DNA from: a virus | IMG/VR virus record: IMGVR_UViG_3300010883_015386 | Span: 1-39,389 of that record | Strand: one strand, 5' to 3' | DNA length: 39,389 nt | In this document: in pieces, positions 1 through 39,389 of the stretch | Numbering within the stretch: position 1 is the first letter of the stretch | Layout: each line of letters starts with the position of its first letter | Notes under the pieces: generated by a model | The model's database searches: none | What the model was told of the DNA's origin: nothing | Seen by the model: the letters and a program-made list of their open reading frames with translations, nothing else | Position numbers and translations under genes: made by a program

Positions 1-2
1 TA

Positions 3-251
3 AATTACCATCCCGATAATATGACATGCGGTGGAGGTACAAAATGCTCGAGATTTGCACTTGCACTAGGATTCATTACATTAGAGTTTTACGCAAACAC
101 AAAAACGTTTAAGCAATTATCATTCCAATTAAACGGAACCGATAAAGAAATTCAAATCGAGTTCGGATGGAAAAACATCATGTATATTTACAGAAAAATG
201 GAGAACGGTAATTACAATCACAAATGTGAATTACTTTATTCTTGGAGCTAA
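3..251 (+). CDS. Hypothetical protein, 5'-truncated by the window edge
   Basis: The frame is open from base 3 with no stop before the first ATG at 21, so the true start is probably upstream of the window. The visible C-terminal part (about 83 residues) carries an N-terminal TCGGGTKC segment and then an alternating polar/hydrophobic pattern that suggests a small beta-rich fold. I do not recognise a family. It is followed 20 bases later by another small gene in the same direction, so the two are probably co-transcribed. Confidence 0.5.
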   Translation, partial: NYHPDNMTCGGGTKCSRFALALGFITLEFYANTKTFKQLSFQLNGTDKEIQIEFGWKNIMYIYRKMENGNYNHKCELLYSWS

Positions 252-271
252 ATCCCTAAAACCCTAAAACA

Positions 272-559
272 ATGAAATTACTTATGTGCATAAACTGCAA
301 TTCAATCTTTAACCTAACTCAAAAATCTAAATCTTGTGATTGTGGTGAAAGTAAAGGACACTACACCGGAAATCTACATGCAGTCCATAGCGGACCTTCA
401 ATTCCTATTGGATTTAATAATAGTTCCTTTATGCAAGCAATAAGAATGCAAGGATTTGCAAACCAAACCGAAAAAGGAAACCCAAGAATATGTTGCAAAG
501 GCGAAGAATTCACTGCATTTACTATACCTGAATGGGCTGAAACAATTGAAAAAGTTTAA
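272..559 (+). CDS. Small zinc-ribbon-like hypothetical protein
   Basis: This 95-aa protein starts with a CxxC pair (C6, C9) followed by a CxC pair (C22, C24), the spacing of a short zinc-binding knuckle. Two more cysteines lie near residues 74-75. The remainder has no recognised motif, so metal binding is inferred only from cysteine spacing. The last codons contain the -35 part (GAAACA at 539) of a class I promoter serving the downstream clamp-loader region, so the gene's 3' end doubles as regulatory DNA. Confidence 0.6.
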   Translation: MKLLMCINCNSIFNLTQKSKSCDCGESKGHYTGNLHAVHSGPSIPIGFNNSSFMQAIRMQGFANQTEKGNPRICCKGEEFTAFTIPEWAETIEKV

Positions 560-569
560 CATATAATAA
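539..569 (+). promoter_or_regulatory. Class I phage promoter (upstream of 34-aa ORF and clamp loader)
   Basis: GAAACA at 539-544 is followed after exactly 17 bases by TATAAT at 562-567, within CATATAATAA. The spacing matches the other class I sites in this window. The -35 part lies inside the coding end of the preceding gene. Confidence 0.6.
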
Positions 570-578
570 TTAAAGAGT

Positions 579-683
579 ATGCAAACAATAATACAAATAA
601 GTGGAATTCTATGGTGCATAATATGTGTATCTGCAGCAGTAGGATTCTTAATAACTTATTTCGATAACAAACGAAAATTATGA
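579..683 (+). CDS. 34-aa single-pass membrane microprotein
   Basis: ATG at 579 opens a 34-residue ORF: a short polar N-terminus, a hydrophobic segment of about 20 residues (around residues 9-27), and a basic end, NKRKL. It follows AAAGAG and a class I promoter. Its TGA stop overlaps the ATG of the clamp-loader gene as ATGA (680-683), a strong sign of translational coupling and of a real gene. The function is unknown. The topology suggests a small inner-membrane protein. Confidence 0.6.
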   Translation: MQTIIQISGILWCIICVSAAVGFLITYFDNKRKL

Positions 684-1633
684 GTCACACAGAAACATTA
701 TTATGGACCGAAAAATATCGGCCAAAAGAATTAAAGGATCTAATCGTTCCTGAAAGAATTTACAAAAAATTAGACAAAGGAGTTTATCAAAACTTACTTT
801 TCTATGGTGGACCTGGTAGTGGAAAAACATCTTCTGCTAAGATCTTATCTAAAGGTCATCCATTCTTGTATATCAATTGTTCATCAGAAACAGGTGTTGA
901 CGTAGTAAGAACTAAGATATCCGAATTTTGTTCTACTCTATCACTTCTTGACGGTGAACGAAAATTAAAAGTAGTTATATTAGATGAGTTTGATGGTGTC
1001 TCAGACCAATACATGAAGGCGTTACGTGGAACAATCGAACAGTTCCATTTGAGTGCAAGATTCATTGCAACCTGTAATTATTTCAATAAGATTCCTGATA
1101 ATATACAATCTAGATTTGAATGTATAAATTTTGACTTTAGCGATGTTGAGGAAACTGAAATTCTAAAAAAGTATTTACGAAGAATATACGAAATATGTAA
1201 AAAGGAAGGAATGGAAATCGAAAAGGATGCATTATTAGAATTAGTAAAGCGTAAATTTCCAGATCTTAGAAACACTATAAACGTACTTCAAGGATATTAT
1301 GCAGAAGGTAAAACAAATATATCAAAAACCGATGTTACAACATTCCATGGAGTTTACAAAGATTTATTTGATATGATATTTAATGAATTAGCAACACCAC
1401 ATAAGAACTATCAATATATCGTAGGAACGTATGGACATCGAGTAGATGATGTTATTAAAGCATTAGGTACTGATTTTGTAGAATACATTCAAACGGAATA
1501 TCCAGCTAAAATTAAAAATTTAGGTGAAATATGTTTTGAAGTTAATAAACATTCATACGAATCTAGATTTGCAATCGATCCAGTGGTAACATTATTATCT
1601 CTGGTATTCAAACTTCAAAAGATTATAAGTTAG
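680..1633 (+). CDS. 44: Sliding-clamp loader ATPase subunit (T4 gp44-like)
   Basis: This is an AAA+ ATPase of 317 aa, almost the length of T4 gp44 (319 aa). It loads the ring-shaped DNA polymerase clamp onto primed DNA. Visible motifs are an N-terminal LLWTEKYRP box, Walker A GGPGSGKT (43-50), Walker B VVILDEFD (98-105), sensor 1 TCN (131-133) and the arginine-finger SRF (144-146), as in RFC small subunits and gp44. The C-terminal half is the helical collar. The start overlaps the preceding microprotein by four bases. A probable partner subunit (gp62-like) lies at 3073. Confidence 0.93.
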   Translation: MSHTETLLWTEKYRPKELKDLIVPERIYKKLDKGVYQNLLFYGGPGSGKTSSAKILSKGHPFLYINCSSETGVDVVRTKISEFCSTLSLLDGERKLKVVILDEFDGVSDQYMKALRGTIEQFHLSARFIATCNYFNKIPDNIQSRFECINFDFSDVEETEILKKYLRRIYEICKKEGMEIEKDALLELVKRKFPDLRNTINVLQGYYAEGKTNISKTDVTTFHGVYKDLFDMIFNELATPHKNYQYIVGTYGHRVDDVIKALGTDFVEYIQTEYPAKIKNLGEICFEVNKHSYESRFAIDPVVTLLSLVFKLQKIIS

Positions 1634-1661
1634 AAACTTTTTGATTAAAACATCATATAAA
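1633..1661 (+). promoter_or_regulatory. Class I phage promoter (upstream of 5' nuclease)
   Basis: GAAACT (1633-1638) and TATAAA (1656-1661) are separated by 17 bases, in the form GAAACTTTTT-N11-CATATAAAA. The -35 part overlaps the stop of the clamp-loader gene and a small AAGTT-AGA-AACTT hairpin followed by Ts. Confidence 0.65.
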
Positions 1662-1683
1662 ATTAAAATAACCCCATAACGTT

Positions 1684-2877
1684 ATGAACAAATATACATT
1701 AATAGTAGATGGTAATTATTTCCTACATAAAACATTTTTTATCTCAGGAAAAATTAAAGGCAGTAAGGGTGCATTAAACTTTATCGATGATCCGGAAATG
1801 GATACCGATATATTAGGTGCTAAATTAGCAATGGACTTTGCTTATGAAGTAAAAAGATTTTCACCTATTTTAGATGGTATCGTTTATTGCATAGATTCAT
1901 CATCTTGGCGAAAGGATTTTTATCCACAATCTAATACCTTAGAAACTGCAGAATCTCAACAATATAAAGGTAATCGTAAACGAGATAATTCAATCAATTG
2001 GAAATACATTTATGATTTACATGATAAATTTGCGGCATCATTAAAAGCTCTTGGTTGTACTATTTCTAGAGTAGATGGTGCGGAAGCCGATGATTTAATC
2101 TTTGCATGGTCGGCGTATCTTAATCTTCAAAATAGAAATTCCTTAATCTTTTCTGGTGATAACGATTTAATTCAACTTGTATGTGATAATGCAAATGGAA
2201 CTAATACCGTTTATTACAATAAATTTTCTAAGGCACTTTATTCTCCTTTAGGTTTCGAAAATTGGTTATCAGAAACTACTACTCAAAGTATAGATATTTT
2301 CGATCAACCTTTAGATCTAACTAGTAATACAAAATTAGCAATGCAAGGTGTTTTACGAGGTATAGAATTACGAGAAACAAATACATTAGAATTTGTATTT
2401 AAGAAAATTCTTACTGGTGATACAGGTGATAACGTCTCACCATTATATCAATTTACAAAAACAAATAAAGATGGTAAAACTAGAGTCTATAATATAACAA
2501 ATAACAAGGCAACTAAAATACTAGACATCTATGAAGATAAACACGGAACTATCGACGAAACAACATTCTTTACTAAAGAATCTATGGAATCTATTTGTAG
2601 AATAACTAAAGATCATCTTAAAATAATGGATAAAACATTACCTCAATTATTAGAAAAATATGAAGCTAATAGAAATCTAATGTATTTGCACAATAAAGCA
2701 ATACCATCTGCTATTATGAATGTTATGTTAAAATCTATAGAGAATTCAGACTTTAAGAGTATTCACGCACTAGATCAAATAAATAAAGAAAACATTTCTA
2801 AACCTATCGTTAAGAATAAAGATAACACAACTCCTGGTAAGCAAGAGGCTTCATTCTTTGGCGGAATAAAATTTTAA
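1684..2877 (+). CDS. FEN/RNase H-like 5'-3' nuclease (T4 rnh type)
   Basis: The protein has the acidic signatures of the FEN-1/5' nuclease superfamily: DGNYFLHKT (D9), a CIDSSSWRKDF segment with D71, YKGNRKRD (94-101), GAEADDLIFAW (E134, D136, D137), SGDNDLIQL (D159, D161) and GDTGDN (D246, D249). Members such as T4 RNase H remove RNA primers and flaps from Okazaki fragments. At 397 aa it is longer than T4 RNase H (305 aa), with an extended C-terminal region that ends QEASFFGGIKF. A terminal hydrophobic peptide of this kind could bind the sliding clamp, but that is inference. Its position beside clamp-loader genes supports a replication role. Confidence 0.85.
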   Translation: MNKYTLIVDGNYFLHKTFFISGKIKGSKGALNFIDDPEMDTDILGAKLAMDFAYEVKRFSPILDGIVYCIDSSSWRKDFYPQSNTLETAESQQYKGNRKRDNSINWKYIYDLHDKFAASLKALGCTISRVDGAEADDLIFAWSAYLNLQNRNSLIFSGDNDLIQLVCDNANGTNTVYYNKFSKALYSPLGFENWLSETTTQSIDIFDQPLDLTSNTKLAMQGVLRGIELRETNTLEFVFKKILTGDTGDNVSPLYQFTKTNKDGKTRVYNITNNKATKILDIYEDKHGTIDETTFFTKESMESICRITKDHLKIMDKTLPQLLEKYEANRNLMYLHNKAIPSAIMNVMLKSIENSDFKSIHALDQINKENISKPIVKNKDNTTPGKQEASFFGGIKF

Positions 2878-2881
2878 TAAT

Positions 2882-3049
2882 ATGAGCGCAGAATTTCACA
2901 AAACTATAATGGGTAAAAAATACTATGAACGTGATTTACCTAGACTAATCGAATCAAATCAAGAATTAGCTAAACAATTAAAAAGACAAAACGATCTAAA
3001 CGAAAAATTAGTTCGTAAAGAAAGATCAGCGAAGAATCTTACTAAGTAA
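2882..3049 (+). CDS. Small charged helical protein (55 aa)
   Basis: ATG at 2882 begins four bases after the nuclease stop and encodes MSAEFHKTIMGKKYYERDLP and onward, ending at TAA 3047-3049. The second half is a lysine/glutamate/leucine-rich helix with heptad-like spacing, suggesting a short coiled coil. No family is recognised. Tight placement and typical codon use support it as a real gene. The -35 box of the next class I promoter lies in its last codons. Confidence 0.6.
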   Translation: MSAEFHKTIMGKKYYERDLPRLIESNQELAKQLKRQNDLNEKLVRKERSAKNLTK

Positions 3050-3064
3050 TAGTTCATATAATAA
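3034..3064 (+). promoter_or_regulatory. Class I phage promoter (upstream of gp62-like gene)
   Basis: GAATCT (3034-3039) sits 17 bases before TATAAT (3057-3062), in CATATAATAA. The -35 differs from GAAACT at one base, and the -10 block is identical to the other class I sites. Confidence 0.5.
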
Positions 3065-3072
3065 ATAAAACT

Positions 3073-3492
3073 ATGCAATTATTCGATTTAGTTAGGGTGA
3101 TGTTTACAAATCCTAAAAAGTATTCAGAAATTAAAAATTCAGATAAAGCTAAAAATCATTTTATGATGAATCGATTTATGGCTATCAACTTTCCAGAACA
3201 AGCTCAAATTCTTAATAAGAATGGAATTAACGGTATTGGTGTTTTAGATACATGGCAATTCATAACATCTAAATTCAAAAGAGTACCTGGTTGGATATAT
3301 ACTAAAACGAAGAAAACTAAGAAGCAACAAGCCTTAGAATATAAATACTCAGAAGAATTGGTTAGTCTTTATTTAGAAAAGAATCAAATTTCTATGAGAG
3401 ATTTCAATCAACTCATCAAACTAAACCCAGAGGTAATGCAAAATTACTTTGATAAACTAAGAAAACAATTTGACACTTATGTTAGAGACTAA
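3073..3492 (+). CDS. 62: Probable clamp-loader small subunit (T4 gp62-like)
   Basis: This 139-aa protein begins with an amphipathic LFDLVRVMF segment, then MMNRFMAINFPEQAQ, a central basic stretch RVPGWIYTKTKKTKK, and a helical C-terminus with FNQLIKLNPE. That order resembles the divergent gp62 proteins of T4-like marine phages, in which NRF and arginine/tryptophan/lysine segments precede a helical end. In T4, gp62 bridges four gp44 subunits in the clamp loader. Identification rests on weak pattern similarity plus proximity to the gp44-like gene. T4 gp62 is longer (187 aa). An unrelated replication accessory protein is possible. Confidence 0.45.
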   Translation: MQLFDLVRVMFTNPKKYSEIKNSDKAKNHFMMNRFMAINFPEQAQILNKNGINGIGVLDTWQFITSKFKRVPGWIYTKTKKTKKQQALEYKYSEELVSLYLEKNQISMRDFNQLIKLNPEVMQNYFDKLRKQFDTYVRD

Positions 3493-4132
3493 TCTCACAT
3501 ATCCACTTGTAGTAGAAGTGACGATGTATAAACATAATTGGTCAGATAACAAAATCATATCAGAAATAAAAAAAAATGCAAGACTTAATCGAGTAGGATC
3601 TACTGATTCTCATTTTTTTGTTTCTACTAAAGATCTAAAAGAAATTCTTGCAAATAAGTTTTCAGAAGATATATTACATCAAGCTAGTTTAACAACTGAA
3701 AAATTAGCAGAAAACATAACATCTGCGTTTTTTTTGCATAACGTAGTTAATTCATTTTCTAATCTACGTTTTGTTAAATTTAACTTATCATCAGAGAAAA
3801 ACTATACTAGAAAACAAGGAAAGTCAATAAACTTTGATTACAAAATTTTACATGCAAGAATAAACTTACCTGAATTGGTAGAATCTACAAAAGAGTTAAA
3901 GGATATTAGAAAATTACTTTTTGATATGAAGTTTTGGAAATTTAATAAATTCAATCCAACTACCTTTATAGAAATTTCTTCTAGAGATTTGATAAACCAA
4001 ATTCATTATCATGAAGGTTCAGATTCAGAGTTTGTAAAAGAACATGCTGCGGTAATTGGTGGCTTAATGAATTACATCGATATTAAATTAGAAAACGATA
4101 ATTCAGTAATTCATTTAATTATACGTGAGTGA
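3479..4132 (+). CDS. Hypothetical protein (217 aa)
   Basis: The reading frame extends upstream to a TTG at 3470, but the first ATG is at 3479. It overlaps the 3' end of the gp62-like gene by 14 bases, so translation is probably coupled. The protein has no membrane segment and no recognised motif. It alternates hydrophobic and charged residues in a way typical of a soluble mixed alpha/beta fold. In T4 the gene after 62 is regA, but this sequence is much longer and shows nothing that identifies it as RegA. Confidence 0.6.
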   Translation: MLETNLTYPLVVEVTMYKHNWSDNKIISEIKKNARLNRVGSTDSHFFVSTKDLKEILANKFSEDILHQASLTTEKLAENITSAFFLHNVVNSFSNLRFVKFNLSSEKNYTRKQGKSINFDYKILHARINLPELVESTKELKDIRKLLFDMKFWKFNKFNPTTFIEISSRDLINQIHYHEGSDSEFVKEHAAVIGGLMNYIDIKLENDNSVIHLIIRE

Positions 4133-4148
4133 TATATAGTTAAAAATA
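4131..4148 (+). promoter_or_regulatory. Class II late-like promoter (weak)
   Basis: GATATATAGTTAAAAATA lies just before the small membrane protein gene at 4160. It matches the class II pattern with one change (TATAGT for TATAAT) and has no GAAAC box 17 bases upstream. Confidence 0.4.
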
Positions 4149-4159
4149 ACCTTTTAATT

Positions 4160-4462
4160 ATGTCAATATCTAAGAAAACCGGATTCATCCACAACATGTT
4201 AAGCAAAAATGGAAAAGTATCTAGCAAAAGATTCTGTACATTTACTTGCCTATTCTTTATGATGGTAGGGTATATAGCTAACTTATTCTGGGGATTTGAA
4301 GTATCAGAAAAATTATTTGAATCTTTACAATGGATCGTTATGGCGGGATTAGGCTTTACTGCATCTGAGAATTTTGCACCTAAGGATCCAATTCCTGTTA
4401 CTCCTGAAATTACAGAAACTCATGAAGAAGAACAACCTCCATCTGATGCCGATTGCTGTTAA
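4160..4462 (+). CDS. Two-transmembrane protein, holin-like candidate
   Basis: This 100-aa protein has a basic N-terminus, a hydrophobic segment around residues 26-45 (FCTFTCLFFMMVGYIANLFW), a second around 56-68 (LQWIVMAGLGFTA), and an acidic, proline-rich tail ending DADCC. Small phage proteins with two membrane spans and a charged tail often act as holins, but many do not, and no lysin gene is adjacent. It sits just before the structural block behind a class II motif, which suggests late expression. Holin function is only a possibility. Confidence 0.55.
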   Translation: MSISKKTGFIHNMLSKNGKVSSKRFCTFTCLFFMMVGYIANLFWGFEVSEKLFESLQWIVMAGLGFTASENFAPKDPIPVTPEITETHEEEQPPSDADCC

Positions 4463-4470
4463 TTTTTGTT

Positions 4471-4487
4471 GAATATATAATAAAACA
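4471..4487 (+). promoter_or_regulatory. Class II late-like promoter (upstream of gp14-like gene)
   Basis: GAATATATAATAAAACA lies 18 bases before the ATG at 4505. It contains the TATAATAAAA core of the class II motif with no GAAAC -35 box. Confidence 0.5.
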
Positions 4488-4504
4488 AAACAATCTAAAC
4501 GAAT

Positions 4505-6517
4505 ATGGCAGTTACTGAATCAGCCACAGTTAGTATAAACTTTACTACTAATAACATTACATATAAAGATGGTGATTCTTTAATCATTAGCTTTGATGGA
4601 AAGTTTGGTGCAGTTAAAGAATTTACAGGATATACAGAAACTACTTCTCCTGTACAAACATCCAATGATTATTACATGACTAATTTACGTTGGTCATTAG
4701 ATGATGCAACTTGGTCTCCTTGGTTACAATTAGCAGTTGATCCTAATACAGGAGACAAATCATTACCAGATATGTCTTTCGCAGAAGGTTCTGATATAAA
4801 CTTACAATTCAAGTATATACGAGTATCTCAACCACAGGCACCTACCGGACAAAATACATTATCGGTTACAAACGTAACACTTAAATTAGATACTACAGTA
4901 GCAGAATCAGATTATAAAGCTCCACCTGCTAAAATGTGTCCAACTGGAGATTTTTATAAAGGTATTAAAGTAGATTGCGACGGTGGCTTATTTAGAGTTT
5001 ATGATTTAATGGCACCAGCTATAGATCTAAATCGCTCGTTATCTCTAGCAGTTAGTGAAATGTTCGGACATCAAGTATGTTATTTCAAAACAACTGCAGA
5101 TCAAAAATCAAAAGACTTTATATTAAAGGAATACTCATTATATAATGTCACTGATGTAAAAAATGTTAGAATTGTAGTACCAGATAACGCATTTCCTGAT
5201 AATGCAATTATGTATACTCCGTTTGATATGGATTTTGAATCTCCTTTTGAAGTACAGATAGTTAAAGAAGATTTTGAAAAAGCATTCGGATATTGTGTAA
5301 GACCGGAAGAACGAGATTATCTTTACTTTCCTTTAGAAAATAGATTATATGAAATTCAATCAGCATATTTATTCAAAGACTTTATGCGAGATGGAACATA
5401 CTATAAAGTTGCATTATGGAAATGGCAAGATAAAGATAACGTGATGAGAACTGCTGGTAGTACAGCACAAACATTAACTGATAGTCTTACTGAAAATTTC
5501 GATGATTTATTTAAGACTGAGGATGAGAAAGAATTTACTCAAATAACTAAGCCATTACAATACGAAACATTAAATATAGGTGATTGGGACTTTATTAGAA
5601 GTTTAATTAATGCCAACTTACAAATAAACAAACACGACATTAACAATTACTTTACTATCGTTGCTAAATATGCTTATGATCTAAATACAATAGATTATGA
5701 TACTCTTGGTATAAGATATAAAACAAAAGTAAATTTACCAGAGGATGAAGATAGAGTATATTTATTTTGGTTCCAAGCAAATAGAAAAACTTTTGTTAAT
5801 ACACAATTTACTGCATCGATAGAAAATCCGGAAGTAGTCTTAGATCCAGGATTGAATTATAATTTATATCCAATAGGTAGTTCATCTTATGGAATGGGTT
5901 ACGATACTCTTTTTGATGGATTTGTTCCAAGTCCTGTAGGTGCAACATCTCCATCAGCTAAAGGAATTCAACTTAATTTACAATATGGACCGGATACTAA
6001 GCCTGGTTCAACTGCGTATATAACTACTGGATTTGAAGTTAAAGTTAATAACGATAACTATATTTTTAACGAAACTTATTTAGAACCATGGCCAGATAAT
6101 GGTTTTCCTAATTTATTAGTTGATGCAAAACAATATAATCAAAATACTTTACAAACTGAAAGAAAGTGGTTTGCTTGTGTACTAAACGTATCTAATCAAT
6201 ATGGAACAATGAATTTGAATATATGGGAAATGTCATGGGATGCTACTAAACCTGCATATACTCAACAATCAACCGAATTAAAATTAAGATTTGGCCAAAC
6301 TAAAACATTTACTAAAACTACACTAGCATTAAGTAATTATTATGAACTAAAGGGATTCCCTGGGTTAATGACAAACATAAGAATACTTAAAGAATTGATT
6401 AACGAAGAAAACCAACCATTAATGTTGAATAGATATACTGTAAGAGATAATCAATACGCTGAAATGATTGATAATGCATTACCTCCACTAAAGATGACTA
6501 GAGGATCTTCGAGGTAA
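4505..6517 (+). CDS. 14: Neck/tail-completion protein, gp14-like domain plus large extension
   Basis: Residues about 160-300 resemble T4 gp14. A pattern MFGHQVCYFK is followed by a region ending RPEERDYLYFPLENRLYEI (266-284), close to the gp14 pattern in which an RP-x-x-GD-x-IYFPL block precedes FEI and a receptor-like strand pair. gp14 forms part of the neck that joins head and tail. At 670 aa the protein is far longer than T4 gp14 (256 aa). The N-terminal 140 residues and C-terminal 300 residues are rich in beta-prone stretches and aromatic residues, like beta-sandwich modules. The order gp14-gp16-gp17-gp18-gp19 supports the call. Confidence 0.55.
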   Translation: MAVTESATVSINFTTNNITYKDGDSLIISFDGKFGAVKEFTGYTETTSPVQTSNDYYMTNLRWSLDDATWSPWLQLAVDPNTGDKSLPDMSFAEGSDINLQFKYIRVSQPQAPTGQNTLSVTNVTLKLDTTVAESDYKAPPAKMCPTGDFYKGIKVDCDGGLFRVYDLMAPAIDLNRSLSLAVSEMFGHQVCYFKTTADQKSKDFILKEYSLYNVTDVKNVRIVVPDNAFPDNAIMYTPFDMDFESPFEVQIVKEDFEKAFGYCVRPEERDYLYFPLENRLYEIQSAYLFKDFMRDGTYYKVALWKWQDKDNVMRTAGSTAQTLTDSLTENFDDLFKTEDEKEFTQITKPLQYETLNIGDWDFIRSLINANLQINKHDINNYFTIVAKYAYDLNTIDYDTLGIRYKTKVNLPEDEDRVYLFWFQANRKTFVNTQFTASIENPEVVLDPGLNYNLYPIGSSSYGMGYDTLFDGFVPSPVGATSPSAKGIQLNLQYGPDTKPGSTAYITTGFEVKVNNDNYIFNETYLEPWPDNGFPNLLVDAKQYNQNTLQTERKWFACVLNVSNQYGTMNLNIWEMSWDATKPAYTQQSTELKLRFGQTKTFTKTTLALSNYYELKGFPGLMTNIRILKELINEENQPLMLNRYTVRDNQYAEMIDNALPPLKMTRGSSR

Positions 6518-6533
6518 TATAAAAACTTAAACT

Positions 6534-7139
6534 ATGCCAAATAACAAAGACGAAGTTAGAGAATCTATAAAAGATCTACTACAAGATGACGGTACTAACT
6601 TGCCAATAGCTAACACAGGAGATTTACCATCATTCCATAGTATGGAAACTTTTAGTTATGATACTACTAAAACTGCTGCAGTAGAAAACGCAAAGAAGAT
6701 GATGTCAACAGTAATGAAATTATATCTTAGCGAGAAAATAATTGAAGAGAACGAATATGTTCAAATGAAACAACGAGTAGAGGAAATGCAATTAGCTACT
6801 TTACTTAATCAAATGCAACAAATGCAACATTCTATTGAAGTTCTTATGAGAACAATTGAAACTGGTGAATTATCTCCTAGAATGTTTGAGGTTCTTGGAG
6901 GACTACAAAAAACTATGTTAGAAATTAACAAACATACAACTTTACATATTATGGCATCTGAAGAGAACGCAAAAAAATTAAAACATGATATTGATATTTA
7001 TGGAGATAACAAAGAATTATCACAAAGTAAAAAGATTGATGGAGTAGTTTCGAGAGGAAATCGAGACTTTATGAAAGATATTCAAGAAGAAATTCAAGAT
7101 GTTGACTTTGATAACGAAGAACAAAAAGATGGAGAGTAA
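6534..7139 (+). CDS. 16: Probable terminase small subunit (gp16 position)
   Basis: This 201-aa protein is mostly helical, with a methionine- and glutamine-rich coiled-coil-like core (about residues 50-105) and an acidic C-terminus. It lies directly before the large terminase and overlaps it. In T4-like genomes this place belongs to gp16, the ring-forming small terminase that recruits DNA to the motor. No specific gp16 motif was recognised, so the call rests on position, size and predicted helical content. Confidence 0.5.
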   Translation: MPNNKDEVRESIKDLLQDDGTNLPIANTGDLPSFHSMETFSYDTTKTAAVENAKKMMSTVMKLYLSEKIIEENEYVQMKQRVEEMQLATLLNQMQQMQHSIEVLMRTIETGELSPRMFEVLGGLQKTMLEINKHTTLHIMASEENAKKLKHDIDIYGDNKELSQSKKIDGVVSRGNRDFMKDIQEEIQDVDFDNEEQKDGE

Positions 7140-8940
7140 TATATTAAAGAAATTTCAAGACCCAAACGATAATGATGACAATCGTATAGTATGGGATTCA
7201 ACTAAGGTTCAACATGCTATTGAATCAATGGAAAAGGGTTATCAAATTCCACATGCACCATTTTACGAAGGAGATATAAATTATAGAAAGGGTAATACTG
7301 TCTATGATTATTCTGAAGAAGAAATCGCAGAAATTAAAAAATGTGCAAGAGATATTGTATATTTTGCTAATAACTATTGTCACGCAATGACAGATGAAGG
7401 TGTTAGAAAGATAACAGTTAGAGATTATCAAGCAGAAATGCTTAGACAATATCAACAAAACCGATGGAATGTTTGTTTAGCTGCAAGACAAATCGGTAAA
7501 ACAATATGTTCAGGTATTTTTATTGCATGGTATTCATTGTTTAATTTTGACAAAAATGCAATGATAATGTCGAATAAAGGAGCTACAACAAAAGAGATCC
7601 TTATGAAGACTAAACATATTTATGAGAATCTTCCTTTCTTTTTGAAACCTGGTGTTTTGAAAAAAGATGTTATGGAAATGAGATTTGATAATGGATGTAG
7701 AGTTATCGGACAGAATACAACTAAAACCGGTGGTATATCATTTACTATTCATTTATTATACTTAGATGAGTTTGCTCATATTATGCCAAGTATCATCAAT
7801 CCTTTTTATGAGAACGTTTATCCAACGTTATCATCGTCTAAGATATCCAGAGTTATCATAACTTCTACTCCTAATGGATATAATAAGTTTCACGAAATCT
7901 ATCAAGGAGCAGTTGATAAAATAAACGAATACGCACCATTCCGAGTAGATTGGTGGCAAGTACCAGGAAGGGATGAGGAATGGAAACAACAGGAAATTGC
8001 AAACCTAGGATCTATTGAAGCATTTAACCAGCAATATGGTAATCAATTCCTATCGGCTTCTTCTTTATTATTAAGTTCAATTGAAATGAAAAAAATTAAA
8101 AATACAGAAAAGGAATTTGTATTTAGAGAATTTGATGATCTAGATGATTTAGGTATTGATTATTCTTGTTTAAGATGGGATCCGGATGTTGACGTTGATA
8201 TGTTAGATGGAGCTCAAGAATTTTACTTATTTTCAATAGATTTAGCAGAGGGTGTTGGAAAAGATTATTCAGTTATCAATATATTCCAAGTTTTACCTAT
8301 GGATCTTAAACATCATAGAGAATTAGTATCTCCTAGTGATATAACCGACTTTTTCAAACTAGAGCAAATTGGAGTATTGAGAACTAATCTACATTCTCTA
8401 AAAGACTTTAGTATGATTCTTTATGAACTGTGTGTAAACATATTTAATCAAGAAAATTTAAGACTGGTAATTGAATATAATGCTTTTGGTCAGGAAGTAA
8501 TTAACAATCTTATATCCTTATATCCTACAAGAAACGATTTTGACGAAGAGCAGATAGTAAGATATACACATCGAGTAGGTAGTAAAATCAAAAAACCAGG
8601 AATAAAGATAAACAAAGACAATAAACGAATTTTAACAACGAAAGTTAAAAACTATATAAGAGCTAGTAGAGTTATATTAAAGGATAAAGAAACTATTACA
8701 GAAGCTTCTATGTTTTCCCGAAATGAAAACGGAACCTATTCCGCACAAACCGGAAACGATGATTTAATGATGACCGTAGTTAATGCAACTAGTTTTTTTG
8801 ATACGGTAGATTATTCTGAAACCATTGAAGAACTTTTCGACTACATAGATAGAATATATAAAGTAAAGATAGAAGAAACTCTTGAAATTAGTGGAAATCT
8901 ATCTGGTGATTCATTTAACATCTACGATATCGTAGACTAG
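7129..8940 (+). CDS. 17: Terminase large subunit (gp17-like packaging motor)
   Basis: This is the ATPase-nuclease that pumps and cuts DNA during head filling. Motifs in order are an adenine-binding DYQAEML segment, Walker A AARQIGKT (118-125), Walker B LLYLDEFAH with D213/E214, motif III TSTPNG, then the RNase H-fold nuclease with SIDLAEGVGKDYS, IEYNAFGQ and a late TGNDDLMM acidic pair. Length (603 aa) is close to T4 gp17 (610 aa). I chose ATG 7129, which overlaps the previous gene by 11 bases. An upstream ATG at 7099 would add ten residues but overlap more. Confidence 0.95.
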   Translation: MESNILKKFQDPNDNDDNRIVWDSTKVQHAIESMEKGYQIPHAPFYEGDINYRKGNTVYDYSEEEIAEIKKCARDIVYFANNYCHAMTDEGVRKITVRDYQAEMLRQYQQNRWNVCLAARQIGKTICSGIFIAWYSLFNFDKNAMIMSNKGATTKEILMKTKHIYENLPFFLKPGVLKKDVMEMRFDNGCRVIGQNTTKTGGISFTIHLLYLDEFAHIMPSIINPFYENVYPTLSSSKISRVIITSTPNGYNKFHEIYQGAVDKINEYAPFRVDWWQVPGRDEEWKQQEIANLGSIEAFNQQYGNQFLSASSLLLSSIEMKKIKNTEKEFVFREFDDLDDLGIDYSCLRWDPDVDVDMLDGAQEFYLFSIDLAEGVGKDYSVINIFQVLPMDLKHHRELVSPSDITDFFKLEQIGVLRTNLHSLKDFSMILYELCVNIFNQENLRLVIEYNAFGQEVINNLISLYPTRNDFDEEQIVRYTHRVGSKIKKPGIKINKDNKRILTTKVKNYIRASRVILKDKETITEASMFSRNENGTYSAQTGNDDLMMTVVNATSFFDTVDYSETIEELFDYIDRIYKVKIEETLEISGNLSGDSFNIYDIVD

Positions 8941-8963
8941 AGATAATTTAGTTGTTAGAAGAA

Positions 8964-8980
8964 GATATATATTAAAAATA
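8964..8980 (+). promoter_or_regulatory. Class II late-like promoter (upstream of sheath)
   Basis: GATATATATTAAAAATA lies in the 57-base gap between large terminase and sheath, followed by an A-rich leader with no Shine-Dalgarno site. Confidence 0.5.
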
Positions 8981-8997
8981 AAAAAAATCTATATAAA

Positions 8998-11900
8998 ATG
9001 GCTTTACCCGCGAATATACAACAATTCAAGTCAAGTGGCGTTTACCGACTAGAGTTTGATAAGAGTCAACTTATCAACATTCCAGCTGAAACAATTAGAC
9101 TAGTAATTGGTTATTCTAACAAAGGACCATTCAATACCCCAATCTTTTGTCCAGATGCGACATTCTTTACAAACGTTTATGGTGGAATTGATAATGGCTT
9201 AGAGTTAAAAGGATCTTACTTTCACAGATCTTGTTTAACCGCTTTGGACCGAGGACCGATACTAGCATTGAATCTACTGGTTTCTGACGACGCAATGACT
9301 GCAGAATTTAGAGCACTAAGTGCACAATCCGACATGCATAATCATGCCGAATACAGTTCAGCTGTGACGAATTTCTTTAACCAAGATAAATTCTGGTTTG
9401 TAGACGATGAAGCAGTAATTTCTGCTATCAACGCTGCCGATCCACTAAACTCAACAATCATCAATCTTGCAAATTCAGGAAAGAAAAATATATCAGTCTT
9501 CATTATCAAATCGGATGTTACCGGTTTTGATGAAACTGCCGAAGCATGGTACGGGAGTGGAAACGTTCCTCCATTCTTAGACAAATCAAGTTTAATATCT
9601 GACTTTTTAGTTAAGTGTATCGTTCTTGAAGGAGACTTTAGTAATTATTCTGCATTAGCAATCGATCCTATTTATGGAGATTACTTTACAGATAAAGGAC
9701 TTAAGGCGAAAGTAACCGATACATTTGGAAATAGCGCTGATGGTCTTGTAAAATTATTACAACTTCCTGAAGTTACAGTTCTTTCCGAATACACTGGATC
9801 TTTAATACCAGAATTCCAAGATAAAGACGGAACTAACTTATTTATAGAAGATATCATAAATAATGAAACTTCTTATACAGGTCTTGTATGTGCGATAAAT
9901 AAAGATTGGTACTACGAAAATCCAGTTCTTAACAAAATTGTTGATGGACTACAAATTGATCTTGTTGGACACGGACTTGAAGGTAACGTAAATGGAATAT
10001 CTACATTAAACTTTTTATCATACTTTGGAACAATAAATGAATTCCAAGCGTTTTTACAAAAAGACTTTAATGCTGCTCCTGGACCAACATCCGTAAACCC
10101 TTATATTATAAACTGTGCGGGAGCTTCACCTGCGGTACTGTTTTCACAGACTTCTGCATTAACTACAGGTGCTTTTGCTGGAGCTTACGATATTGCTAAA
10201 GTATTTGGACCATATGACCCAGAGGTTATCGGTTCAACAAATACTTCACATTGGGCAACAACAGCGGTAGGTCAAGCGCAATATGAAGCGTTTAACTCAT
10301 TAGTAATTAAAGATCAATCTTATTGTACGGTTGGTACAACTGGTGGTTCTGCTACAGCACTTGGTGCTAGTGGACCTAACTTTACTTTATCAAGAGTTGC
10401 TGCTACTCCAACTATTGCAAAAGATGCAACAGGAAGAGCTATCAATACAACAATACAAACAACTGCTCAAACAGGAACCGTAACTGATTCTCAAGGAATT
10501 AGTGTTAATATGGTAACAGGAACAGTTACTGCTCAAGGTACAGTATTGACAATGGGTTATGAGGCTGGTTTAACAAGTAATACTGCTGGAGTTCTTAGAC
10601 AATTAGAGGTTATACCATCTCTTAACTATACTAAAAACCCGGTTGGAACTGGTGCTACTCATTCTAGACTATTTGGTGGACCTCAATCAGAACTTGGTCT
10701 TGATGCTCTAGGAGGTATTATAACTACTGGAGATAAAATACAAGGAACAACCGGTGCTTCAGGTGCTATTGTTCCTGCTAAAGTAGATGTGGTAGTAACA
10801 AATGATTTAGGAACTACATATTCTATTCTAGGAGCTGGAGTTGCAATTTCAACTGCCGGTCCAAGTGCGGTTCAAACAGCGGCAGTATGTTCTCATACAT
10901 CTAAAAATGCTAGAGTAACTGCTTATACAACAGATGCACTAGTTACAGAAACTGGAATACTTCCTGCTGATAAAGGATTCGTTACACAATGGATTGCGAT
11001 ACCACAAGCCGGAGCAACAGGTGCTACTTATACAGAATCTGTTTACATTAGCTCACTTGAAGGAAATCTTAATGAGGTATTCCCAGTAGCTACAACTGCG
11101 TTGATTCAAATCAATAAAGTAATTCTAGGAACTGGAGTTGCAAGTGGTGCTTCTGCATACATTGGAAAAATTGAAAAAGGCCAATACATGGTTAGAGCAT
11201 TCGAAACAACTGCAAACTCAGGAGTTTACAATACTAAAACAGATACTAGAACAGGAACTACACGTTTAACTAGAATAAAATCTGCTTATATTGATAATAC
11301 CGCCGGGAGTGCAACTTTACATTATATGGTTGTTGAAACCGAAGATGCAATTTGGACGAATCCTACTGCTGGTAATCCAACAAGTGTAGCGGTTTCAGTA
11401 GAGAGATACAAACCACTATCTGCATTCGTTGATAATTATCGACCAACTGCATTAAATGGATATACTATTCCTCTTACATCAAAACCGAATAATACTAACA
11501 TTCGAATGAATAAAATTCTCGATGTAATGTATAATACTAATATAGCTCAAACTTTAGCAGATAGAGACGCTATTACTTTTAGATATATTGTTGATACATT
11601 TAATCACGGAATTGAACCATCATCTAAAGCACGATTAACTAAAATTTGTAAAAATCGAAAAAATGCATTTGCAATACTTAACGCACCTTCAGTGAAGGAG
11701 TTCAAGAATTCAACAGATCCATTATTCAAATTCACTTCAACAAGTACATTTGATCCTCGATACGTTGCAACTGGTGGAAATCTCGCTCTTAACCCTAACA
11801 ATGTTTATTCATTACCAGGAATTGCTGATGGAGCTAATTACGGTGGATTCTATACTCCAAATCTTAAAGTAATAGAAAATGGAGCTACAAAATCTGTTCC

Positions 11901-12471
11901 ACCTGCTGCACACATATCTAACTTATACATTGACAAGTACAGCTTAGCGTTACCATGGTCAATCGTTGCAGGACCTAGGAGAGGTGTGGTTAGCGGAATA
12001 GGAGTTGCAGGAGTTGAATATGAATACGATAGATTAGATCTCGATAATATCGAACCATTTGGTCTTAATGCAATAATAAACAAACGAGGATTTGGTTTAG
12101 TTATTAATGCAAATCAAACTGCTCAACAAACTGTACTATCTGCTTTATCACAAATACATGTGAGAGAGTTGTTAATTTACTTAGAGGACGGAATCGCTGA
12201 AATCTTAAGAAATTACAGATGGGAGTTTAATACAGCACAAAACAGATTAGAAATTAAAACGTTGGCTGATAATTTCTGCTCACAAATTCTTAACGATGGA
12301 GGATTCTATGATTTCCAAAACATAATGGATACCACGAATAATACTGCAGAAGTTATAGATAACAATATAGGAATACTTGATACTTACGTTGAACCAGTAA
12401 GAGGAATGGGTATCTTGGTTAACCGAGTAACTATTCTTAAAACCGGATCAATATCATCAGGTAATTTCTAA
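8998..12471 (+). CDS. 18: Contractile tail sheath protein (gp18-like), unusually long
   Basis: The N-terminal part (SSGVYRLEFDKS, then IRLVIGYSNKGPF) and the C-terminal quarter (LPWSIVAGPRRGVV near residue 984, NKRGFGLVINANQT, HVRELLIYLEDGIAEIL, and a final VEPVRGMGILVNRVTILKTG) are those of T4-type sheath proteins, which form the contractile outer tail tube. At 1157 aa it is far longer than T4 gp18 (659 aa). Residues about 392-807 form an alanine-, threonine- and glycine-rich stretch with little charge that looks like an inserted, probably surface-exposed, beta-rich region. The next gene is tail tube, as in T4. Confidence 0.93.
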   Translation: MALPANIQQFKSSGVYRLEFDKSQLINIPAETIRLVIGYSNKGPFNTPIFCPDATFFTNVYGGIDNGLELKGSYFHRSCLTALDRGPILALNLLVSDDAMTAEFRALSAQSDMHNHAEYSSAVTNFFNQDKFWFVDDEAVISAINAADPLNSTIINLANSGKKNISVFIIKSDVTGFDETAEAWYGSGNVPPFLDKSSLISDFLVKCIVLEGDFSNYSALAIDPIYGDYFTDKGLKAKVTDTFGNSADGLVKLLQLPEVTVLSEYTGSLIPEFQDKDGTNLFIEDIINNETSYTGLVCAINKDWYYENPVLNKIVDGLQIDLVGHGLEGNVNGISTLNFLSYFGTINEFQAFLQKDFNAAPGPTSVNPYIINCAGASPAVLFSQTSALTTGAFAGAYDIAKVFGPYDPEVIGSTNTSHWATTAVGQAQYEAFNSLVIKDQSYCTVGTTGGSATALGASGPNFTLSRVAATPTIAKDATGRAINTTIQTTAQTGTVTDSQGISVNMVTGTVTAQGTVLTMGYEAGLTSNTAGVLRQLEVIPSLNYTKNPVGTGATHSRLFGGPQSELGLDALGGIITTGDKIQGTTGASGAIVPAKVDVVVTNDLGTTYSILGAGVAISTAGPSAVQTAAVCSHTSKNARVTAYTTDALVTETGILPADKGFVTQWIAIPQAGATGATYTESVYISSLEGNLNEVFPVATTALIQINKVILGTGVASGASAYIGKIEKGQYMVRAFETTANSGVYNTKTDTRTGTTRLTRIKSAYIDNTAGSATLHYMVVETEDAIWTNPTAGNPTSVAVSVERYKPLSAFVDNYRPTALNGYTIPLTSKPNNTNIRMNKILDVMYNTNIAQTLADRDAITFRYIVDTFNHGIEPSSKARLTKICKNRKNAFAILNAPSVKEFKNSTDPLFKFTSTSTFDPRYVATGGNLALNPNNVYSLPGIADGANYGGFYTPNLKVIENGATKSVPPAAHISNLYIDKYSLALPWSIVAGPRRGVVSGIGVAGVEYEYDRLDLDNIEPFGLNAIINKRGFGLVINANQTAQQTVLSALSQIHVRELLIYLEDGIAEILRNYRWEFNTAQNRLEIKTLADNFCSQILNDGGFYDFQNIMDTTNNTAEVIDNNIGILDTYVEPVRGMGILVNRVTILKTGSISSGNF

Positions 12472-12490
12472 AATTTGAAAATTAGGTAAA

Positions 12491-12518
12491 TTCTTAAGGA
12501 GAGCAATCTCCTTAAGAA
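12491..12518 (+). other. Perfect 12-bp hairpin with GCAA tetraloop between sheath and tube
   Basis: TTCTTAAGGAGA (12491-12502) pairs perfectly with TCTCCTTAAGAA (12507-12518) around a GCAA loop of the stable GNRA type. No T-run follows, so it is not a standard intrinsic terminator. It may be an RNA processing or stability element, or a partial terminator, between two genes needed in large amounts. Confidence 0.7.
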
Positions 12519-12536
12519 GAAACCTTACAGAACTAA

Positions 12537-12554
12537 GATATATAATTAAATAAA
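12537..12554 (+). promoter_or_regulatory. Class II late-like promoter (upstream of tail tube)
   Basis: GATATATAATTAAATAAA is identical to the site at 34595. A GAAACC lies 16 bases before TATAAT (12520), so this may be a hybrid of class I and class II. Confidence 0.6.
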
Positions 12555-12574
12555 GAAAAAAATAAAAAAGTATT

Positions 12575-13132
12575 ATGCCAGGATTACCACATTTTACAAA
12601 CAGTTTAGCGGCTACTAAATACTACGAACCATTTTACCAAAACTTGTTCGAAGTTAGTATTCTACCTCCATCAACAATTGCAGGTGGAGAAATTCTGTTA
12701 GAACACGTCCGAAAAATTGGAGGACTAACTAATGAGAAAATGGAAGCCGTTGTAGAACAAAAATATAAATTTGCAACTAGATCATACGCAAAATCTGCTC
12801 CAGACTCAACAACTGTTGACTTAGCGATCGGTTTTACCCTTAACTTAAATGATGCGAACGAATTATACGTTTACAAAACTTTAAGAGATTGGAACAGACT
12901 AATCTATAATAACTTAACGGGTGAACAAGGATTGAAAAAGGACTATGTTGGAACGATAGTAGTTTCAAACTATAATAGAGCCGGCGATATATTCTGGCAA
13001 AGAACTTTTTACAGTTGCTTCCCAACTGGTTCCGAATTAGCTGCGGCAGCTGAGCTGAATTACGATACGGCAGAACCTGCTGAGCTTGAAATGACTTGGA
13101 GAGCCGATTGGTGGTCAGAAGATATGGTATAA
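12575..13132 (+). CDS. 19: Tail tube protein (gp19-like)
   Basis: This 185-aa protein directly follows the sheath, as gp19 follows gp18 in T4 (163 aa). It has the usual features: an N-terminal FTNSLAATKYYEPFYQNLFEV strand, a KIGGLTNEKME loop, a FATRSYAKSAPDSTTVDLAI beta hairpin, and a C-terminal ELEMTWRADWW strand. The protein stacks as hexameric rings to form the inner tube through which DNA passes. It has its own promoter and is followed by a strong terminator, suggesting a high-level monocistronic unit. Confidence 0.9.
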   Translation: MPGLPHFTNSLAATKYYEPFYQNLFEVSILPPSTIAGGEILLEHVRKIGGLTNEKMEAVVEQKYKFATRSYAKSAPDSTTVDLAIGFTLNLNDANELYVYKTLRDWNRLIYNNLTGEQGLKKDYVGTIVVSNYNRAGDIFWQRTFYSCFPTGSELAAAAELNYDTAEPAELEMTWRADWWSEDMV

Positions 13133-13167
13133 AGCTTACGAATACTTTTCACCCTTATACATCCCAG

Positions 13168-13207
13168 AAAAGATCTCACATTTATTTGTGGGATCTTTTT
13201 GTGTTTT
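13168..13207 (+). terminator. Intrinsic terminator after tail tube gene
   Basis: AAAAGATCTCACA (13168-13180) pairs with TGTGGGATCTTTT (13187-13199) with one G-T wobble around a 6-base loop, followed by T-rich GTGTTTTT. It ends the sheath/tube transcript. Confidence 0.85.
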
Positions 13208-13308
13208 TACGGATTCTCTTGTTGTGGTAGATGATCTAACTAAACTCCACTCATATAAATACTCATTACAAAAAGTCAACTTTATGCACTATAATTGCTG
13301 GACGGCCA

Positions 13309-13325
13309 TTAGATATATAATCTAA
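13309..13325 (+). promoter_or_regulatory. Class II promoter embedded in a palindrome (candidate operator)
   Basis: TTAGAT-ATATA-ATCTAA is a perfect 6-bp inverted repeat that contains the class II core GATATATAAT. It lies just before a ribbon-helix-helix gene, whose product could bind such a site. The rest of the 205-base gap from 13133 holds the terminator and no gene. Confidence 0.45.
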
Positions 13326-13364
13326 TACTACAATAATATGTTATTACAAAAAAATCATTTAACT

Positions 13365-13613
13365 ATGGCAAAGGACAAAAAAATTCAAGTCCTTATATCT
13401 GGTGATGATGAAAAAAAATTAAATAGAATTATTACGTCTGCTGCAATGCATGAAGGAAAGATGATACCAACTTCAACGTATGTAAGAGATTTAATTTTAC
13501 ATCACATTGCTAGCTATGAAGGCAAACAGACATCGTTCGTAAATAAACATGTCCAAAGTATCTTAAGAGAGTATTCAAAAACAAACCAAACTAAAAACTT
13601 AAAAAATGAGTAA
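13365..13613 (+). CDS. Ribbon-helix-helix-like DNA-binding protein
   Basis: Translation from ATG 13365 gives 82 residues. The N-terminal KIQVLISGDDEKKLNRII reads as a beta strand followed by a helix, and TSTYVRDLILHHI matches the second helix of ribbon-helix-helix repressors, where a serine/threonine N-cap precedes YVRDLI. Such proteins bind operators as dimers. An upstream ATG at 13338 would add nine residues but leave almost no leader after the promoter. The palindrome at 13309 is a natural candidate target. The gene ends overlapping the gp26-like start by eight bases. Confidence 0.6.
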   Translation: MAKDKKIQVLISGDDEKKLNRIITSAAMHEGKMIPTSTYVRDLILHHIASYEGKQTSFVNKHVQSILREYSKTNQTKNLKNE

Positions 13614-14625
13614 AGAAAAAGAAAACAATTTTGAAGAGGCTGCTAAAAAGGATCTCGAGAAAAGAGAGACAGATAGTGGACTTTTTGATCAGGCTGCAAA
13701 AGAAAAATCAAAAGTTGATGATACCGATGTAGGTGAAGTAAAAGAACTGTCGTTAGGTAAAAGCGCTGATTGGCAAAAGAAAAACGAAGAAAAGGGTGAT
13801 GAATTCAAAATGGGTTGGCATAACTTAGATCCTGCAACATTTCCATCAAGAGGAGTATTTTATCCAGATGGAACTAAGGTTTCTGTAAGACCTGCTACCG
13901 TTAAAGAGATTAGACAATTTTCGATAGTACAAGACGATGATCCGTTTTCGATTGATGAAGCGATGAATCATATCATGTCTTCATGTGTAAATATGAATAT
14001 ACCAAAGAAAATTTCTAATTTTAAGGATCTTTGTGAAGAGGATAGAATCTTCGTAGTTTTATCTGTTAGAGAATTAACATTCGTAAAGGGTGAAAACAAA
14101 TTAAACATTCCTATGGAATGTGATGATTGTGGTTCTGCAAACGGAGTAGAATTTTGTAATGAGAATCTAAGACCTGGAAAGATCGACGATAAAATTATGA
14201 AATACTTTGATTTTGATGAAAAGGTATTTAATATACAAACTAAGAGTTCAGGAGAATTAAAAATTAAGCCTCCAACGATTGGTATAATGAGAACTATTAC
14301 TAAATACATTCAAGAAAAAACTCAAACTCCTGGTCAGAGAAAAAGATTAGATCAAGGATTTATAAAGATTCTTCCATACATATGTCATGAATGGAGAGGA
14401 TTTAATGCAGATAAGATTCAAGAATTAGAATTGGAATTCAAACGATGGGATGCTACCAAATACTCTACATTTTTTCAAGTAGTTGATTTAATTAGAGTAG
14501 GTGTAAATGAAAATGTACATACGGCGTGTACGACTTGTGGAGCGGAGATCTCCGCACCAATATCATTTCCCAGAGGAATCAAGTCTCTTTTCGTTGTTTC
14601 AGATCTCGCTGGAGAACTTCTTTAA
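13606..14625 (+). CDS. 26: Baseplate hub protein/chaperone, T4 gp26-like
   Basis: The core, LDPATFPSRGVFYPDGTKVS followed by VRPATVKEIRQFS and a DEAMNHIMSSCVN helix, matches the T4 baseplate family of gp26 (T4_baseplate). A cysteine quartet, CDDC around residue 171 and CTTC around residue 307, looks like a zinc ribbon. The first 70 residues are highly charged and probably disordered. At 339 aa it is longer than T4 gp26 (208 aa). The stop lies in CTT CTT TAA G, a sequence that resembles the prfB +1 frameshift site, and the following ORF overlaps in the +1 frame. Confidence 0.7.
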   Translation: MSKEKENNFEEAAKKDLEKRETDSGLFDQAAKEKSKVDDTDVGEVKELSLGKSADWQKKNEEKGDEFKMGWHNLDPATFPSRGVFYPDGTKVSVRPATVKEIRQFSIVQDDDPFSIDEAMNHIMSSCVNMNIPKKISNFKDLCEEDRIFVVLSVRELTFVKGENKLNIPMECDDCGSANGVEFCNENLRPGKIDDKIMKYFDFDEKVFNIQTKSSGELKIKPPTIGIMRTITKYIQEKTQTPGQRKRLDQGFIKILPYICHEWRGFNADKIQELELEFKRWDATKYSTFFQVVDLIRVGVNENVHTACTTCGAEISAPISFPRGIKSLFVVSDLAGELL

Positions 14626-14632
14626 GACTGAG
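14606..14632 (+). promoter_or_regulatory. Candidate programmed +1 frameshift site
   Basis: The gp26-like frame ends GGA GAA CTT CTT TAA G. Slippage of the peptidyl-tRNA from CTT to TTT at 14620-14623 would continue as AAG ACT GAG GTA CAA ATG in the next ORF. A purine-rich GGAGA lies five bases upstream, as the stimulatory element does in bacterial prfB. The fusion would be about 432 aa. Confidence 0.4.
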
Positions 14633-14638
14633 GTACAA

Positions 14639-14905
14639 ATGTTATATCACTTAAGGTTACAGCCAAGTGAAATAATGGAAATGCCTTATTATGAACTTGA
14701 ATATATAATTCAGAACTTAATAGATATACTAGAGAAAAAGAAAGAAGCAGAAGAAGGAGAAAGTGAAAATGCAAAGGAACAAAAGTCAGATATGATGAGT
14801 AAGTCCAAATCTATGATGCCAAATATGCCTAATTTAGGTAATATGTCATCCGGATCGATGCCTTCAATGGCGTCACCTTCATTCCCTTCGATGCCGAAAA
14901 TGTAA
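14639..14905 (+). CDS. Tail assembly chaperone-like ORF (gp51 position), possible frameshift extension
   Basis: Independent initiation at ATG 14639, preceded by GAGG, gives 88 residues. The frame is open upstream to 14507, and the residues just before the ATG (ENFFKTEVQ) continue the helical pattern smoothly into MLYHLRLQPSEIMEMPYYEL. That pattern is typical of the second half of tail tape-measure chaperones. The C-terminus is a low-complexity tail rich in methionine, proline and serine. It lies directly before the tape measure gene, where lambda, P2 and Mu have frameshifted chaperone pairs and T4 has gp26-gp51. It may be made alone, as a fusion, or both. Confidence 0.55.
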   Translation: MLYHLRLQPSEIMEMPYYELEYIIQNLIDILEKKKEAEEGESENAKEQKSDMMSKSKSMMPNMPNLGNMSSGSMPSMASPSFPSMPKM

Positions 14906-14934
14906 AACTAGTATTAAAAATATAGTAACAATGA

Positions 14935-17900
14935 ATGGCTCAGCCTAAGAATATCAACAATGCAATCCTTGGCGTCTTAGAATCAATAGACGCCAAGTTG
15001 GATGCAGGTGCTGAAAGATCACAGAAATTAGAAACTGACTTAGCTGGAATGTCAAGTACGGGTGTTGTAGGTGCCTCAGAATGGAAAGAATTTTCTAAGT
15101 TCTTTGGCAATATGGCTAAAGGAATTTCATCTTTAGTAAAAGCTGCCGAGAAAATGTCTCCTAAAGCATCTAAAAATCTTAAGAATTTATTAACTAATAT
15201 AGGAGAAGGAATTAAAAACTTCTTTGAAGAGGTTGATAGAAAGGATGCAGAAGCGTTTTCTACGTTAATATCAGCATTAGGTAAATATGTTTTGATATTT
15301 GCTATATCAATGGTGGTAGCTATTCCATTTTTATTATTAGCTCCTATTGGAGCGTTGTTATTCGGATTGACTATACGAGTCTTGATATGGGCTATGGGTA
15401 CAGCAAAAGCTCAGAATAAAAAATCAACTGATGGTCTTAAAGCAATTATGGGATTAGCTAAAGGTGTTCTTCTATTCTCACTTGCCATGATGTTATACAT
15501 TTTGGTTGCACCGTTTGTAGCCATTGGAGTATTAGTCTTTGGACTTACAATTAGATTATTAATGCTTGTCTTAGGTGTAAGTGGAAAGAATGCAAGAAAA
15601 AATATAAGAGCAATGAATTCTATTCTTAAACTTGCGTTAGGAATTATTCTCTTTGCATTAGCAATGTTTATTGTTTCTAAAATGATTATTCCTATACTTC
15701 TTGGAGCTGTAGTATTTGCATTAGCAATATGGATCCTAAGTTTAGGATTGAAAATGCTTAGTTCTAAAAGAGCTAAGGCTGGTTTAATGTTAATGATTGG
15801 ATTAACTCTTTCTATATTACTATTAGCGTTAGTGGTTGCATTTGTTGGACCTCTAATTTCATGGGAGTCTCTAGCTAAAATTGGAGTTATGGTAGTAGGA
15901 TTTGCAGTAGCCTTTTATGTAGCAGGAATGTTCAAACAAAATATAGGAATGGGTGCCGGAGCTATGATATTATCTGCAATACCTATTATTCTATTAGCAA
16001 TTGCAATGGCAATATGGAAATCTGCTAATATAACATGGATGGATATCGCTATGGTTGGTGCTCTTGTTTTAGGTCTTGGAGTTGTTATGGCACTTGCTGG
16101 AATTCCAGTAGTTGCAGGATTTATCGCATTAGGATCAGCAGTTATGATATTAGCTGCGGTACCATTAATAATTATTGCTGGTGCATTAGCTATATTTAAG
16201 AAAACTAATTGGAATAAAAAAGACGGAACAAATCTTAAAGATGCACTTGGATCTGTAATAACAGGTTTCTTAGGTGGTGAAATGCCTGGAGGTATATTAT
16301 CTAGTATTAAGTTCGCAGCTAAATTAGCGGCAAGAACTGCATTTATGTTTATTGCAATACCTGCTTATTTACTAGCAGCCGCAGCTTTATTACCAATATC
16401 TATAGCTTTACTTATTTTCAAAAAGGCAAACTTCGGTAAAAAAGATTCTAAGAATTTAGAATTTGTAATGGGTTCTATAATCAGTGCGTTTGGTTTAGTT
16501 GGTGATAAAGAACGTCAAGCTAAAATGGGTATATGGGTGAATCCGTGGGATCTATACATGGGTACATTAGCTTTGAGTAGAGCTGGAAATACGTTGGCTA
16601 GTTTAGCTTCAGGTATACAAGCATTCGCTAATCTAAGTGTACCTATTTATGAGTACAATGAAGAAAAGGGTGAATTAGTTGTAGTAGAAAAAAGACCAAT
16701 GAGTGAAGCAGACTTTGATAAAGCTGCTTATGGAATGGCAAAAGTTATTAGTTCTATTGCAGAACCTTTTGCATTCGTTGGAAAATTAGATAAAGGTGAA
16801 TCTAGTGGAAATCCTCTTTATGACGCAGTATTCGGTGGCGGTTTAATAAAACGAGGTGTTAGATCCCTTCAAGGTGCTGGAGATGTATTAGTTGGTTTAG
16901 CGAAAGGAGTTAAAGATTTTGCAAACTTAACTATTTCACAATGGGAGATGAAAGAAGTTGATGGAAAAATGGAAATGGTTGAAATAAGTCGAACTCCTAT
17001 GTCGGAAGGAGACTTTACTAGTGCAACAAATAATATAAGAAGAGTTGTTTCTAACGTAGCAGATGTGTTCGCAGCAGTTGGTAAAGCTGAATCTGAAGGT
17101 GGATGGTTCTTTAAGAATAACTATACTAAAAAGGGTGTAGCTGCTTTAGCTGGTTCCGGTCAGATAATATCACAATTATCTATAGGATTGAAAAACTTTG
17201 CAAACCTTACAGTTTCTCAATATGGTATGGTAAAGAATAAAGATGGTGTATTAGAGTTAAAGGAGATTAGTAGAAAAACAATGACTAATTCAGACTTTAA
17301 TAAAGCAACCAAAAATATGAGAAAAATTATAAATGTAGCTGCTGGTATATTTGGTGATGTTGGTGAGGCTCAGGCAAAAGGAACTTGGTTCTTTGCTAAT
17401 AATTATACTCAAAAAGGTATTGAAGCGGTTTCAGGTGCAGGAGATGTTATGGTATCTTTAGCTAAAGGAATCCAATCAATGGCTAATTTAACTTTCCCAA
17501 CATACGGAGTAAAGAGAGGAAAGATAGTAATAACAGGAGTAACGACAATAACTCAAGGAGGCCTCGGTAAAGCTGGAGAATCTATTAGATCTATTATAAC
17601 AACATCTGTTAGTGGAATTACATACGCAGCAATGATGATCAGTGGAAATGAGAAAAAAATGAAGTTGGTTTATGAACATGCACCTAAGATTTCAATTGCT
17701 TTAGTAGATATAGCAAAAGGATTTAGTAAAGCAATGAAGGTAGGAATAGATCCAACTATGTTAAAACCAATGGCAATCCTTATGCTTTGTTGGAAATTTA
17801 CAATAACCGCATTAGTTAGATCTGCGTGGCAAATGGGATTCGCTAGAGAACAATTACCAGTTTTATACGAAGAGACTCCTAAAATGTTAAAATCACTGCA

Positions 17901-18960
17901 ACAAATTGCAAAAGAATTTAATAAAGTAATAAAAATAGGAGTTGATCCTGGATTAGTTAGAGTCTCGTGGATTCTTACAACTTCATGGATGATGGTAGTA
18001 AACACATTTATAAAATCTGCAAGATTGGTGGCTAGATTCCAAGCTCATTTAATAATTTTATATAAACATATTCCTATCATTTTATTCAAACTTACGAGTG
18101 TAACTAAAGGATTCAAAAAGTCATTCTTAAACTTTATAGATCATAGAGTACCGCTAAGAATAACAATGCAAATGTTAACATATACTGTTTCTCAATTCCA
18201 ATGGATTGGAACTATGATTGCGTTAGGAATTTTAACTATGAAAGTTGCATATACTCATATTCCTAAGGTTGCTAAAAACTTAACAATTATTTCAAAAGCA
18301 TTTGCTGATTGGAAAAAGGTTGGAGTAACCGCTAAAATAACAGACTCATTCATCAGTTGGTTTGAGGCTATACAAATGATGTTTAACCCTAGAAAGTATA
18401 GAGGTCTTTATCAACAATCTAGATTATTCGGTAAATTTACTAAAAATGCTACTAAGTTAGTACAAGGAGCGAAGAGTTGGGAGTTAATTGCTAAAGGTAT
18501 GAATTCTACAGCAGACGGAATGCAAAAATATGCAGTGGCTGTGAATAGTTTTGATGCTGATAAATTACAAATGGTTGATTCCTTAATGATGTCCTTAGCT
18601 GCAATTAGTAAACGTAGTTATAGTATGGATCAAATGGGTAGAAACTTAGGTAATGGAATCGAACGAGGATTTGAATTACTTGCAGAAAAGATAATGACTA
18701 TTATAGAAATTATGATGGCTGCACAAGGCGGTGGAGGTGGTGGATTACCTGGAGAAGATAGTGGTGGTGGAATCCCAATCCCAGGTACAGACTATAAAGT
18801 ACAGAACCCATTCCAGAAGAAAGATAAAGGTGGAGGTGCTAGTGCAACAGTAATAGCTGCAGCGCTTAAAGGTGCTATTCGAGGATTGGCTGGAGAAATA
18901 GCTTCAAAAACACTTACAGTAAAATCTTCTGGACAAGGAGGTGAAAGTGTTAAGTTCTAA
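14935..18960 (+). CDS. Tail tape measure protein (gp29 position), with tandem repeats
   Basis: This is the longest gene here (1341 aa), directly after the chaperone-like genes. It opens with a coiled-coil segment (LGVLESIDAKLDAGAERSQK), followed by about ten hydrophobic helices (residues 110-420 and 460-500) like those of tape measures that contact or enter the host membrane. Four related repeats of about 95 residues lie at roughly 552, 642, 738 and 833, each with a variant of GAGDVLVGLAKGVKDFANL. A glycine-rich linker lies near 1264. Tape measures set tail length and form the channel for DNA entry. T4 gp29 is only 590 aa, so the tail is probably long. Confidence 0.75.
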   Translation: MAQPKNINNAILGVLESIDAKLDAGAERSQKLETDLAGMSSTGVVGASEWKEFSKFFGNMAKGISSLVKAAEKMSPKASKNLKNLLTNIGEGIKNFFEEVDRKDAEAFSTLISALGKYVLIFAISMVVAIPFLLLAPIGALLFGLTIRVLIWAMGTAKAQNKKSTDGLKAIMGLAKGVLLFSLAMMLYILVAPFVAIGVLVFGLTIRLLMLVLGVSGKNARKNIRAMNSILKLALGIILFALAMFIVSKMIIPILLGAVVFALAIWILSLGLKMLSSKRAKAGLMLMIGLTLSILLLALVVAFVGPLISWESLAKIGVMVVGFAVAFYVAGMFKQNIGMGAGAMILSAIPIILLAIAMAIWKSANITWMDIAMVGALVLGLGVVMALAGIPVVAGFIALGSAVMILAAVPLIIIAGALAIFKKTNWNKKDGTNLKDALGSVITGFLGGEMPGGILSSIKFAAKLAARTAFMFIAIPAYLLAAAALLPISIALLIFKKANFGKKDSKNLEFVMGSIISAFGLVGDKERQAKMGIWVNPWDLYMGTLALSRAGNTLASLASGIQAFANLSVPIYEYNEEKGELVVVEKRPMSEADFDKAAYGMAKVISSIAEPFAFVGKLDKGESSGNPLYDAVFGGGLIKRGVRSLQGAGDVLVGLAKGVKDFANLTISQWEMKEVDGKMEMVEISRTPMSEGDFTSATNNIRRVVSNVADVFAAVGKAESEGGWFFKNNYTKKGVAALAGSGQIISQLSIGLKNFANLTVSQYGMVKNKDGVLELKEISRKTMTNSDFNKATKNMRKIINVAAGIFGDVGEAQAKGTWFFANNYTQKGIEAVSGAGDVMVSLAKGIQSMANLTFPTYGVKRGKIVITGVTTITQGGLGKAGESIRSIITTSVSGITYAAMMISGNEKKMKLVYEHAPKISIALVDIAKGFSKAMKVGIDPTMLKPMAILMLCWKFTITALVRSAWQMGFAREQLPVLYEETPKMLKSLQQIAKEFNKVIKIGVDPGLVRVSWILTTSWMMVVNTFIKSARLVARFQAHLIILYKHIPIILFKLTSVTKGFKKSFLNFIDHRVPLRITMQMLTYTVSQFQWIGTMIALGILTMKVAYTHIPKVAKNLTIISKAFADWKKVGVTAKITDSFISWFEAIQMMFNPRKYRGLYQQSRLFGKFTKNATKLVQGAKSWELIAKGMNSTADGMQKYAVAVNSFDADKLQMVDSLMMSLAAISKRSYSMDQMGRNLGNGIERGFELLAEKIMTIIEIMMAAQGGGGGGLPGEDSGGGIPIPGTDYKVQNPFQKKDKGGGASATVIAAALKGAIRGLAGEIASKTLTVKSSGQGGESVKF

Positions 18961-18986
18961 AAAACGTAATAGTATATATAATTTAT

Positions 18987-19015
18987 GAAACTCTTTAGAG
19001 AGTTTTTCATATAAT
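18987..19015 (+). promoter_or_regulatory. Class I promoter overlapping a terminator-like hairpin
   Basis: GAAACT (18987-18992) and TATAAT (19010-19015) are 17 bases apart. AAACTCT-TTAG-AGAGTTT (18988-19005) forms a 7-bp hairpin followed by Ts to 19007, so the same bases could terminate the tape-measure transcript. A class II-like GTATATATAAT lies at 18972. Confidence 0.6.
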
Positions 19016-19053
19016 AATTAGTAATAAAGTTAATAACAGGTAAAGTCTATTTA

Positions 19054-19362
19054 ATGGCAAAAGAACATTTCACAACTGAGATTTCTCAATCTCATTCAGG
19101 GTTTTCTTATACTATCTACGATAATATAAGAAGACAGTCCGTATTGACGGAAGAGCATATTGGCAAAAGAGTTATGGTCGCTGGTTTCAAAACCACGGCC
19201 AAATTTTATTTGAAATCATGTCACATCAAAGGAGATAAATACCATCCAGATTCTAACACATATACCCTAAAGGATGGAAGCGGAAGGGAACGTTGTTTTT
19301 ACGATGCTCAGTGTAGATTACACCCAGCAGAATATAGAAAAGGTAAAAGATGGCAACGATGA
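19054..19362 (+). CDS. Hypothetical basic protein (102 aa)
   Basis: No family was recognised. The protein is soluble and rich in histidine, lysine and arginine, with beta-prone stretches (GKRVMVAGFKTTAKFYLKSC) and a basic end KRWQR. Two late cysteines (near 81 and 87) and several histidines might bind metal. Its TGA stop overlaps the next start as ATGA at 19359-19362, indicating coupled translation with the metallophosphoesterase-like gene. Confidence 0.65.
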   Translation: MAKEHFTTEISQSHSGFSYTIYDNIRRQSVLTEEHIGKRVMVAGFKTTAKFYLKSCHIKGDKYHPDSNTYTLKDGSGRERCFYDAQCRLHPAEYRKGKRWQR

Positions 19363-19871
19363 TATATGTAACCTCAGATACATTTTTTGGAAGATCTTCT
19401 AAAGCTAAAGATCGTGGATTTGCAAACAGCGAAGAGATGCAAACAGAACTAATAAAGCGTTGGAACGAAAAAGTTAAACCTACGGATATTGTTTATCACT
19501 TAGGAAATTTTGCTTGGGATATTGTTTCTTCTGAACATGCATTAATGAACTTAAACGGAGTAATAAATTTAATGCCATCTACTTACGATGAAGCCGCTAA
19601 AGAATCTTTTGAAATGTTTGAAAATGCTTATATATTGGATGTTGGCATACAAGTAATAGAATCATTAGAATGTGTTTTATCACCATGGCCTTTACGAACC
19701 TGGCCAGGAAAACCATACAGTATTTTGCATATACATGGAGGAGATAAAAGATTTAAGGCTAATTTATTGAAAGAGAATAGATTTAATGCAAATTGTGATC
19801 TATGGAGTTTATCTCCAGTATCATTAGATTCATTAAAAGAGGTATTAGAGATGGTAGAGGAATCAAAGTAA
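19359..19871 (+). CDS. Metallophosphoesterase-like protein with degenerate active site
   Basis: The fold signature of phage calcineurin-like phosphoesterases is clear: MIYVTSDTFFGR, then LIKRWNEKV, DIVYHLGNFAW, LMNLNGVINL and a late SILHIHGG. Active relatives have TSDTHFGH, HLGDFA, GNHD and HGH at these places. Here the first histidine is phenylalanine, the aspartate of GD is asparagine, the GNHD motif is replaced by MPSTYDE, and HGH reads HGG. Metal binding and catalysis are therefore doubtful. I chose ATG 19359 because it gives the family's usual start and an ATGA overlap. ATG 19350 would add three residues. Confidence 0.7.
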   Translation: MIYVTSDTFFGRSSKAKDRGFANSEEMQTELIKRWNEKVKPTDIVYHLGNFAWDIVSSEHALMNLNGVINLMPSTYDEAAKESFEMFENAYILDVGIQVIESLECVLSPWPLRTWPGKPYSILHIHGGDKRFKANLLKENRFNANCDLWSLSPVSLDSLKEVLEMVEESK

Positions 19872-19882
19872 CAATTGTTAAT

Positions 19883-19942
19883 AACTTTTGAAAAATAAAT
19901 GAAAAATAAGTGATCAAAAGTTTTTTTATACCACTTATTTTT
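19883..19942 (+). promoter_or_regulatory. Alternative hairpins upstream of the sigma factor gene
   Basis: Helix A pairs AACTTTTGA (19883-19891) with TCAAAAGTT (19914-19922) and is followed by Ts, like a terminator. Helix B pairs AAAAATAAGTG (19902-19912) with CACTTATTTTT (19932-19942). B begins inside the loop of A and ends outside it, so the two are either alternatives or form a pseudoknot. A TATAAT at 19956-19961 follows, with no class I -35. Confidence 0.5.
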
Positions 19943-19994
19943 ATTATATTTATATTATAATAATAAAAACAATAAAAACAAAAACAAAAACAGT

Positions 19995-20606
19995 ATGACA
20001 TTAAAAACATTAGGTTTGGAATTCGCCGAAACAAAATCAGAAAAAACATTTAACGATTTATACAATCGATTAAAACCAGGATTATCAAACTACATAAACC
20101 AGATCGTTAAAGATCGACCAATTGCCGATGATTTATTTTCAATGACAATGTCTATCGTTTATAACAAAATCGAACAATATAAACCGGAATATCATATTTC
20201 AACATGGATATATCGAATAGCATACCATGAAGCGATAATGCATCTAAGGAGAAAAAAACGAAAAGCAACAACAGCGTTCTCGGTATTCGATACATATTAC
20301 GAAAATGGCACTGCTGGTAGTGAGAAAATAATGTATAATAATACAGATCCTAATTTAATCGAAGATGATTTCTTAACCAGAGAAGAAAAAGAAAAGGAAG
20401 AACAAAAAATGGGAGAAGCGATTAACGAAGCAATCGATAATCTTGATCCATTATATAGAGATATCGTGAGAGATCGTTTAGTAAACGAAATGAAATATAA
20501 CGAAATATCTAAAAGACATAAATTACCTTTACATACTATTAAAAATCGTATTTCACGAGGTAAACGAATTTTACAATCAGGACTACAAACGTACCGAAAT
20601 ATATAA
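19995..20606 (+). CDS. ECF/gp55-like RNA polymerase sigma factor
   Basis: This 203-aa protein has a two-domain sigma architecture. Residues about 17-93 form region 2, with a DDLFSMTMSIVYNKI helix and YHISTWIYRIAYHEAIMHLR, the -10 recognition and melting segment. Residues about 140-197 form region 4 (IDNLDPLYRDIVRDRLV, then a helix-turn-helix, EISKRHKLPLHTIKNRISRG). Regions 1 and 3 are missing, as in ECF factors. T4 late sigma gp55 is similar in size. It should redirect host RNA polymerase to phage promoters. Which of the two promoter classes it reads is not settled by the sequence. Confidence 0.9.
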   Translation: MTLKTLGLEFAETKSEKTFNDLYNRLKPGLSNYINQIVKDRPIADDLFSMTMSIVYNKIEQYKPEYHISTWIYRIAYHEAIMHLRRKKRKATTAFSVFDTYYENGTAGSEKIMYNNTDPNLIEDDFLTREEKEKEEQKMGEAINEAIDNLDPLYRDIVRDRLVNEMKYNEISKRHKLPLHTIKNRISRGKRILQSGLQTYRNI

Positions 20607-20623
20607 CTTAAATTAAAACGAAA

Positions 20624-21154
20624 ATGGCAAAACAAAATAACAACATCTTTTCAGAATTTTTTGGCTGGTTAATTAAACCAATCGATTGGCCACAAGATTT
20701 ATATGTAGCATTAACTGAATTTCTAACGGTAAGGCAACTATCTAAAGAACCTGGTATTCTAAAATTATTTAAGAAAAATAAACCAGAACTTAGATTTGAT
20801 AAGATATTTAGAATTTATACGGTTATCAATATACCAGAAGAAATGTATCCTAAAGAATTTGAAAACTCTAGACAAACATATCTAATCGACGAATTAAGAA
20901 AATTAGAAGAATTGTTTCTTAAAGTCGGAATAAGCGAAATTGTTTATCCAAGATTTGAGCTTATCACCGATGTTAAAGATGCGTTTGCATACCTATTGGT
21001 TTTAGATACTAATAAAGAGAGTTTATCAATAATAGAATCGCTTAAATATATTGCTAAGTTAGCTATTTACTATCTTATTATATTATCTATAAATGCAATT
21101 GTGTTAAATACTACAGGTTCTTCTATCATAGAACACATCACTTCAATACTTTAA
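20624..21154 (+). CDS. Hypothetical protein with C-terminal membrane segment
   Basis: This 176-aa protein follows the sigma gene by 17 bases. It has a soluble N-terminal part containing WLIKPIDWPQDLYVALTEFL and a central charged region. Near residues 145-165 a strongly hydrophobic segment (IYYLIILSINAIVL) looks like a membrane anchor. I recognise no family. Its position suggests co-transcription with the sigma factor. Confidence 0.6.
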   Translation: MAKQNNNIFSEFFGWLIKPIDWPQDLYVALTEFLTVRQLSKEPGILKLFKKNKPELRFDKIFRIYTVINIPEEMYPKEFENSRQTYLIDELRKLEELFLKVGISEIVYPRFELITDVKDAFAYLLVLDTNKESLSIIESLKYIAKLAIYYLIILSINAIVLNTTGSSIIEHITSIL

Positions 21155-21157
21155 TAA

Positions 21158-21886
21158 ATGAAAACTACTACAGGTCCTAACGGAAAGGGCAGATATTATA
21201 TCGTCAGCGATGATATACAATTACCATCAGTAACAACTATCCTAGGAGAAATGACAGATAAGTCAGGAATCGAAAAATGGAAAAAACGTGTTGGTGAAAA
21301 AAAGGCTAATGAAATTTCTAAAAATAGTTGCGATAGAGGTACTTTTATGCATGAATTAAATGAGCGTTATCAGTACCTCTTAGTGAATGAAAAAGACACT
21401 AATGGTATATTAAAGAAAACATTCAATGATGTCCTAGCCAATCCTATAGTATCCGAGATTAGCCCTGAGAATATGGAATTAGGCAAAAACCTTTTTATGA
21501 AGATGTTAAATGCAGGCTTATTTAATAATGTAGAAAAATTAGAATTACAAGAAGAAGCAGTTTGGTCAGGACGTGGAGGAGGTTATGCAGGAAGATTAGA
21601 TAAAGCTGCGAGAATTAACGGAAAACTTAAAATTATAGATTACAAAAGTTCTAAAAAACCTAAAAAGGAAGAATGGATAGAAAACTATAAAATGCAAGGA
21701 GCTGCATATTCAGTAGCTTATTATGATCGTTATGGTGAAATGCCTGATGGCTATGAGATTTGGATAGCTAACGATTTATTTGATGAACCTCAAGTATTCA
21801 AAGGAAATCAACAAGATATAAAAAAATACTTTGAAATGTTTCATACTTTAGTGAAACAATATCACGAGACTTATCATAATAATTAA
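21158..21886 (+). CDS. PD-(D/E)XK exonuclease (RecB/Cas4-like fold)
   Basis: The motif order is that of RecB-family nucleases: LPSVTTILG (22-30), RGTFMHEL with H65, an acidic residue in LELQEEAVW, GRLD (D148), the core IIDYKSSKK with D161 and K163, and MQGAAYSVAY with Q180. These residues bind metal ions and DNA ends in lambda exonuclease and RecB relatives. At 242 aa it is a compact stand-alone domain. Likely roles are recombination, host DNA degradation or DNA repair. It overlaps nothing and lies just upstream of the glycan island. Confidence 0.85.
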   Translation: MKTTTGPNGKGRYYIVSDDIQLPSVTTILGEMTDKSGIEKWKKRVGEKKANEISKNSCDRGTFMHELNERYQYLLVNEKDTNGILKKTFNDVLANPIVSEISPENMELGKNLFMKMLNAGLFNNVEKLELQEEAVWSGRGGGYAGRLDKAARINGKLKIIDYKSSKKPKKEEWIENYKMQGAAYSVAYYDRYGEMPDGYEIWIANDLFDEPQVFKGNQQDIKKYFEMFHTLVKQYHETYHNN

Positions 21887-21899
21887 ATAAAACCTTTAT

Positions 21900-22673
21900 A
21901 TGATTAACAACAAAAGAAATTTACAGGATGTTACGTTCGTTATACCTCTTAAATTAGATTCAGAAGATAGGAAAAGGAACTTAAGAATATGTGTAAATTT
22001 TATAGAAAGACATTTTGACACTAACATAATCGTTTGTGAAAATGATAAAGTATCTAACAAAGATTACGTAAAAACAGTATCATCAAAAATTAAATATATG
22101 TTTGATGAAGATAAGACTGGTATATTTAAGTACACAAAGATACTAAACGATATGACAAAGGAAGCAACCACTCCTATTATTGCTAATTATGATGTAGATT
22201 GTATATTCAATCCAGATGCTATACTATCTGCCGTTGAAGCGATTAGATCTAAATCTTTCGATGTAGTATTTCCATACGGTGGTCCTTTTGTAGATGTTAA
22301 ACCTAGTCAATTCCATCATATTGAAAACGATACAATTACAGATATAAATGTAAGTGAATGTCAAGTATTGCATCCACAATCATGTGGTGGCTGTATATTT
22401 TTTGATAAGCAAAAATACTATGAGGCTGGTTTAGAAAATGAAAAACAAATTTCATGGGGATTCGCAGATAACGAACGGATGGCAAGAATAAATATATTAG
22501 AATATAGAATCGGTAGAGTTCCTGGTAATTGCTATCATATGTCTCATAGCCGAGATCATAACGGTTGGTTTTCTGAACATACAAAACAAAATGAAATAGA
22601 ATTTAATAAAGTTGCAAGTATGAAAAAAGAGCAATTAAAAGAATATATAAAGACCTTTGAATGGTTAAACTAA
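21900..22673 (+). CDS. GT-A fold glycosyltransferase (family 2/galactosyltransferase-like)
   Basis: The N-terminus VTFVIPLKLDSEDRKRNL resembles the nucleotide-binding start of GT-A enzymes. NYDVDCIF carries a DVD (98-100), the metal/nucleotide-sugar binding motif. GCIFFDKQKYYEAG followed by WGFADNERMAR matches the acceptor and catalytic region of galactosyltransferase-like GT2 proteins. It probably transfers a hexose to a glycan. First gene of the sugar island. The acceptor and donor cannot be read from the sequence. Confidence 0.8.
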   Translation: MINNKRNLQDVTFVIPLKLDSEDRKRNLRICVNFIERHFDTNIIVCENDKVSNKDYVKTVSSKIKYMFDEDKTGIFKYTKILNDMTKEATTPIIANYDVDCIFNPDAILSAVEAIRSKSFDVVFPYGGPFVDVKPSQFHHIENDTITDINVSECQVLHPQSCGGCIFFDKQKYYEAGLENEKQISWGFADNERMARINILEYRIGRVPGNCYHMSHSRDHNGWFSEHTKQNEIEFNKVASMKKEQLKEYIKTFEWLN

Positions 22674-22685
22674 TACATACATAAT

Positions 22686-23282
22686 ATGCCAGTATCACAA
22701 CAACACAAGTTATTTTTTGTGCACATTCCTAAGAATGCAGGCACATCAGTAGTAGATCAATTAAATATGACACCTCCTGGACATTATCATTGGTCAGCAC
22801 ATCCAGAATTTTATGATGAAAATTTAACTAAGTTTTCTATTGTTAGAAATCCTTGGGATAGAGTAGTATCATGTTACGAATATGCAAAAATGGAAGAGAG
22901 CTACTGGCATTCATCTAAAGGTGATTCTAAAGAAGGAATGCATTTAGATTACAAATTCTTGAAAGATAAAACATTTGAAGAATGTATTAAAATACTAGCA
23001 GAACATCCACGAAGTTTAAGACATCAAGGATGGTGGCCACAATGGATGTGGATTTGTGACGATGACAAGAATCTAAAAATGGATCATGTTTTACGAATGG
23101 AAAATTTAGATGAAGAATTAAACGAACTACTAGTTAAAACCGGTAATGAACCACTAGATTTAGATAAAGTAAATACATCAACAAGAACATCGAATTATAG
23201 AGATTATTATAATGATGAGACTAGACTTTTAGTCGGAGAAATGTATAAAGATGATATTGAAATGTTTAACTATAAATTCTAA
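22686..23282 (+). CDS. Sulfotransferase (Sulfotransfer_2-like)
   Basis: HIPKNAGTSV (residues 13-22) is the loop that binds the 5'-phosphosulfate of PAPS, and FSIVRNPWDRVVSCY (50-64) is the 3'-phosphate-binding motif. The C-terminal YRDYYNDETRLLVGEMY segment is typical of carbohydrate sulfotransferases. It should transfer sulfate from PAPS, supplied by the host, onto a sugar hydroxyl. Placed between a glycosyltransferase and a fucosyltransferase, it points to a sulfated glycan. Confidence 0.88.
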   Translation: MPVSQQHKLFFVHIPKNAGTSVVDQLNMTPPGHYHWSAHPEFYDENLTKFSIVRNPWDRVVSCYEYAKMEESYWHSSKGDSKEGMHLDYKFLKDKTFEECIKILAEHPRSLRHQGWWPQWMWICDDDKNLKMDHVLRMENLDEELNELLVKTGNEPLDLDKVNTSTRTSNYRDYYNDETRLLVGEMYKDDIEMFNYKF

Positions 23283-23286
23283 ATAA

Positions 23287-24114
23287 ATGATTAAGATAGC
23301 ATTTTCATGTAATTGGGGACAATCACCAAATGACTTATTAGAAGCTTATAAAAAACAAACTCCGAACAGTTCAGGTATTTGGAATAATATAGAAGGAGTT
23401 GATGATATTGCTAAAGCAGATTATCTAATAGTTTTAAGCTCATGTGGCCAAGACTTAGAATATAATTTTCCTAAAGATAGAATAATACAATTTCGTAGAG
23501 AACCAGATTTTGTTCAACCATTTTCTCCTATGCAAGATATTAAAAGAGTTTTTGACTATAAAGATAATGGCTTTCATGTATCCACTTGGCAATTCTTATC
23601 CACTTCTCTTGATGAGATAGTAGACAAACCATATATACATAAATCAAAAAATGCAAGTACAATCTCGTCGCCGAAATGGACTCATAGGAATAAATTCTTA
23701 TATGAAGCTGCACAACAAAATCCAGGAACTATTGACATGTATGGACCAGATATTATGGAACAAGTATTTGGAGATAATTATAAGCCGTTACATCAAAAAT
23801 ATAAAAATGAAGCTATTGAAGATTATCGGTATTCTATAGCTATTGAAAATTCACAACAACAAAATTATTTTACAGAGAAGATAAATGATTGCTATTTACA
23901 TTTAACTATGCCTATTTACTGGGGATGTCCAAACATCGGTGATTATTTTCCAGAAGATTCATTTTATTTAGTAGAAATGAGTAACCCTCAAGAAATTCAA
24001 GAAATTCTAAACAAACCGATAGAAGAAAAACATATTAAAGCTTTATTAGAAGCAAGAGATTTAGTAATTAACAAATATAATATATGGCCAGTAATAGAAA
24101 AGACAATCGGATAG
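23287..24114 (+). CDS. Fucosyltransferase family GT10 (alpha-1,3-type)
   Basis: The region 180-226 (YRYSIAIENS, then YFTEKINDCY and MPIYWGCPNIGDYFP) is the donor-binding signature of GT10 fucosyltransferases, which move L-fucose from GDP-fucose onto glycans. The N-terminal half has the usual acceptor-domain pattern (FRREPDF). The C-terminus overlaps the next gene, GDP-mannose dehydratase, by 31 bases, tying donor synthesis to its use. Linkage specificity cannot be read directly. Confidence 0.88.
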   Translation: MIKIAFSCNWGQSPNDLLEAYKKQTPNSSGIWNNIEGVDDIAKADYLIVLSSCGQDLEYNFPKDRIIQFRREPDFVQPFSPMQDIKRVFDYKDNGFHVSTWQFLSTSLDEIVDKPYIHKSKNASTISSPKWTHRNKFLYEAAQQNPGTIDMYGPDIMEQVFGDNYKPLHQKYKNEAIEDYRYSIAIENSQQQNYFTEKINDCYLHLTMPIYWGCPNIGDYFPEDSFYLVEMSNPQEIQEILNKPIEEKHIKALLEARDLVINKYNIWPVIEKTIG

Positions 24115-25100
24115 AAAAGAAAAGGGCTTTAATCACAGGAATTAATGGCCAAGATGGTTCTTATCTAGCGGAATTATTAGTCGAAAAAGGATATGAAGTA
24201 TGGGGTATTCTTAAAAGAAACTCAGTAGCAGAAACTCAATCAACAAGAATAGAAACTTTACGATCTAAAAACAAACTAACTTTAGAGTATGGAGATATGT
24301 TAGATATGTCTTCTTTGTGTAGGGTTCTTCAATTGTGCAATCCTCATGAAATCTATAATTTAGCAGCCCAATCACATGTAAGAATTAGTTTTGATCAGCC
24401 TATTTACACAACGCATTCAATAGCAACCGGTACTCTTAATTTACTAGAATCTATACGTCTTATGTGCCCAGATGCTAAAATGTATCAAGCAAGTAGTTCT
24501 GAAATGTTCGGTAATAATATAGACGAAGATGGATACCAACGAGAAACAACTCCATTGAATCCAGTTAGTCCTTATGGATGTGCAAAAGTTTACGGATATA
24601 ATATATGTAGAAATTATAGAAATGCTCATCATATCTTTGTTTCTAATGGAATACTTTTTAATCACGAATCACCACGTAGAGGAACTAATTTCGTTACAAA
24701 TAAAGTATGTAAGGAAGCAGTTAGAATTTATAAAGGTCTAACAAATGAATTAAAATTAGGAAACTTAGATTCTAGTCGAGATTGGGGTCATGCTAAAGAT
24801 TATGTTTATGCAATGTGGTTAATGCTACAACATGATAAACCAGATGATTTTGTTTGTTCAACTGGAATATCACATACGGTAAAAGATTTAGTAGAATATG
24901 TTTTTAACAAACTAGAATTAAATATAGAAGAACACGTAAAACTAGATGAAAGATTTTTAAGATCTGAAGAGCTAAAATTCTTAAAGGGAGATTGCTCAAA
25001 AGCAGAAAAGGATCTAGGATGGAAACGTACATATACATTTGAATCTATGTTAGATGAAATGATTACGTATTGGTTAAATTATTATGAAGATGAAAAATAA
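24084..25100 (+). CDS. gmd: GDP-mannose 4,6-dehydratase
   Basis: This short-chain dehydrogenase makes GDP-4-keto-6-deoxymannose from GDP-mannose, the first step to GDP-fucose. It shows the NADP-binding TGINGQDGSYLAE (18-30), NLAAQSHVRISF, SSSEMFG (137-143) with the catalytic serine region, YGCAK (Y164, K168) and the diagnostic FNHESPRRGTNFVT. Length (338 aa) is slightly below bacterial Gmd. It overlaps the fucosyltransferase upstream and GDP-fucose synthase downstream (17 bases), a compact coupled cassette. Confidence 0.95.
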   Translation: MASNRKDNRIEKKRALITGINGQDGSYLAELLVEKGYEVWGILKRNSVAETQSTRIETLRSKNKLTLEYGDMLDMSSLCRVLQLCNPHEIYNLAAQSHVRISFDQPIYTTHSIATGTLNLLESIRLMCPDAKMYQASSSEMFGNNIDEDGYQRETTPLNPVSPYGCAKVYGYNICRNYRNAHHIFVSNGILFNHESPRRGTNFVTNKVCKEAVRIYKGLTNELKLGNLDSSRDWGHAKDYVYAMWLMLQHDKPDDFVCSTGISHTVKDLVEYVFNKLELNIEEHVKLDERFLRSEELKFLKGDCSKAEKDLGWKRTYTFESMLDEMITYWLNYYEDEK

Positions 25101-26025
25101 AACAATTGTTACTGGAGGAAGTGGATTAGTTGGATCACAGTTTGAAGGATCAGAAAACACTGTATTATTAAGTTCTAAATCTTATGACTTAAGAAATGTA
25201 GACGAAGTAAATAAAATGATGGATGTACATAAGCCATTAAATATAATTCATTGTGCAGCTAAGGTTGGTGGACTTGGCGCTAACATGAATTATAAAGGAG
25301 AATTTTTCTATGATAACATTATGATGAATACAAATGTTATAGAATCAGCTAGAAAGTTTGGAGTTAAAAAATTAGTTGCATTCTTATCAACTTGTGTATT
25401 TCCTAACGACGTAGAATATCCTTTAACCGAGTCAAAGATTCATTTAGGACCACCACATAATTCTAACGATGCATATGCATATGCTAAACGTATGGCAGAA
25501 GTTCAAATACGAGCGTATAGAGAACAATATGGTTTGAACTATACCGGAGTTATACCTACAAATATATATGGACCTAATGATAACTTTGATTTAGAAAATG
25601 GCCATGTAATACCTTCGTTAATTCACAAATGTTATATTGCAAGAGAAACAAAATCTCCATTCAAAATATGGGGTTCTGGAAAACCTTTACGAGAATTTAT
25701 ATTTAGTAAAGACGTTGCAAAACTAACAGAATGGATAATAGAAAATTATGAAGGAGAGGATCCAATTATATTATCAACATCTAAAGAACATTCAATAAAA
25801 TTTGTAGTTGAAACTATTATAGATTTAATGAATTTCAAAGGTGAAGTAATATGGGAAGATGATAAACCTGATGGACAGTTTAGAAAACCTAGTGATAACT
25901 CAAAAATAAAATCTTTACTTCCGGATTTTGAATTTACTAATTTATATGATGGTCTTAAAGAAACTATTGAATGGTTTGAGGCAAACGTCGATCATATACG
26001 AGGAAGAATATATATTAAACAATAA
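25084..26025 (+). CDS. fcl: GDP-L-fucose synthase
   Basis: This epimerase-reductase completes GDP-L-fucose synthesis. Visible motifs are the Rossmann TGGSGLVGS (10-18), AAKVGGLGANM, FLSTCVFP, YAYAKRM (catalytic Tyr-Lys), PTNIYGPNDNFD, GHVIPSLIHK and WGSGKPLREFI, all diagnostic of Fcl/WcaG. At 313 aa it matches the family. It overlaps gmd by 17 bases. Confidence 0.95.
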   Translation: MKMKNKTIVTGGSGLVGSQFEGSENTVLLSSKSYDLRNVDEVNKMMDVHKPLNIIHCAAKVGGLGANMNYKGEFFYDNIMMNTNVIESARKFGVKKLVAFLSTCVFPNDVEYPLTESKIHLGPPHNSNDAYAYAKRMAEVQIRAYREQYGLNYTGVIPTNIYGPNDNFDLENGHVIPSLIHKCYIARETKSPFKIWGSGKPLREFIFSKDVAKLTEWIIENYEGEDPIILSTSKEHSIKFVVETIIDLMNFKGEVIWEDDKPDGQFRKPSDNSKIKSLLPDFEFTNLYDGLKETIEWFEANVDHIRGRIYIKQ

Positions 26026-26031
26026 TTAAAT

Positions 26032-26673
26032 ATGGAAAATACAAACAAATTTTATAGCCAATATCAACAAGATAAATGGTTATTTGACAAATACTTTAGT
26101 AATAAAAAAGACGGAGTATTTATTGAGATCGGTGCCGATGATGGTGTTCAATATAGCAATACTTTATTTTATGAAAACTTAGGATGGACTGGACTTTGTA
26201 TAGAGCCAAGCCCAGCAAGATATTTAGAGTTAACATCTAATAGAAAATGTTTAACCGAAAACGTAGCTCTTTCTGATTATAAAGGAACTACAGAATTTAC
26301 TGATATATCAGGATATGGTAGAGGATTGAGTGGACTAACAGAAGATTACGACCAACAACATAAGAATAGAATAAGTCAAGAAATTCAAAACCCTGCATGC
26401 GGTGGAAGTTATTTAGTAGATGTTAACGTAGATTTACTAACAAATGTTTTAGAAAAACATAAACTATACGATATAGATTTTTGCTCATTGGATACTGAAG
26501 GTTCTGAATATAAAATACTACGTAAATTTGATTTTGATAAATTCAATATACGAGTATTCCTCATTGAAGATAATCAATATGGCAATATCGAAAGTATAAA
26601 TGAATTGCTAGAATCTAATGGTTATCGATTTGTTGAAACCGTAGGTATAGATAATGTTTATATTAAAGAATAA
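26032..26673 (+). CDS. FkbM-family methyltransferase
   Basis: The N-terminal YSQYQQDKWLFDKYF and the SAM-binding FIEIGADDG (30-38), followed by CIEPSPARY and CSLDTEGSEYKIL, are those of FkbM-type methyltransferases, which often O-methylate sugars. Its location directly after the GDP-fucose genes suggests that it methylates a sugar of the same glycan. The start at 26032 follows the fcl stop by six bases. Confidence 0.85.
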   Translation: MENTNKFYSQYQQDKWLFDKYFSNKKDGVFIEIGADDGVQYSNTLFYENLGWTGLCIEPSPARYLELTSNRKCLTENVALSDYKGTTEFTDISGYGRGLSGLTEDYDQQHKNRISQEIQNPACGGSYLVDVNVDLLTNVLEKHKLYDIDFCSLDTEGSEYKILRKFDFDKFNIRVFLIEDNQYGNIESINELLESNGYRFVETVGIDNVYIKE

Positions 26674-26676
26674 ATT

Positions 26677-27504
26677 ATGAACAATAGAGTAAATTTAACG
26701 ACATCGTGTAGGGATTGCGATACTTTACCGAAGCACGATAAAGCAGGTATTATAGAAACTACAAATAATACTAAATATCAATATATGCATAATGGCCTTA
26801 AGATAAAATGGGATACTTATCATTCACCATGGATGAACACCATAATATCTAAGCTTAAGGGACATCACGAACCACAGGAAGAATTATGCTTTTATCATAT
26901 TTTAGAAACTATGCCAGAAAAGGCAAATATGATAGAACTTGGTTGCCATTGGGCTTACTATTCTATGTGGTTTAACAAAAAGATTAAAGATTCATATAAC
27001 TTATGTATGGAACCTGTTAGAGAAAACTTAGATGGTGGTATTGCAAATAGCAAACTTAATGAATGTGAAAATATGGAATTCATACAAGGTTGTGTTACGG
27101 AAGTATTTAGACCAGATATGGAATTTACTAATTGGGATAATAAAAAATATAAAATGCCTGGATATCCATTACAAAAATTAATGGAGGACCGAGATATATT
27201 TGTAGATGTTGTACATTCTGATATTCAAGGAGCTGAATCTCATTTACTTAAAAAATCAATTCCAGTTTTACCAAAGATTGGATATTTCATTATATCAACT
27301 CACGGAGGAGTACATCCATATTGCCAAAGCTTTTTGGAAGATAATAATTTTCAAATACTAGTACAACATAGCGTAAATGAATCTTATTCTGGTGATGGAT
27401 TGATTGTAGCAATAAATAAATTACATATCAATAAGTACGAAGAAAATATCGACGAAGATCTTATTTCATACTTCCATAAAAATTGCAAAATATCCAAAAA
27501 ATAG
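26677..27504 (+). CDS. Class I SAM-dependent methyltransferase (FkbM-like, divergent)
   Basis: MIELGCHWAYYSMWF (85-99) is a class I methyltransferase motif I, followed by NLCMEPVREN, and HSDIQGAESHLL resembles the D-x-x-G-x-E motif of FkbM enzymes. The N-terminus has CRDCDTLPKHDKAG (C11, C14), a conserved-looking cysteine pair. It probably acts on a sugar in the same pathway as the preceding methyltransferase. It closes the glycan island just before a class I promoter. Confidence 0.78.
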   Translation: MNNRVNLTTSCRDCDTLPKHDKAGIIETTNNTKYQYMHNGLKIKWDTYHSPWMNTIISKLKGHHEPQEELCFYHILETMPEKANMIELGCHWAYYSMWFNKKIKDSYNLCMEPVRENLDGGIANSKLNECENMEFIQGCVTEVFRPDMEFTNWDNKKYKMPGYPLQKLMEDRDIFVDVVHSDIQGAESHLLKKSIPVLPKIGYFIISTHGGVHPYCQSFLEDNNFQILVQHSVNESYSGDGLIVAINKLHINKYEENIDEDLISYFHKNCKISKK

Positions 27505-27506
27505 TT

Positions 27507-27535
27507 GAAACTTTTATACAAGTACCTCATATAAT
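27507..27535 (+). promoter_or_regulatory. Class I promoter (upstream of Ro60-like gene)
   Basis: GAAACT (27507-27512) and TATAAT (27530-27535) are 17 bases apart in GAAACTTTTA-N11-CATATAATA. A transcript starting near 27542 would begin just before the structured element at 27552. Confidence 0.7.
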
Positions 27536-27551
27536 AATAATGAATAACTCT

Positions 27552-27624
27552 TAATTAAATTGAACGAATACATACAGCAAACCACTATTTAACTATAATA
27601 AAAATAGTATTCCGAATTTAATTA
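27552..27624 (+). ncRNA. Structured 5' RNA element A, Y RNA-like candidate or leader
   Basis: Helix 1 pairs 27552-27561 with 27615-27624 (10 bp). After an asymmetric loop, GAATAC (27566-27571) pairs with GTATTC (27607-27612), and TATTT (27586-27590) pairs with AAATA (27602-27606). Between helices the strand ATACAGCAAACCAC is left as a bulge. Fifteen bases, TACAGCAAACCACTA, recur in the element after the gene. It may be a leader that regulates the Ro60-like gene, or a separate small RNA. Confidence 0.5.
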
Positions 27625-27640
27625 TTAAAAACCTAACACA

Positions 27641-29065
27641 ATGAGCAACCTCGTAAAAGCAACACTTACTAAAGATAACCAAACCGATAACGGAATGGCT
27701 ACTCATTCTACTAGCTTTAACAAATGCTTAGATTTATTCTTTATAGCAGGTAGTTCACGGAATATGAACAAAACTGATATAGAACAACTCTTTGTAGGTG
27801 CCTATGCAGAAAACTCAGAATTGGCACTCAAAATTTTATTTTGGGCAAGAGATATACGAGGTGGTGCTGGTGAAAGAAGGTTCTTTAGAATATGTACAAC
27901 ATGGTTATCTGACTATGATCCAAAGACAATGACTAAACTTTCGACGTTAGTTCCGGAATATGGAAGATACGATGATCTATTTTATTGCAACAAACAAGAT
28001 GCTATTCAGATAATTAAAAACGCGTTACAGGCGGGAGATTCTCTTTGCGCAAAATGGATGCCAAGAAAAGGAATCTTTGCAAACATAATTAGAAAATCTT
28101 TAGGCCTAACACCAAAAGAATATAGAAAACTTATTGTTAACTTAACTAACGTGGTTGAACAAAAACTATGTGCTAAAGAATTTGATAAAATAGAATATAA
28201 GAAAGTACCTTCAAAAGCCTTTGCAAAGTATCACAGAGCCTTTACAAAAAATGATGAATCTAGGTTTACCGCATTTTTATCTGACGTTAAGGAAGGTAAA
28301 GAAAAAATCAATGCAGGAGCCATATTTCCACATGATATTATAAGACCATACTTGCATGGTGAAGAATCTAGCGATGCGATAACAGAGCAATGGAACGCAC
28401 TTCCTAATTATATGGAAGGATCTAATGAAAGATTACTTCCTGTTTGTGATACCAGCGGTTCTATGGATGGAACTCCATTAGAAGTTTCAGTTTCTTTAGG
28501 ATTGTATATTTCAGAAAGGAATGAAGGAATTTTCAAAGATGCTTTTGTAACGTTCTCGCAATCTCCTAAAATGCAATATCTTAAAGGTAATGTTTATGAA
28601 AGAACTAAACAATTATCAAGAGCCGATTGGGATATGAATACAAATATAGAGGCTACCTTCAAAATGCTTCTAAATAATGCGGTCTCTATGGATTTAGATG
28701 AAGAAGAAATGCCTACAAAATTACTCATCATTTCTGATATGGAATTTGATGCAGCAATCGATAGTAACTCTGGATGGAGCGAAGAGCATACTCCTGAATG
28801 GAATTCAACAGCGTTACAATTGATGAAAGACCTATATAATAAAGCTGGTTTTGAAATGCCAGGAGTTATATTTTGGAATGTGAATGGAAGATCAGGTAAT
28901 GTTCCTTCAAAAGCTGATACTGAAAATACTGCATTAGTAAGTGGATTCAGTCCTTCAATTCTTAAATCAATACTTAACGGTGAAATAGAACATCCTGAAC
29001 AAATAATGTTAGATACAATAAATTCAGAAAGATACAATCCAATAAGCGATAAATTAAAAGTATAA
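27641..29065 (+). CDS. DUF2828/Ro60-like protein with von Willebrand A domain
   Basis: The 474-aa protein has an alpha-helical N-terminal half with the DUF2828 pattern (ILFWARDIRGGAGERRFF, VPEYGRYDDL, AKWMPRK, then LTPKEYRKL and KVPSKAFAKYHRAF). The C-terminal vWA domain has the MIDAS motif VCDTSGSM (D270) and LLIISDMEFD. A helical-repeat region plus C-terminal vWA is the layout of Ro60/TROVE RNA-binding proteins, which hold noncoding Y RNAs. That relationship is inference. The gene has its own class I promoter and is flanked by two related RNA elements, which makes an RNP plausible. Confidence 0.8.
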   Translation: MSNLVKATLTKDNQTDNGMATHSTSFNKCLDLFFIAGSSRNMNKTDIEQLFVGAYAENSELALKILFWARDIRGGAGERRFFRICTTWLSDYDPKTMTKLSTLVPEYGRYDDLFYCNKQDAIQIIKNALQAGDSLCAKWMPRKGIFANIIRKSLGLTPKEYRKLIVNLTNVVEQKLCAKEFDKIEYKKVPSKAFAKYHRAFTKNDESRFTAFLSDVKEGKEKINAGAIFPHDIIRPYLHGEESSDAITEQWNALPNYMEGSNERLLPVCDTSGSMDGTPLEVSVSLGLYISERNEGIFKDAFVTFSQSPKMQYLKGNVYERTKQLSRADWDMNTNIEATFKMLLNNAVSMDLDEEEMPTKLLIISDMEFDAAIDSNSGWSEEHTPEWNSTALQLMKDLYNKAGFEMPGVIFWNVNGRSGNVPSKADTENTALVSGFSPSILKSILNGEIEHPEQIMLDTINSERYNPISDKLKV

Positions 29066-29146
29066 GTTTCCTCAAAGAATGATTACAGCAAACCACTACA
29101 GAAATCAATTCAGAAATCAACCCTCTCATTCTGTTGGAAACTTTTT
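29066..29146 (+). ncRNA. Structured 3' RNA element B, terminator-like, paired with element A
   Basis: Immediately after the stop, GTTTCC (29066-29071) pairs with GGAAAC (29136-29141), and AGAATGA (29076-29082) pairs with TCATTCT (29126-29132). The next bases, TTACAGCAAACCACTA (29083-29098), repeat element A. A direct repeat, CAGAAATCAA, occurs twice in the loop (29099 and 29111). Ts at 29142-29146 make it terminator-like. It could be a 3' end, a processed small RNA, or both. Confidence 0.5.
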
Positions 29147-29165
29147 ATACTTTAATTCATATAAT
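29137..29165 (+). promoter_or_regulatory. Class I promoter overlapping element B
   Basis: GAAACT (29137-29142) and TATAAT (29160-29165) are 17 bases apart. The -35 box and the following Ts are also the 3' arm and T-tract of the element B hairpin. Confidence 0.7.
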
Positions 29166-29186
29166 ATCTAAATAAACACATTAAAT

Positions 29187-30035
29187 ATGACTAAAATTCT
29201 TGTAACCGGTGGCTGTGGTTTCGTTGGTACCAATCTTATTAAATATCTTCTGGAATTAGGTCACAATGATATCGTTTGTTTAGATAATTATTTTACTGGC
29301 ACCAAATCAAATCATATTGATGGTGTAGAATACATTGAAGGATCTACTTGTGATGCAAAAGAATTATTAAAAGATTATACATTCGATGTTGTTTATCACT
29401 TCGGAGAGTACTCTAGAATTGTGCAATCATTTAAGGATATTGAAATTGTACAAAAATCTATTCTTAGCGGAACTCCTATTATTTTAGATCTATGTCGTAA
29501 ATGGAATGCAAAACTAATTTATTCAGCGTCATCATCTAAATTTGGTAATAATGGAAAAGATGAAAACCTTTCTCCATACGCTTGGATGAAATCAAAAATG
29601 GTAGAACTTATTAAGAACTATCATCAATGGTACAATTTAGAATACGAGATATGTTATTTCTTTAACGTATATGGACCTGGTCAAATATCAAGTGGTGAAT
29701 ATGCAACGGTTATAGGTATATTTGAACAACAACGTAACGATGGAAAAAAATGTACGGTAGTATCTCCAGGAAATCAAAGCCGAGATTTTACACACGTACA
29801 AGATGTTGTTGAAGGTGTTTATTTAACAACTTTCATCGATGCAAATCATGAATGGCATTTAAGATCAGGCATTAATCGAACTTTAATTGAAGTTGCAGAT
29901 ATGTTCGGAGATTGGAAATTTATACCAGAAAGACAAGGAGAAAGATTTACTAGCGAGTATTTTGAATCTGATACCGAAACGAGATTAGGATGGAAACCTA
30001 AAAAAACCTTACAAAAGTGGATAAATACTTTGTAA
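29187..30035 (+). CDS. NAD-dependent epimerase/dehydratase (UDP-hexose epimerase-like)
   Basis: This extended short-chain dehydrogenase has the Rossmann motif TGGCGFVGTN (7-16), VCLDNYFTG after strand 2, SASSSKFGN, SPYAWMKSKM (catalytic Y and K), NVYGPGQ and SRDFTHVQDVV, all typical of UDP-glucose 4-epimerase or UDP-glucuronate decarboxylase relatives. At 282 aa it is shorter than GalE. HFGEYSRIVQSF, where HLAA is usual, is a variant. It likely converts a nucleotide sugar, but the exact substrate is open. Own class I promoter. Confidence 0.82.
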   Translation: MTKILVTGGCGFVGTNLIKYLLELGHNDIVCLDNYFTGTKSNHIDGVEYIEGSTCDAKELLKDYTFDVVYHFGEYSRIVQSFKDIEIVQKSILSGTPIILDLCRKWNAKLIYSASSSKFGNNGKDENLSPYAWMKSKMVELIKNYHQWYNLEYEICYFFNVYGPGQISSGEYATVIGIFEQQRNDGKKCTVVSPGNQSRDFTHVQDVVEGVYLTTFIDANHEWHLRSGINRTLIEVADMFGDWKFIPERQGERFTSEYFESDTETRLGWKPKKTLQKWINTL

Positions 30036-30050
30036 TATATAACTAAATTT

Positions 30051-30080
30051 GAAACTAAAACAATTTTTTAATCATATAAC
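30051..30080 (+). promoter_or_regulatory. Class I-type promoter with 18-bp spacing
   Basis: GAAACT (30051-30056) precedes TATAAC (30075-30080) by 18 bases within ATCATATAACTAAATAAA. A class II-like AATATATAACTAAATT lies just upstream (about 30034-30049). Confidence 0.45.
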
Positions 30081-30095
30081 TAAATAAAAATTAAC

Positions 30096-30704
30096 ATGAG
30101 CGAAACAAACACAAAAGTAATTAAAATGAATACAGAACCAAACGGTCCTAATTCGGACAATCCCGTAGAATTAAAAAACGAGATAACAGTAGAAGGTATT
30201 GATGAAAACAATCAGAAAGCCTTAATAGTCGAAGCGCAAATTGCAAAATTGCAAGAAGATCTAGCAAAACGTAAATATAGAGTAAAAACATCAAGTGATT
30301 GTGTTTCTTACTTAATGAACGAATTCTATCCAAACGTAGAATGGACAGGATATGAGTGTTACGCAATATCTGAAACTTATAAAGATTTGAAAAAATCTAC
30401 AGATAAAGCTAAAGTATCTAAAACCGGAAAAGTTGGTTTTACTATGAGACCTGAATTATTGGAAGCGATCTTTCACTTTATTAAAAAGCAACCAGGAAAA
30501 GGACTTACTCTAGCGATCAAGCATAGAGAATTAGCAGAAGACTTCTCAATTGCAATGGCTGCAATGAATACAGATAGACAAGAGTTAAGAGATTTAGCGA
30601 TGGAAGCTGAAGCTGCTAAACACGGAATTTCTGTTGACGATTACCAAAGACTAGCTGAAGAAAACGCTCCAGTAAATGGTGCAGCGATGAAAATGCCTAG
30701 ATAA
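30096..30704 (+). CDS. Hypothetical helical protein (202 aa)
   Basis: After a charged, asparagine-rich N-terminus, a coiled-coil-like helix (IVEAQIAKLQEDLAKRKY) leads to a globular part with SSDCVSYLMNEFYPNVEW and helices rich in alanine and glutamate. No membrane segment and no known motif. It is followed by a strong intrinsic terminator and preceded by its own promoter, so it is a single-gene unit that may be expressed at a high level. Confidence 0.65.
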   Translation: MSETNTKVIKMNTEPNGPNSDNPVELKNEITVEGIDENNQKALIVEAQIAKLQEDLAKRKYRVKTSSDCVSYLMNEFYPNVEWTGYECYAISETYKDLKKSTDKAKVSKTGKVGFTMRPELLEAIFHFIKKQPGKGLTLAIKHRELAEDFSIAMAAMNTDRQELRDLAMEAEAAKHGISVDDYQRLAEENAPVNGAAMKMPR

Positions 30705-30712
30705 CTTATAAA

Positions 30713-30752
30713 GAGGAGCTACTTTACTAAATCATAGTAGCTCCTCCTTTTT
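30713..30752 (+). terminator. Intrinsic terminator
   Basis: GAGGAGCTACT (30713-30723) pairs perfectly with AGTAGCTCCTC (30736-30746) around a 12-base loop, followed by CTTTTT. Confidence 0.9.
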
Positions 30753-30773
30753 AACTAAAAATACAAGTAAGCA

Positions 30774-31058
30774 ATGGAGAAAATTATTAAATATGTAATT
30801 CCTACAATGGCTTTCTTTTTACTATTATGTTTCTTTCAAACATGTGGTACTAAAGGAAAGATAACCGATGTTAAAAAACAAAACATAGAATTACATAATA
30901 CAGTAGATTCTCTTCATAATGTTATCAATACGTTACCAACTTCAGATGAGGTTGAATATAGAATGGAACAAGTAATGTATAGGTATTTAATTTATGAAGA
31001 TGATTTAGATAGAGGAAAAGTAAGTCTATCGGAGATTAAGAATCGAATAGATGAGTAA
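30774..31058 (+). CDS. N-terminally anchored coiled-coil protein (inner-membrane spanin-like candidate)
   Basis: This 94-aa protein has one N-terminal membrane segment (residues about 8-23, VIPTMAFFLLLCFFQT) and then a charged, periodic helical region. FFQTCG is not a good lipobox, so it is more likely an uncleaved anchor than a lipoprotein. One membrane anchor plus a periplasmic coiled coil is the plan of i-spanins, which act in lysis, but no o-spanin was identified. It overlaps the next gene by eight bases. Confidence 0.55.
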   Translation: MEKIIKYVIPTMAFFLLLCFFQTCGTKGKITDVKKQNIELHNTVDSLHNVINTLPTSDEVEYRMEQVMYRYLIYEDDLDRGKVSLSEIKNRIDE

Positions 31059-31404
31059 TTGGAACGGTCTTATATGGGGAATAGTTTTATTAGCTTTAGG
31101 ACAATCACTTATTTGGATTCAAACAAACGGACAGTTCGTATGGAAGTGGGTAGATAAAAATCCACTTATCATGTCTATCGGTTTAGGTATACCAATTTCA
31201 TATATGTTTATCAAAGCTACTCGATACGTTGTAGATCATTTTGATGGTTCTTTATGGCCATCAAGATTTATAGGATTTGCAATTGGTATATTTACTTTTA
31301 CTTTATTGACATACTTCTTTAAGGGTGAAGGAATAAATTATAAGACAGCTACTTGTCTATTATTAGCTTTATCAATAATATCAATACAACTATTTTGGAA
31401 ATAA
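31051..31404 (+). CDS. Multi-pass membrane protein (117 aa, about four spans)
   Basis: Four hydrophobic segments are visible: LIWGIVLLALGQSLIWI, LIMSIGLGIPISYMF, FIGFAIGIFTFTLLTYF and ATCLLLALSIISIQLFW. No family was recognised. It starts inside the preceding gene and its end overlaps the reading frame of the dTDP-glucose dehydratase, so the three genes are tightly coupled. A role in the membrane at lysis or superinfection exclusion is possible but not shown. Confidence 0.65.
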   Translation: MSNWNGLIWGIVLLALGQSLIWIQTNGQFVWKWVDKNPLIMSIGLGIPISYMFIKATRYVVDHFDGSLWPSRFIGFAIGIFTFTLLTYFFKGEGINYKTATCLLLALSIISIQLFWK

Positions 31405-32378
31405 AAAAGAAAATCTTAATAACAGGAGAATCAGGATTTATTGGTTCGCATGTAATAACACATTTTTGTAAAACATATCCAACCTATGATATTCATGGTT
31501 TGGACTCTTTAACATATGCATCAGATAAAGAAAATACCGATTGGCTATTAGAAAAGCCTAACTATAATTTTCATAAAGTTGATATTAGAGATAGAGGTTC
31601 TATTTTAGAACTTTTTGATAAAGAAAGATTTACTGATGTTATACATTTAGCAGCAGAATCTCATGTAGATAATTCTATAGAGAATCCATTGATATTTGCA
31701 GAAACAAATGTTTTAGGTACTCTTAATTTATTAGATGCCTTTAGAAAATACTCAAAGGGAAGATTTCATCACGTTTCAACGGATGAGGTTTATGGAGATT
31801 TAAGTATGGAGGATCCTGCGTTTCAAGAAACAACACCATACGATCCAAGCTCTCCATACTCTGCATCAAAGGCTGCATCAGATCATTTTGTGAGAGCATA
31901 TCACAGAACGTTTGGTTTAGATATTACTATAACTAATTGTTCTAATAATTATGGACCGCATCAACATTCTGAAAAATTCATACCAACTGTTATTAGATCT
32001 ATAATGGATAATCAAAAGATTCCTATCTATGGTGAAGGAAAAAATGTTAGAGATTGGTTATACGTAGAAGATCACGCAAACGCAATTGATACAGTATTTC
32101 ATAAAGGAGTAAGCGGAGAAACTTATAATGTAGGTGGAAATTGTGAAATGACAAATATAGATATTGTATACACAATCTGTGAAATTATGTTAGAGAAAAA
32201 ACTTCATAAAAATCCTTTGCAATTAGTTTCGTTTGTAAAAGATCGTGCTGGTCATGATTTTAGATATGCAATAGATCCTACTAAATTATATGAAGAATTA
32301 AATTGGAAAGCTGATAAAAATATGTTTAGAGTATACCTTGCTAAAACTATTAACTGGTATTCACAAATATATAAATAA
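31395..32378 (+). CDS. rfbB: dTDP-glucose 4,6-dehydratase, non-ATG start
   Basis: Motifs are diagnostic of RmlB: ILITGESGFIGSHV (7-20), HGLDSLTYASDKEN, HLAAESHVDNS, STDEVYGDL (128-136), SPYSASKA with Y155 and K159, NNYGPHQHSEKFIP and GEGKNVRDWLYVEDH. It converts dTDP-glucose to dTDP-4-keto-6-deoxyglucose. No ATG precedes the Rossmann strand. TTG 31395, ten bases before the upstream stop, gives a normal N-terminus (MEIKKKILITG), while TTG 31353 would extend further back. No RmlA, RmlC or RmlD gene lies in the window, so the product depends on other genes. Confidence 0.92.
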   Translation: MEIKKKILITGESGFIGSHVITHFCKTYPTYDIHGLDSLTYASDKENTDWLLEKPNYNFHKVDIRDRGSILELFDKERFTDVIHLAAESHVDNSIENPLIFAETNVLGTLNLLDAFRKYSKGRFHHVSTDEVYGDLSMEDPAFQETTPYDPSSPYSASKAASDHFVRAYHRTFGLDITITNCSNNYGPHQHSEKFIPTVIRSIMDNQKIPIYGEGKNVRDWLYVEDHANAIDTVFHKGVSGETYNVGGNCEMTNIDIVYTICEIMLEKKLHKNPLQLVSFVKDRAGHDFRYAIDPTKLYEELNWKADKNMFRVYLAKTINWYSQIYK

Positions 32379-32394
32379 AACAAAATTATACTAT

Positions 32395-33252
32395 ATGAAG
32401 AATAAATTAGTACATCTTGGGATAATTACTATTTTTTGTAGTTTATATTTCCTAGTAGCTACAATCTCTATGATAAATTCCGTTGCGTTTTTTGACTTAG
32501 CTCATGAAGGAATGATGAATTGGTCATTAGCAATTGGATTTGAATTAGGTGCTGCAGCTTCGTTAGCCGCTATTATTATTTTAGATAAAACAAATCGGTT
32601 TATGGTTTGGACTTTATTTTTATTACTTACTGCCTTTCAAATGATGGCAAATTCATACCATGCATTCGTAAACTTAGAAGCATATATGGGATGGATAGAA
32701 TTATTTGGTTTAGAAGAAATGGAACCATTAGCACAAAAGAGAATACTTGCAATTGTTAGTGGTGCAGTGTTACCAGTGGTTGCACTAGGATTCATCAAAT
32801 CTTTGGTTGATTATATTAGACCAGAAACTACAACCGATACAGTTCCAGAAGAAAAAGTTTTTGACTTACTTAGAGAAGATTCAATTAAAGAAGAACCTAT
32901 TAAAGAAGAACCTATTCTAAATGAAAACGTTGCTAAAGTTCAACAAGAACAAATAGAAAGAATAGTAAAACAACAAAAGCCGTTTCAAGATAAAATCGAA
33001 AAGATTAGAGAAGATCATAAAGAGATCATACAACAAAAAACTCCTATTCCGGAACCAGAACCTAAAGTTCCAGAACCTAAAGCTCCAGTTGCTGGCTCTG
33101 CAGCTACAGAAGTTTATGTTGGAGTTCAACCGCCAAACATTCCAAAATCATCTCCAGATCCAACAATAGTTCCTACCGATCCTAACGGAGAGGTAGAAGT
33201 TAGAATTGAAGGTGATACTACCTACGTAACCACAAAGCGAAAGGATATATAA
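32395..33252 (+). CDS. Four-span membrane protein with long acidic, proline-rich tail
   Basis: From ATG 32395 (285 aa) there are about four hydrophobic segments in the first 150 residues (LGIITIFCSLYFLVATISM, WSLAIGFELGAAASLAAIII, FMVWTLFLLLTAFQMM and a segment ending VALGFIK). A cytoplasmic-type tail with repeated KEEPI units and PEPEPKVPEPKAP low complexity follows. No family was recognised. The open frame extends to 32338, but that ATG lies in the dehydratase coding region, so 32395 is preferred. Confidence 0.65.
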   Translation: MKNKLVHLGIITIFCSLYFLVATISMINSVAFFDLAHEGMMNWSLAIGFELGAAASLAAIIILDKTNRFMVWTLFLLLTAFQMMANSYHAFVNLEAYMGWIELFGLEEMEPLAQKRILAIVSGAVLPVVALGFIKSLVDYIRPETTTDTVPEEKVFDLLREDSIKEEPIKEEPILNENVAKVQQEQIERIVKQQKPFQDKIEKIREDHKEIIQQKTPIPEPEPKVPEPKAPVAGSAATEVYVGVQPPNIPKSSPDPTIVPTDPNGEVEVRIEGDTTYVTTKRKDI

Positions 33253-33260
33253 TAAAAATA
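33244..33260 (+). promoter_or_regulatory. Class II late-like promoter
   Basis: GATATATAATAAAAATA lies across the stop of the membrane protein gene and just before the ATG at 33271. Confidence 0.5.
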
Positions 33261-33270
33261 ATAATGTCTA

Positions 33271-33825
33271 ATGGCTACTAAACTAACCTGTACAAATAGT
33301 GACAATAGATACATCTTAGAATTTATAGGATGTGATCTTGTTGTTGTTCAAAACGCTGAAACAGTATTCAAAGCAAAAGAATTATCATTATGTCCTTGGT
33401 TCGATGAGGTATGTGATTATTGCTACTGTAAACATACCATTCCTGCTGGTGGTTCTATATCGGTATCAGGTCCTTTGAACGCTAATTTTTTATATCTTAA
33501 AATTGACTGGCCAACTTCCGCAAAAGATTCACAAAGACTTGCTGGAATAACATTACCATCGTTTAGTATACAAAACTTAATACCATCCGGAGTAAATTTT
33601 ACAGATAATGGACTTGGAGATGAAACAAATCATACATTCCCAATACAAGATCTATTCATGGTAAACTCTGCATTTCAATACGAAGAATATAAAATATGGA
33701 ATTACAGTAGCCATCAAATAACAGTAAATGTAATAACTGCTACACAGTGCGATTCATTAGCAGATGATTCAGATGATAACACACAACCAACTGCAGGTAC
33801 ATCAAAAGCAGACTATGTATCTTAG
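33271..33825 (+). CDS. Hypothetical protein, probable beta-rich virion component
   Basis: This 184-aa protein has short alternating strands (RYILEFIGCDLVVV, GGSISVSGPL, ANFLYLKIDW and HQITVNVITAT), a cysteine cluster CDYCYC near residue 50, and an acidic tail. It resembles small phage structural proteins in general composition but matches no family I recognise. It has a class II promoter, consistent with late expression. Confidence 0.6.
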   Translation: MATKLTCTNSDNRYILEFIGCDLVVVQNAETVFKAKELSLCPWFDEVCDYCYCKHTIPAGGSISVSGPLNANFLYLKIDWPTSAKDSQRLAGITLPSFSIQNLIPSGVNFTDNGLGDETNHTFPIQDLFMVNSAFQYEEYKIWNYSSHQITVNVITATQCDSLADDSDDNTQPTAGTSKADYVS

Positions 33826-33853
33826 AAACTTTTTATAATCAATAACATATAAT
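33825..33853 (+). promoter_or_regulatory. Class I promoter
   Basis: GAAACT (33825-33830) and TATAAT (33848-33853) are 17 bases apart in GAAACTTTTT-N11-CATATAATA. It precedes the small gene at 33873. Confidence 0.65.
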
Positions 33854-33872
33854 AACTAAACTATAATTAAAC

Positions 33873-34133
33873 ATGACAAAGGAAACAAATACAACAGCGG
33901 CTCCAACAAACGGACCAACAAACTTAGATGGAGAAAGAGGAACAGTTACCAATTTAGGTGAAGCAGTTTCTGTTTTAGTTCAAGGAGTTCAGATTGCACA
34001 AGCAAAAGGAATTTATACTTTTGATGACGCTGCAAAAATACATTCAGCATTAACACTTATAAACGATCTAAACAGTCAGAGCAATTCTGGCGATGTTGTT
34101 CGAGAAGAGGTTGATGCTTCTGTAGAAAAATAA
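33873..34133 (+). CDS. Small hypothetical protein (86 aa)
   Basis: The protein has a threonine/asparagine-rich N-terminus, an amphipathic helix pair (LGEAVSVLVQGVQIAQAKGI, then FDDAAKIHSALTLINDL) and an acidic end. No membrane segment and no recognised motif. The helices could mediate oligomerisation. Confidence 0.6.
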   Translation: MTKETNTTAAPTNGPTNLDGERGTVTNLGEAVSVLVQGVQIAQAKGIYTFDDAAKIHSALTLINDLNSQSNSGDVVREEVDASVEK

Positions 34134-34144
34134 TAAACTATGGA

Positions 34145-34594
34145 ATGGATGATCTTAATTTCGGAAAAGAAAACAAAAATCTAGAGGACATACGACATTT
34201 CAATAGTACATGGAAAAATTTCATAGACTTTTGGAAATCTAAAGGCGCTAGAATGTCTCCTTGGGAGAATTGGGAGCAAGAACATCCAGAAAAGAAATCG
34301 ATGAAGGAGAAAGATCCTGTATATTTGTACAAGACTTTCGCTCCTGAATCTAACTCAGTTAAAGAATCAAGTAATGAACTTGATTTTTTGACATTTGATG
34401 AGTTTGTTACAGAATCTAAAAAGGTTAAAGAAGACAATATGGTGGCATTAGCTGGCAGTAGTCAAGATAACCCTCCTATGTCAAAACCGTTTGTATTAAA
34501 AACCAAAAAACGTTTAGGTGGTAATGAAGATGAGGAAGAAGATGATACCGAGGAAGTAGCTAACGTTAATACCGTAGGTTTAGGTGGGCGTTAA
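34145..34594 (+). CDS. Hypothetical protein with internal capsid-targeting-like motif
   Basis: This 149-aa protein is very charged. Its middle carries LTFDEFVTES (about residues 82-91), close to the T4 capsid-targeting and protease-site pattern seen at the start of several downstream proteins. The C-terminus has an acidic run followed by GLGGR. No enzymatic domain was recognised. Its neighbours suggest a virion or prohead-core role. Confidence 0.6.
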   Translation: MDDLNFGKENKNLEDIRHFNSTWKNFIDFWKSKGARMSPWENWEQEHPEKKSMKEKDPVYLYKTFAPESNSVKESSNELDFLTFDEFVTESKKVKEDNMVALAGSSQDNPPMSKPFVLKTKKRLGGNEDEEEDDTEEVANVNTVGLGGR

Positions 34595-34612
34595 GATATA
34601 TAATTAAATAAA
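34595..34612 (+). promoter_or_regulatory. Class II late-like promoter
   Basis: GATATATAATTAAATAAA follows the stop of the preceding gene directly and is identical over 18 bases to the site before the tail tube gene. Confidence 0.6.
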
Positions 34613-34633
34613 CAAATAAAATAATCAAATAAG

Positions 34634-35065
34634 ATGGCAAAAGAAATTAAAAAATTCGACAATTTTCTAGATGAAAATTATTACGAAACTTCATCAACGG
34701 TAGTTCCTGGACAAGGAGTTGGAGCTGGTTTATTCCATACAGTAGGAAATGCAGTTGTAGAAGCCGATGTTCCTCAAATTGGAGCAAACGGAATAACACC
34801 AGACCCTGATTATGTAGCACCTTCAGAAGAAACTCATGCTACTTGGCAAGGACAAATTCAATTAGCTGATATTGTTGAGGATGTAGATCCAAAATGTAAT
34901 TACTACAAATCATTTGGAAAAGCTATTGGTATTATAGGATCTGGAGATCAAGCTAAAGTTCAATACCTTATTGCAAATGAAGGTGATGGTTATGCTGTAG
35001 GTGAAGTTGCAAATATCTCAGCAACATCTCTTAAAACTATTAAAAAACATCAAATGAACGGATAA
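34634..35065 (+). CDS. Putative packaged protein with capsid-targeting-like N-terminus
   Basis: The N-terminus MAKEIKKFDNFLDENYYE fits the pattern hxxFxxF(I/L/V)x-E of T4 internal proteins (for example MKTYQEFIAE), in which gp21 protease cuts after the glutamate. The rest (143 aa in all) is glycine- and valine-rich, probably beta-structured. The stop and next start overlap as TAATG. Enzyme activity is not evident. Confidence 0.6.
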   Translation: MAKEIKKFDNFLDENYYETSSTVVPGQGVGAGLFHTVGNAVVEADVPQIGANGITPDPDYVAPSEETHATWQGQIQLADIVEDVDPKCNYYKSFGKAIGIIGSGDQAKVQYLIANEGDGYAVGEVANISATSLKTIKKHQMNG

Positions 35066-35400
35066 TGGAAAATATACACAACTTTAAGGAATTCTCTTCG
35101 TTAAACGAAGATAAATTCAAAGGAAAAGAAATTCTTCCTGATTGGTTAGATAAAAAATCTTTCGGAAAGGTAGTTAAGTCTATAAGAGATTTGAAAGACG
35201 GTGAACGATATATCATTCATGAACCTGGAATGGATGAATGGCACGGAGACTATGTATACTCATTCGATAAAACAGCTAAGGAATATCTATTTGACGATCA
35301 TTCTGATCAAACATATGTAGATCCATATAATCAAATGACTTTTACTAAAGAAGAAATTGAAGAGTTTATCGATGATAAGCTAATATACAAACAAGATTAA
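35065..35400 (+). CDS. Putative packaged protein with capsid-targeting-like N-terminus
   Basis: MENIHNFKEFSSLNED begins this 111-aa protein with the same FxxF and LNE pattern as its neighbours. The body is acidic and aromatic (GMDEWHGDYVYSFDKT) and ends in an amphipathic helix (KEEIEEFIDDKL). No known domain. The start overlaps the previous stop by one base. Confidence 0.6.
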   Translation: MENIHNFKEFSSLNEDKFKGKEILPDWLDKKSFGKVVKSIRDLKDGERYIIHEPGMDEWHGDYVYSFDKTAKEYLFDDHSDQTYVDPYNQMTFTKEEIEEFIDDKLIYKQD

Positions 35401-35414
35401 AAATACAACTAATT

Positions 35415-35738
35415 ATGAAAAATGTAAAAACGTTTGCAGACTTTGTTAATGAAATGTATGAAGGACCTGCTGATGGAGCTAAATCAGTTGCAGATTTCTT
35501 TAAGAAACAAAAGGACTTAGGACATTATCCTGATGCAGTATCTGCTGAGGTTGGTGGACCTGGAAATCCAGGTGAAGTTGCTGAAGATGGAACACCTACA
35601 ATGCTTTCTACTAGATTAGGAGATATAGAACCTGAAGCGTATCCTAGTTCTGCTGGACAAGTTGCACAGATTCAACAACCAGGATCTAAACATATTTCTA
35701 CAAATAACATGAGAGGTGAACCAAAATTAGTAGGATAA
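35415..35738 (+). CDS. Putative packaged protein with capsid-targeting-like N-terminus
   Basis: MKNVKTFADFVNEMYEG closely resembles the T4 capsid-targeting form MKTYQEFIAE. The remaining part of the 107 aa is rich in glycine and proline and looks disordered. A role as an internal head or scaffold-core component is inferred from the leader and context. Confidence 0.6.
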   Translation: MKNVKTFADFVNEMYEGPADGAKSVADFFKKQKDLGHYPDAVSAEVGGPGNPGEVAEDGTPTMLSTRLGDIEPEAYPSSAGQVAQIQQPGSKHISTNNMRGEPKLVG

Positions 35739-35739
35739 T

Positions 35740-35961
35740 ATGCCAAAATCAAGAGGATTAGGAGATAGTATAGATAAATTTACAACAGCTACTGGTATAA
35801 AAGCTGCCGTTAATAAAGCAACTGGAGGTGGTTGTGGTTGTAATAAAAGAAAGGATCAGTTAAACAATATGTTCCCATATAACAATTCTGCAGGAACTGG
35901 AAAATCAGCACCTAAAAATAGAGTTGTTGGTGGTATACAAAAAAACGGAATACAACAATAA
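35740..35961 (+). CDS. Small GCGC cysteine-motif protein
   Basis: This 73-aa protein has an N-terminal helix (LGDSIDKFTTATGIKAAV), then GGGCGCNKRKDQLNNMFPY, a pattern I associate with small proteins in phages and prophages of Bacteroidota, and a basic, disordered tail. Two cysteines alone are few for a zinc site, so dimeric metal binding or redox function is possible. It starts one base after the preceding stop. Confidence 0.6.
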   Translation: MPKSRGLGDSIDKFTTATGIKAAVNKATGGGCGCNKRKDQLNNMFPYNNSAGTGKSAPKNRVVGGIQKNGIQQ

Positions 35962-35962
35962 T

Positions 35963-36253
35963 ATGGATCATCCATTTTTCGGAAATTGGCTACCTAAAAA
36001 AGATACTCCTATGAGTCAAGGAGCTAGAGATTTTATGAATGGTAAATCTTTGAATGGTGGAAACGTTAATGCAAATAAAACTCATGATGAACTTATACAA
36101 GAGTTTGAAGATCAGAAAAAAGCATTAAAGGCTATGGAAGATAGTATGACACCAGAAGATAGAAAAATGATGGCACAAGCTATGGGTCAAGGTGGTGGAA
36201 ACTCTGGAAGTAGCGTTGCCGATCGATTTAGAGCTGCAATGAATAAAAAATAA
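35963..36253 (+). CDS. Small hypothetical protein (96 aa)
   Basis: ATG 35963 follows the previous stop by one base and starts MDHPFFGNWLPKKDTPMSQG. A longer frame from TTG 35924 would overlap the previous gene. The middle is a charged helix (HDELIQEFEDQKKALKAMED) and the end is glycine- and serine-rich with ADRFRAAMNKK. Possibly a scaffold- or core-like virion protein. No family recognised. Confidence 0.6.
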   Translation: MDHPFFGNWLPKKDTPMSQGARDFMNGKSLNGGNVNANKTHDELIQEFEDQKKALKAMEDSMTPEDRKMMAQAMGQGGGNSGSSVADRFRAAMNKK

Positions 36254-36257
36254 TCAA

Positions 36258-36926
36258 ATGAAAAAACTACTACTAACATTAATACTATCATTAGGAGTGC
36301 TAACTACAAATGCACAAACAAACTTAACAACCGCAGTTGATTTCACGGTAACTGATGTACATGGAGAAACATATAACTTATTCTCTATACTAAATGGAGG
36401 TCAGTATGTAATACTTGATTTTTTCTTTACTACATGTCCACCTTGTATAGCTTCGGTTCCAACAATAAACCAATCATTTTCAGATTATGGATGTAACACA
36501 GGTGAAGTATTCTATATTTCAATAGATGCTGGAGATACTGATGCACAGGTTCTTCAATATGAATATGATTACGGAGGGCTTTTACCTGCAGTTAGTGGAA
36601 TAGATGGTGGAGGTGATGCAGTAAATTCTTTATATGGTATAGGTGCTTATCCAACAGTAGTTTTAATTGCACCAGACTATACAATAATAGAACAAGACAT
36701 ATATCCAGTCTCAAACATAACAAGCGCATTACCAAATGCTGGTTTGAACATGGCATCATGCGATACAGGAAGTACTACATCAATAAATGAAATAACTTAT
36801 ACAGAGACAATCGATAATAGAATGTTCGATGTTTTAGGAAGAGAATATATAAACTATCAAAACATACCTTTTAATACGATCTATATACAAAACAAAACAA
36901 AACACGTAAAACGAGATGAGCTTTAA
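36258..36926 (+). CDS. Secreted TlpA/thioredoxin-like protein with T9SS-like C-terminal tail
   Basis: Residues 1-20 are a signal peptide (MKKLLLTLILSLGVLTTNAQ) with the NAQ end common in Bacteroidota. A thioredoxin fold follows, with VILDFFFTTCPPC (CPPC at 60-63) and AYPTVVLI carrying the cis-proline. The end, NRMFDVLGREYINYQ followed by NTIYIQNKTK, resembles the C-terminal sorting domain of type IX secretion cargo, though shortened. It may act as a thiol oxidoreductase outside the cytoplasm. Its start follows the previous stop by four bases and its end overlaps the next gene. Confidence 0.75.
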   Translation: MKKLLLTLILSLGVLTTNAQTNLTTAVDFTVTDVHGETYNLFSILNGGQYVILDFFFTTCPPCIASVPTINQSFSDYGCNTGEVFYISIDAGDTDAQVLQYEYDYGGLLPAVSGIDGGGDAVNSLYGIGAYPTVVLIAPDYTIIEQDIYPVSNITSALPNAGLNMASCDTGSTTSINEITYTETIDNRMFDVLGREYINYQNIPFNTIYIQNKTKHVKRDEL

Positions 36927-38202
36927 TAACTATAATACATTTATAAACGAAGCTAATAAGCCTCTTTATAAAAAAGGCCAGAAGGTTGAATATCAATTAG
37001 ATCACAAAGGTGGCGTTGGTAAATATGCAAATGCTGTTAGTAAGTCTAAAAATATAGATACAGGTGTTATTAAAAACAGATCTAAAACATTATCTAGCTT
37101 CAAATACGTATTAACAAGCGGTTTAGAACTTTATCAATCAGAAATCTTAGGAGTTGCGGAATCTGTAATTGAAGGCTATGAATTCAAACACATTAACAAA
37201 GATGAGAATAAGATTAAACTTGCAATTAAGGATGTTGAGAAAAGACAAAAATTAAAAGCTAATAGAAATAAACCTTTAGAATACGAACAACTTTCTCTTA
37301 ATAAGATTATGTTATCAAAAGTACTTGGTCGTGGAAAGTTAGATAAAGAATATAACGATGCGTGGAAGAAATTAAAGAAAGAATTCGATCTTAAGGAATC
37401 ATTAAATGAAGCGCGAGATTCGGTTTATATTAAACAATTAGTTGATACATTTAAGAAATTCAAATTAGATACTAGAAAATATGAAATAATGATGGATTCT
37501 CTTTTTGGTGGTGGTAGTAAGATACCAGTATTAAGACCTAAAGGTGGATTTGGCGATGGTGCTATTATAGATGATGCCTATAAAGAAGATGGCTCTAACT
37601 ATAAAGGTTATATTGAAATTCGTGGTTCAAAGAGTGGAAGACCAATACCTGGTAAAAGCAAATTTGATAACATTGATGATGCAATGGTGGCTGCAACTAA
37701 ATATGTAGATACTATTAAAGAATCAATAGTTAATGAAGCTAAGTTTTATAAATTTAGTGAATATATCACAGAAACAGTTGGTAGTGTTAATGCTCCAGTT
37801 TATGGAGAACCTTCAGAAGAATTTCCAGAAATTGCAGTTGAAGATTTGAAAAAAGATAAAACATACCTTAAAGAATTAGCTAAGTTACTACACGAATTTT
37901 ATAATGCTGCTTTATCATCCGGTTGTGATGGCAATAAAATTAAAGAAGCAATGGGTCCTAAATACAAAGGAGGCAAATTAAAAATGAACATAACTGAAGA
38001 TGATCAGTTTATAGTTGATTCATTTGGAAAATACCCTGATATTATTATCAATTTGAAAAATATGAAAAAAGGAAATCATACTAAAGAAACCATCAAAGAA
38101 GAAATTAAAGCTAACCTTAAAAAAATTGAGGAACGTATGCCAGGAATGCCATCAATAAGTCAGATTTCTAGTTTTAATACATCGCCTCATTTAGCAGCAT
38201 AG
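36916..38202 (+). CDS. Modular, probably proteolysed head-internal protein
   Basis: This 428-aa protein starts MSFNNYNTFINEANKP with the capsid-targeting-like motif. It also has internal sites of the T4 prohead-protease form: ESLNEARDS (about 161-169) and ESIVNEAKFYKFSEYITE (269-286), the latter repeating the FxxF(I)TE leader. The segments between are basic or mixed and of unlike sequence, as in a multi-module precursor. No enzyme domain was recognised. It overlaps the TlpA-like gene by 11 bases. Confidence 0.65.
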   Translation: MSFNNYNTFINEANKPLYKKGQKVEYQLDHKGGVGKYANAVSKSKNIDTGVIKNRSKTLSSFKYVLTSGLELYQSEILGVAESVIEGYEFKHINKDENKIKLAIKDVEKRQKLKANRNKPLEYEQLSLNKIMLSKVLGRGKLDKEYNDAWKKLKKEFDLKESLNEARDSVYIKQLVDTFKKFKLDTRKYEIMMDSLFGGGSKIPVLRPKGGFGDGAIIDDAYKEDGSNYKGYIEIRGSKSGRPIPGKSKFDNIDDAMVAATKYVDTIKESIVNEAKFYKFSEYITETVGSVNAPVYGEPSEEFPEIAVEDLKKDKTYLKELAKLLHEFYNAALSSGCDGNKIKEAMGPKYKGGKLKMNITEDDQFIVDSFGKYPDIIINLKNMKKGNHTKETIKEEIKANLKKIEERMPGMPSISQISSFNTSPHLAA

Positions 38203-38207
38203 ACATA

Positions 38208-38225
38208 AATATATAATAAAAATAC
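38208..38225 (+). promoter_or_regulatory. Class II late-like promoter
   Basis: AAATATATAATAAAAATA lies between the two modular protein genes, 11 bases before the ATG at 38236. Confidence 0.5.
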
Positions 38226-38235
38226 AATTCATACA

Positions 38236-39389
38236 ATGGCACTAGTTAAACAATTCGATACCTTCATTAATGAAGCAGCCGATGCAAAGAAATATAAACA
38301 ATGGTGGGATAAAGGCCCTGAAACTCAAATCCGTAGAAAATTCGGTAAAGATTATGAAAAATCAATCAATAATCGAGTTAACTTATTATTAACATTAGTT
38401 GATGATCCAGATAAAGCAGAAGAATATGCTGAAATGGACTTTCTTTCTTTACCTAATGGAATATCAACTCAATTGGTAAATATGGACCCAAAGGAACTAC
38501 ATGCTATATTAGATGAATCAGCACTTAATGAAAAACTTTCATCTTCTGATATTAAAAAGGCAACTCAAGCTATAAAAGATTATGTTAAAAAATTAGGTAA
38601 AAGAGCTAACGGCGAATTATCATACGTTGCTGCAGAAATTGCATCATCTATAGGATGGAATGAAAAAAAGCGAAGTGAATTAGAAACATATCTACTCTCA
38701 ATAAACAACGGTGGAGATACAATTATATTTGGAGAATCTTTAACTGAAGCTATGGAATTATACGAAGCAAGAGCAAATACCGCTAAAGCCGCTTTAAGAA
38801 ATGCATCAGATGCATTAAAACAAACAATACCTGGTAGTAAATTACCTAAATCTTACGTTAAAGATTATCTTGAATCTCTGGAAAGAATGGCTAAAAGAGT
38901 TCCACAATTATTCGTTAAACAATATGGAGACTTTACTATAAATGATTATCTTGAAGATGTAAGATATAATATGGCTAACGAATCGGTTGCAGTTAACGAA
39001 GCTAAATACGAAAAAGGTATTGAAAAAGCTACAACTATGAAGGATGTAAAAAAATTATATCCTAACGCTAAAACAACAAGTGAAGTTCACGGTGCATCAT
39101 TCTATATTGAATTAGAAAAAGATCTTTTTGCAAAAGCATTTTCAGAAGATACTCGAAGAGATATCGAACCTTTTAAGATTGAAGGTGTATATAAGATGAA
39201 AGGTAAAAGACAAGAATGGTTATATACTGAATCAGTTACTGAAGCTAAAGGTGAATCAAACGAAGAACTCATGTTTAACTTTCTAGAAGCATTAAGAGCT
39301 TCTGGTGCAACTAATATGTTTGGTGCTGCTCCTTATTTACAAGACTCATTTGGCCTTAGTAAAAGTGAAGCTAAAAAAGTATTGATTAA
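38236..39389 (+). CDS. Modular head-internal-type protein, 3'-truncated by the window edge
   Basis: At least 384 codons are open to the end of the window, with no stop in frame. The trailing TTAA falls across codons. It begins MALVKQFDTFINEAADAKKY with the capsid-targeting-like leader. Internal protease-like sites are ESALNEK (95-100), ESLTEA (167-172), ESVAVNEA (249-256) and ESVTEA (332-337). The end carries SGATNMFGAAPYLQDSFGLS, a helical module. Mostly helical and charged between sites. It looks like a second precursor of the same kind as the preceding gene. Confidence 0.65.
   Translation, partial: MALVKQFDTFINEAADAKKYKQWWDKGPETQIRRKFGKDYEKSINNRVNLLLTLVDDPDKAEEYAEMDFLSLPNGISTQLVNMDPKELHAILDESALNEKLSSSDIKKATQAIKDYVKKLGKRANGELSYVAAEIASSIGWNEKKRSELETYLLSINNGGDTIIFGESLTEAMELYEARANTAKAALRNASDALKQTIPGSKLPKSYVKDYLESLERMAKRVPQLFVKQYGDFTINDYLEDVRYNMANESVAVNEAKYEKGIEKATTMKDVKKLYPNAKTTSEVHGASFYIELEKDLFAKAFSEDTRRDIEPFKIEGVYKMKGKRQEWLYTESVTEAKGESNEELMFNFLEALRASGATNMFGAAPYLQDSFGLSKSEAKKVLI

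What the first reader, a model, noticed from the sequence alone, without database searches (positions are those of the whole stretch)
27552..29146. Ro60-like gene bracketed by two related RNA elements with covarying stems
The 15-base sequence TACAGCAAACCACTA occurs just before (27573) and just after (29084) the DUF2828/vWA gene. In both places it follows the 5' strand of a stem: GAATAC/GTATTC before the gene and AGAATGA/TCATTCT after it. Two stem positions differ with matching changes on both strands, while the unpaired motif is unchanged. Both also have an outer helix and a 4-base left internal loop. Ro60/TROVE proteins bind Y RNAs that are often encoded beside their genes, including in some phages. 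A phage RNP, or autoregulation by binding both ends of its own mRNA, would explain this.
Basis: partly seen in the sequence, partly recalled or inferred. Interest (0 to 1): 0.87.

Follow-up and report, generated by a model that had tools for sequence, protein, structure and literature searches.

The report
Phage Ro60-like protein's hairpin RNA partners
A phage gene for a Ro60-like RNA-binding protein is flanked by two copies of a small hairpin RNA that also accompanies this gene in many phages and bacteria and closely resembles an unexplained RNA class of social amoebae, which suggests a widespread and little-described RNA-protein partnership.

Summary
The gene (27641-29065) encodes a DUF2828/DUF7788 protein whose predicted structure matches Ro60 over its whole length. 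The two elements belong to a widespread RNA family: (A)AG, a 7-bp stem, NNA, CAGCAA, a variable loop, the 3' strand, then an almost invariant G. Without guidance, ACAGCAA is the most enriched 7-mer beside homologous genes, both in 48 viral and in 73 bacterial or archaeal loci. Stem pairs that were held out form at 92-94% of sites, against 7-8% of control positions. Copies are embedded in tRNA arrays of KVP40 and huge phages. Longer copies carry a tRNA-like module related to Rfam YrlA. In Listeria phage CKA15, three copies lie in what is very probably one of three highly transcribed non-coding regions whose identity its authors left open. The closest described RNA for the short form is Dictyostelium Class I RNA, reported as absent elsewhere; its Rfam model matches window element 2 (E 0.0014, below its curated cut-off). 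The outer helix is not conserved. Most likely these are small RNAs, or mRNA-borne copies of them, bound by the Ro60-like protein. Binding, processing and function are inferred. New variant of the Ro60/Y-RNA kind.

The parts
27641..29065 (+). Ro60-like gene (DUF2828 + DUF7788/vWA, 474 aa)
   Evidence: Pfam PF25043 1.4e-46 and PF11443 5.4e-38; phrog_850 'RNA-binding protein' 2e-140; AlphaFold model pLDDT 89 aligns to Xenopus Ro60 1yvr, Z 20.6 over 395 residues; MIDAS DTSGSM at residue 270
27565..27614 (+). RNA element 1 (diverged copy, 5' leader of the gene)
   Evidence: inner stem 27566-27571 / 27607-27612, ACAGCAA 27574-27580, G27614 after the 3' strand; outermost pair C27565/C27613 mismatched; Rfam RF01414 17.0 bits, E 8.1 alone and 0.039 within the record
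27573..27587 (+). conserved 15-base motif, copy 1
29075..29134 (+). RNA element 2 (canonical copy, starts 10 nt after the stop codon)
   Evidence: AAG start, stem 29076-29082 / 29126-29132, ACAGCAA 29085-29091, CUGU end 29131-29134; Rfam RF01414 Dicty Class I RNA 27.4 bits, E 0.0014 in 141 nt and 0.019 in 1.9 kb
29084..29098 (+). conserved 15-base motif, copy 2
27553..27623 (+). outer helix around element 1 (27553-27561 / 27615-27623)
   Evidence: present in the predicted fold, but outer helices are not clearly conserved above shuffles
29066..29146 (+). outer helix around element 2 (29066-29071 / 29136-29141) followed by a T run; possible terminator
   Evidence: and sequence; not conserved; not flagged by the terminator scan, whose rules allow only short loops
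27508..27536 (+). promoter-like repeat AAACTTTTATAC..TCATATAATA upstream of element 1
   Evidence: sequence; related copies 29138-29166, 33826-33854 and 18988-19016, expected 0 in shuffles
29138..29166 (+). second copy of the promoter-like repeat, before the next gene (29187)

Best explanation
The two elements are members of one RNA family whose fixed part is a short stem closed onto NNACAGCAA and ended by CUG(U). They are the RNA partners of the adjacent DUF2828-type Ro60-like protein. Shown by sequence and comparison: the family exists, its stem is kept by compensatory change, it sits beside this gene in most viral and bacterial loci, and the protein has the Ro60 fold. Inferred: the protein grips the stem plus CAGCAA, as Ro60 grips the lower stem of Y RNAs, and the variable loop is the effector part. 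In long copies that loop is a tRNA-like module; in the window it is a short loop that could act only as a gate, scaffold or stabiliser. In this phage both copies lie on the transcript of the gene itself: element 1 in the leader and element 2 just after the stop, next to a likely transcript end. Element 2, with intact AAG and CUGU ends, is probably released as a ~60-nt RNA. Element 1 is a diverged copy that may instead let the protein sense its own level.
For: (1) ACAGCAA is the top enriched 7-mer within 600 nt of the gene in two data sets: 52 vs 3.9 expected in 48 viral loci, 138 vs 13 in 73 genome loci. It is strand-specific (3 and 8 on the other strand). (2) An exact 7-bp stem flanks CAGCAA at 62-68% of sites vs 4-5% of other positions. 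When the 3' strand is located only by its outer 4 bases plus G, the inner three pairs all form at 92% (35/38) and 94% (108/115) vs 7-8% of controls; in viruses all four Watson-Crick pair types occur at each position. (3) The base after the 3' strand is G in 50/50 viral and 96% of 133 genome elements, though never selected for. (4) 41/48 viral and 65/73 genome loci have at least one element within 800 nt; reverse-strand control 9/48 and 23/73. (5) Full-length Ro60 fold, including RNA-bound Ro60 structures. (6) Long copies match Rfam YrlA, E 5.5e-7 to 2e-3. (7) In Listeria CKA15 the non-coding gap directly upstream of the Ro-like gene holds three elements behind a TTGACA..TATCAT promoter. It is one of three such gaps in the 2 kb where PMC12282133 reports three very abundant non-coding transcripts.
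Against: No binding or RNA-seq data exist for this phage. Element 1 lacks the AAG/CUGU ends and its outermost pair is mismatched. Seven of 48 viral loci, including the close relative L028, show no element nearby. The window elements are below the curated cut-off of every Rfam family. The Listeria paper gives coordinates for only one of its three abundant regions, and that one (26,236-26,727) is a gap without the motif.
Confidence: 0.8

Rival explanations
1. The hairpins are only cis-acting sites in the mRNA: the Ro60-like protein binds the two ends of its own message and represses or stabilises it. No free small RNA is made.
For: Both copies lie on what looks like one transcript, between two copies of a promoter-like repeat. 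In KVP40 a weak copy spans the ribosome-binding site and start codon of the Ro-like gene.
Against: In other genomes elements stand in arrays of up to seven, far from the gene inside tRNA arrays, or behind their own promoter. Long copies carry tRNA-like modules that a repressor site would not need.
Confidence: 0.2
2. The short window elements are degenerate classical Y RNAs (YrlA) that have lost their tRNA-like module, bound as D. radiodurans Rsr binds its Y RNAs.
For: Permuted-tRNA copies beside the same gene family in Mycobacterium, Enterococcus and Klebsiella phages match YrlA.
Against: The Rfam YrlA consensus has GGCGAA in its Ro stem, and its match to the phage copies covers the tRNA-like part, not the ACAGCAA end. 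Ten classical TROVE loci have no stemmed ACAGCAA. Short forms prevail in many unrelated phages, so loss in this phage need not be assumed.
Confidence: 0.12
3. The RNAs are tRNA decoys or sensors in RNA repair: they occupy anticodon nucleases or hold cleaved tRNAs for ligases.
For: Elements sit among phage tRNA genes. rtcB homologues lie near the gene in 27 of 73 bacterial loci and RNA ligases near it in Listeria phage. Several loops are tRNA-like.
Against: The window elements have no tRNA-like part. The window holds no tRNA gene, and the genes next to this Ro gene are sugar-nucleotide and methyltransferase genes.
Confidence: 0.25
4. Chance: a repeated 15-mer inside two AT-rich hairpins, element 2 being just a terminator.
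For: Repeated 15-mers are common in this window. Element 2's outer helix ends in a T run. Folding z-scores are modest.
Against: Motif, stem pairing, register and the following G recur beside homologous genes in phages of many hosts, in bacteria and in a Woesearchaeota assembly.
Confidence: 0.02

Closest known systems
Dictyostelium Class I RNA (Rfam RF01414; Kjellin et al. 2021, PMC7919456)
   Same: 42-65 nt; short stem joining the ends, kept by compensatory change; 11-nt motif ending UUACAGCAA directly after the 5' strand; AAG start and CUGU end; variable middle; many copies. The Rfam model finds the phage elements.
   Different: Below the curated Rfam cut-off (27.4 and 17.0 vs 41.5 bits; best phage copy 37.1). 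The stem is one base shorter before the motif. Beside a Ro60-like gene in prokaryotes and phages, whereas the paper reports a two-RRM protein (Rnp1A) as partner and no relatives outside Dictyostelia.
YrlA bacterial Y RNA (Rfam RF02553; Chen et al. 2014, known here only through citing papers and memory)
   Same: Encoded beside a Ro60-like gene; long copies share the tRNA-like T-arm / acceptor / D-arm module.
   Different: Ro-binding end is ACAGCAA after a 7-bp stem, not GGCGAA; window copies lack the tRNA-like module; partner is DUF2828, not TROVE.
Ro60 / Rsr (Xenopus Ro60 1yvr, D. radiodurans Rsr 2nvo, Thermus phage phiLo Ro60 9l5y)
   Same: Whole-protein fold, helical part plus vWA with MIDAS.
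   Different: 12-16% identity; no TROVE profile match; different RNA motif.
Putative Y RNAs of Listeria phage CKA15 (PMC12282133)
   Same: Abundant non-coding transcripts just upstream of a homologous gene; one candidate region holds three of these elements.
   Different: The authors left the identity open and named no motif or structure.

Membership tests
Ro60 protein family | Whole-length Ro60 fold (helical part plus vWA) | tested here: met
   Z 20.6, 395 residues aligned to 1yvr; the Ro60 rows stand well above the vWA-only rows at about Z 10
Ro60 protein family | TROVE sequence profile (PF05731) | tested here: not met
   Pfam finds only DUF2828 and DUF7788; no PF05731 match in the record
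Ro60 protein family | vWA MIDAS DxSxS | tested here: met
   DTSGSM at 270; D270, S272 and S274 invariant in 39 homologues
Ro60 protein family | Binds a stem-containing small RNA | not testable with these tools
   needs binding experiments
YrlA Y RNA (RF02553) | tRNA-like module | tested here: not met
   no tRNA, YrlA or T-loop match in the window elements; present in long copies elsewhere
YrlA Y RNA (RF02553) | Rfam gathering score 69 | tested here: not met
   no window match; 45 bits at best in related phages
Dictyostelium Class I RNA (RF01414) | Rfam gathering score 41.5 | tested here: not met
   27.4 and 17.0 bits in the window; best phage copy 37.1
Dictyostelium Class I RNA (RF01414) | Stem joining the ends, conserved in structure but not sequence | tested here: met
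Dictyostelium Class I RNA (RF01414) | 11-nt motif (model CCUUACAGCAA) after the 5' strand | tested here: met
   9 of 11 in each window element, from the consensus printed; viral consensus CTTACAGCAA; element 1 differs at the near-invariant third base
Dictyostelium Class I RNA (RF01414) | AAG start and CUGU end | tested here: inconclusive
   met by element 2, not by element 1
Dictyostelium Class I RNA (RF01414) | Own DUSE promoter and abundant free transcript | not testable with these tools
   eukaryotic promoter; no RNA data for this phage

The most novel reading that the evidence does not exclude
The Class I RNAs of social amoebae, described as a dictyostelid invention tied to multicellularity, are the eukaryotic branch of this prokaryotic and phage RNA family. 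They would act by binding a Ro60-like (DUF2828) protein, which makes them Y-RNA-like.
Probability: 0.42. Interest if true: 0.92.

Novelty: new variant of a known kind. Interest (0 to 1): 0.82.

Why it matters
It gives the large DUF2828 family (682 phage records in one collection, plus many bacteria) a fold-level identity and a concrete candidate RNA ligand with a defined motif. It offers a testable identity for at least one of the abundant, unexplained RNAs of Listeria P100-like phages. It links two literatures that do not cite each other in the papers I could search, bacterial Y RNAs and Dictyostelium Class I RNAs, and makes the open question of what Class I RNAs bind directly testable.

Tried and rejected
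Exact 15-mer scan of IMG/VR: 23 hits, none with stem or gene, so chance. First stem test with too strict a register (offset 1-2) underestimated pairing; replaced. MAFFT alignment of whole elements (A2) misaligned the 3' strands, so I built no covariance model from it and used the held-out pairing test and existing Rfam models instead. Outer helix as a conserved feature: rejected. Class I model over 20 whole bacterial genomes: mostly chance level, seven of 14 control genomes also ring at E<=1; one good hit upstream of the Woesearchaeota gene. Classical TROVE loci as carriers of the same motif: five ACAGCAA, none with a stem, in only 10 loci. TROVE relatives by sequence search of the PDB: nothing significant; fold search was needed. 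Searches for papers linking Class I RNAs with Y RNAs, or on Ro60 in Thermus phage, found none in the held library. Chen 2014 and the Sim and Wolin reviews are not held.

Full report
What is in the window. The sequence is a T4-like phage fragment: its large terminase is 34-43% identical over most of its length to uncultured huge phages, Sphingomonas phage PAU and Tenacibaculum phages, and it carries clamp-loader and other T4-type genes. The gene at 27641-29065 encodes 474 aa matching DUF2828 and DUF7788 and phrog_850, 'RNA-binding protein'. Just before and just after it stand two hairpins that share TACAGCAAACCACTA. Element 1 pairs 27566-27571 with 27607-27612. Element 2 pairs 29076-29082 with 29126-29132. 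Two stem pairs differ on both sides. On its own it would be weak: 24 15-mers are repeated in this window and the folding energies are unremarkable for element 2.

Conservation. I collected DUF2828 loci from IMG/VR, from GTDB genomes and from named phages, and reduced them to 48 viral and 73 bacterial or archaeal non-redundant loci. With no motif given, ACAGCAA is the most enriched 7-mer in the 600-nt flanks of both sets. It appears 52 times against 3.9 expected in viruses and 138 against 13 in genomes, with only 3 and 8 on the opposite strand. A 7-bp exact stem encloses CAGCAA at 62% and 68% of sites, against 4-5% of all other positions in the same flanks.

To avoid circularity I located the 3' strand by the outer four bases plus a G and then looked at the inner three pairs, which had not been used. 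All three form at 35 of 38 viral and 108 of 115 genome sites, against 7-8% of control positions; in viruses all four Watson-Crick pair types occur at each position. In a separate test that did not select for it, the base after the 3' strand is G in 50 of 50 viral and 96% of 133 genome elements. At least one element lies within 800 nt in 41 of 48 viral and 65 of 73 genome loci; the loose reverse-strand control gives 9 and 23.

Carriers and arrangement. Elements stand beside the gene in phages of Mycobacterium, Escherichia (Felixounavirus), Staphylococcus, Campylobacter, Enterococcus, Rhizobium, Klebsiella and Listeria, and in Bacillota, Chloroflexi and a Woesearchaeota assembly, often as arrays of two to seven upstream of the gene. 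In KVP40, a 735-kb phage and another viral genome, further copies lie far from the gene, between tRNA genes. An rtcB homologue lies within the locus in 27 of 73 bacterial cases. The window itself has no tRNA gene. Ten classical TROVE loci contain no stemmed ACAGCAA, so in this small sample the motif goes with the DUF2828 type only.

The protein. AlphaFold on a 39-sequence alignment gave pLDDT 89. The best PDB matches over the whole chain are Ro60 structures: 1yvr Z 20.6 with 395 residues aligned, RNA-bound 1yvp 20.4, human Ro60 complexes 17-20, the Thermus phage phiLo Ro60 13.6 and D. radiodurans Rsr 12.1. vWA-only proteins follow at about 10. The MIDAS motif is intact and invariant.

What the RNAs resemble. 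Long copies in Enterococcus, Klebsiella and Mycobacterium phages match Rfam YrlA (RF02553) with E 5.5e-7 to 2e-3, below the curated cut-off. They contain T-arm, acceptor hairpin and D-arm in that order, a circularly permuted tRNA whose open end is the CAGCAA stem. The YrlA model matches the tRNA-like part; its own Ro stem reads GGCGAA, not ACAGCAA. The short copies, like those in the window, match another Rfam family: Dictyostelium Class I RNA (RF01414). Window element 2 scores 27.4 bits (E 0.0014 against all Rfam for 141 nt, 0.019 for 1.9 kb), and a 735-kb phage copy 37.1 bits (E 2e-4 in 6 kb). Over 23 phage and viral records the amoeba model gives 15 matches with E below 0.01. About ten lie in the flanks of the DUF2828 gene, and of the other five, four inspected are CAGCAA hairpins with a following G. 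Class I RNAs are described as 42-65 nt with a short stem, an 11-nt motif after the 5' strand, AAG start and CUGU end, and as absent from other organisms (PMC7919456). Element 2 has every one of these sequence features; element 1 lacks the two ends. Because the curated cut-off is not reached, I do not file the elements as Class I RNAs. I say they have the same anatomy, and that homology is open.

Expression. PMC12282133 reports three very abundant non-coding transcripts within 2 kb upstream of the homologous gene CKA15_055 in Listeria phage CKA15, preceded by TTGAC/TATAMT promoters, and suspects Y RNAs. In the CKA15 record that 2 kb holds three non-coding gaps, each starting with such a promoter. 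The one next to the gene carries exactly three of the elements. The paper gives coordinates for one region only, which is a different gap without the motif, so the assignment is likely but not proven.

Mechanism. The best-supported reading is that the fixed end (stem, CAGCAA, CUG) is the grip for the Ro60-like protein and the loop is the variable effector part: tRNA-like in some copies, short in others. In the window both copies lie on the gene's own transcript, between two copies of a promoter-like repeat. Element 2 looks intact and may be released as a ~60-nt RNA. Element 1 is diverged and may serve feedback control, for which KVP40 offers a parallel: a weak element over the start codon. The outer helices are not clearly conserved, and the one around element 2 may be a terminator. 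Shown: the RNA family, covariation, linkage and fold. Inferred: binding, processing and role.

Verdict. It is a new variant of the Ro60/Y-RNA kind, with a plausible but unproven bridge to the Class I RNAs of social amoebae.

Noticed in passing
L127:1786-1901, 2407-2521, 2736-2856 (also L156): Three genes with canonical tRNA acceptor, D and T arms (48-56 bits to Rfam tRNA) whose anticodon arm is replaced by an insert holding ACAGCAA: non-permuted tRNA/Ro-hairpin hybrids upstream of DUF2828 in Oscillospiraceae/Clostridiaceae.
   Followed up: partly
L142:2651-2748, L143:2528-2591: Elements whose loop is a non-permuted tRNA-like body (D, anticodon and T arms) enclosed by the CAGCAA stem instead of a full acceptor stem.
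   Followed up: partly
L225 (Listeria phage CKA15 record 26143-26800 and 26876-27212): Two further non-coding gaps with strong TTGAC promoters and no ACAGCAA motif. The first contains the most abundant non-coding transcript of PMC12282133; its identity remains unknown.
   Followed up: no
window 18988-19016, 27508-27536, 29138-29166, 33826-33854: Repeated promoter-like sequence AAACTTTTTATA-N-CATATAATA ahead of genes, absent in shuffles; probably a phage promoter class.
   Followed up: partly
L032:2466-2505 (KVP40): A weak CAGCAA hairpin (6-bp stem) spans the Shine-Dalgarno sequence and start codon of the Ro-like gene, as an autoregulatory site would.
   Followed up: no
L053, L058, L063-L070 and similar, about 60 nt after the first hairpin: A second conserved TACAGCAAAAAGTAC..CTATGA stretch without a clear stem directly follows the first hairpin; unexplained.
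   Followed up: no
L114:80-4686: In a Chloroflexi contig the DUF2828 gene lies inside an array of 23 tRNA genes.
   Followed up: no
window 21900-32378: The Ro-like gene sits in a cluster of sugar-nucleotide epimerase/dehydratase and methyltransferase genes rather than beside tRNA or RNA ligase genes.
   Followed up: no
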